Translations under genes and position numbers: made by a program
Shown: one piece after another, positions 1 through 64,000 of the stretch
Numbering within the stretch: position 1 is the stretch's first letter
How the letters are laid out: every line of letters starts with the position of its first letter
From: Owenia fusiformis
Lineage: Eukaryota > Annelida > Polychaeta > Sabellida > Oweniidae
Length of the DNA: 64,000 nucleotides
NCBI GenBank assembly: GCA_903813345.2
Contig: CAIIXF020000005.1
Span: 23,005,375-23,069,374 of the forward strand
Reading direction: 5' to 3'
The notes under the pieces: model-generated
Database searches by the model: none
Seen by the model: the letters and a program-made list of their open reading frames with translations, nothing else
What the model was told of the DNA's origin: nothing

Positions 1-342
1 ATGACCTTGAGAAGGTCAATGAAGGTCAAATCTCAAGTCAGATTTGAACTTGTGATAACTTGTAGATGCTTCCGAAAAAATTGGTCAATTTGAAGCAAGT
101 TGAAAAAGACCTCTTTGACCTTTTATTGATCTTGAGAAGGTCAATGAAGGTTAAATCTCAAAACTAAAGTCATAATTGAACTTCTGAAAAGTTGTACATG
201 ATGTTGAAAAAAACTGAAGTCAGTCTAAACAGTATTTGTTAAGTTATTGGAAGTTTTGAGAATTTGTTGCAGACGCCAAACGGCACCCGCCGTCAAAAAA
301 CGGAGACCATAACAATGTCACCACTTTTTGGTGGTGACATAA
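1..342 (-). mobile_element. Terminal-hairpin element, copy 1 (cut by the window edge)
   Basis: Inverted relative to the copies at 3.7, 6.2 and 36.1 kb. It ends in a perfect stem, ATGTCACCAC / GTGGTGACAT, at 315-340, preceded by the family's TTTTTTGACGGCGGGTG-type block and the CTTAACAAATACTGTTTAGA block (in reverse). The start of the internal GACCTTGAGAAGGTCAATGA repeat array is visible at 1-190. Confidence 0.7.
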
Positions 343-352
343 TAAGTGATTT

Positions 353-1411
353 GGTAAAAATAAATACGCTCATAAATGCTTGATTTGCTATTATTCCAAC
401 GTTATGTTATGTTATGTCATGTCATGGATTTGGTCCATGATTTTGCCTAGCAACCACATGGCAACGGAATATTAATTAATTAGTGAAATTGAATTGGGGA
501 AATGGGAGAATAAAGAATGTATCTAAATTTTGGAGAGGGTTATCATTCTAATTTCGACACCAAAGTTTGCATTAACATCGAGGAGCGTGCAAACAATTTT
601 TCAAGTAAGTAGTTTTTGAAAATTCCTCAGGGAGAAAGCAATTGGCAATTATTTGACGATTAACTGTATTTTACCTTTTAAAATTCATAACATAATGTCG
701 TCAATAGTGGCTCGATTTTCATGAAAATAAAGGTAATTCAATGTGCTAAATGATTAGCCATCAAGCAGAGCAATACTGATCACTTTGCTTTATCGACAGT
801 ATTAAAAACAAAGTCATTATCAATATTTTATGAAATTCATTGTTATTGGCATATCATTATTAATTATTCCGAGTAACATAACTTTGCCCCTCTACCCCCA
901 ATCACTTTGGTCATTTATCTGTGACTCAAGCTAGAAAAACAACGGAGGCACAAAAAGTACCATTGAGGGGGTTCAAGTTGACCACCCCCTCCCCTGCAGG
1001 CGTTAGGGTTAATTATTTTTGTTTGTGTACTTGGACCAGTTAGTTTTTCAATTATTATATCCATGAAAAGATCTCACAAAACAAATTACGTGTACAAACG
1101 TTGTGCCACCCCTAAGCTTTTTAACTCAAACGATTAGCTATTGCATTTGCGTACTTGTCTTTCTGTCTTCTGTCTGTCCCTCTTTAAGTGTAATCTTCCC
1201 CCTATTTGTGTTCATTATCAATAATAGAAAAAAACTCTGTCTTCCGATTCAAAAACTTTTTGGCCACCATTTCGAGGGAAATAACTTTTTAGCAATAACT
1301 TGCGAATTAGTGCTTCGGTTTGCATAAAAACAGAATGACCGCCATTGTTGGGGTCGAAAATGACGTTTACAGCCATCATAAATCATTGCTCAGATTCGAT
1401 TTTTCAAATAC
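353..1411. other. AT-rich intergenic, nothing recognised
   Basis: No supported gene, repeat or RNA. The frame at 1103-1327 starts at GTG and lacks any gene-like feature. Confidence 0.4.
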
Positions 1412-1874
1412 CACAGGCTGGTATCGAAAGATTTGTCCGCTGTGACGGAGCATGCTATTTTTCATAAAAACACTAAGAATGCCTCACGATTTATTTTCTA
1501 ACTCATATGTTTGGTTATATCAAAGATAATTACTTACTCCATGCAATGGATATATCATTTGCGTGTAACCTTCATTTCTGTTTGAAGTCCAATAACGCTA
1601 GGAGTAAAATCTATTGCAAACGGCGCCAGAGTATCAAACTCTAAAATGTACCATTTCTTTTTTAACTTCTTAATGGCATGATATAGTGACACGATAATAT
1701 TAACATATGTTTTCAGCATAACTCTGAATGTATTAATGAGATATTAATGCATTGGGTCTTTTTAATTTTTTTTATAAAAAATAATATTAATATTTTTTGT
1801 CCGCTGTGACGGAGCATTTTCACAGTTCACATTTGCTCCGTCACAGCGGACAAATATTTCGATACCAGCCTGTG
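1412..1874. mobile_element. TIR element, 463 bp, 41-bp TIRs with one mismatch
   Basis: The left end CACAGGCTGGTATCGAAAGA continues through a TTTGTCCGCTGTGACGGAGC block; the right end is its reverse complement with one difference in 41 bp. An extra direct copy of the GTCCGCTGTGACGGAGCA block lies at 1800-1817, just inside the right TIR, so the right end can form a second hairpin. No coding content. No clear target duplication. Confidence 0.8.
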
Positions 1875-3728
1875 AATAAATGTTCTCACATTTAAAAGAA
1901 CTAACGTGTTTGGTTTAGATAGAATTCTAAAAATAATCTGAGAAAATGTTTTAATCTATTAATTTGAAATTATTCATCGCAAGATTGAAAATCGTCAAAC
2001 TGTCATAATATGACTCCCAATTCGACTACAAACATGTGTGCACAGTATCCATGATACTATTTGTTGGATCTTAGGTAAAGGTATTGAAATGAAAAACACA
2101 TGTGCAACACAACTTGTTCGTATTTAGGACTCGGCAAATATATTTGAGCAAAGCAAAGAATATCAAGGTTTAAGGGATGTGGGCAGATGTAGTTTAAAGA
2201 ACCGGTGGGGATTTAGGTCCGCAGGAGCACCCCTTAAATATTGGTTCAAATGAGTTGCGCTTATACGAATTCTTCATCTGGTGGAGTCATATCATGGAGT
2301 AATATGGTGTTTTGAAAGTGAATACACTTTTCATATGTTATAAGGTCACACCTCTTTACTCACAAACGCCAGAAAAGATATACCTTGGTTGATTCCTGGA
2401 TCAAATTGTAGTCTGTAATATATTTCATACTAAGTAGTTATGGCACTTGTGGCCTTCCCTCGTATACTGTAGACATATAGCAGCTAATGCCCTACTGAGC
2501 CCTTATTGAGGTTATTGCCTTTCTTTTAAAAAATGAAGTACACCGGACGGGGAAGGATGAGATGAGCTCATACATGATTTATGCAATCTCATTTAATTCA
2601 CACTGAATGACTTATCATGCCACATCCGCAGTCAGCTGTAACTATACGATTGGATGGATGATATGCAAAGGTTACACCATTTATCACTGGCCTACCATAC
2701 CTGTCATAATTATCTAAATCTACAAAGTTTAAAACAAGTCGTTTGCGAATATACGTGTATTATTTAATAAACTATTCATTCAACTTTGGCATACATTTAC
2801 AATTATCAATCAGGTTTTAGGCCTATTCATTTTTGAAATGATTGTATTGTTGTTTTGCAAATGTTTCCAATTTTGCTTAATGTTGTTCCCGCCGGACAAA
2901 AAACTCACAATCGGACAAAAAAGTATGACATTTTATTTTCATTTTACACTGTCCAGTTTCTCTTTTAAGTGGAATACTTTTGTAGTAATGAAACTTGAAT
3001 CCGTATTAGACATTGTTTCTTTTCACATTGGATTATGGTTTCAGGTACAATTGAGATTTATTTTCATTGTGACTGGTGTATACTTCGATGTTTTCGTTTT
3101 GGTGCTGGGTTCTGTAACAATTTTTGTCCTTTCCCTTTGACACTTGTGCGTGAATATTTTTTTTCTTCAGGAGAACGTGGTGTCAACAGGACTCATCAGT
3201 TCACCAACATGGTCAACAACATTATCATAAGACTCTCTATCATGTGAGTAGAAAATAAACTTCTTCTATAGGTGAGAGAAAATCCAAGTCAAATATCGAC
3301 AATAAACAATATGAGGAAACGGTTACTGACCCGGATTTGGTTTTGGAATCAATCCTCACACGTATACACCACCCTCGATATATTGTTTACCGATGCACTC
3401 TGGGGATAAACATTTTCCGGGTGTTTGCGGGTTGTGTTATCCGATTCTTGCGATTTCCCCCTAGTGTTTTTAATTGTTTGTTCAGTGTTGTGTTTTATTT
3501 GTTTGTAGCTAAAGCGTTTCATGTTTTGTGATTACAGAATTACTAATTAGAGGATCCTTGTCCTGCAGAGGACAATACTTTCCAATTAGGACCCTATGTA
3601 GGTGGTAGGAAGGTTATGTCTTTTGTACAGTTACTGTCCTGTGACGTGCGAATGGTGGGCGATAATGGCGTAGGCTTTACCCCTTATCAATATTTCTGTG
3701 TCGAGATGTTACGATATTTCAGTGTTTG
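1875..3728. other. Intergenic, nothing recognised
   Basis: Several short frames (2838-3140, 3035-3247, 3337-3531) are hydrophobic only because of T-rich sequence; no splice-linked partner or motif. Confidence 0.4.
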
Positions 3729-3880
3729 TATGTCACCACAAGAAGTGGTAACATATTCTTATACTCTCCGAATTTTTGTGGACAATGTTCGGTGGTCAGC
3801 GCCCGGGTCAGCATTTGGCGGTTGGTAGGTGGCGTCTGCAACAAATGGCAGGTGGTGACATTTTGCATGTTAATACCTTG
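3729..3880 (+). mobile_element. Terminal-hairpin element, copy 2 (short form)
   Basis: Starts with the ATGTCACCACAAGAAGTGGT hairpin and ends GTGGTGACATTTTGCATGTT, with only about 100 bp between. It has the GGCGTCTGCAACAAAT block but no internal repeat array, so it is the deletion form of the family. Confidence 0.65.
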
Positions 3881-6175
3881 TTATATGATTTTATAGCTTC
3901 TAGGCACTACACTATATTGTTCATTCAATCTGTTGTAACTTGTATTATCTTTGCCCTTCCCTTGTTCTTCCTTGTCAATTGTCTGCCTTTGTCCACTGGG
4001 AGCCCTAGTAGTTTTCAACAGGAAAAGGAAAGTAAAAGTGAGATTACAAAAGAAAGAGAATATTAAACACGATGATGATACTCAAGTAGAATAGTATACA
4101 ATGATAATAATTCATTGCACCTTCATCATATATTTGATTAAGCCACGTGACGCAGAATCAAAGATTCTCTGGAATGTGTTGACTATTATTGTCGTCCCCA
4201 TCTCGGAATGTGATATTGGCATGAGTAATATTTTGCAAGATTACATTGCTGTTGCTGACAATACACTAATAACTTCGGTCAGAATTACTCTTCTACGGCT
4301 TTAAAGACCTTGTGAGCTAATGCAGCGGCTAAACGCAAATTTTATTTTCTCTTGTAATAGAAAATTATTCGGCAACTCACTGGCATATCCGATGCATAAT
4401 CGCTCGAGTAATTTTGAAACAGTCTAGTTGATGGATGACTTGAGAAAATCAACATATTATGTTTTAGCAAGTGATGCCAAAATCTGTTAGATTCAGATAA
4501 CAAATTGAAAATACTGCAAAGAGCTGTAAATCTACATGGAAATCGTCCAGTTAAGCTTACTATAGATTGTTTTGATCACAGAGCAGACATAGTACTGATC
4601 TACATTCAGGAAATTCACGCCTCTAAGGATGCACCGGGCCATTGGCATTTGATTTAACTAACTAAATACTCGTGAGATCTGTATAGTTCTTTACCTGAGG
4701 CTAATTGCTTAGTAACTATAATTCTTGTTTCCTATCAACACGGTTGATAGCCAACTTCAATGTGAGATATAATCAGAAATCAATAAGAAGCCATCAATTT
4801 ATCAACTACAGTTTTGATTCAATCATGTTATTTGATTGATAAATGTGTTATTAAAGTATATCTTATTTTGATAGATTGATTGCATCAAACGTTTAATAAC
4901 TTCTAAGCTACTTCAGACAAAAAGGTCCTGGATGAGTGGATGTAGATTTAGTGTCGGCTATATATTGGATAACTCGTATTTTGCGTGGACTAATTGCAAC
5001 ACAAACGGATCTGCAGATGCAATCACAGGTATGGTGTTTTTTGCATTTGTTTTTTTCTGCGTTTTATTTGAACTGTATGTTTGTAGGAGCAATGGATGTT
5101 TTGTTTTTTCTCTAATTCTTGATTTTTTAAGTTTCCTTTACTGATTTTGTCCGGGGATTTTGTACTACTTGCCATGTTGTTAGCAAAACTGATTTCCAAT
5201 GATTTCTCATAAACCAACAATGTATAACCAAACAAATAATATCACAAAGAATGCTCAATGAGCAAAGAAAGATGGCCAAAATAGTATACTTTTCTTTCGG
5301 AAATAAGATAAAAGAGAGGTTGGGATTTTTCAATTCTTTGCTAATCTGAGATGTCTGAAAGGAACTGAACTTTACCACAACCAATATTTCTACCGAAAGT
5401 TTGCTTATTAATCAGGAATCAAATACATTTTACTATAGATATTCTTAATAAAGAAAACTATGGTGTGTGTTTCAATACATTGAAGTCGCTGTGCTTTGAA
5501 AACGTAAACTCCAACAAAATGAAAAAATGAATAACGTTACACCAAAATCGGAATAAAAAGACTTGATCCAATATTCTCAGACATAATAAGGCGCATGAGT
5601 TAGAAATTGTGAGGGATGTTGCCGATGGTCATGACAGATGTGAATAAATAGGGCACAGGGTGTAATTTTTCGCTGGCAATATAGAATAACACTTTATTAC
5701 ACATTAGTTATGATAGATAAATGTGGGATTGCATTGCAATACTAACTTACGCCAATACTATAAGATAAAGTGATGAGAAAGGACAGAGACGAGTTGTGAA
5801 TACGTTTCGAAAAATTGTCACAATTTTACAATGTATCAATCGCTGTCATCATTTCATGTCAGGCCCATTTTCTGAAAAAAATTCGCATTTGGAGTATTTC
5901 CCACGTATATTTTGAACGGGGGTCAATCAAATATATGGAATAGGTAAAGTAAAGAATTACAAAGATATACTGATAGCAGAGTTATCTATTCACAAATGGT
6001 ATATTGAAAAATGTGTGAGTAACTTATATCTCTTTTAAAATTTCTCTTTATGAATTCGAAACCTCATATTTGTAACATACCTGTAAATAATTATGTTTAG
6101 CTGAAATAAATGAATAAAAAAACGTATATTTTGAACGTTACAAAGCACATTAGTAATAAACAAATGGTTTTTAGT
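3881..6175. other. Intergenic, nothing recognised
   Basis: AT-rich with chance frames on both strands at 4932-5384; no coding signal or clear repeat. Confidence 0.4.
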
Positions 6176-7604
6176 ATATCACCACCAAAAGTGGTGACAT
6201 ATTGTTATGGTCTCCGTTTTTTTGCGACGGCGGTTGGCGTCCGGCGGTTGGAGGTTGGCGTCCGGCGGTTGGAGGTTGGCGTCCGGCGTCTGTAACAATT
6301 TCTTACAACTTCCTATAACTTAACAAATACTGTTTAGACTGACTTCAATTTTTTTCTAAATCATCTACATGTTCTCAGAAGTTCAAATCTGACTTTAGAT
6401 TTGACATTTGGCCTTCAATGACCTTCTCAAGGTCAAAAAGGTCTTTTTTCAACTTGCTTCGCATTGACTAAATTTTTTTTCAAAATCATCTACATGTTCT
6501 CAGAAATTCAAATCTGACTTAGATTTGACTTTAGATTTGACATTTGACCTTCAAATCTGACTTTAGATTTGACATTTGACCTTCAATGACCTTCTCAAGG
6601 TCAAAAAAGGTCAAAAAGGTCTGTTTTCAACTTGCTTCAAATTGACTAAATTTTTTTTTCAAAATCATCTACGTGTTCTCAGAAATTCAAATCTGACTTA
6701 AGATTTGACTTAAGGTTTGACATTTGACCTTCAATGACCTTCTCAAGGTCAAAAAAGGTCAAAAAGGTCTGTTTTCAACTTGCTTCAAATTGACTAAAAT
6801 TTTTTTTCAAAATCATCTACATGTTCTCAGAAATTCAAATCTGACTTAAGATTTCACATTTGACCTTCAATGACCTTCTCAATGTCAAAAAAGGTCAAAA
6901 AGGTATTTTTTCATCTTGCTTCAAATTGACTAAATTTTTTTTTCAAAATCATCTACATGTTCTCAGAAATTCAAATATGACTTTATATTTGACTTTAGAT
7001 TTGACATTTGACCTTCAATGACCTTCTCAAGGTCAAAAAAGGTCAAAAAGGTCTTTTTTCAACTTGCTTCAAATTGACTAATTTTTTTTTCAAAATCATC
7101 TACATGTTCTCAGAAATTCAAATCTGACTTTAGATTTGACATTTGTCCTTTAATGACCTTCAATCACCTTCTCAAGGTCAAAAAGGTCTTTTTTTAACTT
7201 GCTTCAAATTGACTACTTTTTTTTCAAAATCATCTACATGTTCTCAGAAGTTCAAATCTGACTTTAGATTTGACATTTGACCTTCAATGACCTTTTCAAG
7301 GTCAAAAAGGTCTTTTTTCAACTTGCTTCAAATTTACTTAATTTTTTTTTCAAAATCATCTACATGTTCTCAGAAGTTCAAATCTGACTTTACATTTGAC
7401 CTTCAATGACCTTCTCAATGTCAAAAAAAGTCAAAGAGGTATTTTTTCAACTTGCTTCAAATTGACGACTTTTTTTTTCAAAATCATCTACATGTTCTAA
7501 GAAGTTCAAATCAAACCTTCTTAAGGTCAAAAGGTATTTTCCAACTTGCTTTGAATTGACCAAATTGTTTTAGGTGGTGACATTTTGTCATGTTAATGCC
7601 TTGT
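6176..7604 (+). mobile_element. Terminal-hairpin element, copy 3, with nine-unit array
   Basis: Left end CACCACCAAAAGTGGTGACA, then TATGGTCTCCGTTTTTTTGC, three short GGCGTCCGGCGGTTGGAG-type repeats (6228-6290), AACAAATACTGTTTAGACTG, the internal array, and the right end GTGGTGACATTTTGTCATGT at 7572-7591. No transposase frame; non-autonomous. Confidence 0.7.
6356..7566. repeat. Internal minisatellite, nine units of ~120-180 bp
   Basis: Each unit starts AATCATCTACATGTTCTCAG, continues with AAATCTGACTTTAGATTTGA and CCTTCAATGACCTTCTCAAG, and ends in a poly-T block before TTCAAAATCATC. Starts lie near 6361, 6487, 6665, 6822, 6949, 7097, 7232, 7356 and 7486. Units differ by small duplications such as ATTTGACTTTAGATTTGAC. 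Confidence 0.9.
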
Positions 7605-9410
7605 TATGTCATTGTTAAACGCCTTTTTGGTACTGGCGTTCGTTGTCAGTGTCGGAGAGGTTGTTTTTTCTGTGATTATAATACTTATATGCATGCCAGC
7701 CATAAATTACGTACATGTCTCAAACTGAATCTACCTCCACTTGAAAAAGTTATGTTCGATAAGGTAAACGTTTAGCGGTACCCTTTGAAGTATCAGCCCA
7801 GAACGCAGGTATGTTTTCGGGGTATTTGTTTATAAGTGTTGATTTCTACATTTTGTTGATGTTTAGATTCAGGATGTCTATCAAGAAAAATGAGAGGCTG
7901 AAACTTCAGAATTTCCATTTAGTAATATATTTAGTAATATATAGGGAAACTTAACTTACAATTAATCTCCAGTTATATCTCCAGTGTCTCCTCTGATATG
8001 AATGATTAGATGCGAGTAGAAATAATTTTGATTTACGTCACTAAATATTCAAAACCCAGTAAAAGTAATGTCATATTTGAAATCTACATGTAAAAGGAAT
8101 ATGGTTTCGGAAATTGTTTATCAACTTTGAAACATTTTTTTTGAAAATGTGTTTTCTAGTTCGGGGAGATTCCCCATAGACCCCATGTTATAAAATCACA
8201 AAAAAATGAAATATCTTTTTTTTGTATTGGACAGATAACATGTTCTTTAAATATTTAAGTTAAAAGAGACGTTCTACTATACCCGCCATGCTATCTGACC
8301 CGAACGAGCCACCTTTTGGTGAAACTGATAACTACCTACTCGTATACGAGTCATAAGAGATGGTGCAAAAATGTGTTTGCTGACGAAAAATGTTGACTTA
8401 ATTTCAACATTTATCTCTCGAATAAACACAAAATTGAATTGAAAATTGAAAATCAACATATCAAGTGTATTTGATAATGTAAGTAAATGACTTCTGTCAA
8501 GATTACTTCGACAAGTCGTAAAATTTAGATGCCAAGAACACTTGGAACTCAACAGACGTCCTTAATATTTCCAACAACTAGAGCTCGCTAGAGCTGTTCA
8601 GCAAATAATCCATTTAGTCGTAACCGAGGCATCTAACAAGATATTACTGCAGGTCTTCGTTTTCTGTCGGCACAAATCATGTTCCATGCGCCATACCTAT
8701 CTATAACGCTGTGTCTTCTGTCTCCTCTTACTATTCATAAGGAAGATACTCATTAATCAGTGGCAGTTTCATCTCCATATCCTAATTTTGCCGGTAGACG
8801 GGTAACATTTTTCTTTTATTAATTACTTATAAGCATAATGGACATTAATTCTGATCCTCGCCTATTAGTTATAACTTTGTTATGAGCAACAACTTTGTTA
8901 TTACCTTCAAAACTTGTTTCTAGTTATAATTGTATACAGCATTTCCCTCAAAAGGATGAGTGAAATATTTGATCTTCCTTTTTTGTATACAATTTGAAGT
9001 CTACACCTCGCACCTGTGTGCTTTATTCCTTGCTTTATTCAATTATTTTCACTCTTTTCTGCATTTAACATCTTTAACTATCATGACTTTTTTCACGGGA
9101 GGCCAGGTCTAATTTCCACTCATACGTGAGGACACTGTTCATGCGTAATAATAATCTTTAATCAAATAAAATAATGACACATTTAGACAGATTCTACTAT
9201 TATATGTAAATCACGACTTCACAATAATTTGTAGAAAATCAGAGAAATTATGTAAAGTTCGGAATCGTTTTGTTATGGATCTCCTGGATAGAATTCTCAT
9301 AGTGTTGTTTTGAGGCCTTGGAGTAGGAACCATCAGGAGACGGTAACGGCCGTTACATTGTCTTTCAAAATTGCAGAAGGTTAATGTTGATTTCGTCATG
9401 ACTACACATA
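7605..9410. other. Intergenic around repeat copy at 8.0-8.3 kb
   Basis: Outside the ATGCGAGTAG-ended element nothing is recognised. The minus frame 8277-8552 reads into that element's right end. Confidence 0.4.
8009..8344. mobile_element. ATGCGAGTAG-ended repeat element, copy 1
   Basis: Left end GATGCGAGTAGAAATAATTT, right end CTACCTACTCGTAT, so the ends are inverted over ~10 bp. The interior matches the 13.0 kb copy (GATTTACGTCAYTAAATATT, GATTCCCCATAGACCCCATG, CTATCTGACCCGAACGAGCC). No coding capacity. Confidence 0.65.
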
Positions 9411-10501
9411 CGAGGGGTGATCCAAAAGTCTTGGACACCCCGCTCTAACTTTGCTATTTTCTAATATAATTACATGAAACTTTCAGATAATAAAGATCAA
9501 CATCTTAACAACTTTGTGTATAAGTTTTAACAGAAAATAACATATTTTAGCTACTTTTCTAAATATTTTTTGATACCGGGTCTCTGCCACCCGGAACGGT
9601 ATTTAAATATAGTAAATTACGTCACAACTGTTATAATATGGCAAATACTTTAGGCGCAGGTGCACAACCTAATACCAGTCATGATATGAGAGTATTTTCG
9701 ATTTTCAGTCTGAGTGTCATCTACCATCATCATTTTCACATATTAAGACCTACTTTTCAACATATTTTCCACGAATTTGAACACATTTTTCATACCGATT
9801 TACCAATGAATGAAAGACATTTAATGAAGCCGCCATTGCTTATGTGATACAAATGCTGCTGGATTGCCACTCTAAACCTCATCCAATGAGTAAAAAACAT
9901 TTTCTTTCAACCCTCCTCAACTTGGAGAAAAGGAAGAAAATCACACGGAGCCATATCTAGACTGTATCGTGCATATGGTAGCTGTTCAAGGTCAATAATA
10001 GTGAAAATATATTGTAGTATTCTTTGTTCCACTTTGATTTCTTTCATGTTCCGCATTTCAGCAGCCATCTTGGAGCAAAAATGATAACAGAATGAGGTTT
10101 GATTGTCTGATGTCATTTTCGTAGAACTTGACATATACGGCCATTGTCATATGTGACATTATGATTAAAACACAATTAATTGGTTGCCTAGTAACAAAAG
10201 AAGTAAACTAACATGGTTTAACATTCAAAATTTAAGGAAAGATATTGGTCAAGACTTGCAAAACAAGTCAAATAGCGGAAACATTTAGGCTGAAAGTTGC
10301 CATGTGCGAATACCGTTCCGGGTGGCAGGGTCACTATATTAATAATTATCTAGAAAACCACATAAAATATATAATATCACCATGAAATTAATACACAAAG
10401 TAGTTAGGTTGTTGGTCTTTATTATTAGAAAGTTTAAAGTAATTTTATCAAAAACAAACACAATTAGAGCAGGGCGTCCAAGACTTTTGGATCACCCCTC
10501 G
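9411..10501 (-). mobile_element. Tc1/mariner-like element, 1091 bp, with ~195-bp TIRs
   Basis: Bounded by TA on both sides (9409-9410 and 10502-10503). The ends start CGAGGGGTGATCCAAAAGTC and are inverted and alignable, with divergence, for about 195 bp, up to a shared block reading CTGCCACCCGGAACGGTATT at 9586-9605. The transposase remnant lies on the minus strand. Part of the same family occurs at 40674-41283 and 17104-17271. Confidence 0.85.
9750..10134 (-). pseudogene. Mariner transposase remnant
   Basis: The frame from 10134 to 9907 contains YSLDMAPCDFLPF, a decayed form of the mariner YSPDLAPCDFFLF block that contributes to the catalytic site. After stops and frameshifts the C terminus reappears at 9836-9750 as FHSLVNRYEKCVQIRGKYVE, the usual mariner ending (W/L..RW.KCI...GDYVE), closed by TAG. 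Much of the N-terminal and catalytic part is missing, so it is inactive. Confidence 0.75.
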
Positions 10502-10503
10502 TA

Positions 10504-12206
10504 TAGAGGAGTTTCTGCATATAGCTTTGAACTCTTACTTATTCTCGTTTTCGTATCATTTTAAGAGATTTGCTTCTTATGACTTACTTTCCCTTCTTTT
10601 TAATAGTATATTTTAATTCAGTGAAAAGTTTTCCACAACAATAACTTTCATTTATACACCTTTGTTATTTAACTGATTTTTTATGACTTTTTCAATTTTT
10701 CTAAAAAAAATCCGGGCCAAATCTTCATTAGTTTGATGTCAAAATTATTTAAAACTTTAGTTTTTTGTTCAACAACCAACATTTTCATGATTTAATCACA
10801 ATATGTACATAAACAGGGTCACGCCATATTATGCCATTATTGAGTTTTTAACAGATTCAATCAAAATTAAGTTTGAATTAAACTAATTATGAAATTATGT
10901 GACATTGAAGCCTTTGGCAGTCCGGCCCAACCAAAACAAATAAAACAAGTGATGACAGTTATTTATTCAGCTTTCTTGAGCTATAGCAACTCCCTGCGTT
11001 ACCATACCTTGAGCGGAGAATGTAAGCTTGGTCGAATTATTGATATGGTAGTTTCAAAACCGAAGGAGAATTGGAAATGTCGAGATTGATTTTACTGTCC
11101 TCTAAAGGTAACGGCCGTTACCTTTAGTCTACTTCATCTGGCACTGCGATCAGAGACGAATAAGATACATTTATCAGTGTCGCATTGTTTCTAAATCTCC
11201 AGATACCAGTGCAAATCAAGTTTCGTTCCCGTAAAGTGACGAGGAACAGTATTAGAACGACCGGGGGATGGTCAAACTAATTTTCTTCGTAAAAAGCAAC
11301 AGTCCAGGGAAATTAATATCTATCTTCATTTATCTATATTTCTATCACACTGATCTCTCATACATCTAGATATTGTACATTAATGCCGATTAGAGAGAGG
11401 TCTAATCAAAAACAACGTCTTATCATACAAAATAAATACACAATTGTGATTGAAAATAGATATGTTTTCATTTACATATTTGATATTCGTCTTATTCATT
11501 CTACAAAGCTAAACATTTGCCCAAAAGCCTAATCAAGATTCCAATGTATCAGTATGAAAAACAGATAAATGCAAGGCTTTGTACACATCTTTATTTTGAT
11601 TGATATTTTTCAGCGGCTCTTGAATTTTTACAATTTTACACACAGATTCCATTGTATTTATAAATGAGGACCCTAGTCATATATGATTCGATTCTTCATT
11701 TACACAACCCCGTTCTTTAAATTATACTCCGTCGGGCTCATTGAGGACTAAATACACATAGAAGGGGAGACAAAATTCCTTTTGGGACAATGAGCAATTT
11801 GATCGGTTCCTGTAACCTTTGATTGTAATTTCTCATTCCTCTTAATCTGGCTCATAATTCACGGTGTATTACTCAAACGCTCCCACTCTGGAGCGCTGAG
11901 GGCTGATGTGAAAAAGTCAGTACACCGAGTGCACCGCTTTCTTCAGATCGCTGTCATTCTGGGTGTCAGTTGATGCTTGAAATACGTGTTTCTTGACGTT
12001 TATATGCGCTTCATTCGGCATCTTTCTCCCTTTGATGCCCAGGGAAAGAGTCGATCTTCTCTTTCTCTTCTTGGAAAAGAAAACCAAGTGTACAATACTT
12101 TCTACACATATCTAGACTACCGCAACGTTTCCGTTGTATAAACCCTACCTTGGGGTTTCATGAATATGAGAATGTCCTGATTTTTAGACTGGATTTTCGG
12201 ACATTT
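10504..12206. other. Intergenic, nothing recognised
   Basis: Short frames at 10889-11089 only. No motif or repeat with a partner elsewhere in the window. Confidence 0.4.
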
Positions 12207-12238
12207 AATTATTTATTTTATTTATTTATTTATTATTT
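12207..12238 (-). repeat. AAAT-type simple repeat, probable LINE 3' tail
   Basis: A short run of TATT/TTTA units on the plus strand, read as AAAT/AAATA on the minus strand, directly downstream of the LINE ORF2 remnant. Confidence 0.7.
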
Positions 12239-12333
12239 AGACTTACACTTTTAAATCAGTGGCACACTAAAAATATTTAGGTGCGTCTACAGTCAAAATA
12301 CATACATGATCATTAAAATATCTAAAATCGTTC

Positions 12334-12822
12334 TTATAAGTCAGGTTTAAAAATCTTTGTTAAAAACTGTTTTACCAGTCCATCTACAATATAAAATTGA
12401 TCGTGCCCCCATTGACTGAGAACATCATCACCTAACATAAAATAGAGTTTATTTTCTGAGGTACAGGATATAAAATAATTAAACACATTCTCATTGCATT
12501 TGTCTAGTAACTTACAATAGAAGTCTGTTCTTTCTTTGTTAAAGAAAGAACATTCTACAAGTCTGTGTTGGATAGAGTCATCTACATTATCTTTACATAA
12601 TATGCATTTTCCATCTGTCTTTCTTTGTGATTCATAATTGGAATATAGAGCAAATTTGTTACATCTTGCTAAGAATTTGAGCTTTGATCCATAGAAGTCA
12701 TTGTTTTGTTTCAGGTAGTTCTCTAAATTAGTGTGTTTCTTGATTTTTGAATAAAATTTTAAGGAGCTATATTCCTTAATACTAGAGTGAAACTCATTAA
12801 CAATTACGATAATGTAATGCAT
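12334..12822 (-). pseudogene. Non-LTR retrotransposon, 3' end of ORF2 (5'-truncated)
   Basis: A 162-aa open frame with the zinc-binding C-terminal motif of LINE reverse-transcriptase proteins: C73-x2-C76-x9-H86-x4-C91 (GKCILCKDNVDDS then QHRLVEC). The reverse-transcriptase core and endonuclease are absent, as in the typical 5' truncation of target-primed retrotransposition. The stop codon is followed by ~95 nt and then an AAAT-type repeat on the minus strand (12207-12238), consistent with a LINE 3' tail. The clade (CR1/L2/Jockey-like) cannot be decided. Free of stops, so probably fairly young. Confidence 0.65.
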
Positions 12823-13019
12823 GGTATCTTATATAATTGAGATTTGACAAAATTATACTTTAATGCTCTAATTTTGACTCAACTAATCATATGATTCGAC
12901 AAAAGGGTTCTTACCAGTAGAATGATAAACACTTTTATAAATTTTGATAATTATACCGCTTCGTACACATACCTTTTATTCCAATCATTATCGAAATTGG
13001 ACGGGTGGTAATAGACTAG

Positions 13020-13433
13020 GTGCGAGTAGAAATAATCTTGATTTACGTCATTAAATATTCAAAATCCAGTCAAACTGATGTTTTATTTGAAATCTACGTG
13101 TAAAAGTTCTTCTTGAAATATCGTTTCGAAAAGTGTTTATCAACTTTGAAAATTAAATTTGTTTTCAAAATGTGACTTCTAGTTCGGGTTGATTCCCCAT
13201 AGACCCCATGTTACAAAATCACAAAAAGTGAAATATCTTTTCTTGTATTGGACAGATAACATTTTCCTTTACTGGACATATTTTAGATACTATTAGATAC
13301 ATAAGGGTTATATGAAAATTGAACCACTAAAACATATGTAATTTAAGTTAAAGGGAACTTTCTACTATACCCGCCATGTTATCTGACCCGAACGAGCCAC
13401 CTGGTGGTGAAATTGGTAACTTCCTACTCGCAT
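13020..13433. mobile_element. ATGCGAGTAG-ended repeat element, copy 2
   Basis: Same ends and interior as the copy at 8.0 kb, about 75 bp longer, including the GATACTATTAGATACATAAG block that also occurs at 24.27 kb. It represents the state without the ~84-bp insertion seen in copy 3. Confidence 0.65.
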
Positions 13434-14447
13434 ATATGTTATTTCCACCAGCCACTCTTGTTCTGGAGCGTTTCTTTGTTTAGATTCAGTAATGAACGCT
13501 CTGGTGTGAATGTAGGAGCGTTTCGGGTTATGCAGGACGTCAAGTAAGTCTGTTCTCCCCCTTAACTTTTTATTTAATATAGAAGTAACATGATTATTAT
13601 ATATCATCTTAAAGGGAATTCAATTTGCTGATCACATACCAAATTTCAGAGTGATTGGTTAAATTCCAATTTAACCAATTGGTTGATCTTCGATTCATTT
13701 TTCGACCCTGTCCTTCGTAATTGAAATGTACATGTTTCACCTTTCATTCACTCTCCTGGTAATTTTAATCGTTTTGGCGTTATCAACAACAACCTAACAA
13801 GAAACATTGCAGCCATTTTATTAGGACGGGTGCATTATTGATTTCAAGGGTGGAGAGCATTTTCCATAAGCTTTAAAATGCTATATGGGTAGTATAAAAA
13901 AGTTAAGGGGAGAGACTTTTTGACGCCCTGTTAACAGTGTGATAACGAGTACCATGTAGAGCATGTAACGTTTGGTTAAGGTTGAGGTCTTTCTCTGTAC
14001 TCGCGAATACACAAGTACAGCTTCATACTCCAGAACAAAATACCAAAAAGAAGAAAGTACTTGTTAGAATCAGGTTTATTTCGTACAATATTTTCTATCA
14101 TTTGCTTAACCGACGAAGCGAGTATAACATTGCCACACTTTTATAATAATCTAACCATCTGTAGAAATAAAATAAAAAGGCCATAAAATCATACTGCTGT
14201 CAGTTTTACCAGGGTTTCATTATAATTTATTTTTTGAAAAACGCGTTTCTTTGATAATACTGCTTGCAATATCAGTTACTTTTGGACATATTCTGTTATT
14301 TATTAGCCTAGAACTAATGGTATCTATGAGTTTTTCAACCGCCAGCCCTCATATAAATTATCTGTTATTGACTCTTATTCGTTCATGATTGAGACAGCAG
14401 ATTGCTTTGAATTTATGCGCCACTGGTTGCGTCAGGCTTTTTTGTAT
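13434..14447. other. Intergenic; one coding-like stretch on the minus strand
   Basis: Minus-strand 13440-13607 reads RTDLLDVLHNPKRSYIHTRA and on, then runs into the repeat element at 13433. It looks less AT-biased than its surroundings but has no defined borders. Confidence 0.25.
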
Positions 14448-14648
14448 TTATACTTCCCGCCCGCTCTATCGGGGAAATAATAAACTGACAAGTATAATTT
14501 GGTGTGTCAAGAGCCATCCTGTGGCCATCTATTTTGATTTATTATTTTTACATAAAAACATTACATAATCAATTTCCTAACATTACATAATATTACACAA
14601 ATTAACAATAGTATAAATTCGTTTACATTGTCTTACATAATTGTATAA
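14448..14648. repeat. 201-bp direct repeat, copy 1
   Basis: From TTATACTTCCCGCCCGCTCT to TTACATAATTGTATAA. I find one difference from the copy at 15200-15400 (GATTT versus GGTTT). It contains several TTACATAA motifs. Confidence 0.85.
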
Positions 14649-15199
14649 AGTATTACATAACCTTACATAATGTTTGAAATGGACGCTAAAAAGCCGTAAC
14701 CTAATGTAAAATAAAAAATATAAAAAAGGTTAGTTAATACTGTACAAGCTTACTAACACATGGTGACAGCTATGTGAAAGTCTCTTTCTCAAATAGGTTT
14801 GCGAAAAACGTGACATAGTTAATTACAGTCTGTAAACTAAAACAACGTGAATTTCAACAATAATACATTTGTGTTATTGGAGGTAGAATCGGGGAAAGGA
14901 GGAGGGTTATAAATAGTGTTCTTTCTTATGTTATATAATATTTTCTTAATATAACAATGCTGAATAGCTTGTAAAGTTGAAACAATAATTTTTTAACAAA
15001 TCAATGCTTATTTATGTTGTCTGTTTCGAAACATGAAACTGAATGAAGGATGCTGTCTAGCTAGGAAGTAGTAGATAGACCCAAGATGTAACTCGAGACA
15101 CACGTGTATAACTGAAAGTGAAAGCCAGTACATGATTGGATATCCGGCCAGTCGGTATAAATCCATTTAAGGTCCACTTGCAGATTCCTTAAATTACTT

Positions 15200-15400
15200 T
15201 TATACTTCCCGCCCGCTCTATCGGGGAAATAATAAACTGACAAGTATAATTTGGTGTGTCAAGAGCCATCCTGTGGCCATCTATTTTGGTTTATTATTTT
15301 TACATAAAAACATTACATAATCAATTTCCTAACATTACATAATATTACACAAATTAACAATAGTATAAATTCGTTTACATTGTCTTACATAATTGTATAA
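15200..15400. repeat. 201-bp direct repeat, copy 2
   Basis: Nearly identical to 14448-14648 and in the same orientation, 752 bp apart. The flanks differ on both sides, so this is a recent copy event or insertion, not a simple tandem repeat. Confidence 0.85.
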
Positions 15401-15484
15401 TAGATGACAATGCACAACTGGCCAGGATTGTTTCCAACTTTCTGTTTTATCAAATAACATGTAAATATTACTCGTACACATATA

Positions 15485-16094
15485 CAGGGTGTCAAATAAG
15501 TCCCGTCCCCCCCTCTACAGCCAAAACCAAGATATATGGTACCAAGTGTGATATATCATTGGAAAGGTCTTCGAAAGTTACGTTGATTAGCATATATTTG
15601 ACACATGTCAATCAATCTCACAAATTGTTACATTGTATCAATTGAGGTGACCATAGGCCCAGAAACATGCCAATTTGGTGTGTTTTGCGTGATTTTAAGA
15701 ATCGTGTATAAGAAAAGTCAAAGGACCTGAAGATAACTACATATGTAAATGGCAATGAATTTAACCAATCTCTGGGTTGGGTTGGATGTGTAGAAAATAG
15801 AGGTTCAAGGAAAGTGGTGAAAACCATTTTGTAACAAGTAGAATGCGAAAAAGGTTAACTTTTTGACGTATTTCTGAGGTCATATCCTTTTAATTTTGAT
15901 GCAAAAAAGCTGCTTAAATGAGGGTACGCTAAATATAAAGGACATCATGAAAATATAGGTAAATTTCATCCAAAATACTTGAGAGTTGATGAGTTAACAT
16001 AACTTTGGATGATCTTTCCAATGGTATATCACACTAGGTACCATATATTAAGGTTTTAGCTGTAGCAGGGGGACGGGACTTATTTGACACCCTG
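15485..16094. mobile_element. Long-TIR element, 610 bp, TA-flanked
   Basis: TA at 15483-15484 and 16095-16096. The ends read CAGGGTGTCAAATAAGTCCC inward and remain inverted for about 105 bp (ATATATGGTACC, GTGTGATATA, CATTGGAAAG). The interior has no recognisable transposase on either strand. Mariner-type MITE by its target site and structure. Confidence 0.8.
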
Positions 16095-16096
16095 TA

Positions 16097-17903
16097 TAAA
16101 ACTTCAATTAAATGACGGTGATGAAATTACAGAACAATTTTCGTTGTGTGTTCGTGCTCTTACATTTGAAGAAAAAAATTGTTTTCGGTATTATCAAGAA
16201 AGGCTATACGAAATTTATTACCATTGAGTGTCAGCGTTGTCACTTAATGAAAGTCACTTCCCTCACTTTAGTAAATTGCCTTGACATTGGGATGGGATGA
16301 TGAGCTATATACTTCCTGGCTGGCTAGCATTAGCAGAACTTAACATCTAACACCTCAATCCAGTATAACATTTTTCTATTCTGCCAGGTTTGGATCAATC
16401 CGTTTTCATTTTATTAACAGCTTGCCATCTCATTCTGTCGTTTTTTGTCACTTTTACTAATATCTTCTTTCCCTCGGCCATTGTGCAAATAAGGATGAGG
16501 ATAACTGAATGCAACAGTCAGGTAAATGTGCAACAGCTTTGACGTCAGATTACAAAATAAAGCTATTGACCTGCGCAATATTGAGGGATTCTGTTATCTA
16601 AAATCCCAAATAAGCGTTATCTGGTTAAACACTACAAGTTAGGTAACATGCTCGTCTGTCTACATGCGCACATTTGAAATTTCAATGGTCATCGGAAGTG
16701 TGTAAATTACAATTTGGTAAATATCAGTAACAGATACTTCAAGCTTGGCTGAATTCGTTAATAAATCAAATTGTGTATATTCAATATCTCAACCGTTTTA
16801 TCATAACACAATATTAACCGTGTAAACAAAGTTTTGATTTAATTCTCTTTTAAAGAGCTGGTGATTGTTCAAGCATTAGATTCCAGTATATTCAGGGCAA
16901 TGGCATCATCATTTTATATTGCAAATTCTTCTACTATCCAAAGGAAAAATTCAGATGATCTGTACGCAAAGGTTATATCATAAAATGAAGGTGCCAAGAG
17001 TAGATCTTAGATATTTCATCGTCAACATGCCTTTCTCTGAGTACCTCTCATAGGAATGTATAATGCCCAACCGAACGTTTTTGATTCTGTTCTTCAATAT
17101 ATACAAGGGGCGATCCGAAAGTCTTGGACGCTCTGCTCTAATTTTGTTGGCTTTTGATAAAATTACTTCAAACTTTCCAATAATAAAAATCAACAACCTA
17201 ACTTCTTTGTGTATCTAATTTCATAAAGAATTTAAAATTATCTATTTTTCCGAGACTTTTGGATCACCCCGTACATGTATATGCCATCATTATATTCAAA
17301 TTGAATAGTTTTGAGCTGATTACAAATTCGATATTACCTTTTAGATTTGTGCATTTACCATGAATTACTCATATTGCATAATTCGAACCTTTCGAAAATA
17401 GGTCATTTTATGATAAATAAAAGCCGAGTGCCGTGAATCCCATGGCTGTTATTTGACCTAAAACCTAGTACGAATGCTTTATTTAACTTAAGCCCCACAG
17501 ACTCATATGAAAGATAAGTGGTCCATGATCCAATATGGAAAATTAGATTTTTTGTATTAACTATTCAAGTAAAGGTACGTGGTTCAGGGGCCTTACCAGA
17601 TTTCCGATCGAATTTGATTTCTTTTGTTGAATGAGTGAATAATGTATCAATGACCCTTTGGCTTTACAGGTTTTTCATCTTCGAATGAAATTGTTTGCAA
17701 GGCTTGTAACATGATCTTCGAGTATGTGTTGAACGACATTGTAAGTAACTTTATGTTGTTTTGATATTTTTTGTTTTGTGAAATTGAAGCAACAATGAAC
17801 AATACATTAACTTTTACATGGATTTGATCGCAATGTTATCAGAACTATAGAAAACCCAATCAGGTAAAAACAAAAAAGCTTTTAAACATTAACTTGGGGT
17901 CAA
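16097..17903. other. Intergenic with one mariner MITE
   Basis: Apart from the 168-bp MITE at 17.1 kb nothing is recognised; the frame 16112-16300 has no gene-like feature. Confidence 0.4.
17104..17271. mobile_element. 168-bp MITE derived from the same mariner family
   Basis: TA-flanked (17102-17103, 17272-17273). The left ~120 bp match the family terminal repeat (GATCCGAAAGTCTTGGACGC, then the ACAACCTAACTTCTTTGTG block); the right end keeps only about 20 bp (GACTTTTGGATCACCCC). It has no coding content. Confidence 0.75.
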
Positions 17904-17904
17904 T

Positions 17905-18175
17905 GAGAGATCAGAATAGAGACATCCGGCAGATGATCAGTATGAATGATTGAACATCAGGATTTACTAATGTCGTAAAATGTCGTATTCCAAACTACTA
18001 AAAGGCTACCTAATCAACATTTAATGCTATTACAATCATTACACAGAAGGTCAATGGACCTTTTCTTTGAATATAGTATGTTATTTGACACAATAAGGAT
18101 AAATATTGTGAAATGAAGTAGTAGTATATGTCAGCTTAAGCTTTTGTAGTGGTAGTTGATGAAAACGTACGTTGA
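17905..18175. repeat. Dispersed ~190-270-bp repeat, copy 1
   Basis: Shares GACATCCGGCAGATGATCAG, AATGTCGTAAAATGTCGT, CTACTAAAAGG and GCTATTACAATCATTACACA with 19440-19640 in the same order. Confidence 0.6.
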
Positions 18176-18513
18176 TTAATACAAAAGTAAAACCATATAG
18201 ATTGTAAACGAGCGAATTGTCTTCATTGAATTGGCTTAAGTTGTTTTTAGAGATGCACCAGTTGACATACCTAATACATAATATACTAGTTGATAACTAT
18301 GATAACAAGGTGCAAATGGCACCATTTGAAAAACAGATCTAGAGATGTACAAACTTCATCTTTAAATCATTTGAGGCAGGATATTTGAATGAGAATCACT
18401 GTATAATCACATCACTGCTTTTTCGAAGTGCTTGTACGTACGGGAGCTTCCCTCTTGTAATGTTTTCATTAATCATTGAAGCAGTAATTGTTAAAACATG
18501 AATTCGTTTCCCA

Positions 18514-18588
18514 TATCTCTGTTAGTGATCATAATAACATGTCACTAAGCGGAACTAGTCTTATATTTCATCCCGTAATGATAGACTC
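18514..18588. repeat. ~74-bp repeat, copy 1
   Basis: TATCTCTGTTAGTGATCATA, then CATGTCACTAAGCGGAAC and CTTATATTTCATCCC, shared with 21115-21187. Confidence 0.65.
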
Positions 18589-18589
18589 A

Positions 18590-19439
18590 TTAGATCTTTG
18601 TCGTTAACATGGGGGTCCAACTTTCGTAGCGTATCGAAACCAACTTAGACTACACCGCGAAAAAGGATAAATTTGACTTCCTGTTTAGACCTATCAAGGA
18701 TTTTGATTCTCAAACTGCATTGTTTTTATTCAAAGCTGGATCCATTAAAAACAAAAGAAAATGCCTTCTGTTGGTACATTACTCTTTTATAAAAAGTCCC
18801 TCATTTCAGTGGCGTTTTGGTCCCAAATTATGAGAAGCTGCAACTTTTCAAAGAATTCAACTTCATGTCTTATTACTCTCGTCAGATCTTTCCTCAAAAG
18901 TTCTTTTATTTTCCGGATCGACGCCCAAAACAGACCATCTACATATTTTGGCATTAAACGCAGCAGTTTCAAAAAAGCTACCCAACTGTTTAAAAATGAT
19001 GGTACACCACCACATAGGGTTAAACATGCAAATCTTAACCGTTGCGGAAGTTCCGTTCCCTATCTATATCTTATTCATGTTATATCTACAATGATGCAAA
19101 TATGCAAGCATGTATTCACCTAACAAAATACTATTCTATAAATAAAGAATTAACACAATCCCGCAGATTTACTTTTTTCTCCCTAAAAGCTAGAAACCCT
19201 AAATAGCAATCCGGCCTCCCAAATAAGTATAATATACCTTTTCTATTGATTATATGACATAGTGTAATATACCAAATTGTTTGAAAATGTCAATTACCTT
19301 TAAAATGATATGAAAGTCAATGTTCCATACTGAACGTAAATATTTTTATCCTGATTTGAAGTTGGGTATTGTTTTTTTGGCCCACCCTGTATATTAAGTT
19401 AGTAAGCTTTCTGGTTATGTCCCTTATAAGTCAATGGAA
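18590..19439. other. Intergenic with probable transposon debris
   Basis: Opposed frames at 18761-19123 (plus) and 18787-18972 (minus). The block ends at a GGCCCACCCTGTATA-type transposon end near 19380, so it is probably a decayed DNA transposon; no catalytic motif is certain. Confidence 0.35.
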
Positions 19440-19640
19440 CCCAGTTTAAAGAGACATCAGGCAGATGATCAGTATTACTGATTCGACACCAACTCTTAAA
19501 AATGCCGTAAAAGTCGTAGTCGGAGCAACTAAAAGGTACTTATTTAACAGTTAACGCTATTACAATCATTGCGCAGAAGGTAAATTGACATTTCTTGTGA
19601 ATTTAGTGTGCACGTTATAAATATGGTACTCGTAAATGAC
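19440..19640. repeat. Dispersed ~190-bp repeat, copy 2
   Basis: Diverged direct copy of the 17.9 kb segment (GACATCAGGCAGATGATCAG, GCTATTACAATCATTGCGCA). No coding content. Confidence 0.6.
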
Positions 19641-19820
19641 ACACTGGTTTCTACCAAGTTCAAGATCTAAGGTGAGCAAATATCAATACGAATCAAATGC
19701 CTATAAGAAGAGCTATGTCAATAACGTAGTTGAATTTGTCAAAGGAGCTAACCAAGTGGCGAAGCTTAAGTCATCTTCTATGGCCTTGCAAGACATGTTT
19801 CTTTCAATATGGCGTTATAA

Positions 19821-19959
19821 GTTATTGAATAATTTGAAGTGCAATGCAGGATGTATTTTGTTCGAGAAATTCTGTATTGACACGAGACGAATTGAGTACC
19901 AATACAGAATATCGAGAGCACAATTATATCCTGTGTTGCACTTCAAATCATTCAATAAC
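19821..19959. repeat. Foldback (quasi-palindrome) of 139 bp
   Basis: GTTATTGAATAATTTGAAGT at the left pairs with the reverse complement of CTTCAAATCATTCAATAAC at the right, and the two ~60-nt arms stay alignable to the centre. The plus-strand frame across it (19636-20007) is therefore a by-product of the foldback, not a gene. Confidence 0.65.
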
Positions 19960-20889
19960 GTTTTTTATCGTATGATCTTAGGCCAATACATTTTACTTAG
20001 GAAATAATCCCTACGAAATATTCTGCACTCTTTGTACATATTGAGATTGTTCCCTCCGTACCAATATTTTCTGTATTGCTACGGAGATGATTAATGGGGA
20101 CAAGCTAAGTAGCAACCTAAATTCCGTTAATATACACATACAATATGTATGCTGTATACAGCAACATTTCCAAACTCATCATATAACCCCAAGAGCAATT
20201 TGAAGAGGGAAAAAGTCAAATGGACTATTAAAGTCTTTCTAATGATCGAATCGTACACCTGCAGATTGTTGGAACAGAGTTGTGCAACAGCTAAATCTAG
20301 CAAAGCTTAACAACGAGATACGTTTATTAGTAAGACAATGGACAAGGGCAGCACAAGACCAAGGGTTCATGAAACTCGTCAGAGAGGGAGAGGGGAAATG
20401 TGCTACAGAAACAGTTATCTCTCTAGTCCATCCTAGCCGCAAAGGCTTGGATTTTCAAAGCGAACCTCTTTCAAGAGCGAATATTCCCTTTCGAGATTGT
20501 ACCCACTAAAGCACTTTCCTGACATGTTGCTAATTTCAGGTATCAGAAATACTATCATCAAGCTTACCATATCATGTCATGGAAAGATCATATACGATAC
20601 CACATTAAAGAATGAGCTGCGACACAATTTGTATCTTTCTGCGAGTGATTGTTAATAATCAACCGCAGACAAAGCATACTGGCGAAACTCTAATGACACC
20701 GTGACGCCCATTGCAGTATTGAAGGCGCAATGGATGACTTTTTCGTCGTTCTCGATTAAGTCCTGTCTACACATTTTCAGGTGAATCATTTGATGGATTG
20801 ATTTCAATGATGTTTCTTTGTATTTCAACCTAGATCTGACTAGTTTTTGGTAATTCTGGGTAAATGTTAAAGCGGCTGTGACAATAAAT
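19960..20889. other. Intergenic, two weak opposed frames
   Basis: Frames at 20239-20509 on both strands and at 20652-20894 (minus; contains NDEKVIHCAFNTAMGVTVSL). None has borders or motifs that support a gene. Confidence 0.3.
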
Positions 20890-20898
20890 CCCACGCAC

Positions 20899-20983
20899 CA
20901 TCATGATATACCATGACATCTCATTTCTTCTCAGCCCTGATATGTTTCAGGTGAAACAGAAAGATGCTATGAGTATCAGAATG
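20899..20983 (+). mobile_element. ~85-bp mobile unit, second copy, with 9-bp flanking repeats
   Basis: Starts CATCATGATATACCATGACA and ends GAGTATCAGAATG. Direct repeats CCCACGCAC flank it at 20890-20898 and 20984-20992. Nearly identical to the reverse complement of 24304-24387, apart from a few substitutions and a small indel. Two different flanks with different repeat lengths argue for independent insertion. Confidence 0.6.
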
Positions 20984-21115
20984 CCCACGCACATGAACTA
21001 AGAAACTGATGTGCAGTTTATGGCTGTGAAAGTAAATGTCAGGAATGCCAGGCATACAATAATAAAAACTGATGTGCAGAAAATGGCCGTGACAATCAAT
21101 GTCAGAAATGCCATT
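20974..21115. repeat. ~63-bp repeat, two units plus a partial third
   Basis: TCAGRAATGCC recurs at 20976, 21039 and 21102, with AACTGATGTGCAG and ATGGCYGTGA at matching positions between. The first motif overlaps the end of the ~85-bp mobile unit. Confidence 0.55.
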
Positions 21116-21187
21116 ATCTCTGTGAGTGATCATAGTAACATGTCACTAAGCGGAACCAGTCTTATATTTCATCCCATATCATAGACT
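21115..21187. repeat. ~74-bp repeat, copy 2
   Basis: Same orientation as the 18.5 kb copy, with few differences. It directly follows the 63-bp repeats. Confidence 0.65.
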
Positions 21188-21625
21188 GAAGTAATTACAG
21201 CAGCATACGGACCACAATTGATATAGATCAGCTCTGAACCGTTTTATTTGCAATCTAATGCTCTTTTACTATCTTATGTTTGATGAGACTTTAACCACAA
21301 GCGAACAATCATGACTTTTTAATGTGTTCAACAAGTAAAATCAATAAATGTCAATGATGCGTTGATTATTGATAAGTTGATAAGTTACTTGTTGGTTTGT
21401 CTACTAATAAGTCTGGCATTTAACGACGGTGTATTAAATACAATGCAATCTACTGCATCAACTACCAATCAACAATCTTCAACAATCCTGTTTCCCTAAT
21501 GTTAATTAATTTCTAAATCAAGATTGTTATTGATTTTGTGTACTGGTATTTCAAAGATCTAATGACATTTACGATTTGTTATCGAGTACAACATTTAAAG
21601 GACATAACCAGAATTGTACCTTCAG

Positions 21626-22229
21626 GGGTTTGTGTAAAAAAACGGGTGACCGGAACCCTACCTTCCTACCAGGGTTTGGAATTTGATTTTTTCATTTTAT
21701 GCCTCAAAACGCCCAACTGACATCCCAATCAACGTACCAGTGACACAACCAATCAAGCAAACAACCAAGCAAGCAACAAAATTTATTTACCAATAAATCA
21801 ACCGGCAAAACGACAAACAAAATTAATATAATGTCAATCAGTGAGGCAATAAATCAAGCAACTAACGTTGTATTGTACATCGGACACTAATGAACAGATA
21901 AAAACGGCAAATAACGTTTCAATTTACGCATACGTAAATCTTCCAGATTTGTTTAATATTTGTATCTAGAAGAAATCGCCATCATAGAAAACAATCATCG
22001 ATATCCAGTCAATCACTCAGACAATAAATCAAGCAACTAACGTCATCGTACGTGTAAACTGTGTAAATAACTACCTAGGACTTCCGAAATTACGTCTCTT
22101 ACAGGTTCTTGGTAAAATGATAACGTAAAAATATTGAAGGGTAGTTTACCAAATGTGCAACTTTGAAAGTTGGTAACACTAGTACCCGGATACCCGGCCA
22201 CCCGGTCACCCGTTTTTTTACACAAACCC
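21626..22229. mobile_element. TIR element, 604 bp, perfect 28-bp TIRs, 10-bp TSD
   Basis: The ends start GGGTTTGTGTAAAAAAACGG and are perfect inverted copies over 28 bp. Flanking GTACCTTCAG (21616-21625) and GTACCTTTAG (22230-22239) look like a target duplication with one mismatch. A 9-10-bp duplication is typical of Mutator-like elements. The interior holds two copies of an AATAAATCAAGCAACTAACG block. Confidence 0.75.
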
Positions 22230-22239
22230 GTACCTTTAG

Positions 22240-24262
22240 TCAAGAATAATAACGAACCATATGGATGTCAAGATATGCAATCATTGAGTTGCAAATTATA
22301 GAAACCCCAGTGAAGTATCTTAAATGAATAATATCAATTGCAGACGATATATAGTTCGTTTGTAACACATTCAAGGAATGTCAAAATGGCCTTGAGAAAA
22401 ATACATTGTAACGAACAGAAGCACAGAAACGGAACTATTTGATTACACTAGCATTAACGTCTAGTAAAACATAATAAGAAAAACTACTGCTCTACATCAA
22501 CAGAATACTAGATATATATAATATAAAGGGTGGGCCATAGAATACGATGCAACATAACCGTTTTGGTAATGTTTCAATTAGTTACACAATGAAAATATGG
22601 CGTTTTGGCACTTCCTCTAGTTGGTATGGTTCCTATAATTGCGAAATGACTTATATGCATTTTTAACTTATTAATAAATGCTAATTAGACGCATATGTAT
22701 TATTGATGTTTTATTATACTTCTTTATGTGTATATTTTATTGGTTGAGAGAGGTTTAAAATATAAACATAAATTTCTGACACTGAGAGTGTGAAATGCAA
22801 TTTTGCCAGATGTATATATGTGATACAAAATGTGCATAGCAACTGATTTAATAGTCACACAAAGATTGAAATTCAATTACGATTAGAAAGATTACGATCT
22901 GGGTTATCTTTATTTAAGCAGTGCAAGGATGTCCATTGGGAAATCGAATTCCGATTTCTCCTTACTGATCATGAAGTGAATGACCTGCTCCCGTTTGGTG
23001 AAGCAAGTACGATAATCACCATCATTGAAGATTAGCACCGCTGTTGTAAAGCCGTATAAAACGATCATTAGTAGACGTGTAATTCGTAATTTATCATTTA
23101 TTCACCCTTTCGAACACAAATTCACATTGCTAAGGCTGGTTATATTCTTATAAACGGTAAATATCAAACAATGGAAGAATACCCGATTGCAGCATTTGAT
23201 TACATTGGAGGTTACAGAGCTGCATCAAGGTTGTGAATTAATTGGCATTTATTTGTTGATTGACTTTAGTTGGATATGCGTCTTTCAACCTCAATTTTCT
23301 GCCATCGTTAAAGGCGGTACTATCAGGATTATAGTGTCATAAATTAGCCTTGGATAAAGACTTCATGTGATATCATTGGATTATAGGGTATGATATACGA
23401 GAGGTATGATTGATGTGGTGGATTAGCAATAATCTTGAAAAATAAACACATGTTAAGTTACGTAGCTGCTTGTCATTTGTCTAACACGAGGCAACACAAT
23501 AATACAGAGATCTCTAATGGAGGTAAAACATATTCAGGGACGTGTGACAATTTTAAGTTATTCTTGTATTTTGTACACGCATGATAAGCGCAAGGATGAG
23601 AGCGAGTGTTACTAGGTATGAGATCCGAAGAATTCAAAACAAATGTCTGATCTTGACTTTACAATTTAGACTCATCATGCCTGTTTACCCATTTCGCCTA
23701 ACGAATATAATAGAGGCGCTATTGGTCAATAACCTCATTTAGTTCTCAGAAATGCACAGTTATTGGACGATTTGTATGAAGAGGGGAACATCATGATCAT
23801 CATTTCTAATATTTCTTATTTCTTTCGAAGCAATCAACACTAAAACTAATGAGGTCTTAACCTCGTAGAAAACACGAGTGTAAAGTGACGTAAAATACAT
23901 ATTCATTTAGCTCACTTCTTTCTTGCCTCTATATATTGAGCTGATTTTTTCATTCATCTTTATCGATCGTAGAGAAGTAGTGGAGATTACATAATTGAGA
24001 TTAGTACAATTACAGGAATTGCGACCTTGAAAGTAAGTAAATCTGCCATAATTCGATGTTTGACTTTTCATGTATTGTACATGGATTTTTTGTCGTATAA
24101 TAAAAATGATATACAACAACCTTGTTTAAAATATTTTTCTTAGCGTTTCCCATGAAAAACACAATCTTGATGTAGATTCAAAGGTGAACAGAGACTTGCA
24201 TTTAAAATCGAAATTGTAACCTATATAATTGCCAGCATAGTATTTAATATTTTAATTTGCAT
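22240..24262. other. Intergenic, nothing beyond one transposon end
   Basis: AT-rich; only the GGGTGGGCCA-type end at 22.53 kb stands out. Confidence 0.4.
22527..22620. repeat. Single GGGTGGGCCA-type transposon end
   Basis: AAAGGGTGGGCCATAGAATA resembles the inverted forms TTTTTGGCCCACCCTGTATA near 19378-19397 and TTCTGGCCCACCCCGTGTAA near 29013-29032. The three ends could not be paired into an element. Confidence 0.35.
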
Positions 24263-24507
24263 AACTATTAGATACATACGAATTATATGAAATTTGAACC
24301 ATTCTGATACTCATAGCATCTTTCTGTTTCACCTGAAACATCATCTCAGGGCTGAGAAGAAATGAGATGTCATGGTGTATCATGATGAATTTGAACCATT
24401 AAAACTAAGATGTAATTTAAGTTAAAGGGACCTTTCTACTATATACACCATGCTTTCTGACCCAAACGAGCCACCTGGTGGTGAAACTGGTAACTACCTA
24501 CTCGCAT
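24263..24507. mobile_element. ATGCGAGTAG-ended repeat element, copy 3 (right part, interrupted)
   Basis: Matches the right half of the 13.0 kb copy (ATTAGATACATACGAATTAT, AAGTTAAAGGGACCTTTCTA, CGAGCCACCTGGTGGTGAAA, ending CTACCTACTCGCAT). An unrelated 84-bp unit interrupts it at 24304-24387. Confidence 0.65.
24304..24387 (-). mobile_element. ~84-bp mobile unit with 13-bp target duplication
   Basis: Flanked by perfect direct repeats AATTTGAACCATT at 24291-24303 and 24388-24400. The related repeat at 13.0 kb has an uninterrupted site (AATTGAACCACTAAAAC), so an insertion occurred. The unit matches the reverse complement of 20899-20983 almost throughout. It can fold: TGATAC/GTATCA at the ends, GTTTC/GAAAC and CATCTCA/TGAGATG inside. 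No A-rich tail. What the parent molecule was is unknown. Confidence 0.6.
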
Positions 24508-25216
24508 CTGCGTTATTATTTTGAATACGATTATTTCTACCCACATCTAGCTAGTCTATTGGAGAATGTTGTTTCTCCATTGTTGAAAAGAAGAATACAT
24601 TATGTTTTAAATACCATTGGTTTCTATGGGAACTAGAATTTTAGAAATGCATTTTCTATGGACCACTTTCATGCATGAATGGGTTTGTTTCTAACTTATT
24701 TATAAATCAGTTTTCTTAATTTATTCGACAATAACACATAGGGATGAATGCTCTGCATTGGTATGAATTATCTCTAAAAAATCCATGTGACCTCTAAAAT
24801 TCAGTTTTGAATAGATTCACTATTTTTGGAATAAAAGTCCTTCAAAAACTACTTTTTGAATTCAAAAAGAAGTTTCACATATCACAATTTGCTAACATTG
24901 GGAAGGATCGATATATGTAAAACTTTATACGGAGCCTTTAAAAAACGTTCACAGTCTCTCAATCTAGAGATTCTATTATGTATGCATTAATGTTTGCCTT
25001 CTGTTATAACTTGATTACGGTGATAAAATACCAGATCGATTGTTCATTTCTACACTGCGCTATAAATATAGATAACAATTATATTTGCAATGATTAAACA
25101 ATGTATCGGTATATAAATCTTGCACTGTCTTTCGAAAAAATCATGAAAGTAGGTGTAATCTAAAAAGTAATCTTTATCCGGGACCTGGTTAAGTATATTC
25201 AAAATAAGCATGTTAG

Positions 25217-25315
25217 GTTTGTATTGTATTGTATTGAATTGTATTGTATCGTATTGTATTATATCATATTGTATTGTATTGTATTGCTTTTGTATTGCAT
25301 TGCATTGTAATTGTA
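25217..25315. repeat. Imperfect (TTGTA)n microsatellite
   Basis: A run of GTATT/TTGTA pentamers with scattered substitutions, fading into TTGCAT units at the right. Confidence 0.9.
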
Positions 25316-25931
25316 AATTGCAAATATTGCAATGAAATTATACAATTGAACGGTGATATTTACATAATCTAAGTTTAAGGACTTCACAAGGAAACAACAG
25401 TTTTTCAATCGGATGGTGTTATATTGTTAGAAAATTATATTAACAACAAAATGTTGAGTGTCTTAAATTTGAGAAGGTTTGAATATAGAATAACGGTCCA
25501 TTTTATGCCCACTCGATATAATAATTTTGCATCAGTCGAAAGATGTGTACCTGGGCAAATTTACGATAATTGATATTTTCAAAATCAGTTGTTTTACTGA
25601 AGCCTGTGCTGTGTGTGTTGATAGTTGATACCAGGTCTATTTGATGTGCGCTATTTTACAGTCATCACAACTAGTTATCATAATCATGCAATGTATACTG
25701 AAAATGTTGCTTATTATTTCTCAAAAACAGCTTAAATGATGATTTTGTTTATCAAATGTTTGCTGTGATACAAAACCGGATTACAATACATACAGAGCAT
25801 CGATTGCGTTGATATTTTTCATACTACATAAAAATAAATATGTTTGACATCAGGTCTTAAAAGGGCGATGTTAGATGTGTGTTACCCATGCAATGAAACG
25901 GTTTTTCTATACATATACCATTTATCTAATA

Positions 25932-26272
25932 TTTTGTATCCTCCAACACACTGTTTAAATTAACAGTGCTGATGCATCATTTGTTTGAGATTTCGCCAGA
26001 AAGTGCCTTACAGGGTTACCTCTTAAATGACAGACAATGAAAACACCACACAAAATATTGTTATTTTTGTGGTGGATTTAGGCTCTGCTGTCCAATATTT
26101 TGTATCCTCCAAACATCAAGATTTAATCAATGCACATAAATTATTTCAAACAATTATTTTCAGAAATTAGACTAATTCAATGTCCTATTTAAATGATTGT
26201 TATATAAATTCTCAATTAATTCGAATTTTTTAGTAAATTGAATATGTTGAGTATGTGTTGGAGGATACAAAA
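25932..26272. mobile_element. TIR element, ~341 bp, 19-bp TIRs
   Basis: TTTTGTATCCTCCAACACA at 25932-25950 and its perfect reverse complement at 26254-26272. A further direct partial copy (TTTTGTATCCTCCAAACATC) lies at 26096-26115, suggesting two nested or tandem MITEs. No coding content. Confidence 0.7.
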
Positions 26273-26648
26273 CATATGGACATTATAAAACGTGTTAGCT
26301 TTAAATGAGTACGACATATCAAACAACCCCTTTTGAGAGATGGTGGGAAACATATTTTATTAACGAGTTAGAAATCATCGACGGACTAGATGCATAATCT
26401 GTAATGTTGTCCGAGTTTCCATAGCAAAATTTGATTTTGGTCCAAAAAATCTGTTTTTAAGAACTAATAAGCAATATTTTCAATATATATTGCTTAGTCA
26501 TGGTAAACAGTTGTGTTGACAGCACAATAGCACATATATAGTGTCGTTGATCTCAATACACATGGCGCAGGAAAAACGCATTTTAAGAATTTTGTTCTTA
26601 TTGAATCCAATTTGTACATTTTAAAACATAGTAATAACTATAAATAGG

Positions 26649-26690
26649 CATTCTAATCTCATCACATCTTTCTGCTTCAACTAGAAATAT
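26649..26690 (-). repeat. Diverged part-copy of the ~84-bp unit
   Basis: CATTCTAATCTCATCACATC and the following TTTCTGCTTCAACTAGAAAT align with the same end of the 24.3 kb copy at roughly four bases in five over ~41 bp. The other half is not recognisable. Confidence 0.35.
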
Positions 26691-29237
26691 GTAATTAATT
26701 TGATTGGTCATCAGCATTTTGAAGAAAACTGTTCGGGGCCAAATCGAAACTAAACTGAAATTGTCTCATGACATTCTACGAGTAGAGAGAACACCGTGGA
26801 GAAGCTAATAGAAGACCAGGATTTCTCATGATAATAAATATATATCATTTAGTTGTTTGAACAGCAAAAACCTAAATTTTGCCTTATCTACTATTTTTCA
26901 GAAAAAATGTGTCTGATATTATCACCACAAGAAAAAATGTGATAATAACCAGACTTAGTAGAGCAATATCAATACCACTGAAGAATTGCAACTAATGAAA
27001 ATTATTGTTCTTCAACAAGAGATATTTTTGGATTTTCTGTTTTTTGTTAGTATTGATTAATGTTTCTCCTACTTCGACCGTGTTACCATATGAAGCTCCC
27101 CAGCCCTATTTTATCATTAACGTTTTACAACGAGGGCAAATGCATCCACATGGGATAGTTGATATAATGTCAGGTGTAAATCGTTTAAAGCTGGGGAGTT
27201 ACCATATTACGATAACAATTAACGATCCTGATCTGATTTTACTTGGTGTAATTACGCTGCCTGATTCACTGGGGGAGTCTTCAGTTGAGATTTAAGGTTG
27301 TTATAGCAAGAGCCCTAAAAAGTTCCAATAAAGGTATATATTTTATATAAAAAATATCTTCTTGGAGCATTACCAAAAGATGATATGATGGTCAGTATTC
27401 TCCTTTTAAATAGCTGACAAATAACACTTTTGACAAATTGTGTTTCAAAGATACAATACGTCATATATTGACAATGAAGAGGGATTAAAGATTAAAATAA
27501 AACAATCAGAATTATGATGACAGCTTGTCATAAATAAGCAGAGACAACAATTAATCTTGTTCTACACAAAATCAACCTGCTATTTGTAGTCCGATAATTT
27601 TATACATAAGCATTAAATAGTTTTCAAATTACACAAGGGATGATAAAAATAGAATAGAATTATGAATAGGAAATTGAAAAAATGTAGATATAATCGCAAT
27701 GATCACTCTCGCGCTCTTGAGGTTATTCAGTACTTTTTAAGATTGAATCAGAAAGTTCAAGGCCCTGCTGTTCGTATACTACCAAATCAAAATTGTAATT
27801 ATAACTTGAAGTTAAATGGAATATTATGTTTATAACATATGTCAAATCATTTTTGCAAGAATTTTTAAAATGTCTAATATTTTCTAAATCTTATACAAAT
27901 TATGTATATTTCTCAGGACATGAGACGCTGGTAAAAAGTGTTGAATTGTATGGTTTCTAAATAGCACGTCCATGAAGTTCGTTAAGAGATCATATGTGAA
28001 ATCCCAACTTCGTACATCCGCTCGAGAGAATTACCATCTTTAGATTTTCATGCTATCGATCCCAATAGGTTCATTGCCCAACTGTCAAAAGCAGAGAACT
28101 ACCGGATCGCACTCATCATTATTTACTCTCTAACGCACAACGCATATTCCTTTGGATGAAATAACATCATCTACTCTTACTGAAAATTGACTAATTTCTG
28201 TTATTTTCATTTTATTGACATGCATCTACAGGTTTGGCCACAAATGTCAATGGTTTTTATTTGGTAATAGCATTTCGATTTTAATAGTGCATACATTTTT
28301 TCATTTTTGATGGAGATCACATTTGCAATTGTTTCTGTAAAAGGGACAAATACAAATAAATCTTCAGGGGTTTCTGCATAAGAAAGGTAAACATAAACTA
28401 AGGGTCTAGATGAAAGTATACTGTTTTCAGGTTAATATTCAAAGCATCAATTTTAAATTGATATTAGTCATGCCTAAAATAATACTTCCAGATTGACACA
28501 TTATTCAGTTTTCAGAGAAAAACATTGGGTAGGGTGAAAATAATTTTTAAACTATTTCTGGCCAAAAAGCTATTAGAACTATCACAAGAGATATAATTTA
28601 GATTCAACAAAATTGATTCAGCATTAACAAAAAGTGATTTGGGAAAAATGCCTCTACTGGGAAAACTCTTCCGAAGATCAGAAAGGTCCTGCAAGATTGA
28701 CCCCAAGATCTTAAAACTTGTTTTTTTCAATGTTCGTAATGTCTATAAGGCAGAATCAGATCATATAGGGTGTGACATTGAAAGCAACGTGGATAAAACA
28801 TATGTAAGCAGTTCATTTAATCTACCCTATATGTATCAATACCTTCAATTTATATCAGAATGTGGTGCTTAGTAGTGTAAGCACTGCATAACGTGTCTCT
28901 CTGAAAGACTGATTAAGATACACATCCAATTCCGATAAATGGGGCAAAACTAAAATCACTCTAAAATGTGGACGGACACAAAATATTTCCTTGAAACCTC
29001 AAAGTGAACGTTTTCTGGCCCACCCCGTGTAATTATGGTTGGCTAAAATATCTGAATAAATATTGAGACTATGAGTGAGTCTACAGAAGCAAGTGTCAGC
29101 AAAGATAAACAATTCATGTTTCTAAATTATATTTATTCAATCTACCACATCAATCATTATCTATGATTAACCTATTTTTGAATTCAAGGTAAAAGTTTAA
29201 TGACGGTATAGTGCAAAACGGATGGACAATGCATTTA
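26691..29237. other. Intergenic, weak frames only
   Basis: The 27005-27295 frame has a hydrophobic start but begins at TTG, with no ATG in frame; 28639-28872 has no family features. A transposon-like GGCCCACCCCGTGTA end lies near 29018. Confidence 0.35.
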
Positions 29238-29935
29238 CACTCCTCTACATAAGTTTAGCAACCTTTGGTCCCTCATTTAACTACGTGTTAAAGTCTCTTT
29301 ATGTTTGAATTTTATTTACATAACCAAATTTTTTCCTCAATAACAATAGGTCGTAAATTGATGATAAATCTGATGAATTTTTGAAAATCGACATTCTCAT
29401 GTAAACCAATGGGAAACGGTAGATTTGCCGCAAGTCATATGTATACCCATCAATCCGAGTTCTTGCAAAAATACAAATTAAGTAGTCAATTGAATTTGGT
29501 TTAAAAAAGTTATAGGTGTTCAAAGTCAAAATTATTTTTCAATAAACTCCTCCCATTGAAATAACACAGGAGGCGAAAATAATTTTCAAAAATGACTTTG
29601 AAGCTCTGCAACTTTAGTATTCATAAAGTTAACTGAACACTTAGCGTATAAAAAGTTAGACAATTCAATTTTCTATATAAAAAACCCACCATTTTCCAAT
29701 GGTTTACATGGGATTGGCAATTTTCAAAAATTCATCAAATTTATCATAAATTTCCGATTGTAACTGAGGAAAAAATTGGGAATATTTGGAGGCATTTGAA
29801 ATAAAGTCAATTACATTCCCATCAATATTATAAGTATTTTCTTCACAGGTTATGTAAATAAAAATTCAAACATAAAGAGGCTTTAACACGTAGTTCAATG
29901 AGGGAGCTAAGTTGCCAAACTTATGGTGGAGAGTG
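29238..29935. mobile_element. Long-TIR element, 698 bp, TA-flanked
   Basis: TA at 29236-29237 and 29936-29937. The left arm (29238 to ~29420) and right arm (~29690 to 29935) are inverted copies (ACTACGTGTTAAAG, CTCTTTATGTTTGAATTT, ATTTACATAACC, TTTTGAAAAT). No transposase frame is visible; the minus-strand frame inside (29299-29529) crosses the arm. Confidence 0.75.
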
Positions 29936-29937
29936 TA

Positions 29938-32273
29938 CATCTAGTGACGGATCTTAGCCCGTGTTTAAAATATCTGGTAGAGGCTTTCATACGCAATTTT
30001 TTGAAAATTGAAAAAGTCTGAATGCAAAATATTTGGTAAATGTTATACTCTAGGATGTGCCTGGGTAATGATAGGATTAATAAACAGTGTTTCTAAAACC
30101 CCTTGATCCAAGGAAATAAGGCCATGTACGGAGGTTTAGGTCGAGTATGTCTATCAAGAAGCAGAAAATCCCTGATATCCAATTTATCTTGTCTTTTCCC
30201 ACATAAGGATTAACACAATTATCAAGAAAATTGAACAGGACTGTCTCAATTTCTTTTAGTGCTAATCCGGTGGTCATTTGGGAAATTCATCATTTCTTAG
30301 TTACTTATGTCGTCTTTGTATAAACATGTATTTGCTGAAACATCGAAGTGTGTGCAAATGGACATATTCAATATATTCGGATCTTGCTACAGGACATACA
30401 TGAAATTACCCCTTTCAATTTTAGAAAATATAGTAGCAGACAGGAATAAGATTTCTTGGTGCAAACCATTAAGAAAACGGAAGAGGCTCCATTGTTAATT
30501 ATTCCACGAGTACGCTCAATAACTCAAAAACTGTTTGATCGATTACAAGAGTTCATGCCCAATTCTTCGTTTTCATTGATTTCCCCGCAAATTGTAAATA
30601 ATTATGGTTTTTATTATTATTATTAGATTTATTTTCCCTCCATTGATTGGAGATAATATAATAATTATATATTACAGTATTATTGGATGCGTATCAAAAT
30701 ATAAACAATAGACAAAATAGAACTCTAATAAACACCAATAACATTATAAGTAAGATCTGAGAATTGATAAGAGTAGGTATAATACTCAAATATGAATATA
30801 AGCTATGAAATACTTGGAACCGCATACATCTTTCCCAAGGTCGATGTTGCATGACCAGGTGGTCATTCTTGCTACGTGTTAAAATATTGTATGCAATTCA
30901 TTGAGCTATACATGATTTGACAAAATAAAAATTTTCCTTATGAAAATACACCTGTATTCTATGATAACTGACGTTCCGTTGGTCACACACGGTGCCCATC
31001 ACATACTCATCGTAGGGGGGCGGCCTGTTTATATCCCAAGTAAATCTAATTGACTCCAATCCGGGCGAGGTACATGTTCTAACGATCATAACAAATAAAT
31101 ATCGTATGTATGTACTTTTATTCGAAATTAAATTATCTATCCAGTGGAATACAACTTATTTATCCATAGTTCTGCCAGTATTGTGAAGATATTGGCCAGT
31201 CCTTATGTATGGTAGCAGTTTGAGGTCGGGATTAATTAAATTGTAAAGAATGCCTTTAATCCAATGGTACATTTCAAAAAGGAAGATAGTTAATATATTG
31301 TAGCCCTTGAGATTTAACCCCCGTGTTGGCCAACGACCCCAACAGTGAACTAAAAATAAGATATCACATATAATGAATTGCATTGTGGACATAATTCAAT
31401 TGCGAGGACGATTTGCAACACAAAAATAAGACAAGACTGATTCTTTAAGGTTCAAAAACATAATCGATTCATTTGTTTGTGATATTTTAAAGTCAAATTG
31501 GATAATTGGTATGTGCCCCATAGGGGAAGAATGCTTATTGATAGACAAGATTAAGTCGTTGTATCATCAGATGCGATGGTATGACTTGACAATAAGAGTC
31601 TGAAATAGTAGGCTGTAGCGCACTTTTCAGCTTTCACGCGTGAACATTCCTGAACTAGGCCTAATAAGTATTTTTGAAACAAAGAGCGTGTCTTTCTGCA
31701 GATCTAAATAACTAACATCGCTTATCTTTTATAAATGAGAAAGTACTATAGGCTATATTGCAAATTTATTCTCGATGTGGGTAGTTTAACTTTTGAAAAA
31801 CAATATAATTGAGACTGCAAAGATAATAGGTATTATCGTTAAACCAACAATTGTCAAAATGTCCCTAGCTATAGCAAAGTAAAGATGAATGATTGTCTCG
31901 AGGTGATAAAAACACAATTAGTGGAAATTACACAATTTAGATAAACTCACGAAACAATGTAATCGTAATCCCTTGTCAATCCTGTTTACCATTATTTCGG
32001 AATAAAGAAACTTCATGAAATAAACGAACCAAGTTGACGATTTAGGGTGGAACGATTCTTGCAATACCACGCTTGGCAAGTAAAAAAGATACAAGTATAT
32101 AAAATATACGAATAGGAATATTTCTGTAAGTATTCTTAACTATCTACAGTCCAGTCCCCAAATGACGCAATTGTAATTAAACCGTTATGTTATTCTTAAT
32201 TCAGGGGTGACAACAGCATAAAATTCCAAAGACAAATCGGTTTACCAAGTTACTACAAAAGCAATGTCTTAAC
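29938..32273. other. Intergenic around one candidate exon
   Basis: Only the 30952-31078 segment has exon-like borders. A short TTATTATTATTATTAG run lies near 30612. Nothing else is recognised. Confidence 0.35.
30952..31078 (-). CDS. Candidate isolated exon, unknown protein
   Basis: A 127-nt open segment with AG before 31078 and CAG|GTGT at 30952, entering in phase 2 and leaving in phase 0. It would encode 42 residues including TCTSPGLESIRFTWDINRP and VMGTVCDQRNVSYHRIQ. Its composition is less AT-biased and looks more coding than its surroundings, with two cysteines, an aromatic-rich strand pattern and one N-glycosylation site (NVS). No flanking exon was found and no family is recognised. It could also be a relic of a mobile element. 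Confidence 0.3.
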
Positions 32274-32360
32274 TTGTATTCTCGAATGCAACTTTTGGCT
32301 AGCGGTTACCAGATTGAATGCAGTTTGATGGCAAACTCATATAAATATGAATAGTACTTG
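32274..32360. repeat. Half-copy of the 34.3 kb foldback arm
   Basis: AACTTGTATTCTCGAATGCA, then GGTTACCAGATTGAAT, resemble the left arm of 34298-34480. Diverged. Confidence 0.4.
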
Positions 32361-32479
32361 TCGTGTATCCCGAAGGCTGCAATGTATTGCGTCAAACCCA
32401 ATTGCTGACCTAATAACGAGTAAGTCTGCCCTATTTAGCAGCAGGTAACAACGAGCAGTGGCATGAAAAATCATGCGAT

Positions 32480-33345
32480 CACCGTCCGTTCGTCCGTCTG
32501 TCCGGGCAATAACTCAAATTCCGATTGACGGATTTAATTCAAATTTTATAGACTTATGCCTTATGGGTGTAGGACCTCTTCTCGAGAAGGAATTTTCAAT
32601 ATGGCCGCTAAATTCAAAATGTAATCTATGATAACTCAATTACTAGTGGACAGATTTGATTCAAATTTTATATGATGATGCCTAGGAACAAAGGAGCTTT
32701 TATTTAAGAAGAGATTTTCAAGATGGCTGCTAATTTTCAAAATGGCCGCCATTTTTTGCAAGAAAACGTAATCTTTGATAACTCAAATGCCAGTAAATGG
32801 ATTTCATCCAAATTTTATATGCTGATGCCTGGGGAGACAGTTGCTCTGTTCGAGAAAACATTTTCAAGATGGCGGCTCAATAACTCAAATACCAGTAAAC
32901 GGATTTGGTTCAAATTTTATATGTTGATGCCTAGAGACATAGTAGCCCTGTTCGAGAAGAAATTTTCAAGATGGCAGCTGAAATTTAAAATGGCTGCCAT
33001 TTTTGTAACAAACCTTAAACCAGTGAACGAATTTGGTTCAAATCTTATATGCTTGCTACCTAAGGACAAAGGAGATCTAATTTAGAAATTTTCAAGATGA
33101 CAGCTATATTTTAAAATGGCCATCATTTTTCCTAAACAAGACGGTGGCTGTTTTTCAAAATGGCCACCATTTTTTGTAAACAATGTAATCTTTGGTAACT
33201 CAAATAACAGTGAACGGATTTGGTTTAAATCTTAGAAGCTGGTATGCTCTGTTCAAGAGGGAATTTTCAAGATGGCCACTAATCATCAAAATGTGTTTTG
33301 GTCGGTGGGATTTGCTACTCCGTGGAGTTGCTGTTTTTCTAGTTT
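32480..33345. repeat. Tandem repeat, about six diverged units of ~110-150 bp
   Basis: Units share ATAACTCAAATACCAGT, CGGATTTGGTTCAAATTTTA, TGTTGATGCCTAG, GAAATTTTCAAGATGGC and AAAATGGCCGCCATTTT. The block is introduced by CCGTCCGTTCGTCCGTCTGT at about 32482-32501. The open frame 32723-33085 reads through the units and is not a gene. Similar arrays occur inside transposable elements of other marine invertebrates (general knowledge, not checked here). Confidence 0.75.
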
Positions 33346-34124
33346 AGCTTTGCCTAATTGATATACTATGTTCATATCGATTATCAATAGGTTTTGGAAG
33401 TATGTACAACAGGAACCCGGACTAAGTAGACTCTACTTATCTCTTTGAAATGATTTAATATAACCAATTAGATTGTACATCTGCATTGAGTGGCGTAGTT
33501 ATCCCATTTAATGAAAGCTTCTTATGAGTATTAGCGTTTCACTTATTTAAATATCAATATATTACGGACCGTTTCATCTTCGATCAAATAGGTGGAAACT
33601 ACATCCTACCCGTATCTAACATTTTCATCGGCTTATTCTTAGTTTTCTTTATTTAATCCCAGAATATCAACGAAGTAACTGATTTTTTTTATTTGCTTGC
33701 AGATAGTCTTTACAACAAGCCTGTGAAGTTTATTCGTTGGTTTGTCCTCTCACTTACTTATTTTCGGAATACATTTACATAATAAGCATGTCATTTTTCT
33801 CAAGCGTCTCCTTATATAAGGCAGGAACTTTATCAAGCCTCGGAGTGCTCATCTCTAAGTCTTAAAGCTCTGAGCAAGCTTGGGATCCGTTCAAAATACT
33901 GAGATATTTAAGGACACGACTTCACAGGAATTATTGCACTGCGATCATAGAGATCTTCTCAGGACATTTATTAGATATTTTGTAAATGGATACTGGAGCT
34001 GTGGGTATGATAATTGAATATAAAATTCACAATTATTGTGTTGTTTCACTAGTTGCATTGATGGTACATTGATGGAGAATATATATAAAAATTGGTGAGT
34101 CGGCGAATATAAATATCACGTTAT

Positions 34125-34275
34125 GAGGTCAGATGTGAACTCCTGAGAACTTGTACAGGTGTACATGATTTAAAAAAAGTTTGGTCAATCTGAAGCAACT
34201 TGAAATCAGTTTTGAACAAAATACTGCAATCGGCCGGGCGCCGGCCGATAAATCGGAGCAAAAATGTGACCTCGG
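34125..34275 (-). mobile_element. Fragment related to the terminal-hairpin family
   Basis: In reverse orientation it carries a degraded array unit (AACTTGTACAGGTGTACATG, TTGGTCAATCTGAAGCAACT) beside a CG-rich CGGCCGGGCGCCGGCCG block at about 34232-34248. The diagnostic ends are missing. Confidence 0.4.
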
Positions 34276-34297
34276 TATAACGTATAGTCTCTTAGCT

Positions 34298-34480
34298 TGT
34301 ATTCGCGAATGCAACTAACGCCTGTCGGGTACCGGATTAACCAACTATTTTATGAGTAACTCATTTCTGAAAATATAAATAGTAACTGCCAGTGTTTCAT
34401 TCATATTTAAATGAGTTGGTCATAAAAATAGTAGGTTAATCCGGTAGCCGACAGGTGTTTGTTGCATTCGCGAATACAAG
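34298..34480. repeat. Foldback element, 183 bp, ~75-bp arms
   Basis: Left CTTGTATTCGCGAATGCAAC pairs perfectly with its reverse complement at the right end. The arms continue through CCTGTCGG, TACCGGATTAACC and AACTCATTT with scattered mismatches. Confidence 0.75.
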
Positions 34481-35167
34481 GTCAGACTATTTGTAGAAAT
34501 TAGAAAATAAACTGGTAAACTCTATGCTCAATTTTTTTATGAACAAATGTTTGTTTAATTTAAAATTTGTGAACGCATCAATGGTTTCAATATTCCATTG
34601 AACAATTATTAAAGCATGATGTTATTTGTTCATCTTTACATGAACATGATTATTCACCTCTTGGTATTCTTTAGGAATAAAAATATCTAGCATATCATTG
34701 TTTGAATAATACCTTGTCTTTTTCCTAAGCTTTTACAATACAAGAGTTAAATATAATTTTGAGGAAGAGGACGTATTTTTCTAAATACGTTCGTTTAATA
34801 CCATATTTTGGAATATAACGGACGTGCACAATGCCACATTCACAGTATATTTCAGACACCATGCCCTCTTTGTTATCAGTCAATATGGTACAACGAAAAT
34901 GGGACTTCTGCGCATGTTAAAAATTTTCGTCAAAACTCAACTTGTGTTCAAGTTGATACGATTGTCTTTCGAACTAGAGACTTACCTCATTCGAAAGATC
35001 ATAAAATACTTTATCTTTACTGAAAATCTTAGATCCAAACATAGTAGAATACGCCGTCAGTCCGCATTTGATTTTTTGAAGTGAGTTTCGTAGATCGTCA
35101 GATTTCTCCGACTGATATCGGGTTATCTCAAATTGGTTCGTTTATAAATACGAATTTCTTTACCGTT

Positions 35168-35180
35168 GTAAGGCGCATGC
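35168..35180. promoter_or_regulatory. NRF1-like palindrome
   Basis: GGCGCATGCGCAA fits the NRF1-type palindrome found in many animal promoters. It is about 2.7 kb upstream of the GPCR start. It could mark an upstream 5'UTR exon or promoter, but could also be chance. Confidence 0.2.
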
Positions 35181-36130
35181 GCAAAATTGATTTATAAACG
35201 TGATTGGTTGATGGTTTTTCTTCTGAGCATGCGTGAAGTCTGATGAACACTTATGACGAAGACCGGAGCAAACATTACTAGCTCTCGAACGAAATTCCAA
35301 GATTCAGATCATTTCGCCGTGTTTGCTAAGCGTGTATACGTGAATGACAAGCTGTTTTGAGTAGATCAGGTACCTGTTTTAGACACAACATTGATTTAGC
35401 TTGACATTGATGTGCACATTGGCACTTTTGAGCATGTTAATACAAGTTTTTACACGCTTAGCACGAGACGTGTTTTCGAAAAATCTGTTATCTGATTCAC
35501 TCGATTATCGTATGGATATGTATTTCTGCTGACATTTCAACACCACATCACATAGAATTACGATGCAGAATGATAATAAAACACAAAACAACTACTAAAT
35601 TCCACTTGTTATTTCACAGGAGGTAAAAATGCACACTGCCTTGATTCTTTGTAAGGGTCGTCAGACATCGGATTGGCCGCCATATTTGAAATGAAAATAT
35701 CACTAAATAGAGGTCTGCGCATGTGTCAACATTTCGACTGTTATTTGCCGAGGGTTTAGATTAGTCAAGTGCAAGATGTATACTCCTCACATCTGTTTCC
35801 TTCGTATGTTGTATAATCAAATATAAGAAAATAATCAAATCTATTTCCATGAAAACGGCTATTAGGAGTCTTCAAATTAGGTCTCGCTGGCATCTTTAGA
35901 TCAGTTCTTCACAGGTTTTATTCGCTAAAGTGAATCTTGAAAGAACTGTCAATATCTTCAGACTTGTTTAATGGTAGTTAGAAGAGGGGAGTTGTGGAAG
36001 ACGTATTGAAACGCTGAGAATGTTTTTGACACCCAGTCGAGTATAGGTCTGATTTATCAAGTGTCAATGTTTCGCTTGAGACTTCACGAAGATAATCTAG
36101 TTAGATTTGTAAAATAAAAGTCCACATTTT

Positions 36131-36600
36131 TATGTCATCACCAATGAATGGTGACATATTGTAGTGGTCTCCGTTTCTTTTTGACGCCGGGTGGCGGTTG
36201 GTGGTTGGCCGTCGGCGTCTGTAACAAATTCTTAAAACTACCAATTGCTAACAAATACTGTTTAGACTGACTTCAGCTTTTTCAAAAATCATCTACAATT
36301 GCAAGTTATCAGAAGTTCAAATCTGACTTCATATTCAAGATTTTACCTTCAGTGACCTTTTCAAGATAAAAAGGTCAAAAAGGTCTTTTTCAACTTACTT
36401 CAAATTGACCAATTTAAAAAAAAATTATCTACAAGTTATCAGAAGTTCAAGTCTGACTTTAGATTTGAGATTTCACCTTCAATGACCTTCTCAGGGTCAA
36501 AAAGGTATATTTTCAACTTCCTTCAAATTGACCATTTTTTAAAATCATCTCAATTATATTGTAAGCCACTATAATGTGGTGACATTTTGTCATGTTAATG
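36131..36600 (+). mobile_element. Terminal-hairpin element, copy 4, with about two array units
   Basis: Starts ATGTCATCACCAATGAATGG, has the TGGTCTCCGTTTCTTTTTGA block and AACAAATACTGTTTAGACTG, then about 2.3 units of the same internal repeat (36285-36545), and ends GTGGTGACATTTTGTCATGT. A mariner-like element begins 10 bp further on. Confidence 0.7.
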
Positions 36601-36609
36601 ACGACATTA

Positions 36610-37473
36610 AGGGTGACAAAAAGTGCCACCCACATAAAGTTGCGTGACTTTTTTGTCTGCATGATTTCTGACTTGTTCTTTAAAAGTGAAGTACATTTAG
36701 TTAAGCTAGTCGTCTGAAACTTCTTATGGGGGTGATCCATGGAGTACTTCACTTGGACTCACAGCCACACAAGCTTATATTCTCACGAAGAAAGTATAAA
36801 AGGAGTATACACCAGATAGAACTACATTTATGAGGTGGCAGAGGAGATTTAAAAATGATGACTGGACCCTGGATGACAACTCCAAACATGGGAGGCAAAA
36901 GCTCCACAAGTCACAGCGGAAGCAATTGCTAAGAGTATTTAAACCCACAGGCATTAAAAGTACATAACATGCAAAGGGCAATATTTTGAGAAAATGTGAA
37001 ATTGGACACTGAGCAATATATATCCATTAAATCTAGCATGTGCTCATAGTAATCTAGTATGTTAAAATGTATTTTTGAGCATACTTATTACAGTTACACA
37101 AAATGGTATTTGTTAATTAATCATTTCATATTTTCATTTTTTTATTCCTTTTGATGTGACTGTATAACCTGCCCCACCCTACCCAAACTCGCCAACTTGA
37201 TTTTATTATAACATCAATATAGCTTTATCAGTCAACATGAAAATCTGTAGACTAATCAAGATGTCTCTAAGGAACATTTACTGAAAATTTCATAGAAAAA
37301 TATCATTTATTGATAAAGTTAGAGCATATAGTGCATTACTTCTGGGACAACCCTCGTATATATTTAATGTGCAAAAGAACAAGTCACAGGAATCGCATAC
37401 GTTTTATGTAAGTCTCAGATACGGATAAGAAAGTTATTCAAAATTATGTGGGTGGCACTTTTTGTGTCACCTG
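36610..37473 (+). mobile_element. Second mariner-like element, 864 bp
   Basis: Flanked by TA (36608-36609, 37474-37475). The ends share an inverted AAAAAGTGCCACCCACATAA block close to the tips. It lies directly after a copy of the terminal-hairpin family. A transposase N-terminal remnant lies inside on the plus strand. Confidence 0.75.
36739..36970 (+). pseudogene. Mariner transposase N-terminal remnant
   Basis: Plus-strand frames read GLTATQAYILTKKV, then after stops RWQRRFKNDDWTLDDNSKHG with RQK. This fits the mariner DNA-binding region (TAxEAHxxI...W..RF+.GD.SLEDEPRSGRP). Frameshifts and stops show it is dead. Confidence 0.6.
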
Positions 37474-37815
37474 TACTTACTTAATTGTAGTTGAGGAAAA
37501 TAACAACATTCATTCTAAGATTCTAAAGATGTATATGTTTAGCAAAAACAAATATATCAGGGCATTATGCAGCTGAGAATTCCTGTCCGTGGTGTTTGAG
37601 GGGTAAACTACAAGAAAGACGGTCGCTTGCAATTAGTTTTGAATTGAACGTATTTTTTATAGAAGGTCAACAACAACCTGTGACATGCTGTCAAGAAAAC
37701 AGGATGTTATCAATAGACGAGGCTTCTTTGTTTTATGAACGATGATATTTATAGATGATATTTTCTCACAAGTGTATCATTGTTGTTTGATGAACGAGTC
37801 ATTAATTCTCGATGT

Positions 37816-37832
37816 TTTTCTATGATTTCAGA
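37816..37832 (+). promoter_or_regulatory. Probable 3' splice acceptor of the GPCR 5'UTR
   Basis: A pyrimidine-rich stretch ending in TTTCAG (AG at 37830-37831) lies 46 bp before the receptor start codon. In-frame stops follow, so the exon starting at 37832 would be 5'UTR plus the whole coding sequence. The upstream non-coding exon was not located. Confidence 0.5.
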
Positions 37833-37877
37833 TTGATGATGGTTCGGATTCATTAAAGATGTAACTCATAGAATAAT

Positions 37878-39320
37878 ATGATACCCCACCAATTAGAAAC
37901 TTCTGAAAAGTCTGCCGGCATTATGTCTTTCCTGTCCTCTCGAACAACCGTTCAGGCGCCGATCTCGGATGTATACGGAACTGACACCACGTTGAATACG
38001 TCCGGAACAGCATTTGGCGCTACTTCAATTGGCGTCATTAATAGCTCTTATCCTAGTGGAGGACTCAGTGCTGATGACATTCATAATTATCTTCATGCTG
38101 ATGAACTAACGAAGGTCAACCTATATGACGACGTCACTCAGTCCATTCTAATCGCAGCATTTACGACATTGATCCTTTTTGGAGCTGCTGGTAATGGACT
38201 TGTAACGTTGGTTGTGATACGGAATCCTCACATGCGAACGCCACGAAACATTTTCATTATTAATTTAGCAATCTCTGATTTAACGCTGTGCTTGTTGACT
38301 CAGCCTCTAAACATGTTTAAAATGCTACGGAAGGATTGGCCACTTGGTGATTTCATGTGTAAGATGGTACCAATGTTCCAAGGCACTAACGTATTTGTGT
38401 CTACCATCAGTATAACAGCCATCGCACTGGACCGTTTCCAAGTGATAGTCTATCCAACCAAAGAGAGCATGAAGAAAGTTGGGGCTGTAGTGGCCCTGAT
38501 CAGCATATGGATCATAAGTCTAATGATGTCGAGCCCTCTACTTATTTTCAATTATACACAACCGTTCCCCTTGAAGGAGTTCTACGCGTTTACCATTTGT
38601 TTTGAGAACCATGACTATAAAGAGGCCAGAAGTGCTTACTCCATTGCATCAATGATCTTTCAATACGTTCTCCCAATCGTTATTGTCAGCGTGGCTCATG
38701 CACGCATCTGCAACAAACTCCGATATCGTATTATCAATCAGCGAACAAATACAACTTCTGCCCCAATTTCCGTTTATCAGAAACGCAAAGGAGCACAGGA
38801 TAGGCGGAGAAAACGTCGGACAAATATTCTGTTAGTTATGATTGGTGTCATATTTGCATTCTCATGGATGCCGTTGAATACCCTTAACATTATCGTTGAT
38901 AATGACAATACGGGTGATATCATCGGTTCTTTTGGTAACCCTAAACTGTTCTTCGCAATTAGCCACCTATTGGTTTTATTTAGCGCATGTACAAACCCAG
39001 TTCTTTATGGATGGTTGAATGATAACTTCAAGCAGGAGTTTCTTAAAGTTCTATGCTTGCCCTGCTGCCAACGTATTGCTCAGTCCAACCATCCCCAGGC
39101 TAGGAATGGCCGGAGACGATCTAGTGCGTATCTGGCCACGGGTGCGGTCCCAACAATCACATTCACCAAGGCCACCACTACAAACAATGGTAACGGGACA
39201 ACGACAGTAGTATCAAGTAAATGTTCCGGTTCCTCAGATGAAAGATTAATTGAGGAAGGAAGTCCAATAATGTTGGATTCAAATTCAAATCGAAAGAGGG
39301 ACGGACTTGATATGCTGTAA
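37878..39320 (+). CDS. Rhodopsin-family GPCR, neuropeptide F/Y receptor-like
   Basis: A 480-aa seven-transmembrane receptor encoded in one uninterrupted exon. Seen: N-glycosylation sites N40 and N55; TM1 about 89-113 with GN at 105-106; TM2 with NLAISD (D134); C161 at the start of TM3 and C241 in loop 2, the usual disulfide pair; ALDRF at 183-187, so DRF replaces DRY; W211 and P220 in TM4; P266 in TM5; FSWMP in TM6 (W330, P332); NPVLY at 373-377 followed by GWLNDNF; C393, C396 and C397 as possible palmitoylation sites; a Ser/Thr/Asn-rich tail. GWLNDNF after NPxxY is typical of invertebrate NPF/NPY-like and related peptide receptors, which act at the plasma membrane through G proteins; the ligand is inferred. 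The start is the first ATG after an in-frame TAG at 37869; a second ATG follows at codon 16. A splice acceptor at 37830-37831 suggests a spliced 5'UTR. Confidence 0.93.
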   Translation: MIPHQLETSEKSAGIMSFLSSRTTVQAPISDVYGTDTTLNTSGTAFGATSIGVINSSYPSGGLSADDIHNYLHADELTKVNLYDDVTQSILIAAFTTLILFGAAGNGLVTLVVIRNPHMRTPRNIFIINLAISDLTLCLLTQPLNMFKMLRKDWPLGDFMCKMVPMFQGTNVFVSTISITAIALDRFQVIVYPTKESMKKVGAVVALISIWIISLMMSSPLLIFNYTQPFPLKEFYAFTICFENHDYKEARSAYSIASMIFQYVLPIVIVSVAHARICNKLRYRIINQRTNTTSAPISVYQKRKGAQDRRRKRRTNILLVMIGVIFAFSWMPLNTLNIIVDNDNTGDIIGSFGNPKLFFAISHLLVLFSACTNPVLYGWLNDNFKQEFLKVLCLPCCQRIAQSNHPQARNGRRRSSAYLATGAVPTITFTKATTTNNGNGTTTVVSSKCSGSSDERLIEEGSPIMLDSNSNRKRDGLDML

Positions 39321-39478
39321 GAGGTGTAGTTAGACGATATACGAGGTTATGATATTCAAGGTTAACATATGGTCGGCTAGGTACATGTCATAAGGACGTT
39401 ATTAGAACAGTCTTCTTAACCTTCATGGCGTCAATCTAACATAACATGTCCTAATATTGTACTAAATCTAATATTTAT

Positions 39479-39608
39479 AGGATATCCTCTGATTTTGAGG
39501 AATATCATTTTTATCTACGAGGTGATATTGATATCTGCACGAGAGAGCAAAGCGAACAATATCACCGAGTAGATTAAAATGATATTCTGAAAAAATCAAA
39601 GGATGTTC
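39479..39608. repeat. Imperfect foldback downstream of the GPCR
   Basis: GGATATCCTCTGATTTTGAG at the left pairs with the reverse of AAAATCAAAGGATGTTC at the right; inside, GGTGATATTG pairs with CAATATCACC. It shares the core GATATTGATATCTGCACGAG with the 53.9 kb foldback. Confidence 0.65.
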
Positions 39609-39667
39609 TTAATATCTTAATATCATACACTTACAAGTAGTGTACTAAATGTAGAATATCATTGAAA

Positions 39668-39673
39668 AATAAA
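39668..39673 (+). terminator. Candidate polyadenylation signal of the GPCR gene
   Basis: An AATAAA hexamer about 350 bp after the receptor stop codon. It lies beyond a foldback element, so the 3'UTR may contain that element. Many AATAAA strings occur by chance in DNA this AT-rich. Confidence 0.25.
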
Positions 39674-39705
39674 TTTCATGCCAAATAGAGTCACTTTGGC
39701 AGGAA

Positions 39706-39822
39706 ATCAACAAACGGAGTATATCGTCACAATATCCTCCGCATATTGGGGTTTCCGGAGTATATCGTCACGACTCCGCATGGTTTTCCGGAGTATATCG
39801 TGGCGATATCCTCCAGTCATTC
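39706..39822. repeat. Three tandem ~45-50-bp units
   Basis: CGGAGTATATCGTCACAATA, CGGAGTATATCGTCACGACT and CGGAGTATATCGTGGCGATA start successive units; units 1 and 3 end in ATATCCTCC. Confidence 0.75.
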
Positions 39823-40673
39823 ATTTTGCCAATAGATATCAAGTTTATTTTTAAATGTTATTTTACATTTAGCACACTAAGTGTAGGATAAAAGTGTATC
39901 ATCTAAAAAAGTTAAAATGCAATGAAACACTGCTATATGGATACCCTTTGCATTCGTTTGACTTCACTTCTTAAGAGAGCTTCGTAGTTTAACTAGCCTC
40001 TGTGAGCAGGGTACTATATGGATGACAACAATTAAGCTATTAAAACTGAGCTACATACAACGCATATCCGACATCAAAGAATTTCAGATCTGTTTCACAT
40101 ATGGTACTACTTGAGAAATATATCATTGAAGATGAGAAGATCGCAGTACGTGATTCGAAACATAAATCCACGGTAAGCGAGAAGCAGAATCAAGGGGCGG
40201 CAGGAAATACATCTCCGGATTGCCAATGATGCAATAGTTGATTCGCAAACAGACCTCATATATCAGGATTGCTCTGACATTTACGGATGTAGCACTCTGA
40301 AGATGATTAGCGATTGATTTATCCAAGTGACTGAAGAATCCACCCTAAGTAAACTGCAATTGTGGCATGTTTTAAAATGGGAAGTGGAGTGAAAGGGAGT
40401 GGACTGGGTAAGGAATAGAATAAACAGGCACGAAGCAGACCTTCTTGTTGCATAAGAATATAATAATACGAGCCATTCCAGTTATGAGAGAAATACGTTT
40501 ATAGAACAGGGGCATCTTCAAATATGAGTACATGTAGTTTGTTTATGTATAATTGAAATATCAGTATTGTCACGAATACTACACCATGGTAAGTATGTAG
40601 AAAACAGGACGATATTATAGAAATTAGATGTAGGTTCTTTTGATAGGGATAATTGTTCTACGGGAAAAATATA
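39823..40673. other. Intergenic, nothing recognised
   Basis: No gene or repeat between the GATATC-type units and the 40.7 kb mariner copy. Confidence 0.4.
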
Positions 40674-41283
40674 TGAGGGTGATCCAAAAGTCTTGGACGC
40701 CCTGCTCTAAACTTTGCTATTTTGTAATACAATCACATGAAATTTTCAGATAATAAAGATCAACATCTTAACAACTTTGTGTGTAAGTTTCAACAGAAAA
40801 TAATATATTTTAGCGACTTTTCTAAATATTTTTTAATATCGTGTCCCTGCCATCCGGAACGGTATTTAAATATAGCAATTGTTAAGATGGCAAATACTTT
40901 AGGTGCAGGTGCACAATCTAACACCAGTCATGATATGAGAGAATTTTCGATGAGTGTCATCTGTCATCATCATCTTCACATATTAAGACCTACTTTTCAA
41001 CATATTTTCCACGAATTTGAACACATTTTTCGTACCGCTTTACCCATGAATGACATTTATGAAACCACCATTGCTTATGTGATAATGCTCCTGGAGTGCC
41101 ACTATATTAAAAAGCTACCATTAAAAACTATCTAGAAAACTACATAAAATATATCATTTCACCATGAAATTAATACACAAAGTAGTTAGGTTGTTGGTCT
41201 TTATTATTGGAAAGTTTAAAGTAATCTTATCAAAAACTAACAAAATTAGAGCAGGGCGTCCAAGACTTTTGGATCACCCCTCG
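40674..41283 (-). mobile_element. Deleted mariner-like copy, 610 bp, same family as 9.4 kb
   Basis: Flanked by TA (40672-40673 and 41284-41285), with the same GATCCAAAAGTCTTGGACG ends. It keeps the transposase C-terminal block (VKRYEKCVQIRGKYVEK on the minus strand, about 40993-41050) but lacks the central region found in the 1091-bp copy. Inserted downstream of the GPCR gene. Confidence 0.8.
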
Positions 41284-41285
41284 TA

Positions 41286-42090
41286 CATGTGGAAGGTTTA
41301 TCATCAAGTTTATTGTCAGTGATCGTATCATCGTACTCTATTACGAAACACCATAAAACGCGCACGGGACTTTTAAAAAGAACAATGATTATATATTTTA
41401 TCATGATGTTATTTCTTTAATCACCTTTTCCTTTTAGGAACATTGTCTTGTTTAATGTTTATTAGAGTTATAAATATGTATATTGACAATATATCATACA
41501 TTTACGATGTTTTGGATATCCAGTCGTGTTTAATATTACCTTCGAGAGATTAAATGCATTTGTTTTATGTGAACATTTAAATAAAGATGTAGTAAAACGA
41601 GTTCCATAAAAATGGACTCATAAAAATTCATGAAATCTCATCACATTAACATTCCCCAGGCGACATCTTTGGAATAATGTATTAAAATATGAGAATATAA
41701 AGGCGGATTTGAAAGCAATCGTGATAACAAGCACTAGAAAAGATGTCAGATACATTTTCAAAGTTATTTTTCTGAAAAACAATTCAACTAGTAATAATTC
41801 ATGTAATGTTTCTTTGATGACTCATTGCAATGCAGGTTTTAAGCCTTGGATGTTTTATATCCTATAGGCGTCCACTAAAAAACACTTCTAAATTCAGTTT
41901 TATGGAAACTTTCTCTGCTCATTCTATTTGATGATATCTTGCATCTTTTTCGAAATGTTGACCGCTGTCACAATGACTATAAGATGACTATAAACGATCG
42001 TAATTTCTCAACTGAAATAGAAATGTGACCAGATGTTTGTCTCTATGTATTTATTACAAAATCACACAAAAAACATGAGTGGATGACACC
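41286..42090. other. Intergenic, nothing recognised
   Basis: AT-rich; only the 3' flank of paralog A. Confidence 0.4.
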
Positions 42091-42096
42091 TTTATT
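42091..42096 (-). terminator. Candidate polyadenylation signal of paralog A
   Basis: AATAAA on the minus strand, about 185 nt after the stop codon. A second hexamer lies near 42049. Position is plausible, but there is no transcript evidence. Confidence 0.35.
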
Positions 42097-42277
42097 AAGT
42101 GCATATCCCAATAAGAAAAATATAATAATTTTGTATCTGCCGTGCAATTTGTGCAAACGATTCATGTCATCCAGATATTTAAGAAAATATTTTGTCTCCG
42201 TATTATGTCTAACCTTGTACTGTATTGGATGAATCGCGAGTGAATGATCCCATAGCGGGAATACCCTGTTTTTGTTC

Positions 42278-44510
42278 CTAGAACCCACCACCTCCACCAC
42301 CCCCACCGTCATTACTGGTATACCCCTCATCTCCGAGACAGTCACACTCTATTGGTTCACAACATTCCTCACAGCCCAGCGCCTCGCAAACGGACTGACA
42401 AATTGATATAATGATAGCATTGATGCAGGCCTGGATTGCTCCGAGGATGCACCCAATGCAGACTCCTATACAAGTCCCAGTGACACACTCCCAGTTGAAC
42501 TTCATTCCAACGCAACAGAGGATGACACTGACTATCATAGCAACCCCGCCAATGACCCCAAATACGATCCCGATGATGGCTCCAATAGAAAGGCCACCTC
42601 CACAACGACCACCCAAAAGTACATTTCTGGAAGAAAAAGTAAAACGTGGTTACAAATGAAAGGATCGTTACATATACTTATACTGAACTAAATATTACTT
42701 CTTATATCAAGGAATGATATTCCAACATTAAGATTACCTGTAATGTTCCAGCATTTCTTTGATGCCCTTGTAATACTGCTTGTCACTGAACAAACCACGA
42801 ACTCTGTCATAGATAAGCCTCACACAGCCATTTGGGAGACGTCTTCTGGCCGTGGCTCCAACTGATGTCCACACCTATAAAACATGCTACTGATATATGA
42901 CATACTAACTTTATGCATTAGTAAGTCAGTATCAAGAAACTTGAGCGTTTTAATTTTGAAAAATATGTGCATAGGACTAAATAGCAATAAGTATGTTTGT
43001 ATATACATCTTTCCACCGAATATGAAGAAAATCAATCCACTAGTACTTTCGAGTGGTGTTCCGAATGGACAGATGAACCGACTAACTGACAAACGAAAGG
43101 CTTTACCGATCTCTACCGAACTTCGTTGTGCTCGACACTTTTGGAACTTCTATATGTCAATGAAATGTGTGGTTACCCTCTTTTCATGAATTTCAAATTT
43201 TCAAACTCAAGTTATACAGGAGTACACATGTTGCTATTAATTAAAGGAAATGCTTAATCAAAGCAAAATTTTAAAGTGAAAAGTATAAAAATTGGTCATG
43301 GTCTTAATTATCAGGGTCCTAGTTGACCAATTACTTCTACACCACTGGAGAAATTGATTCAGTTGTCTCATTTTTGTCAAATAGATACTTTTAAAAAGAT
43401 AGATAAATTGTATTCACAATTAATGATACACACTGGTCTAGAATTATCCGTGTCTACACATACATACATAGCATAAAAACATAGAGGAGGTCATAAATTT
43501 AGATGACCCCTATTCCTATTGTTCAATGGAATCATTCAGACTAATCCAAATTGCAAGTTTGACAAGGATAGGCTGTCAGGGCAATGGGGTGAACCGAACT
43601 AACAAACAAGGACATAAAATGCAATTTTCCGTATTAGGGGATTACTCACCCTTCTATCCTGCCTGGAAACTACAATAACAATGCCGTCTTGGCAGTAGCC
43701 GAAACGCCATCGATTTTGGCGTAAGTCCAGTGCAAAATTTTCAATAGCAATCTGTATGTTACTTTCCGTAGGCGTCTCTCTGAAATTGATGAAGTTAGTT
43801 AAAATGGCAATCTTGAATTTGCACAAAAGTACGTTTCACGATGCCCAAACGACTAGAAAATAAAATGGATCCTACCCCTGTAAGTTTAGCTTGTTAACAA
43901 GGGCAACTGCAACGGCATAACGTCCTCTGCCAGGTGGACACGAACCGCAAACACACCCAGCTCTGGATCGAATATCGTTGATTATCGTGTCAAGCTTATC
44001 AGCTAGAACATTAACATTTACAATACAAATATCAAATTAGGTGAAACATATTCGATTTAGTTCGTATAGAATACACATTAGGGCGAGTGTAGCACGGATC
44101 AGTTCTGGGAAGACGCTTTATGGGAATACTTATTCACGAATCCAATGGGTCCATTGTCTCAACACCCTTACTTTGTTATTTCTAAATGATGCATTTGTAC
44201 GCCAAGGGCATTATTTTACTTTCATCAAGTGTATGTTTATATAATGTTTCATATTGGACAAACCTTGTTCATAGGACACCACACCATTTGGGTCACATAC
44301 CCAGGATTTCTTTCCTCGTCTGCCACATCTATGGACGTCTAAATCGGACTGAGGATTGGGGAATTCAGCCGCTGTCCATTCTTGCTGAACCGTGGTGACG
44401 CTTACACTTGGAGTGGTCGCATCAGTATTTCCCAAATTGTAGATCAATGGGACAGGGTTGGGTGACACGACATGTATCCATAAAACTACCAATGCAATGG
44501 ACGATATCAT
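42278..44510 (-). CDS. TPM/MOLO1-domain membrane protein, paralog A (five exons)
   Basis: Rebuilt from exons 44510-44264, 44002-43876, 43779-43650, 42874-42738 and 42626-42278, all with GT-AG borders and phases 1,2,0,2, giving 990 nt (329 aa). Residues 1-17 look like a signal peptide. The extracellular domain carries WVCDPNG (70-76), C99/C101/C104 before GRGRYAVAVALVNKL, GYCQDGIVIVVS (152-163), and VWTSVGA plus RRRLPNGC further on: the TPM fold as found in MOLO1 proteins. A membrane segment follows at about 225-252, then 14 cysteines between 251 and 310 within a partly hydrophobic stretch, and a final DGGGGGGGGF. C. elegans MOLO-1 is an auxiliary subunit of levamisole-sensitive acetylcholine receptors; a similar role here is inference. 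The paralog is about 10 kb upstream on the same strand. Confidence 0.9.
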
Positions 44511-44956
44511 GCTGTGATCTGGTTACGTGTTGGGAACTTCGAAAAATCCTGAAGCTAAAATTCTAAAATCTTAAGCATACATATGCATTAAATGATGTGG
44601 TTGACTTTCATATTAGATATTAAAAATTACATGCAAATTACAAGTGCATTTAAGATTACTTTCAGAAATACCTATCTGCCCTGAGTTGCAACCTTATTGC
44701 AATCCTGAAATGATAGTCAGGAGATAAACTGGGCGCATACGATTCAATGTTTATCCACATTACAATCCCCTAAAATGAAACAACGCTGTTTGATGAACTC
44801 AATGTCACGTATGGTTACACGAAAGCCTAAAGCCCTGCACACACTTTGTAAAGCGTTCAAACCTTTCCAATACTTGAACTATTTCCTCTATAATGATAAA
44901 ATCACTATAGTGAATTTTTCAGATGAGCCTTAATTAAACTGTCTCATCCTGTTCAT

Positions 44957-45556
44957 CCTCCAATTGTTTTGATGAGTTTAAATGATAAAACATATATTCT
45001 TACATACGTTTTCTCTTGTTGAGGATCTGTCAACATTACCGTTTACTTATTATTGAGGGGTTTAACAGGGGTCCACAAAAAATAAAAAATACAAGATTTT
45101 GATAATTTTGTTTACAACGGATTATCTACTTATGAATCGGTTTTCGGAATGGTTATTAGCATGATATATTGATTTTATCTGTTTAATTGAAAATAAGATC
45201 GTCTGTATGACTATATTTTGCATTCATAATTATTACAAATAATTGTTCAATTTAGTTCTCTTTTCTTTAGCATCACTTCGTTTTTCGTCGATCCCCCAAT
45301 TGTTTTGATATGTTTAAATGATAAAACATATTCCTACATACGTCTCCACTTGTCGAGCACCTATCAACATAAGCGTTTACTTATTAATGTAGAGTCTTGC
45401 AGGGGTCCACAAAAATGTGAAAATATTATATCTTGATATTATTTGAAGTTTACAACTGATAGTCTACTAATGAATTGGTTGTTTGAAGGGTAATTAGTAT
45501 GATATATATCTTATTTGTTAAATTCGAAATGAGACCATCTCTTCGTCTGTATTTTT
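44957..45556. repeat. Direct duplication of ~265 bp (period ~336 bp) upstream of paralog A
   Basis: The segment starting at 44957 (CCAATTGTTTTGATG and following) recurs from 45293 in the same order, including the shared blocks AAATGATAAAACATAT, CGTTTACTTATTA and AGGGGTCCACAAAAA. I estimate the copies at about three-quarters identical, so this is not recent. The block begins about 450 bp upstream of the paralog A start codon, where its promoter could lie. Confidence 0.75.
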
Positions 45557-47513
45557 TGTTTAAATCTTTAAAAATAAATGACACAATCATTTCACCTTCA
45601 TTGTACATTTATGTTGTTCATCAGGATTCGACAAAGGGTTGCACTTATTGTCACGTCTATTTTGATTCATGCTCTTGTTATATTTTGATTCATGATCTTA
45701 TTGGCAATAAAATTTGAATGAATGAGTGTACATAAATATATGTAGGCCCGTTGAAATGGGGCGACTGCACTCCATATGGCACCCCTCACTAAAACTGAAA
45801 AGGGATATTTTTATTAGTTTTTCTAATTGACTCAGACACTTTGGAAGTGCATGGAAATCACTGAATAACATTGTACCCTGTGCACCCTCCTACAAGAAAC
45901 CAGTTGAATTAGTTATATGTTACCTTTACCCCTTATTTTGAACTGAGAAGAGATCTCTGAATCTGAAGTATATTACCTCAAATTTTATCACAAACCGGTT
46001 GTATATAATCAGACTGTCACTACATAACTAATATTTTTCACAAAGTTTTATTGGATTGAAAACTTTTTAAAATGGTGTTTTCCTCTAAACGTGACTAACA
46101 ATTTAACTTCATGTCTCGTGTCTCCTTCTTGAGCACACAGTTTCTCATATCCTCGTATTACGTCAATTTATGGTAAAAAGTCACACTTTCTCCATTTGGC
46201 CAAAGTATACATACATCATACCTCTGACTGTTTGGTGTGATAACAACGAAAAATAAAAAAGATATTGTTGGTAAAGGACACCTACCTTCCAAGGTCAAGG
46301 TCAAAGTTTTCCTTAACATTGTTCTCTAATAATTTATCATATTTTTTATTATGTTTTTTTATAATTGATGATCTTGTTTATTAGACCCCTGCTGAAATCT
46401 CAAATCAATAAAAATTTGTTAAGTTGTATGATGCTTAACAAATTTAGATATAGTCAATGATGTAATTATAACTAATATCGACTAAATTAAACAGTGTTAA
46501 ATGAGTTATACCACCCACTGTGAGTTAGGGAGTCCATTTCGTCTTATTTTTAGTCGAAATCGTATAAAATGTTCTTGATGTTAAATAATTCATGATATTT
46601 TTACTTATTTATTATCTATTCAAAATAAATTTTTAAATATAAAAAAATCCTTTGAAAAATGATCCCTACCTAGTCAAAAATAAATGATAAACGATAATGT
46701 TGTGTGATGCTCAACAAGCAAAAATATATGTTCAGTAGCAAACGTACCCGCATCGACTGATTGGATCTGGATATTACTGTTGCTCCGGAAAGTGATGATT
46801 AAAAACCTGGGTTCTTTAGCCTATGCCAATAATGTTCTTGGATCCTGAATAAAATGAACCTCTTTGATCCCACGACGGTTCTGTTCTTGCACGATGTATC
46901 TTCCTTGAAATAACTCTTCCTGAGCATCGTTTCAGTAAGTACAATATATAATGTGACGCTTGTTCATTTGGACTTTAGATAGGCATGATTCATAGTAAGA
47001 GAATAAAAATATACATTATCAGAAACTTAATTTTGTTTTGTTAAAAATAAATTTCTATGTTTAATAATTAATAGCAGTACTGATATGAATTGCTTGTGTG
47101 TACTGTAGTATTATGAATAGTAGGCCTGCTAGTGACTAGCTAGTAGTAAGAGGGAGTACTTGTTGCAAAATGCTCGACCCTTGAACGTATGTGTTGTTTG
47201 AGACTTCTTTTTCAAATATTTACAACTACTAGCTATGTTTGCGAAAGCTATCAAAAAGGAGAAAGATCTAGGGTATACTTCAAATCAGTGCCGATTAATG
47301 GGCATCAGGACTCGCATAGATAGATGGCAGTAATAACTACTGCGTTTTTCTTCACATCTGGCCCATTGGTTTGTGAGTAAATATTACTGTTTTAAAACTT
47401 CAAATTCATTACATATTATCAATTATTCCATAGTTAGCATGATATTCATAGGATAACATGTGAAAATAAAAACGGTATTTTTGTAATCAGTGGTAAAATA
47501 TGATATTTTTGAC
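45557..47513. other. Intergenic, nothing recognised
   Basis: AT-rich sequence with poly-A and poly-T runs; no exon-like segment with matching borders found on either strand. Confidence 0.4.
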
Positions 47514-47909
47514 AAAGGACGATTCTCGGTTTGGAGAACATTCTCCTGGGCTAATATTTTTTTTCATGAAAAATATAGAAATATTACCCAAATTAAACTA
47601 TGAATATTCAAAAGAGGACATTTAAATCTACAAGATGTAAAAATATCAAATTGGTCTGGAGCAGGGATAACGCTCAATTAGACCGATTTTAATAAAATAC
47701 AAGTCTCTATTTAGGGAAAGAAGTTCATCAGTGTACTGCGCTAATATTTTTTTGAGAAAAATCTAGAAATATTACCCAAATTAAATTATGACTATTCAAA
47801 AGAAGACATTCAAATCCATATTATGTAAAAAAAATCAAATTTGTCCGAAGCAGGGATAATGCTCATTTAGATTAATGAACTTCGTTCTCCAAACCGAGAA
47901 TCGTCCTTT
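47514..47909. mobile_element. TIR element, 396 bp, perfect 26-bp TIRs, internal duplication
   Basis: AAAGGACGATTCTCGGTTTG begins a 26-bp end repeated as a perfect reverse complement at 47884-47909. Inside, a ~130-bp block (GCTAATATTTTTTT, AGAAATATTACCCAAATTAA, AGCAGGGATAA) occurs twice, near 47551 and 47740. No coding content. Confidence 0.75.
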
Positions 47910-48039
47910 TCACTTAACCATAGCATACGGTTTTTTAGCCATGACATACGACGTCGTATGCGATGCAGTCGCTCGGCAGGTCAGAGAAATGTCTTTACTT
48001 TTGTTTTTCTGCGCATGATTTTTGAGCTTCTACTTCCGG

Positions 48040-48410
48040 AAATGATCGATGATTTATTTGCTCTAAAATCACCCCTAAATAGTCACCAATGAATACAATT
48101 CCTATAAGATACGTCTTAAGAATGAATTGAAGCATATTTTAAGCCCAAATATTTGTAAATATATCGATCGTATCAAGTGTGGTTGGCGATCAAAAAAATA
48201 TTTCGAAAAATCGAGACTTGTTTTTTATGAAGTTCGTCGATGTTTTAAGTGGAACAGAAATTATTTTTTCACAGAAACATAGCAACAAGCCCAATGAATC
48301 AGAATAACTTGGAAAAACATCCTCATTTCAGATGGCCCGGCTATGATACGCTTTTTCCCTCGGATATTTTATCATTTTTCGAAAAATCCAATATGGCGGC
48401 CGACGAAGAA
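48040..48410. promoter_or_regulatory. Possible promoter-like patch (ETS-like and YY1-like sites)
   Basis: CTTCCGGAAATGA near 48032-48044 fits an ETS site and CCAATATGGCGGCC near 48389 fits a YY1 site; local CpG content is higher than the surroundings. No gene start could be attached: the short frame beginning MAADEESENN stops after 18 codons with no usable donor. Confidence 0.2.
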
Positions 48411-48534
48411 AGTGAGAACAACCCGATTAAGAATTTTTTTCCTGAATAACTTCTCCAATCTGCGTTTAATTTAATGATTAGAGGAACACTTTATACAGGA
48501 TAGGGTACGCATTGTTATTTTAACACTGAAGATA

Positions 48535-48680
48535 ATGAAAACGCCAGAATATAGACAGTTGAACTGTGTCGAATGCCTTCTGAAAGTCAAAGTATGCCTT
48601 GTTTTCTTTCTTCAAATCATGGGCTTTCAAGAGAATACAATGTATTCTTGCAGGTCTAGGATCAGAATAATATTTTCCCC
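48535..48680 (-). pseudogene. Reverse-transcriptase fragment of a LINE
   Basis: Minus-strand translation gives RIHCILLKAHDLKKENKAYF then DFQKAFDTVQLSIFW. This matches the reverse-transcriptase block around (A/Y)xxDFxKAFDxV, which holds the first catalytic aspartate, in non-LTR retrotransposons. Only about 40 residues are recognisable; the rest of the element is missing or too degraded. Confidence 0.6.
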
Positions 48681-50589
48681 AACATATTGGTTTTCAAGTC
48701 GCAGAGTAGTCCTGTTTGATCATATTGAATACTTTTTTTGTAATACTGATATGATTTTTACTGCTATGATCTAAAATTAATTAAAATAATTATGATTATA
48801 ATTTAGCGATATTTGTAACTTTTTTACAGGGCACGCAAGAAATCAGCATTATCAATAAAGTTAATATTATCGCTGGTACTGATAATTTTGATAGTATTCC
48901 TATTAGCAATAAATTCGATAATTATCAATAATCGACAAGTTATCAAAATTATCTGCTATTGTCTGATAATTCTAAATTCACTTTGTCCATTTTCTTATAA
49001 ACTGAATAACTTGGGCTTCGGGCAAAATAGATTTTTCAGATTTAGACAAAATCATCAGATTGAGTAAAACTTTTATCAATTTTGATAAAAACTCCGATTG
49101 AAATAACATTGGCTCTGGAAAATAAGGAAGTAAAAGTGACTTCCATACCAACCTCAACCAATGAGATCTACATGAACTTTTTAGATGATCAGATATTGTC
49201 TTGTCAGAAGTTCAGAACTCCAAATGGTATTTAGTCTTGGCCCTAGACCATGGTTATTCACAAATAATGGAAACTATAGAGGACTATACACCAACCATGT
49301 CAACAGCTAGTACTTTGTCTATCATATGGGTCATGTCTACATTCATCACTGGGCCTACAGTCCAATCTAACTAGTTTTTTCCAATGATTTATGATCAGCA
49401 TAAGTTACAACACAGCAGGATTTAGTTTCAATAGAATTATAATTGTAAAAATATATTAACAGTATAAGTTTCATGAAAAATAAATACATAGAGATATTTC
49501 CATATGCTGACGATAAATGAAAAATCTAGTCATACATTTGGGTCCCCAAAATTCAACTTAAATATAGATTAGTTTATATAAAAAAGTAATATATTTATAT
49601 TGAAACATCATTAAGTAAGTCAAATATGACTTTCAATTAAAACAGGTCAATAGCATATAAAACATGAAAAAACTAAATGATTGCACTATTTAAGTTTGAT
49701 AGGCTTTGTATCTGGTGAATAACAAATAATCTGTTCCAACACATCATCATTTCCCTCTCTGATATGTTCTTTGCACCAAATGTTCTCATACTAAAGCAAT
49801 ATTAAAAAATTGTTTGGTTTGCTATATTAAATATCTTGATTGATCATTGAATCTACACATATTGACCATATTCTTCACTTGCATAAATACTTTCAAGAAC
49901 CCATTGCATGGATGTCATTTTGCATCTGATCCTCTAATTACTCTTACAATGATTACAAATGCAAAATACTTTCATGTCGATAAACATATTTGTGTAGTTA
50001 CTTTTTTCTTTAAGAATGAGTAAACAGCACCTCTCTTTTTTGTGCAATGGAATTTGGATAGGTATACAAGTAAAGAATGATTGATATATAAACAGTTCAG
50101 TTTTTTAAAGACCATGTCATAGTTGTAATCACTCAATTCTTATTCTGCTGTTCAGTATACTTGTTGCATCTCATTAGACTTGTTGTCTTGCATTTCGGTA
50201 ACTGGAAAAACAACATACTGATTTGGGTGATACTTGAAATGACAGAATATGCTTTAATAAGTTTTCAGGAAATGTTCTGATAAATGAATTTTATCACTGA
50301 CAGGCTTAATTATTCTCAAAAAATTATCTGATACATAGTCTAATGGATAATATTATAGTATACAACAAAATTTAATCAAATTTATTTAGGAAACTGCATT
50401 TTTTGCTACAAAAACTATAATAGACTTTTTAGAATAAAGAAGATAAGAATAAAGACTAAAATGGAATGCTGATAGCACAATCTTGTTTCAAGCATTCTAT
50501 CATTTTGTGTCCATTTTTGTACTCCTTTCATAGAATTTCTTTAGAATTGACAAACTGACCGAAGTATATTTAATGTTCATATTTTAACT
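48681..50589. other. Intergenic, AT-rich
   Basis: A GATAATT/AATTATC-rich stretch at 48840-48980 is weakly self-complementary. Nothing else is recognised. Confidence 0.4.
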
Positions 50590-50604
50590 AGCAGGCATAT
50601 TCAC

Positions 50605-50716
50605 CTTGCACTCAGCAGAGATGTTAAAAGCAGCCCCTCAGCACTCTGTACACAGCAGCTGGATCTTCAGCCCCAAATGCAACACAGTATGCATCTCAGC
50701 AATGGTTAAAGCATAG
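50605..50716 (-). pseudogene. Broken duplicate of the 51.5 kb exon
   Basis: Aligns along its length with the exon at 51531-51648, including the TTTTCAG acceptor and a GTGAAT donor. A 1-nt deletion after the GTGTTGCAT block and a 5-nt deletion near the 3' end shift the frame, and TGA follows before the end. It is therefore a decayed exon copy, or an exon-like repeat that was never coding. Confidence 0.5.
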
Positions 50717-51530
50717 CTGAAAATGAACGCTATACTGATGAAACACCACGTGAAATAAAGCATAGTACATGGAGTAGAAGCATCATCACAGGCACAAATT
50801 CACTAGACATTGACTTATTTTGACTCGTATCTAAAATGAAACTGGGGATATGTGAAATGCCCATGAATAGTGCTTTTTCTCATTTTGCCTCACTTATTTT
50901 TGGATCCTGGCTACACCCCTGCACTTTACATCAATCGCTATGTATCACTAATTCCTATTCAATTTCAGGGGAAGACCTGTACCATTATTAAGAAAAACAG
51001 TATTCAAATTTGCAAATTTTGGGAAATTTCAATTTCACTGCCACTTTCCAGATTTCACAAATTTAACTTTCACTTTTCTCTCTTCAATGGATACAATACA
51101 AATGAAAAATCATGTAAAATAAAGCCAAGTAGAAGCATCATTTGCCATTGGTACAGGCACAAGTTAAACATGTATTTTATATTCACTGCACTAGATATTG
51201 TATTTGAAATGAAACTCTGAATACGTAAAACTTGTTTTCTCAATTTCTCTCACTATTTTGGGATCCTGGCTACACCTCTGCACTTTACATAAATCACTAT
51301 GTATCACTGTTTCCCCCAGATTAGTGGTAGGTTATTTCAGAAGATCAAAAGTATTCTCCCAGTATATTTTGACGCAATGCAATTCTGCGAATCTTGAGGA
51401 ATCAAAATTTCGCTGCCATGAATTTTGCAGATTTCATTAGTTTAAATTTCACTATGCTCTGAATCACAAAGATTTGTAAACCTACCTTTCGACCTTCACA
51501 TTTTAAATACTAGGATAATGGAATATTTAC

Positions 51531-51648
51531 CTTGCACTCAGCATATATGTTCAAAGACAAGCAGTCCCTCAGCACACTGTACACAGCAACTGGATCTTGG
51601 GCTCCATAATGCAACACAGCTTGAATCCTAGCATTGGTCAAAGCATAT
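51531..51648 (-). CDS. Orphan internal exon, unknown protein
   Basis: A 118-nt segment between TTTTCAG and AAG|GTAAAT that is open in only one frame (enters in phase 2, leaves in phase 0). It encodes 39 residues beginning YALTNARIQAVLHYGAQD and ending LNIYAECK, with an amphipathic helical look. No partner exon could be joined with confidence; a possible 30-nt exon at about 53165-53194 (LVTDIDYILK) does not fit in phase. The family is not recognised. The exon sits in one unit of a triplicated ~450 bp block. Confidence 0.4.
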
Positions 51649-52299
51649 CTGAAAATGAATACTATATCTATGAAACATCATGTAAAATAAACCATCAGTG
51701 GAAGCATCATTTGCAGTTGGTACAGGCACATATTACATGTATTGTATATTCACTATAGATATTGACTCTTGAGTCAACTTGATCCTTAAAATGAAACTGA
51801 ATATTTTAAAGTCTTATGAAAGTGAATTTTTTTGATTTGCCTCACTTATTTTTGGATCCTGACTACACCCCTGTACTTAACATCAATCAGTGTAACACCA
51901 ATTTCCATTCAATTTGAGGAAAGTCCTGTTTCTCCCAGGTCTTAGTTGTAAGTTATTTTGGAAAAAAAACAATATTGTTTTCCCGGTATACGGTATGTTT
52001 GAAGCAATTCAATGTTGCAAATTATGAGAAATCACAATTTCACTGACATAAGTTTTGCAAATTTCAAAAGCTAAAATTTGACTTGGCCTATTCTTTGAAT
52101 CTTCAAGATTTTTAAACCTAAGTAACCCTTAGACTCCCTGAAGTTTTAAAAGTAATGCCTATGGCACAAGCAATAGTTCAATAATGTACAGTAATCAAAT
52201 TGTATAGTACACAGTGTATAAATATTACACCGGGGCTTTATTTGGCAAATATCGCCACAATTATCTTTTGCGATTTTACCATTATTGGGAGTCGAGTGT

Positions 52300-52640
52300 A
52301 ATTAATTGCATGCAAAAAAAATACTGGGAGTAGAGCAACTGATTATAATGGGGTTACCATATAGGTTTGAATCGCAATGGTCCAAATCCGATTGGCTCAA
52401 ATCCCATTGGTCCATATCCCAATGGTTCAATTCTAAGTTGTCAGAATTAATACAATTTTATACCACCATTGGTATTTGGGTGAAATTAAATTGCATGCAA
52501 AAAATAAAAATGGTACAGCAACTGATTATAATAGGGTTGCCACATTGGTTCGAATCGCAATGGTCTGAATCTGATTGGTTCGAATCACATGGGTCCATAC
52601 ACCAATGATCCGATTCAAAGTTGTCTGAATTTCAGTTGTC
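52300..52640. repeat. ~200-bp direct duplication, each copy with degenerate 15-bp units
   Basis: AATTGCATGCAAAAAA and CAACTGATTATAAT recur about 195 bp apart. Within each copy, variants of the 15-mer YCCAAATCCSATTGG follow head to tail (CAATGGTCCAAATCC, GATTGGCTCAAATCC, CATTGGTCCATATCC). Confidence 0.75.
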
Positions 52641-52734
52641 AGAATTCAATCCCACAGGCCCAGGAACATGTATGAAAAAATCAAGTCAAGTTCCCGGCTC
52701 TTTTCAAATTTTTGTACATGTCGCCCCGGGCCTA

Positions 52735-52820
52735 GCTATGGAATCCCATGTGTCCGAAACCCAATCGTCCAAATCCTATTCGTCCGGAATCCAGTGTCCA
52801 AATCTCAATGGTCATGATTA
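52735..52820. repeat. Second block of the 15-bp minisatellite
   Basis: ATGTGTCCGAAACCCAATCG, TCCAAATCCTATTCGTCCGG and TCCAAATCTCAATGG continue the 15-bp pattern of the neighbouring block, with more decay. Confidence 0.6.
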
Positions 52821-52833
52821 TCACAAATCTGCT

Positions 52834-53035
52834 CAGGCCCGTAGCCAGGGGAGGGGGGGGGGGTCGGGGGGTTCGGGCCCCCCCCCCCCCTGGCCAAAAT
52901 TTCTTTCAAAATCATGCAGTTTTTCACCATTCTGACTATTTTTTGAGTGATTTTTGGCCAAATTTGCAAAAGTGAACCCCCCTAGAATTTTTTGGAAAAG
53001 TGAACCCCCCTTGGAAAATTCTGGGTACGGGCCTG
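52834..53035. mobile_element. 202-bp MITE with CAGGCCCGTA ends
   Basis: Left CAGGCCCGTAGCCAG and right CTGGGTACGGGCCTG are inverted with one mismatch; CTGCT flanks both sides as a 5-bp target duplication. The interior has poly-G and poly-C runs (52851-52890) and a repeated AAAAGTGAACCCCCCT block. Frames crossing it on both strands are not genes. Confidence 0.75.
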
Positions 53036-53919
53036 CTGCTCTCACTGACACAAACAGACCAAAATGAATAACTGTGACATGATACAGGTAAGGCTTGATA
53101 CAATTCAAAGAGTCTACACTGGATGCACACATTACTACTAATGAGATTTTACAAAAGATTACCTTCAAAATGTAGTCGATATCAGTAACCAGCTATAAGT
53201 CAACATTAATCGCCCCAAGACAGTGTTACACCTAAAATAAACACAAATAAAAAAAAATTATGATGGAATTCATCATTATTTTTCATATATTTCCTAGAAA
53301 TATTCGATAATTCCTGAAACCGGAAGTTGGGTTACCTCCGATTATATGTTAAATATCGCTACATTGACAGGGGGAACATTAATTCTGTTTTAAATTACAA
53401 AAAATACGATTTATTTTGAAGAAAATCAAGTCAACATTCAGCCCCAATCTTTAATGGCCCGGTTGTGATACGCTTTTGCAGACTTACCCTAAATCTATCA
53501 CTCAAAACGTACCAGCCTTCTTTGAGCCTTCTAAAAACTTATTTCCCGTCGAAGAAAAATAATGTTCTATACACCAAAATGTCGAGAAAAGACTCGTTTT
53601 TGAAACTAAAATGGCACGACATTAGTTCCTTGTATGGGGTGGGTCATGCCTCCAAAAGAGAGAGCTCTCTCGAGAAATCTCGCGGAGTCTCGTTAGACGA
53701 TTCCCCGGGAATTTCAAGCGTGATTTGAAAATTAAATTTTCTTATTTAGTGTAGCGCGCAGCTTGCCTGCGTATCAGCTGGATGGTTTATGGATTTTTGC
53801 TACTTCAGACTCAAAACGAGGCTAAGTGTCAACATCGCCGGATCGTTTGGAAAATTCGAATTAAATCACTTAATTTCCGACGATTCTGACGATGACTTTA
53901 ACTATGGAATAAAAAGAAC
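53036..53919. other. Intergenic, locally CpG-richer
   Basis: 53640-53790 contains GAGAGCTCTCTCGAGAAATC and CTCGCGGAGTCTCG, richer in CG than average. It could be a promoter region, but no gene start is evident. ATGGCCCGGTTGTGATACGC at 53453 resembles ATGGCCCGGCTATGATACGC at 48332. Confidence 0.3.
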
Positions 53920-54053
53920 ATCCTATGATTTACTCGTGATATGATTTTAATCCACTCATGGATATTGATATCTGCACTCTCTCGCTACGCTCGCTCGTGC
54001 AGATATCATATCCATTCGTGGATAAAAATCATATCACTCATAAATCATAGGAT
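53920..54053. repeat. Near-perfect palindrome, ~58-bp arms
   Basis: ATCCTATGATTTACTCGTGA pairs with the reverse of TCACTCATAAATCATAGGAT; the arms run through TCCACTCATGGATATTGATA to a loop TCTCTCGCTACGCTCGCTC. Shares its core with 39479-39608. Confidence 0.85.
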
Positions 54054-54640
54054 ATCCTCTGTTTATTAAAAGGTTTTGAATATCTTTAATAAAATTCATC
54101 TAGGAGATTTTTGGAACAATTTTGACATGTTAAAGTATGCTACTAAACCCACTGAATTTTTCGCCATCTATTGACAGTCCTGAAGGCCATTTCCATGGAT
54201 ATTATCCAGATCTGCATTATCCGTTTCTTTTACAGCATCATATAGGGCCCCCTAATGTGATATATCGTAAACGCATATTCTGTCACCACGATTTGTCAAG
54301 ATAATTGAATGCATATCTTACATACAGAATAAATGATAAGTATAAACATGTCCTGCGACTGACCGAACTACTGGTTTTGGCTGACGTGATGTCGAATCTC
54401 TAAATTAATTAATTCTGACCTGTTTTACAAAAAATAAAGTTGAAGTTCTATCTGGTATATTGAATTCCGTTTGTTGGAAATCAAATGTTTCTAATGACAT
54501 GTGATTTGATATCATCTATAGCTATTACTTAGTGAATGTAATGATACTTTTATGCCCAATTTCTGTGACATGAGACCTTGCACATTTTCGGATTCATTAT
54601 ATGCTAACAAAAAGATTCTTATTTTTTTAATATAAAACGA

Positions 54641-54650
54641 TTTATTTATT
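54641..54650 (-). terminator. Candidate polyadenylation signals of paralog B
   Basis: Two overlapping AATAAA hexamers on the minus strand about 135 nt after the stop codon. Another lies only about 13 nt after the stop, at 54765-54770. Confidence 0.35.
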
Positions 54651-54782
54651 ATACAAAATATGACATTATCTCGGGTATGTTGATTTGTGTAGAAAGAAAC
54701 TTAATTCAAGACCACTAGGAAAGACAAATATTATTTATATTGTATAATATCACGGGCGACCAATTTTATTTTAAAAACGTTG

Positions 54783-57700
54783 CTAGAATCCTCCTCCTCC
54801 ACCACCCCCACCGTCATTACTGGTATACCCCTCATCTCCGAGACAGTCACACTCTATTGGTTCACAGCACTCATCGCATCCCAGTGCTTCGCATATTGCC
54901 TGGAAAACTGACACAATTATGGCGTTGATACAGGACTGGATGGCGCCCAGGATACAACCCATGCAGATCCCTAAACAGGTGCCCGTGACACACTCCCAGT
55001 TGAACTTCATACCCACACATATCAAAATGAGACTAATAATAAATAGGACCCCGGAGATTGCCCCGATCACGATGCCAATTATTGCTCCAATGGATAGTCC
55101 ACTTTTTGTGCCACAACTTCCACCCAGTAATACGTTCCTACAAAAATAACATTATAATACTTGATATAGTATACGTATATATAAGAGGCGTATTTAAGAT
55201 CAATGGTTGAAGGAAAATGATATTAAAGTGACGTCTCGTGTGAATGGCCATTGGTCTGACACCTGCTTTCTGGCACTGTATAATTTGAAAATAAAAATTC
55301 ATAATTCCATCCAACAATTCTTACATAAGATAAACTCAAATTTACTTGCTGATTTGTAATATCAAAGGGAGTTGCACACGATAATGTGGCAGAATTATGC
55401 CTCACTCACATTTGATCTACAACAACCGTACGGCTGCCGTAGTTGTCCAAAGTCGAGAGAAACATGCAGCATAAAATATAGGGATAACAGTAAATTGTAT
55501 ATTTTCCATCTCGATTTTGTGAAGCTACATTCCTCGTGATGGTTTACGTTATCAACCATGAGCCATGCGAATGAAGGGACGGTTGTCAGAAATTGAAGCA
55601 TTTCTTGGAACCATGGATCGGACGAGCTGAGGAAACTATACATATACATTACAAAATAAAAATATATTTACGCGTAATATTCCAGCATTTCTTTGGCTCC
55701 GTCATAGAACCGACCATCTGTAAACTTCCCCTTCACTTTGTTGTAGACAAGGTCCACGCAACCGTTTACAAGCCGTTTTCTTGGTGTTACACCTGTGGAC
55801 GTCCATACCTTATTAATAACAGATGGAGAAGAAGCAGAAGTTAAATATGTCCTCAACATGTTGAGCGTGAACACGTCTTTTTCTAGTTAAAACGTGTCAT
55901 TGTTTTTGGAATGCAGAATATCATTTAATGCGCAAAGAGTTTAGAGCATCTTTGGACTTTCAGATTTTGAGGATGAATAACACAAATCATGGACGTCTAT
56001 CAATTGCTAGAAGTCCATGCATAAAGTTAGCATATGCATCTCATGGACAAGATTGATTGCACTGGCAGATCCAAGACGGAATGCCCCTCCCCCTTTTGTG
56101 GGCCCAGAAAAACATTTTAGGGCCCCAAAAAATGTTGGGCCCAAAGATTTTGCATAATTGGGCATAATTAGGCCTAATTAGGCCTAATATTTAGGCCAAA
56201 TCATCAAAATGGTCCTGAAATGTTCAAAATTTGGGTCCAAATTTTAGTTTCAGAGGCCTAAATTTTTTTCCCGCCTTGTTAGCTTCTGGATCCACCATTG
56301 TATTTTCAGTAATTTGTACCTTTCTGTCTTCTCGTGAAACAACAATGACCACTCCATCCTGACAGTACCCATAATTCCAATACAGAGTTCTCAAGAACAA
56401 TGCAAAGTTTTCGATAGCCCTCTGCTTGTTATTATCCGTTGGTTCAGCTCTACAATGAACATGATAGAACTAGATATAAATAAAGCACGTATATGTATAA
56501 TTTGCATAATTAATGTATTGCATAATAGAAACGAATACTTTACCAGAACAGTACTATAAATGTCTCTCATCAATTTTTGAAAAATAGTATGCTTTTTAGT
56601 CTCTTGTGCACTTCAATGGTTGTGCTAACAATTGATGAGATCGAAGTATTTATTAGCATGTTGTGATAAAGCTAAGGTTTTCGAAACAAGTACATCAAAA
56701 GATGGAAGCACGACACATTTGATAATTCTGTACAGTATACACCGACGTAAAATGGCCGTTAAATATGGCTATAACATAAAGATGACGACTCGTGGAGGAC
56801 TCGCCAGTTCTTCAGTGCTTAAAATCGAGTATTATTCTTCACAAACTTCACTTTGTATTCAGATGCTGTAGTCGGAAGCATTATCATCGTGTGATGATTA
56901 GCACATAATATTTATTTAGTTTATTCAAAGTACAGTCATACCCTTCAAGGTTCAGCTTGTTGACAAAAGCAACAGCAATGGCGTAGCGCCCTCTGCCATC
57001 TGACGGGCACGATCCACAGGCGCACTTTGCTTTAGACCGGACGTCGTTGATGATGGAATCTAATTTATCAGCTAAAAACAGATGCGCATGTGAACATTTG
57101 AAGGGAAGAATATTTTCTGTATTTCACGAGAAATCATTGAATAACGTTTTATTCCATGATCACTGAGATGGAACTCTCCCAAAATCATGTCCAATTCCTT
57201 GGCCTGGCCGGAGAAAATTCAGACAGATCAACCTTACTCACCCCATAGATTTTTTGATCATTTTTATATTTGTTATTTGTATTTTTTGTATTATTCGGTA
57301 CGTTTGATCTTACCCTGCGCGCAGAGTCCAGTTAAATACGAAGCTCTCTTTACCCCCCTGTCACACCAAACTAGTTCTTACCCGTTCTTGCCAGTCCTAC
57401 GAAAATGTCGTAAAACGGGCTCAATCTGGCTGTGGTCGGGAAATATGTCTGAAATAACTAGCTTCTTCGTTCTTAAACAGTCTTCAATACGTCCATCTCG
57501 TTCGCAGTTCGTTCAGGTCGCACCACGTCGGTGTGCAACGTCGTAGAACGCGTCCCTTGGTCTAGAAGGTCAACATGACCTGATTACAGAACGGTATGGT
57601 CGCCATCGAATTTTGAATCGATTCAAAATTCTAAAATTACATTCCCGTCTGAGAACGTTCATAAAGTTCGTAAATAGACCTGAGAAAGGTGCACCTACGT

Positions 57701-59650
57701 TCATTCCGTTCGCACACAGTTTAAAACCAGTTTTGAAGAACGCAGTGGCAACTTGTTTGGTGTGATAGCTATATTTTTGCTAACTCGTTCATATGCAGTG
57801 TTAAATACGTTCTTAATCAGTTTAAACCTGTTTGCAATTAGTTCTACCTCGTTCTCAACACGTCCTCAGACAGTTCAACTCGTTGTTAAAACGTCCCTAG
57901 TAGGATTGAAGTACGACGGTTCCGTTCGTAGTACGTCCAGTTCGTCGTTAGTACGTTGTCACTCGTTCTAATTGTAGAACGTGACGACCACGAGAACATT
58001 TTGAGCATTGTCTAAGTTCTAGAGAACCTACCCGTTCGAGTACGTTCGATGAAGTTTGTAAAAAGATCCCAAACGTTTCTTAGTAGGTCCAGTCCGTTCG
58101 TACACAGTTGAAGCCCGTTTTCGAGAACGTAGTGAGAACTAGTTTGGTGTGATAGTAGAGTTAGCGATTATTTTTTGTATAACGCATGGAAAATAACTTT
58201 AAAAAGTGAGCAATGGCATTAGTGTTTTGATAATAACGTCCCTTATACCTATTTATTACAGGTCGTGTAGACCATTGTTGCCTGATTTATAGCAAAAAAC
58301 ATTGACTTTTGCACGTTGGTGATGATGCGTCTTACCCCCCTATCACACCAAACTAGTTCTTACCCGTTCTTGCCAGTCCTACGAAAATGTCGTAAAACGG
58401 GCTCAATCTGGCTGCGGTCGGGATATATCTCTAAAATAATTAGCTACTTCGTTCATAAACAGTCTTCAATACGTCCATCTCATTCGCAGTTCGTTCAGGT
58501 CGCACCACGTCGGTGTGCAACGTAGTATAAACCGCCCCTTAGTGTAGAAGGTCATCATGACCTGATTACAGAACGGCATGGTCGCCATCGAATTTTGAAT
58601 CGATTCAAAATTCTAAATCACATTCCCCGTCCGGGAAAGTCCATGAAGTTCGTAAACAGACCGTAGAACGTTGTAGCTACGTTCATTCAGTTCGCACACA
58701 GTTTAAACCCGATTCGGCAACGTTTTGACGACCACCAGAAAATTTTGAGCATGCTCTAAGTTGTGGAGGACCTACTCGTTCTAGTAGTTTCATGAAGTTT
58801 GTAAACAGATCCCAAACGGTTCTTAGTTGGTTCTTAGTACGTCAAATCCGTTCGTGCACAGTTTAAGCCAGTTTTCGAGAACGTAGTGAGAACTAGTTTG
58901 GTGTGATAGTAGGGTTAATAGAACTCATATCTTAGAAGCGTATCAGTTCAAAAAAAATACTAGAAGACCTAACATATTTTTGCCATGCACTAACTAACTC
59001 ACTATATATTTGGCAATTAAGTTGTAATTTTCCTCTTGAAAAAACAAATCTTCCAAAGTTGAGTTTGCAGAAATCGCCTACTCCCCCTCCATCCATTTTG
59101 TACGATCACCGGGCGTGATGTACAGAAATTAGGAATCCTACACCAACATTTCACAATATTTTTAGATACATCATTCTTTAAGCCATCCCCAGTCAAATAT
59201 GAGCTCAATTCTTTGAGTTAGGTAGTATTCAGTTCTATCAAGTCATACGTCAAGTTTATATCCCATTTTATTTATATTAACCTCGCTCACATTGTGAAAA
59301 CTAGATCAACTGGTCCTAGTATGAGGAGAGGCATGGTGATGATTTAATGCATACATATCTGATCGTTCTAGCAAGTGAAACATGCTGATTTATTTTTAAT
59401 CATTGACTATACCTTCTTCATAAGAGATTACTCCGTTTGGATCACAGACCCAACTTCTCTTTCCGCGTCTTCCACATCTTTCGAGGTCTTTCTGTGGATC
59501 AGGAAAATCCCTAGCCGTCCATTCCTGCTGAACTGTAGTGACAGTGACAACGGGAGTGGTGACATTTTCATTATAAAGGACGGGTAGTGTTGAGGCAACA
59601 TGCAGCCATGTTGAGATCAATGTGATCGCTAGGTTGATGGACATTATCAT
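54783..59650 (-). CDS. TPM/MOLO1-domain membrane protein, paralog B (five exons)
   Basis: Exons 59650-59413, 57071-56942, 56449-56320, 55808-55672 and 55137-54783 join in phases 1,2,0,2 to give 990 nt (329 aa), the same length as paralog A. Exons 3 and 4 match paralog A in length (130 and 137 nt). Seen: N-terminal signal peptide, WVCDPNG (67-73), CACGSC before GRGRYAIAVAFVNKL, GYCQDGVVIVVS (150-161), VWTSTGV, KRLVNGC, a membrane segment at about 225-252, a Cys-rich tail (252-310) and DGGGGGGGGF at the end. Exon 2 has one extra codon (CPSDG versus CPPG). All four introns are longer than in paralog A; intron 1 (2.3 kb) holds two Harbinger-like MITEs and intron 3 a short TIR element. A tandem duplicate of paralog A; its role is inferred as above. 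Confidence 0.9.
56063..56297. mobile_element. ~235-bp TIR element in intron 3 of paralog B
   Basis: The ends TGGCAGATCCAAGACGG and TGGTGGATCCAGAAGCT (reverse complement of the right end) are imperfect inverted copies. The interior is rich in GGGCCC and AGGCCTAATT repeats, unlike the flanking intron. Confidence 0.55.
57350..58163. mobile_element. Harbinger-like MITE, copy 1, in intron 1 of paralog B
   Basis: Ends carry TCACACCAAACTAGTTCT and its reverse complement, with TTA on both outer sides (57350-57352, 58161-58163), as in the 3-bp TWA duplications of PIF/Harbinger elements. The interior is full of CGTTC/GTTCGT motifs. A third copy of the end (TTGTTTGGTGTGATAGCTAT at ~57752) lies inside, so the element may itself be composite. 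Confidence 0.7.
58332..58917. mobile_element. Harbinger-like MITE, copy 2, in intron 1 of paralog B
   Basis: Same ends and orientation as copy 1, TTA on both sides (58332-58334, 58915-58917), 168 bp further on. The left ~290 bp and right ~180 bp match copy 1; about 230 bp of the middle are missing. Confidence 0.75.
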
Positions 59651-59794
59651 ACGTCTCGGATTCTACAATCGAAGTCGGCGTTATGCATATTACAGTACAT
59701 TCAGTTTATATTATAATTATGTGTTTGGATCTATTAATTTATAATTCAGAAAATGTGGAAATTTCGAGAGATGGTCTCATTGAAATGCAGAAAA

Positions 59795-60065
59795 CCTCAC
59801 CAGGGTAGGAATAATTTCGAACGGAATGCGTGACATATACGTAATTCGCGTGAAAAGTCCGAACTAAATGCGTACATTTTTTTCCAGCGTTCGTATTTTT
59901 GCTGTGTAGACGATCTTTTTTAGAAATTTTTCTACTAAATATTTTTGCTTGACAGTTACCAGGTAAAATGCGTATTTGCGTGACATTTTCTGTCACGCAA
60001 AAATAACTGGCGTGACTTCAAATTCTTCAGCAAATGCGTGACAAATACGCAAATTGCGGGACAGT
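59795..60065. repeat. Cluster of GCGTGACA / ATACGCAAAT motifs with a hairpin
   Basis: Variants of ATGCGTGACAAATACGC occur about five times on both strands; TGCGTGACATTTTCTGTCAC at 59973-59992 can form a GTGACA/TGTCAC hairpin. Probably a decayed foldback element upstream of paralog B, 150-400 bp before its start codon. Confidence 0.5.
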
Positions 60066-60807
60066 TGACAGGCCTGTTTATTACATCCAGTGGAGAGCTA
60101 TACAAATTAGGGAGAAAAAGACACGACATCGAACAACTCAAAATACATTTACATTCATTATAAAAGTGAATATATTTGATTATGCTATATTATACATGTA
60201 TGTTACATACCTTCTGTTGAAAACAAGTGAATATCAAAATGTGTGTAGAGAATGGTAAAGATATATCCAGCAGGAATCCATTTCAAATAAATATATATTT
60301 CATATAAGATGCTGATTCATGATGTATATTTCTTTTATAGTTCCTTGTAATGTTAGGTTTAACGTGACCGTTTCCTACAAAGAGAGAATTAAGGAACTTT
60401 GGACTCGCCATAGATAATGCTTATGACTCATATTGACTGTATGTTTAATATCTTGATATTAGGAGGTGTTGGTACACAATATTATCATACATTAGGCAAG
60501 GTGTAGTCTCAAATTCAGGTAAATAGTATAGTCGACTAGTTAATGAAATAAAAGAACGACCTTCAAATGAAAATGGCTCTTTAAAATTGTTGTCAAAATA
60601 TAAGAATCATAACAAATTAACCTCGATGCTATGATTGAAAAATTCTTTCATTTTATTATATCTGGTCAAACAAAGACATCCATCTTTCAACAATGATCAG
60701 CTGAACTAAAACAAACTGCATTTTATTTTTAGATATTTATTCAAAAATATACAAAATTATATACAGTTTATTTACATTAAAATTTGTTTACATACTGTTA
60801 CACTAAA

Positions 60808-60990
60808 TACTATAAAATAATACTGTAGATATAACTGTTTATCCAGAATTAAACAATGTTGTACATGCACAGATTTGTAAGATAATACTGTTAAAATTAA
60901 TACTATAAAATAATACTGTAGATATAACTGTTTATCCAGAATTTAACAATATTGTACATGCACAAAGTAAGATAATACATTCAGTATTAT
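60808..60990. repeat. Tandem duplication of ~93 bp
   Basis: TACTATAAAATAATACTGTA at 60808 recurs at 60901, each followed by GATATAACTGTTTATCCAGA and TTGTACATGCACA. It lies about 150-330 bp beyond the stop of the last gene. Confidence 0.8.
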
Positions 60991-61140
60991 TGAACCCCTT
61001 TTTGTAAATGTTCTCCACGAGTTGGACCATTCCCAATGGTATCAACTTCAAAATGTATCTTTAATTACTTCCTTTTCACAGTCATGACCCTAACTCATTC
61101 ACTGGGATTGTTTGTCTATTAACTGTCAAATTAAATGAAT
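60991..61140. other. 3' flank of the last gene
   Basis: Short AT-rich stretch between the 93-bp duplication and the stop codon at 61141; probably 3'UTR. Confidence 0.3.
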
Positions 61141-63514
61141 CTATTCCATAACTCCATTTCCCTTGTCTCCGAGTAAATCAAGGTCGTAGGAAGTCCCGCC
61201 GCGAGTTCCCTGCATCACAGTTGTCAAGGCAACATTAGAATTGCATGGACTAATCATTTTGAACCACTATTATTTTGAAGTAATTTTTTTAACATCTTCC
61301 CATATTATAAATGAACTGTTTCCAGGTGACTCCTGCGCCTACCGTGCCATACAAATCGTATGGACGTGTACTAACGATCATTATACGTCTATGAGTATAT
61401 GTACCTCCATGTTCTAGTGAAATATGGCATAATCAAATTGGTACATATTGCGCTCTATCAGAACGGGATAACCCCGGGGGGATAACCATGGGATTATCTA
61501 AGTATTGTCCTGGTATTAGATAAATAAGTTCCATCATCAGTTCCAATTAATCTACTCGGACACTCATCCAAAGATGCAGTTCAGACAACATAAGAGATTT
61601 GTGAATTCCGTCGCGGTTGCTTATTGGTTTTATATTTACGTTCTTGGTGCATTGCCAATTCCAATAACAGTTTTGTAAGACCCTAGCCCATATCGTCCAA
61701 CTGAAAAAAGAAATATTCATGATTTGAAATATACCACGCAAAAATGCAGGCAAATAGGTAGCTTATTATGTCGTCCTATTGCATACTGAGCTTAATCTTT
61801 CATTTTTGTTTATTTTTCATTTTTGCGTAAATTGTCTTAATTCGATAAAAGCAGTATTAAGTCATCGGTGGGAACCTTCAACTAAAATAAAATGTTTCAA
61901 GTAGAATAATACATTATTCATGAAGTATAATTGACACTCAAACACGAATTTTTAATTTATACCTTGGTCGGTCATGGTACCCCACCCTACCACGCCATCA
62001 GAAGTTTTAATGTGTTTATAAAATAAATGGAGTGAAGTGAAGTGGAGGAAGCAACTTATATTGATTTCAGTGAAGTATTTTAGATCCACACGTGGAGACA
62101 CTCATTGGGTTAAAACAAGCTAAACCAAAATAGATGGGAAAACCAATTTAATTACTGAATAGCAAAGGCGCCATTTAGACACTAAAACTAAAAAACAAAT
62201 GTTATCATCTCTAGTATGAAACAACAAACAAAACGTGGCCTACTCTGCCTAGATTCATTTCTAAGTAAATGTTAATGTAAAGGCTGTAAAGGAAAAAGAA
62301 AGAACCAAAATGTAAAAACAGACGTAACTGCAAAATCGAAGATGAAACCAGAAATATATACCCTAGTATCTGGTGTGTTTAGTGTAGGGCAATGAATGCC
62401 CTAGTGTCTGGACTCTTCCAAGGACGTTAACCCCCTTCATTGTTCTGTACCAATATTGGTAGTTGCTTCGATAGGGGGCACCTGAAGCAAAGTGACGTAA
62501 GCATGACGCATAAGAGATGCAATGAGTGAAACGGCAAAGCTAGAAGCAGTATACAATTCCTGAGGTTAAATAATCAATGTGCAAGAGAAAGTAGAGCGAT
62601 CCACAATCCAGCAATTAGTGATCACCTAGAAATATGTTAACACAGAATATGTACATGTGTTCCACCGAAATCAATATTAGTAGTTCCACCAAAAGGACTG
62701 TAAAAATGTTTACTCTGTACTAATGTCAGTTCGGTAAGACAACCAACTGACATTAGAGTATCGAATAATCAAGCAGACATATGTAGACATAAACCTAAAT
62801 ACAATGCAGTATTGTTCTGACTCTACAAGCATAATGCGTCTGGAAACGATTACCTAATGTTAACTTTGTATTTCATACAGCATACTTACAAGTTGTTGGT
62901 TTTGGTCTATTGATTTCCCAGTAGTTGAAACCCTCCTTCGCTCTTGAATTGAATGATGTCCTCAGTGTTTCCTTGTTGGGTTTTGTTTTGGGACGAGATA
63001 GATAATAAGCACCGGGGACATTGCCGTTGAGGCCGTTTATCACGGAAGTGTTAAAGTCAAGGTCAGGTAGTCGGGTCAGGCCACCACTCTGACGCTCGGC
63101 GTAGCTTTGTGGGTCTTGCATGCCGGGATTTTGTGACCTCCTCAAACTACCCAAGTATGTCTGACTGCTAACATAACCTGGAAATGTGGACAATATGGAT
63201 TATTCAGATATACTGGCAAGATACTTGAATTATATTCCGTGTGTCCAAAACATACATCACTTTGGAACATGCCATTAGACCAGAACTTATTCATTTTTAA
63301 TTCAAACTGCGCAAATCCAAAGCAATCGAACACTGTACATGTGCTATATAAATGCTTACTTGGTGGTTGAAACTGGCTCTGAAGTGTATCGAAGTTCACC
63401 CCTTGCTCACTGGGCCTGAGATCAACATTCTTCCCCCTCAGTTTCATCTTGGTCCAGTGGTCAGTGCTATCGTACATCAAATTAGCAGGTTCTCTTGCCG
63501 CCCAGAAAGTCATG
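61141..63514 (-). CDS. Unidentified gene, 3' part: four exons ending at a stop codon
   Basis: Exons 63514-63360, 63177-62890, 61700-61640 and 61249-61141 have GT-AG borders and chain with matching phases (2-in, then 1, 1, 2) into one open frame of 203 codons ending in TAG. The exon at 61700 follows a strong pyrimidine tract; GTAAGC, GTAAGT and GTAAAT serve as donors. The product begins MTFWAAREPANLMYDSTD, continues as a Ser/Asn/Pro/Gly-rich hydrophilic chain containing SRAKEGFNYWEINRPK, and ends with GTRGGTSYDLDLLGD. There is no membrane segment, signal peptide or domain I recognise; it resembles a cytoplasmic tail or a disordered region. The 5' end is either upstream of the window or at the ATG at the start of the first exon. 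Exon 3 (61 nt) is the weakest call. Confidence 0.62.
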
Positions 63515-64000
63515 CTAAAGAACACATTTACTCAATTAATCCAATTGGTTGATGAAGAAAATGATGATAACATGAAGGTTTGTGTATTTTCATATTACAG
63601 AATTGAAGACCATTATATTAACTATAACTTGAGCAGATTATTCAAAGAAATAGTCAGTAGCTTAAGTATATAACAATGGCTTAGATTGGAACTTGAGGCA
63701 TTTTAAAGCCCCTTTAAAGCTAAATCTAATCATCTAATTTTACTTGCATTGTGAGTTTTTTCATACACTTTTCTGGCAAAGTTCATTTTGATGCATACGT
63801 CTGAGGTGTGGATATTTTGTGAAAAGGTGAGATGTACTTTAAGTCTCCAAACATCTTTTCAAGATAACGTTTTTGTTATGTTTTTTTTATGAATATCATC
63901 AGTTTTTACATTGCATGATTTTGTGTTGAATGAGTAAAATAGTCTTGAAGCAGCGTGAGAATTATAGCGTGTGTCTGACAATTTATATCTTGACCAAAAG
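63515..64000. other. Upstream intron or 5' flank of the last gene
   Basis: No further exon with a compatible phase is visible before the window ends. Confidence 0.35.

Follow-up and report, generated by a model that had tools for sequence, protein, structure and literature searches.

A very short repeated unit in the genome of the annelid Owenia fusiformis is very probably a MITE with a 9-bp target duplication

The Drosophila Foldback elements (FB/NOF) have a fold-back structure, long and internally repetitive ends, and a 9-bp target duplication. The family of short repeats described here from Owenia fusiformis has the fold-back structure and the duplication length in common with them, but differs in its unit, which is mostly 53 to 90 bp long. 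Three loci elsewhere in the Owenia genome (L064, L066, and L067), which we take to be Rehavkus-like elements because of their minisatellite-type ends, are different: these ends (e.g., GGTTCCTAGTCAACTCGGACCCTAG) do not resemble those of the family, and the duplications of L064 and L066 are 8 bp long. Rehavkus MULEs as such, according to the available part of the source (PMC6446971), make a 9-bp duplication and are found in Arthropoda and Annelida, and in both respects they resemble the family. The Mutator/Foldback element Tm1 of Meloidogyne, as covered in the accessible portion of its description (PMC3169594), is likewise similar in its mostly 9-bp duplications, its MITE-like derivatives, and its inverted ends that fold back. 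In contrast, Tm1 ends are composite with tandem repeats of 13 to 15 bp, whereas the ends of the present family are short and showed no tandem repeats; Tm1 has a known transposase-coding member, whereas none was found for this family in the loci read; and the target motif reported below was not seen for Tm1 in that portion. Muta1, a Phantom-type MULE of Aedes, also has many nonautonomous derivatives with common ends (over 300 reported), but its duplications are 8 or 9 bp, whereas those of our family are almost only 9 bp, and no apparent target preference is given for it in the excerpt available, a comparison made by description and not by end sequences (PMC5225508). We conclude that the repeated unit is very probably a MITE, i.e., a transposase-mobilized miniature DNA transposon consisting of little more than two ends. 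In a word-based literature search, no report of the family was found; as far as such a search shows, the family is new and the kind of element ordinary, notable mainly for its shortness.

The window, i.e., the whole stretch of 64,000 nucleotides that was analyzed (contig CAIIXF020000005.1, positions 23,005,375 to 23,069,374), contains a receptor gene and two copies of the unit. Copy 1 (24300 to 24387, plus strand; 88 bp) has the ends CATTCTGATAC...ATCATGATG and is flanked by the 9-bp target duplication AATTTGAAC at 24291 to 24299 and again at 24388 to 24396, after which the target continues with CATT. Copy 2 (20899 to 20983, minus strand; 85 bp) lies within a different 9-bp duplication, CCCACGCAC, present at 20890 to 20898 on the low-coordinate side and at 20984 to 20992 on the high-coordinate side. 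The letters of both copies and of all four flanking duplications were checked. In a within-window comparison, the copies were 94% identical over 88 bp (E = 1e-34), which bears out a preliminary description in which two nearly identical units lie in opposite orientation, with direct repeats on either side of each. That description also placed an uninterrupted form of the flanking repeat near 13.3 kb, and this was found: at 13316 to 13333 (plus strand), an empty-site relative of the repeat interrupted at 24.3 kb has a single AAATTGAAC followed without interruption by CACTAAAAC.

The boundaries drawn for copy 1 did not hold. They had been set at 24304 to 24387, between direct repeats of 13 bp, so that CATT fell outside copy 1, yet the same letters (AATG on the plus strand) were counted inside copy 2. 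Among 20 of the best genome matches, which were retrieved with a query lacking CATT and fetched regardless of their flanks, the unit starts with CATT in 16 and with a one-base variant in 4, whatever the target. The apparent 13-bp repeat arises because CATT, the element's own start, recurs by coincidence in the target next to the 9-bp duplication: the target at 24.3 kb continues with CATT after AATTTGAAC, and the relative at 13316 continues with CACT. Under one set of boundaries both copies have duplications of 9 bp, and the difference in length that had been claimed between them disappears; a false signal of retroposition, whose source was this coincidence at the boundary, is thereby corrected. 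The diverged half-copy noted at 26.65 kb was recovered as a decayed left end of the family (26649 to 26691, plus strand; 81 to 82% identity to the left 43 to 44 bp). The left-end match at 26649 to 26690 is 81% identical over 43 bp, a weak gapped alignment runs on further, and the relic possibly derives from a longer copy of the ∼361-bp type described below.

Across the genome (498 Mb, 525 contigs), the left 21 bp of the unit gave 2,859 matches with ≤2 mismatches and the right 29 bp gave 1,478, with 0 matches for either reversed-pattern control; the presence of only two copies genome-wide, which had been named as an outcome that would speak against a mobile unit, is excluded. There are 344 elements of ∼59 to 89 bp whose inner ends are exact at either side (control, 0). 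Viral contigs scanned for exact left ends gave no match. One copy, at C6:8800186, is identical to copy 1 over 84 query bases and has its own, different 9-bp duplication.

Duplication length was scored with the right end placed by its terminal motif alone, the flanks not being consulted. The first sample (set B) consisted of 76 loci with exact left ends, all on contig C1 and taken from the start of the left-end list, and a right end was located in 69 of them. A 9-bp duplication was exact in 46/69 and had ≤1 mismatch in 60/69; exact duplications of 8 bp occurred twice and of 4 and 5 bp once each, and there were none of 6, 7, or 10 to 14 bp. The mismatched-pair control for this sample gave 0 exact repeats and 2 with ≤1 mismatch among 4,692 pairs. 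Of 20 of the best genome matches (set A), where L005, L008, and L009 share a flank and do not represent separate insertions, 19 had a right end; 8/19 carried an exact 9-bp duplication and 13/19 one with ≤1 mismatch, whereas at 8 bp none was exact and four had ≤1 mismatch (control at 9 bp, 0 exact and 1 with ≤1 mismatch of 342). Twenty small copies (set C), hand-chosen and not random, gave exact 9-bp duplications in 7/20, ≤1 mismatch in 15/20, and two mismatches in 3/20, with L134 and L148 as outliers at 7 and 9 mismatches. The control for this set (8 exact and 33 with ≤1 mismatch, of 380) is inflated by included copies with common flanks. In the sampled copies, the duplication length of the family is fixed at 9 bp.

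For the target itself, 131 loci were entered, 35 of which yielded no pair whose duplication had ≤1 mismatch; the total was 99 pairs, chosen small copies included, and 10 were dropped for their flanks (6 with an identical and 4 with a similar left flank), leaving 89 insertion sites. Outside the duplication, T at −5 (54/89 sites; z = 5.6) is mirrored by A at +5 (53/89; z = 5.2), and C at −2 (fraction, 0.36; z = 5.1) by G at +2 (0.35; z = 4.2). Within it, position 1 is poor in T (0.16) and position 9 in A (0.15). One position is not mirrored: C is enriched at +4 (z = 5.1), but there is no matching enrichment of G at −4. The insertion target is a largely symmetric motif about the 9-bp duplication, as a transposase dimer would leave. 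In Drosophila, a palindromic motif reaching beyond a duplication of fixed length is a general pattern of TIR and LTR elements and variable duplication lengths are general in non-LTR elements, according to the portion of the survey that was available (PMC3276498).

The unit corresponds to the left 42 bp plus the right 46 bp of a ∼361-bp form, in which 273 bp lie between these parts. Among 63 paired C1 copies, 47 measure 56 to 90 bp and 11 belong to the ∼361-bp form (343 to 365 bp); 13 of the 76 C1 left ends could not be paired with an opposite end showing a recognizable 9-bp duplication, being decayed, shifted, or truncated. Copies of ∼343 to 365, 131, 108, and 53 to 90 bp all have their ends and the 9-bp duplication in common. 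A second subfamily, with the terminus TTACCACGATG, has relatives of 652, 812, 876, and 1,483 bp, the last being the longest. The ∼361-bp form lacks coding capacity, its longest stop-to-stop frame spanning 51 codons; that of the 652-bp form spans 72. Among relatives of the 652-bp copy, L083, L084, and L089 have frames that do not exceed 83 codons, and the broken-up stretches L082 and L085 have longest frames of 109 and 168 codons, the latter without a Pfam match.

Two internal junctions recur among the short copies. An 85-type junction (84 to 86 bp) was found at 14/89 sites and an 88-type junction (86 to 90 bp) at 13/89, the two window copies included, each in differing flanks with different 9-bp duplications; therefore, units of such size move, and the earlier view of the repeat as a tiny mobile unit stands. 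The opposite reading, in which the short unit itself is immobile and merely a module carried inside larger moving repeats, does describe some lineages. It holds for L151/L152, which have flanks in common, for L005/L008/L009/L106, which have one flank in common, and perhaps for L021/L022, where the right flanks agree. It also holds for the 77-bp form, whose nine fetched copies (L118, L126, and L140 to L146) have the same flanks, and this form was accordingly discarded as proof of mobility at 77 bp. As an account of the family, however, this reading is highly improbable, given the differing flanks of the 85-type and 88-type forms and given that 89 of the 99 pairs were kept and only 10 dropped for common flanks.

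A different origin had been proposed in the preliminary description, namely that the unit is an ultrashort SINE or a small structured RNA retroposed via target-primed reverse transcription. The unit is indeed short and noncoding, the repeat lengths of the two window copies are apparently different if the former boundaries are used, and both copies fold better than shuffled sequences, with z values on the two strands of −2.93 and −1.98 for copy 1 and −2.59 and −1.96 for copy 2. The predicted closing stem is borne out, and the structure of lowest energy is a single long, imperfect hairpin. This RNA-like hairpin is the pairing of the two imperfect inverted ends of the unit (CATTCTGATAC / CATCATGATAAAC). 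The statement that there are no long TIRs was correct insofar as the alignment of the inverted ends over 45 to 50 bp is only modestly above chance (67/2,000 shuffles were as good), but it overlooked an imperfect inverted repeat that spans most of the unit. Covariation was scored over 30 predicted pairs in 28 of 32 copies of 84 to 90 bp, which were kept after L021, L024, L039, and L130 had been filtered out. Among the 840 cells there were 0 two-sided changes, 11 one-sided changes that keep the pair, and 13 broken pairs, with a power limited by the mean pairwise identity of 95.6%. Rfam searches over 20500 to 24800 gave no match at the gathering score, and six sub-threshold matches at E ≤10 were taken as chance. 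A hammerhead-like ribozyme, considered by eye only, was dropped, there being no tool result in support. The absence of an A-tail, already remarked on for the window, was confirmed for both copies there, and no A-rich or simple-repeat tail was present in the genome copies examined.

Because the duplication is fixed at 9 bp, the target is largely symmetric, the middle is deleted in a series that keeps both ends, there is no A-tail, and compensatory RNA changes are lacking, we assign the unit to the MITEs, and the retroposition account becomes extremely improbable. The family has the features of this class in being short, noncoding, and high in copy number, in its target duplication of fixed length, and, although weakly, in its terminal inverted repeats. 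Movement of such a MITE would proceed as follows. A DDE transposase encoded elsewhere would bind the imperfect inverted ends, excise the unit, and insert it into target DNA cut with a stagger of 9 bp; the 9 bp would then be duplicated as the gaps are repaired. Smaller forms would originate when internal sequence is deleted, probably because gap repair is interrupted, and could persist since only the ends would be needed.

Regarding the mobilizing transposase, the 9-bp duplication is suggestive of a source of the Mutator/Foldback type, which is favored by duplication length only. Genome profile matches numbered 8 for Mutator PF10551, 115 for Mutator PF20700, 4 for Merlin-type PF12762, and 13 for P-type PF21787. 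Of these, 6/8, 14/115, 4/4, and 7/13 loci, respectively, were read over 3.6 to 7.5 kb each (L065 has masked stretches) and scanned for the family ends and for inverted repeats with a target duplication. No family ends were present at the loci read for any of the four profiles, which had only weak, unpaired motif matches (3 to 6 mismatches) or none. A Mutator-like enzyme (MULE, e.g., of the Phantom, Rehavkus, or Foldback/NOF type) may nonetheless quite possibly be responsible, a tentative assignment for which the PF10551 and PF20700 matches speak. The same 711-amino-acid frame is present in 6 of the 14 PF20700 loci read, and a PF20700 frame of 559 amino acids occurs with nearly the same score at 12 places, this family lying outside the 14 loci. 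In its two C1 copies, however, no exact left end lay within 100 kb among the matches listed (lists compared by eye). The 9-bp duplication found here is typical of MULEs, for which 8 to 11 bp are given in the available part of the source (PMC6446971), and Tm1 is again a 9-bp case with MITE-like derivatives in the portion of its report at hand (PMC3169594). On the other hand, Tm1 and Muta1 are described in the accessible parts of their reports as lacking target preference (PMC3169594 and PMC5225508), whereas our family has one.

A transposase from another superfamily, be it Merlin, P, or an undescribed one, is conceivable too, although we consider it rather doubtful. Merlin makes 8- to 9-bp target duplications, and the end of the Drosophila P element is, we presume, faintly similar to the ends of the family; yet neither the Merlin-type (4/4) nor the P-type (7/13) loci read carry the family ends. 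P elements have palindromic target motifs, but P-group duplications are 7 to 8 bp long, as far as the available part of the survey goes (PMC3276498). For the MITE family, the deletion series together with the clear, largely symmetric target motif provides handles for finding and testing the transposase.

At the lower end of the size range, 9-bp duplications flank copies of 53, 56, 60, 61, and 61 bp, four of the duplications being exact and that of the 60-bp copy having one mismatch, and a 46-bp copy has 2 mismatches in its duplication. The junctions of these smallest copies were unique among the copies examined, and the middles of the tiny copies in two listings (7 and 4 copies) were all different. 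Since junctions are mostly unique below about 76 bp, such copies could be postinsertion deletions. The natural deletion series of this abundant family may delimit how much of each end is required for movement. We think it unlikely, however, that the 53- to 61-bp and 46-bp copies themselves moved at that size, with ∼21 to 24 bp of left and 19 to 32 bp of right end sufficing; such copies would be among the smallest transposition-competent animal DNA elements, served by a transposase of an unrecognized group whose stagger is 9 bp and whose target is T-N2-C-N-[9]-N-G-N2-A. Finally, three left ends showed an unusual continuation: those of L074 (61 bp) and L075 (53 bp) and that of L073, which is a variant of the long form.

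At one locus of the MITE family (L046, C1:6263212-6264712), a 361-bp copy was inserted within a second copy of the same long form, and this nested copy bore its own 9-bp duplication, GAGAAGCCC. At another (L090, C2:6134900-6135700), three consecutive left ends of the TTACCACGATG subfamily followed one another at a spacing of ∼140-150 bp. Every one of these left ends was preceded by a near-identical TCT(A/T)AAATGT, and a recognizable right end was found only behind the last of the three.

Within the window, MITE copy 1 (24300-24387) had landed in an interspersed repeat (8253-8345, 13289-13443, and 24264-24301 plus 24388-24517; 85-89% identity), of which 24264-24301 and 24388-24517 are the flanking parts. 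MITE copy 2 (20899-20983) was immediately adjoined by two direct copies of a 48-bp stretch (21003-21050 and 21066-21113; 83% identity).

Among the Mutator elements, three (L064, L066, and L067), which we take to be Rehavkus-like, had inverted ends of the minisatellite type, built of CGGACCCTAGTCAACT repeats and unrelated to the ends of the MITE; these elements included frames of 599 and 617 aa, and L064 and L066 carried 8-bp duplications. A 711-aa frame of the Mutator-transposase family PF20700 was arrayed on the small contigs C313, C418, C443, and C513 of the genome (G000), with a spacing of mostly ∼3.3-3.8 kb, possibly representing a satellite-like array made from a transposon.

The window also contained an uninterrupted 482-aa frame of a rhodopsin-family G protein-coupled receptor on the forward strand (37872-39320; PF00001, E value of 3e-50), to which the closest solved chains were neuropeptide Y receptor type 2, followed by neuropeptide FF receptors.
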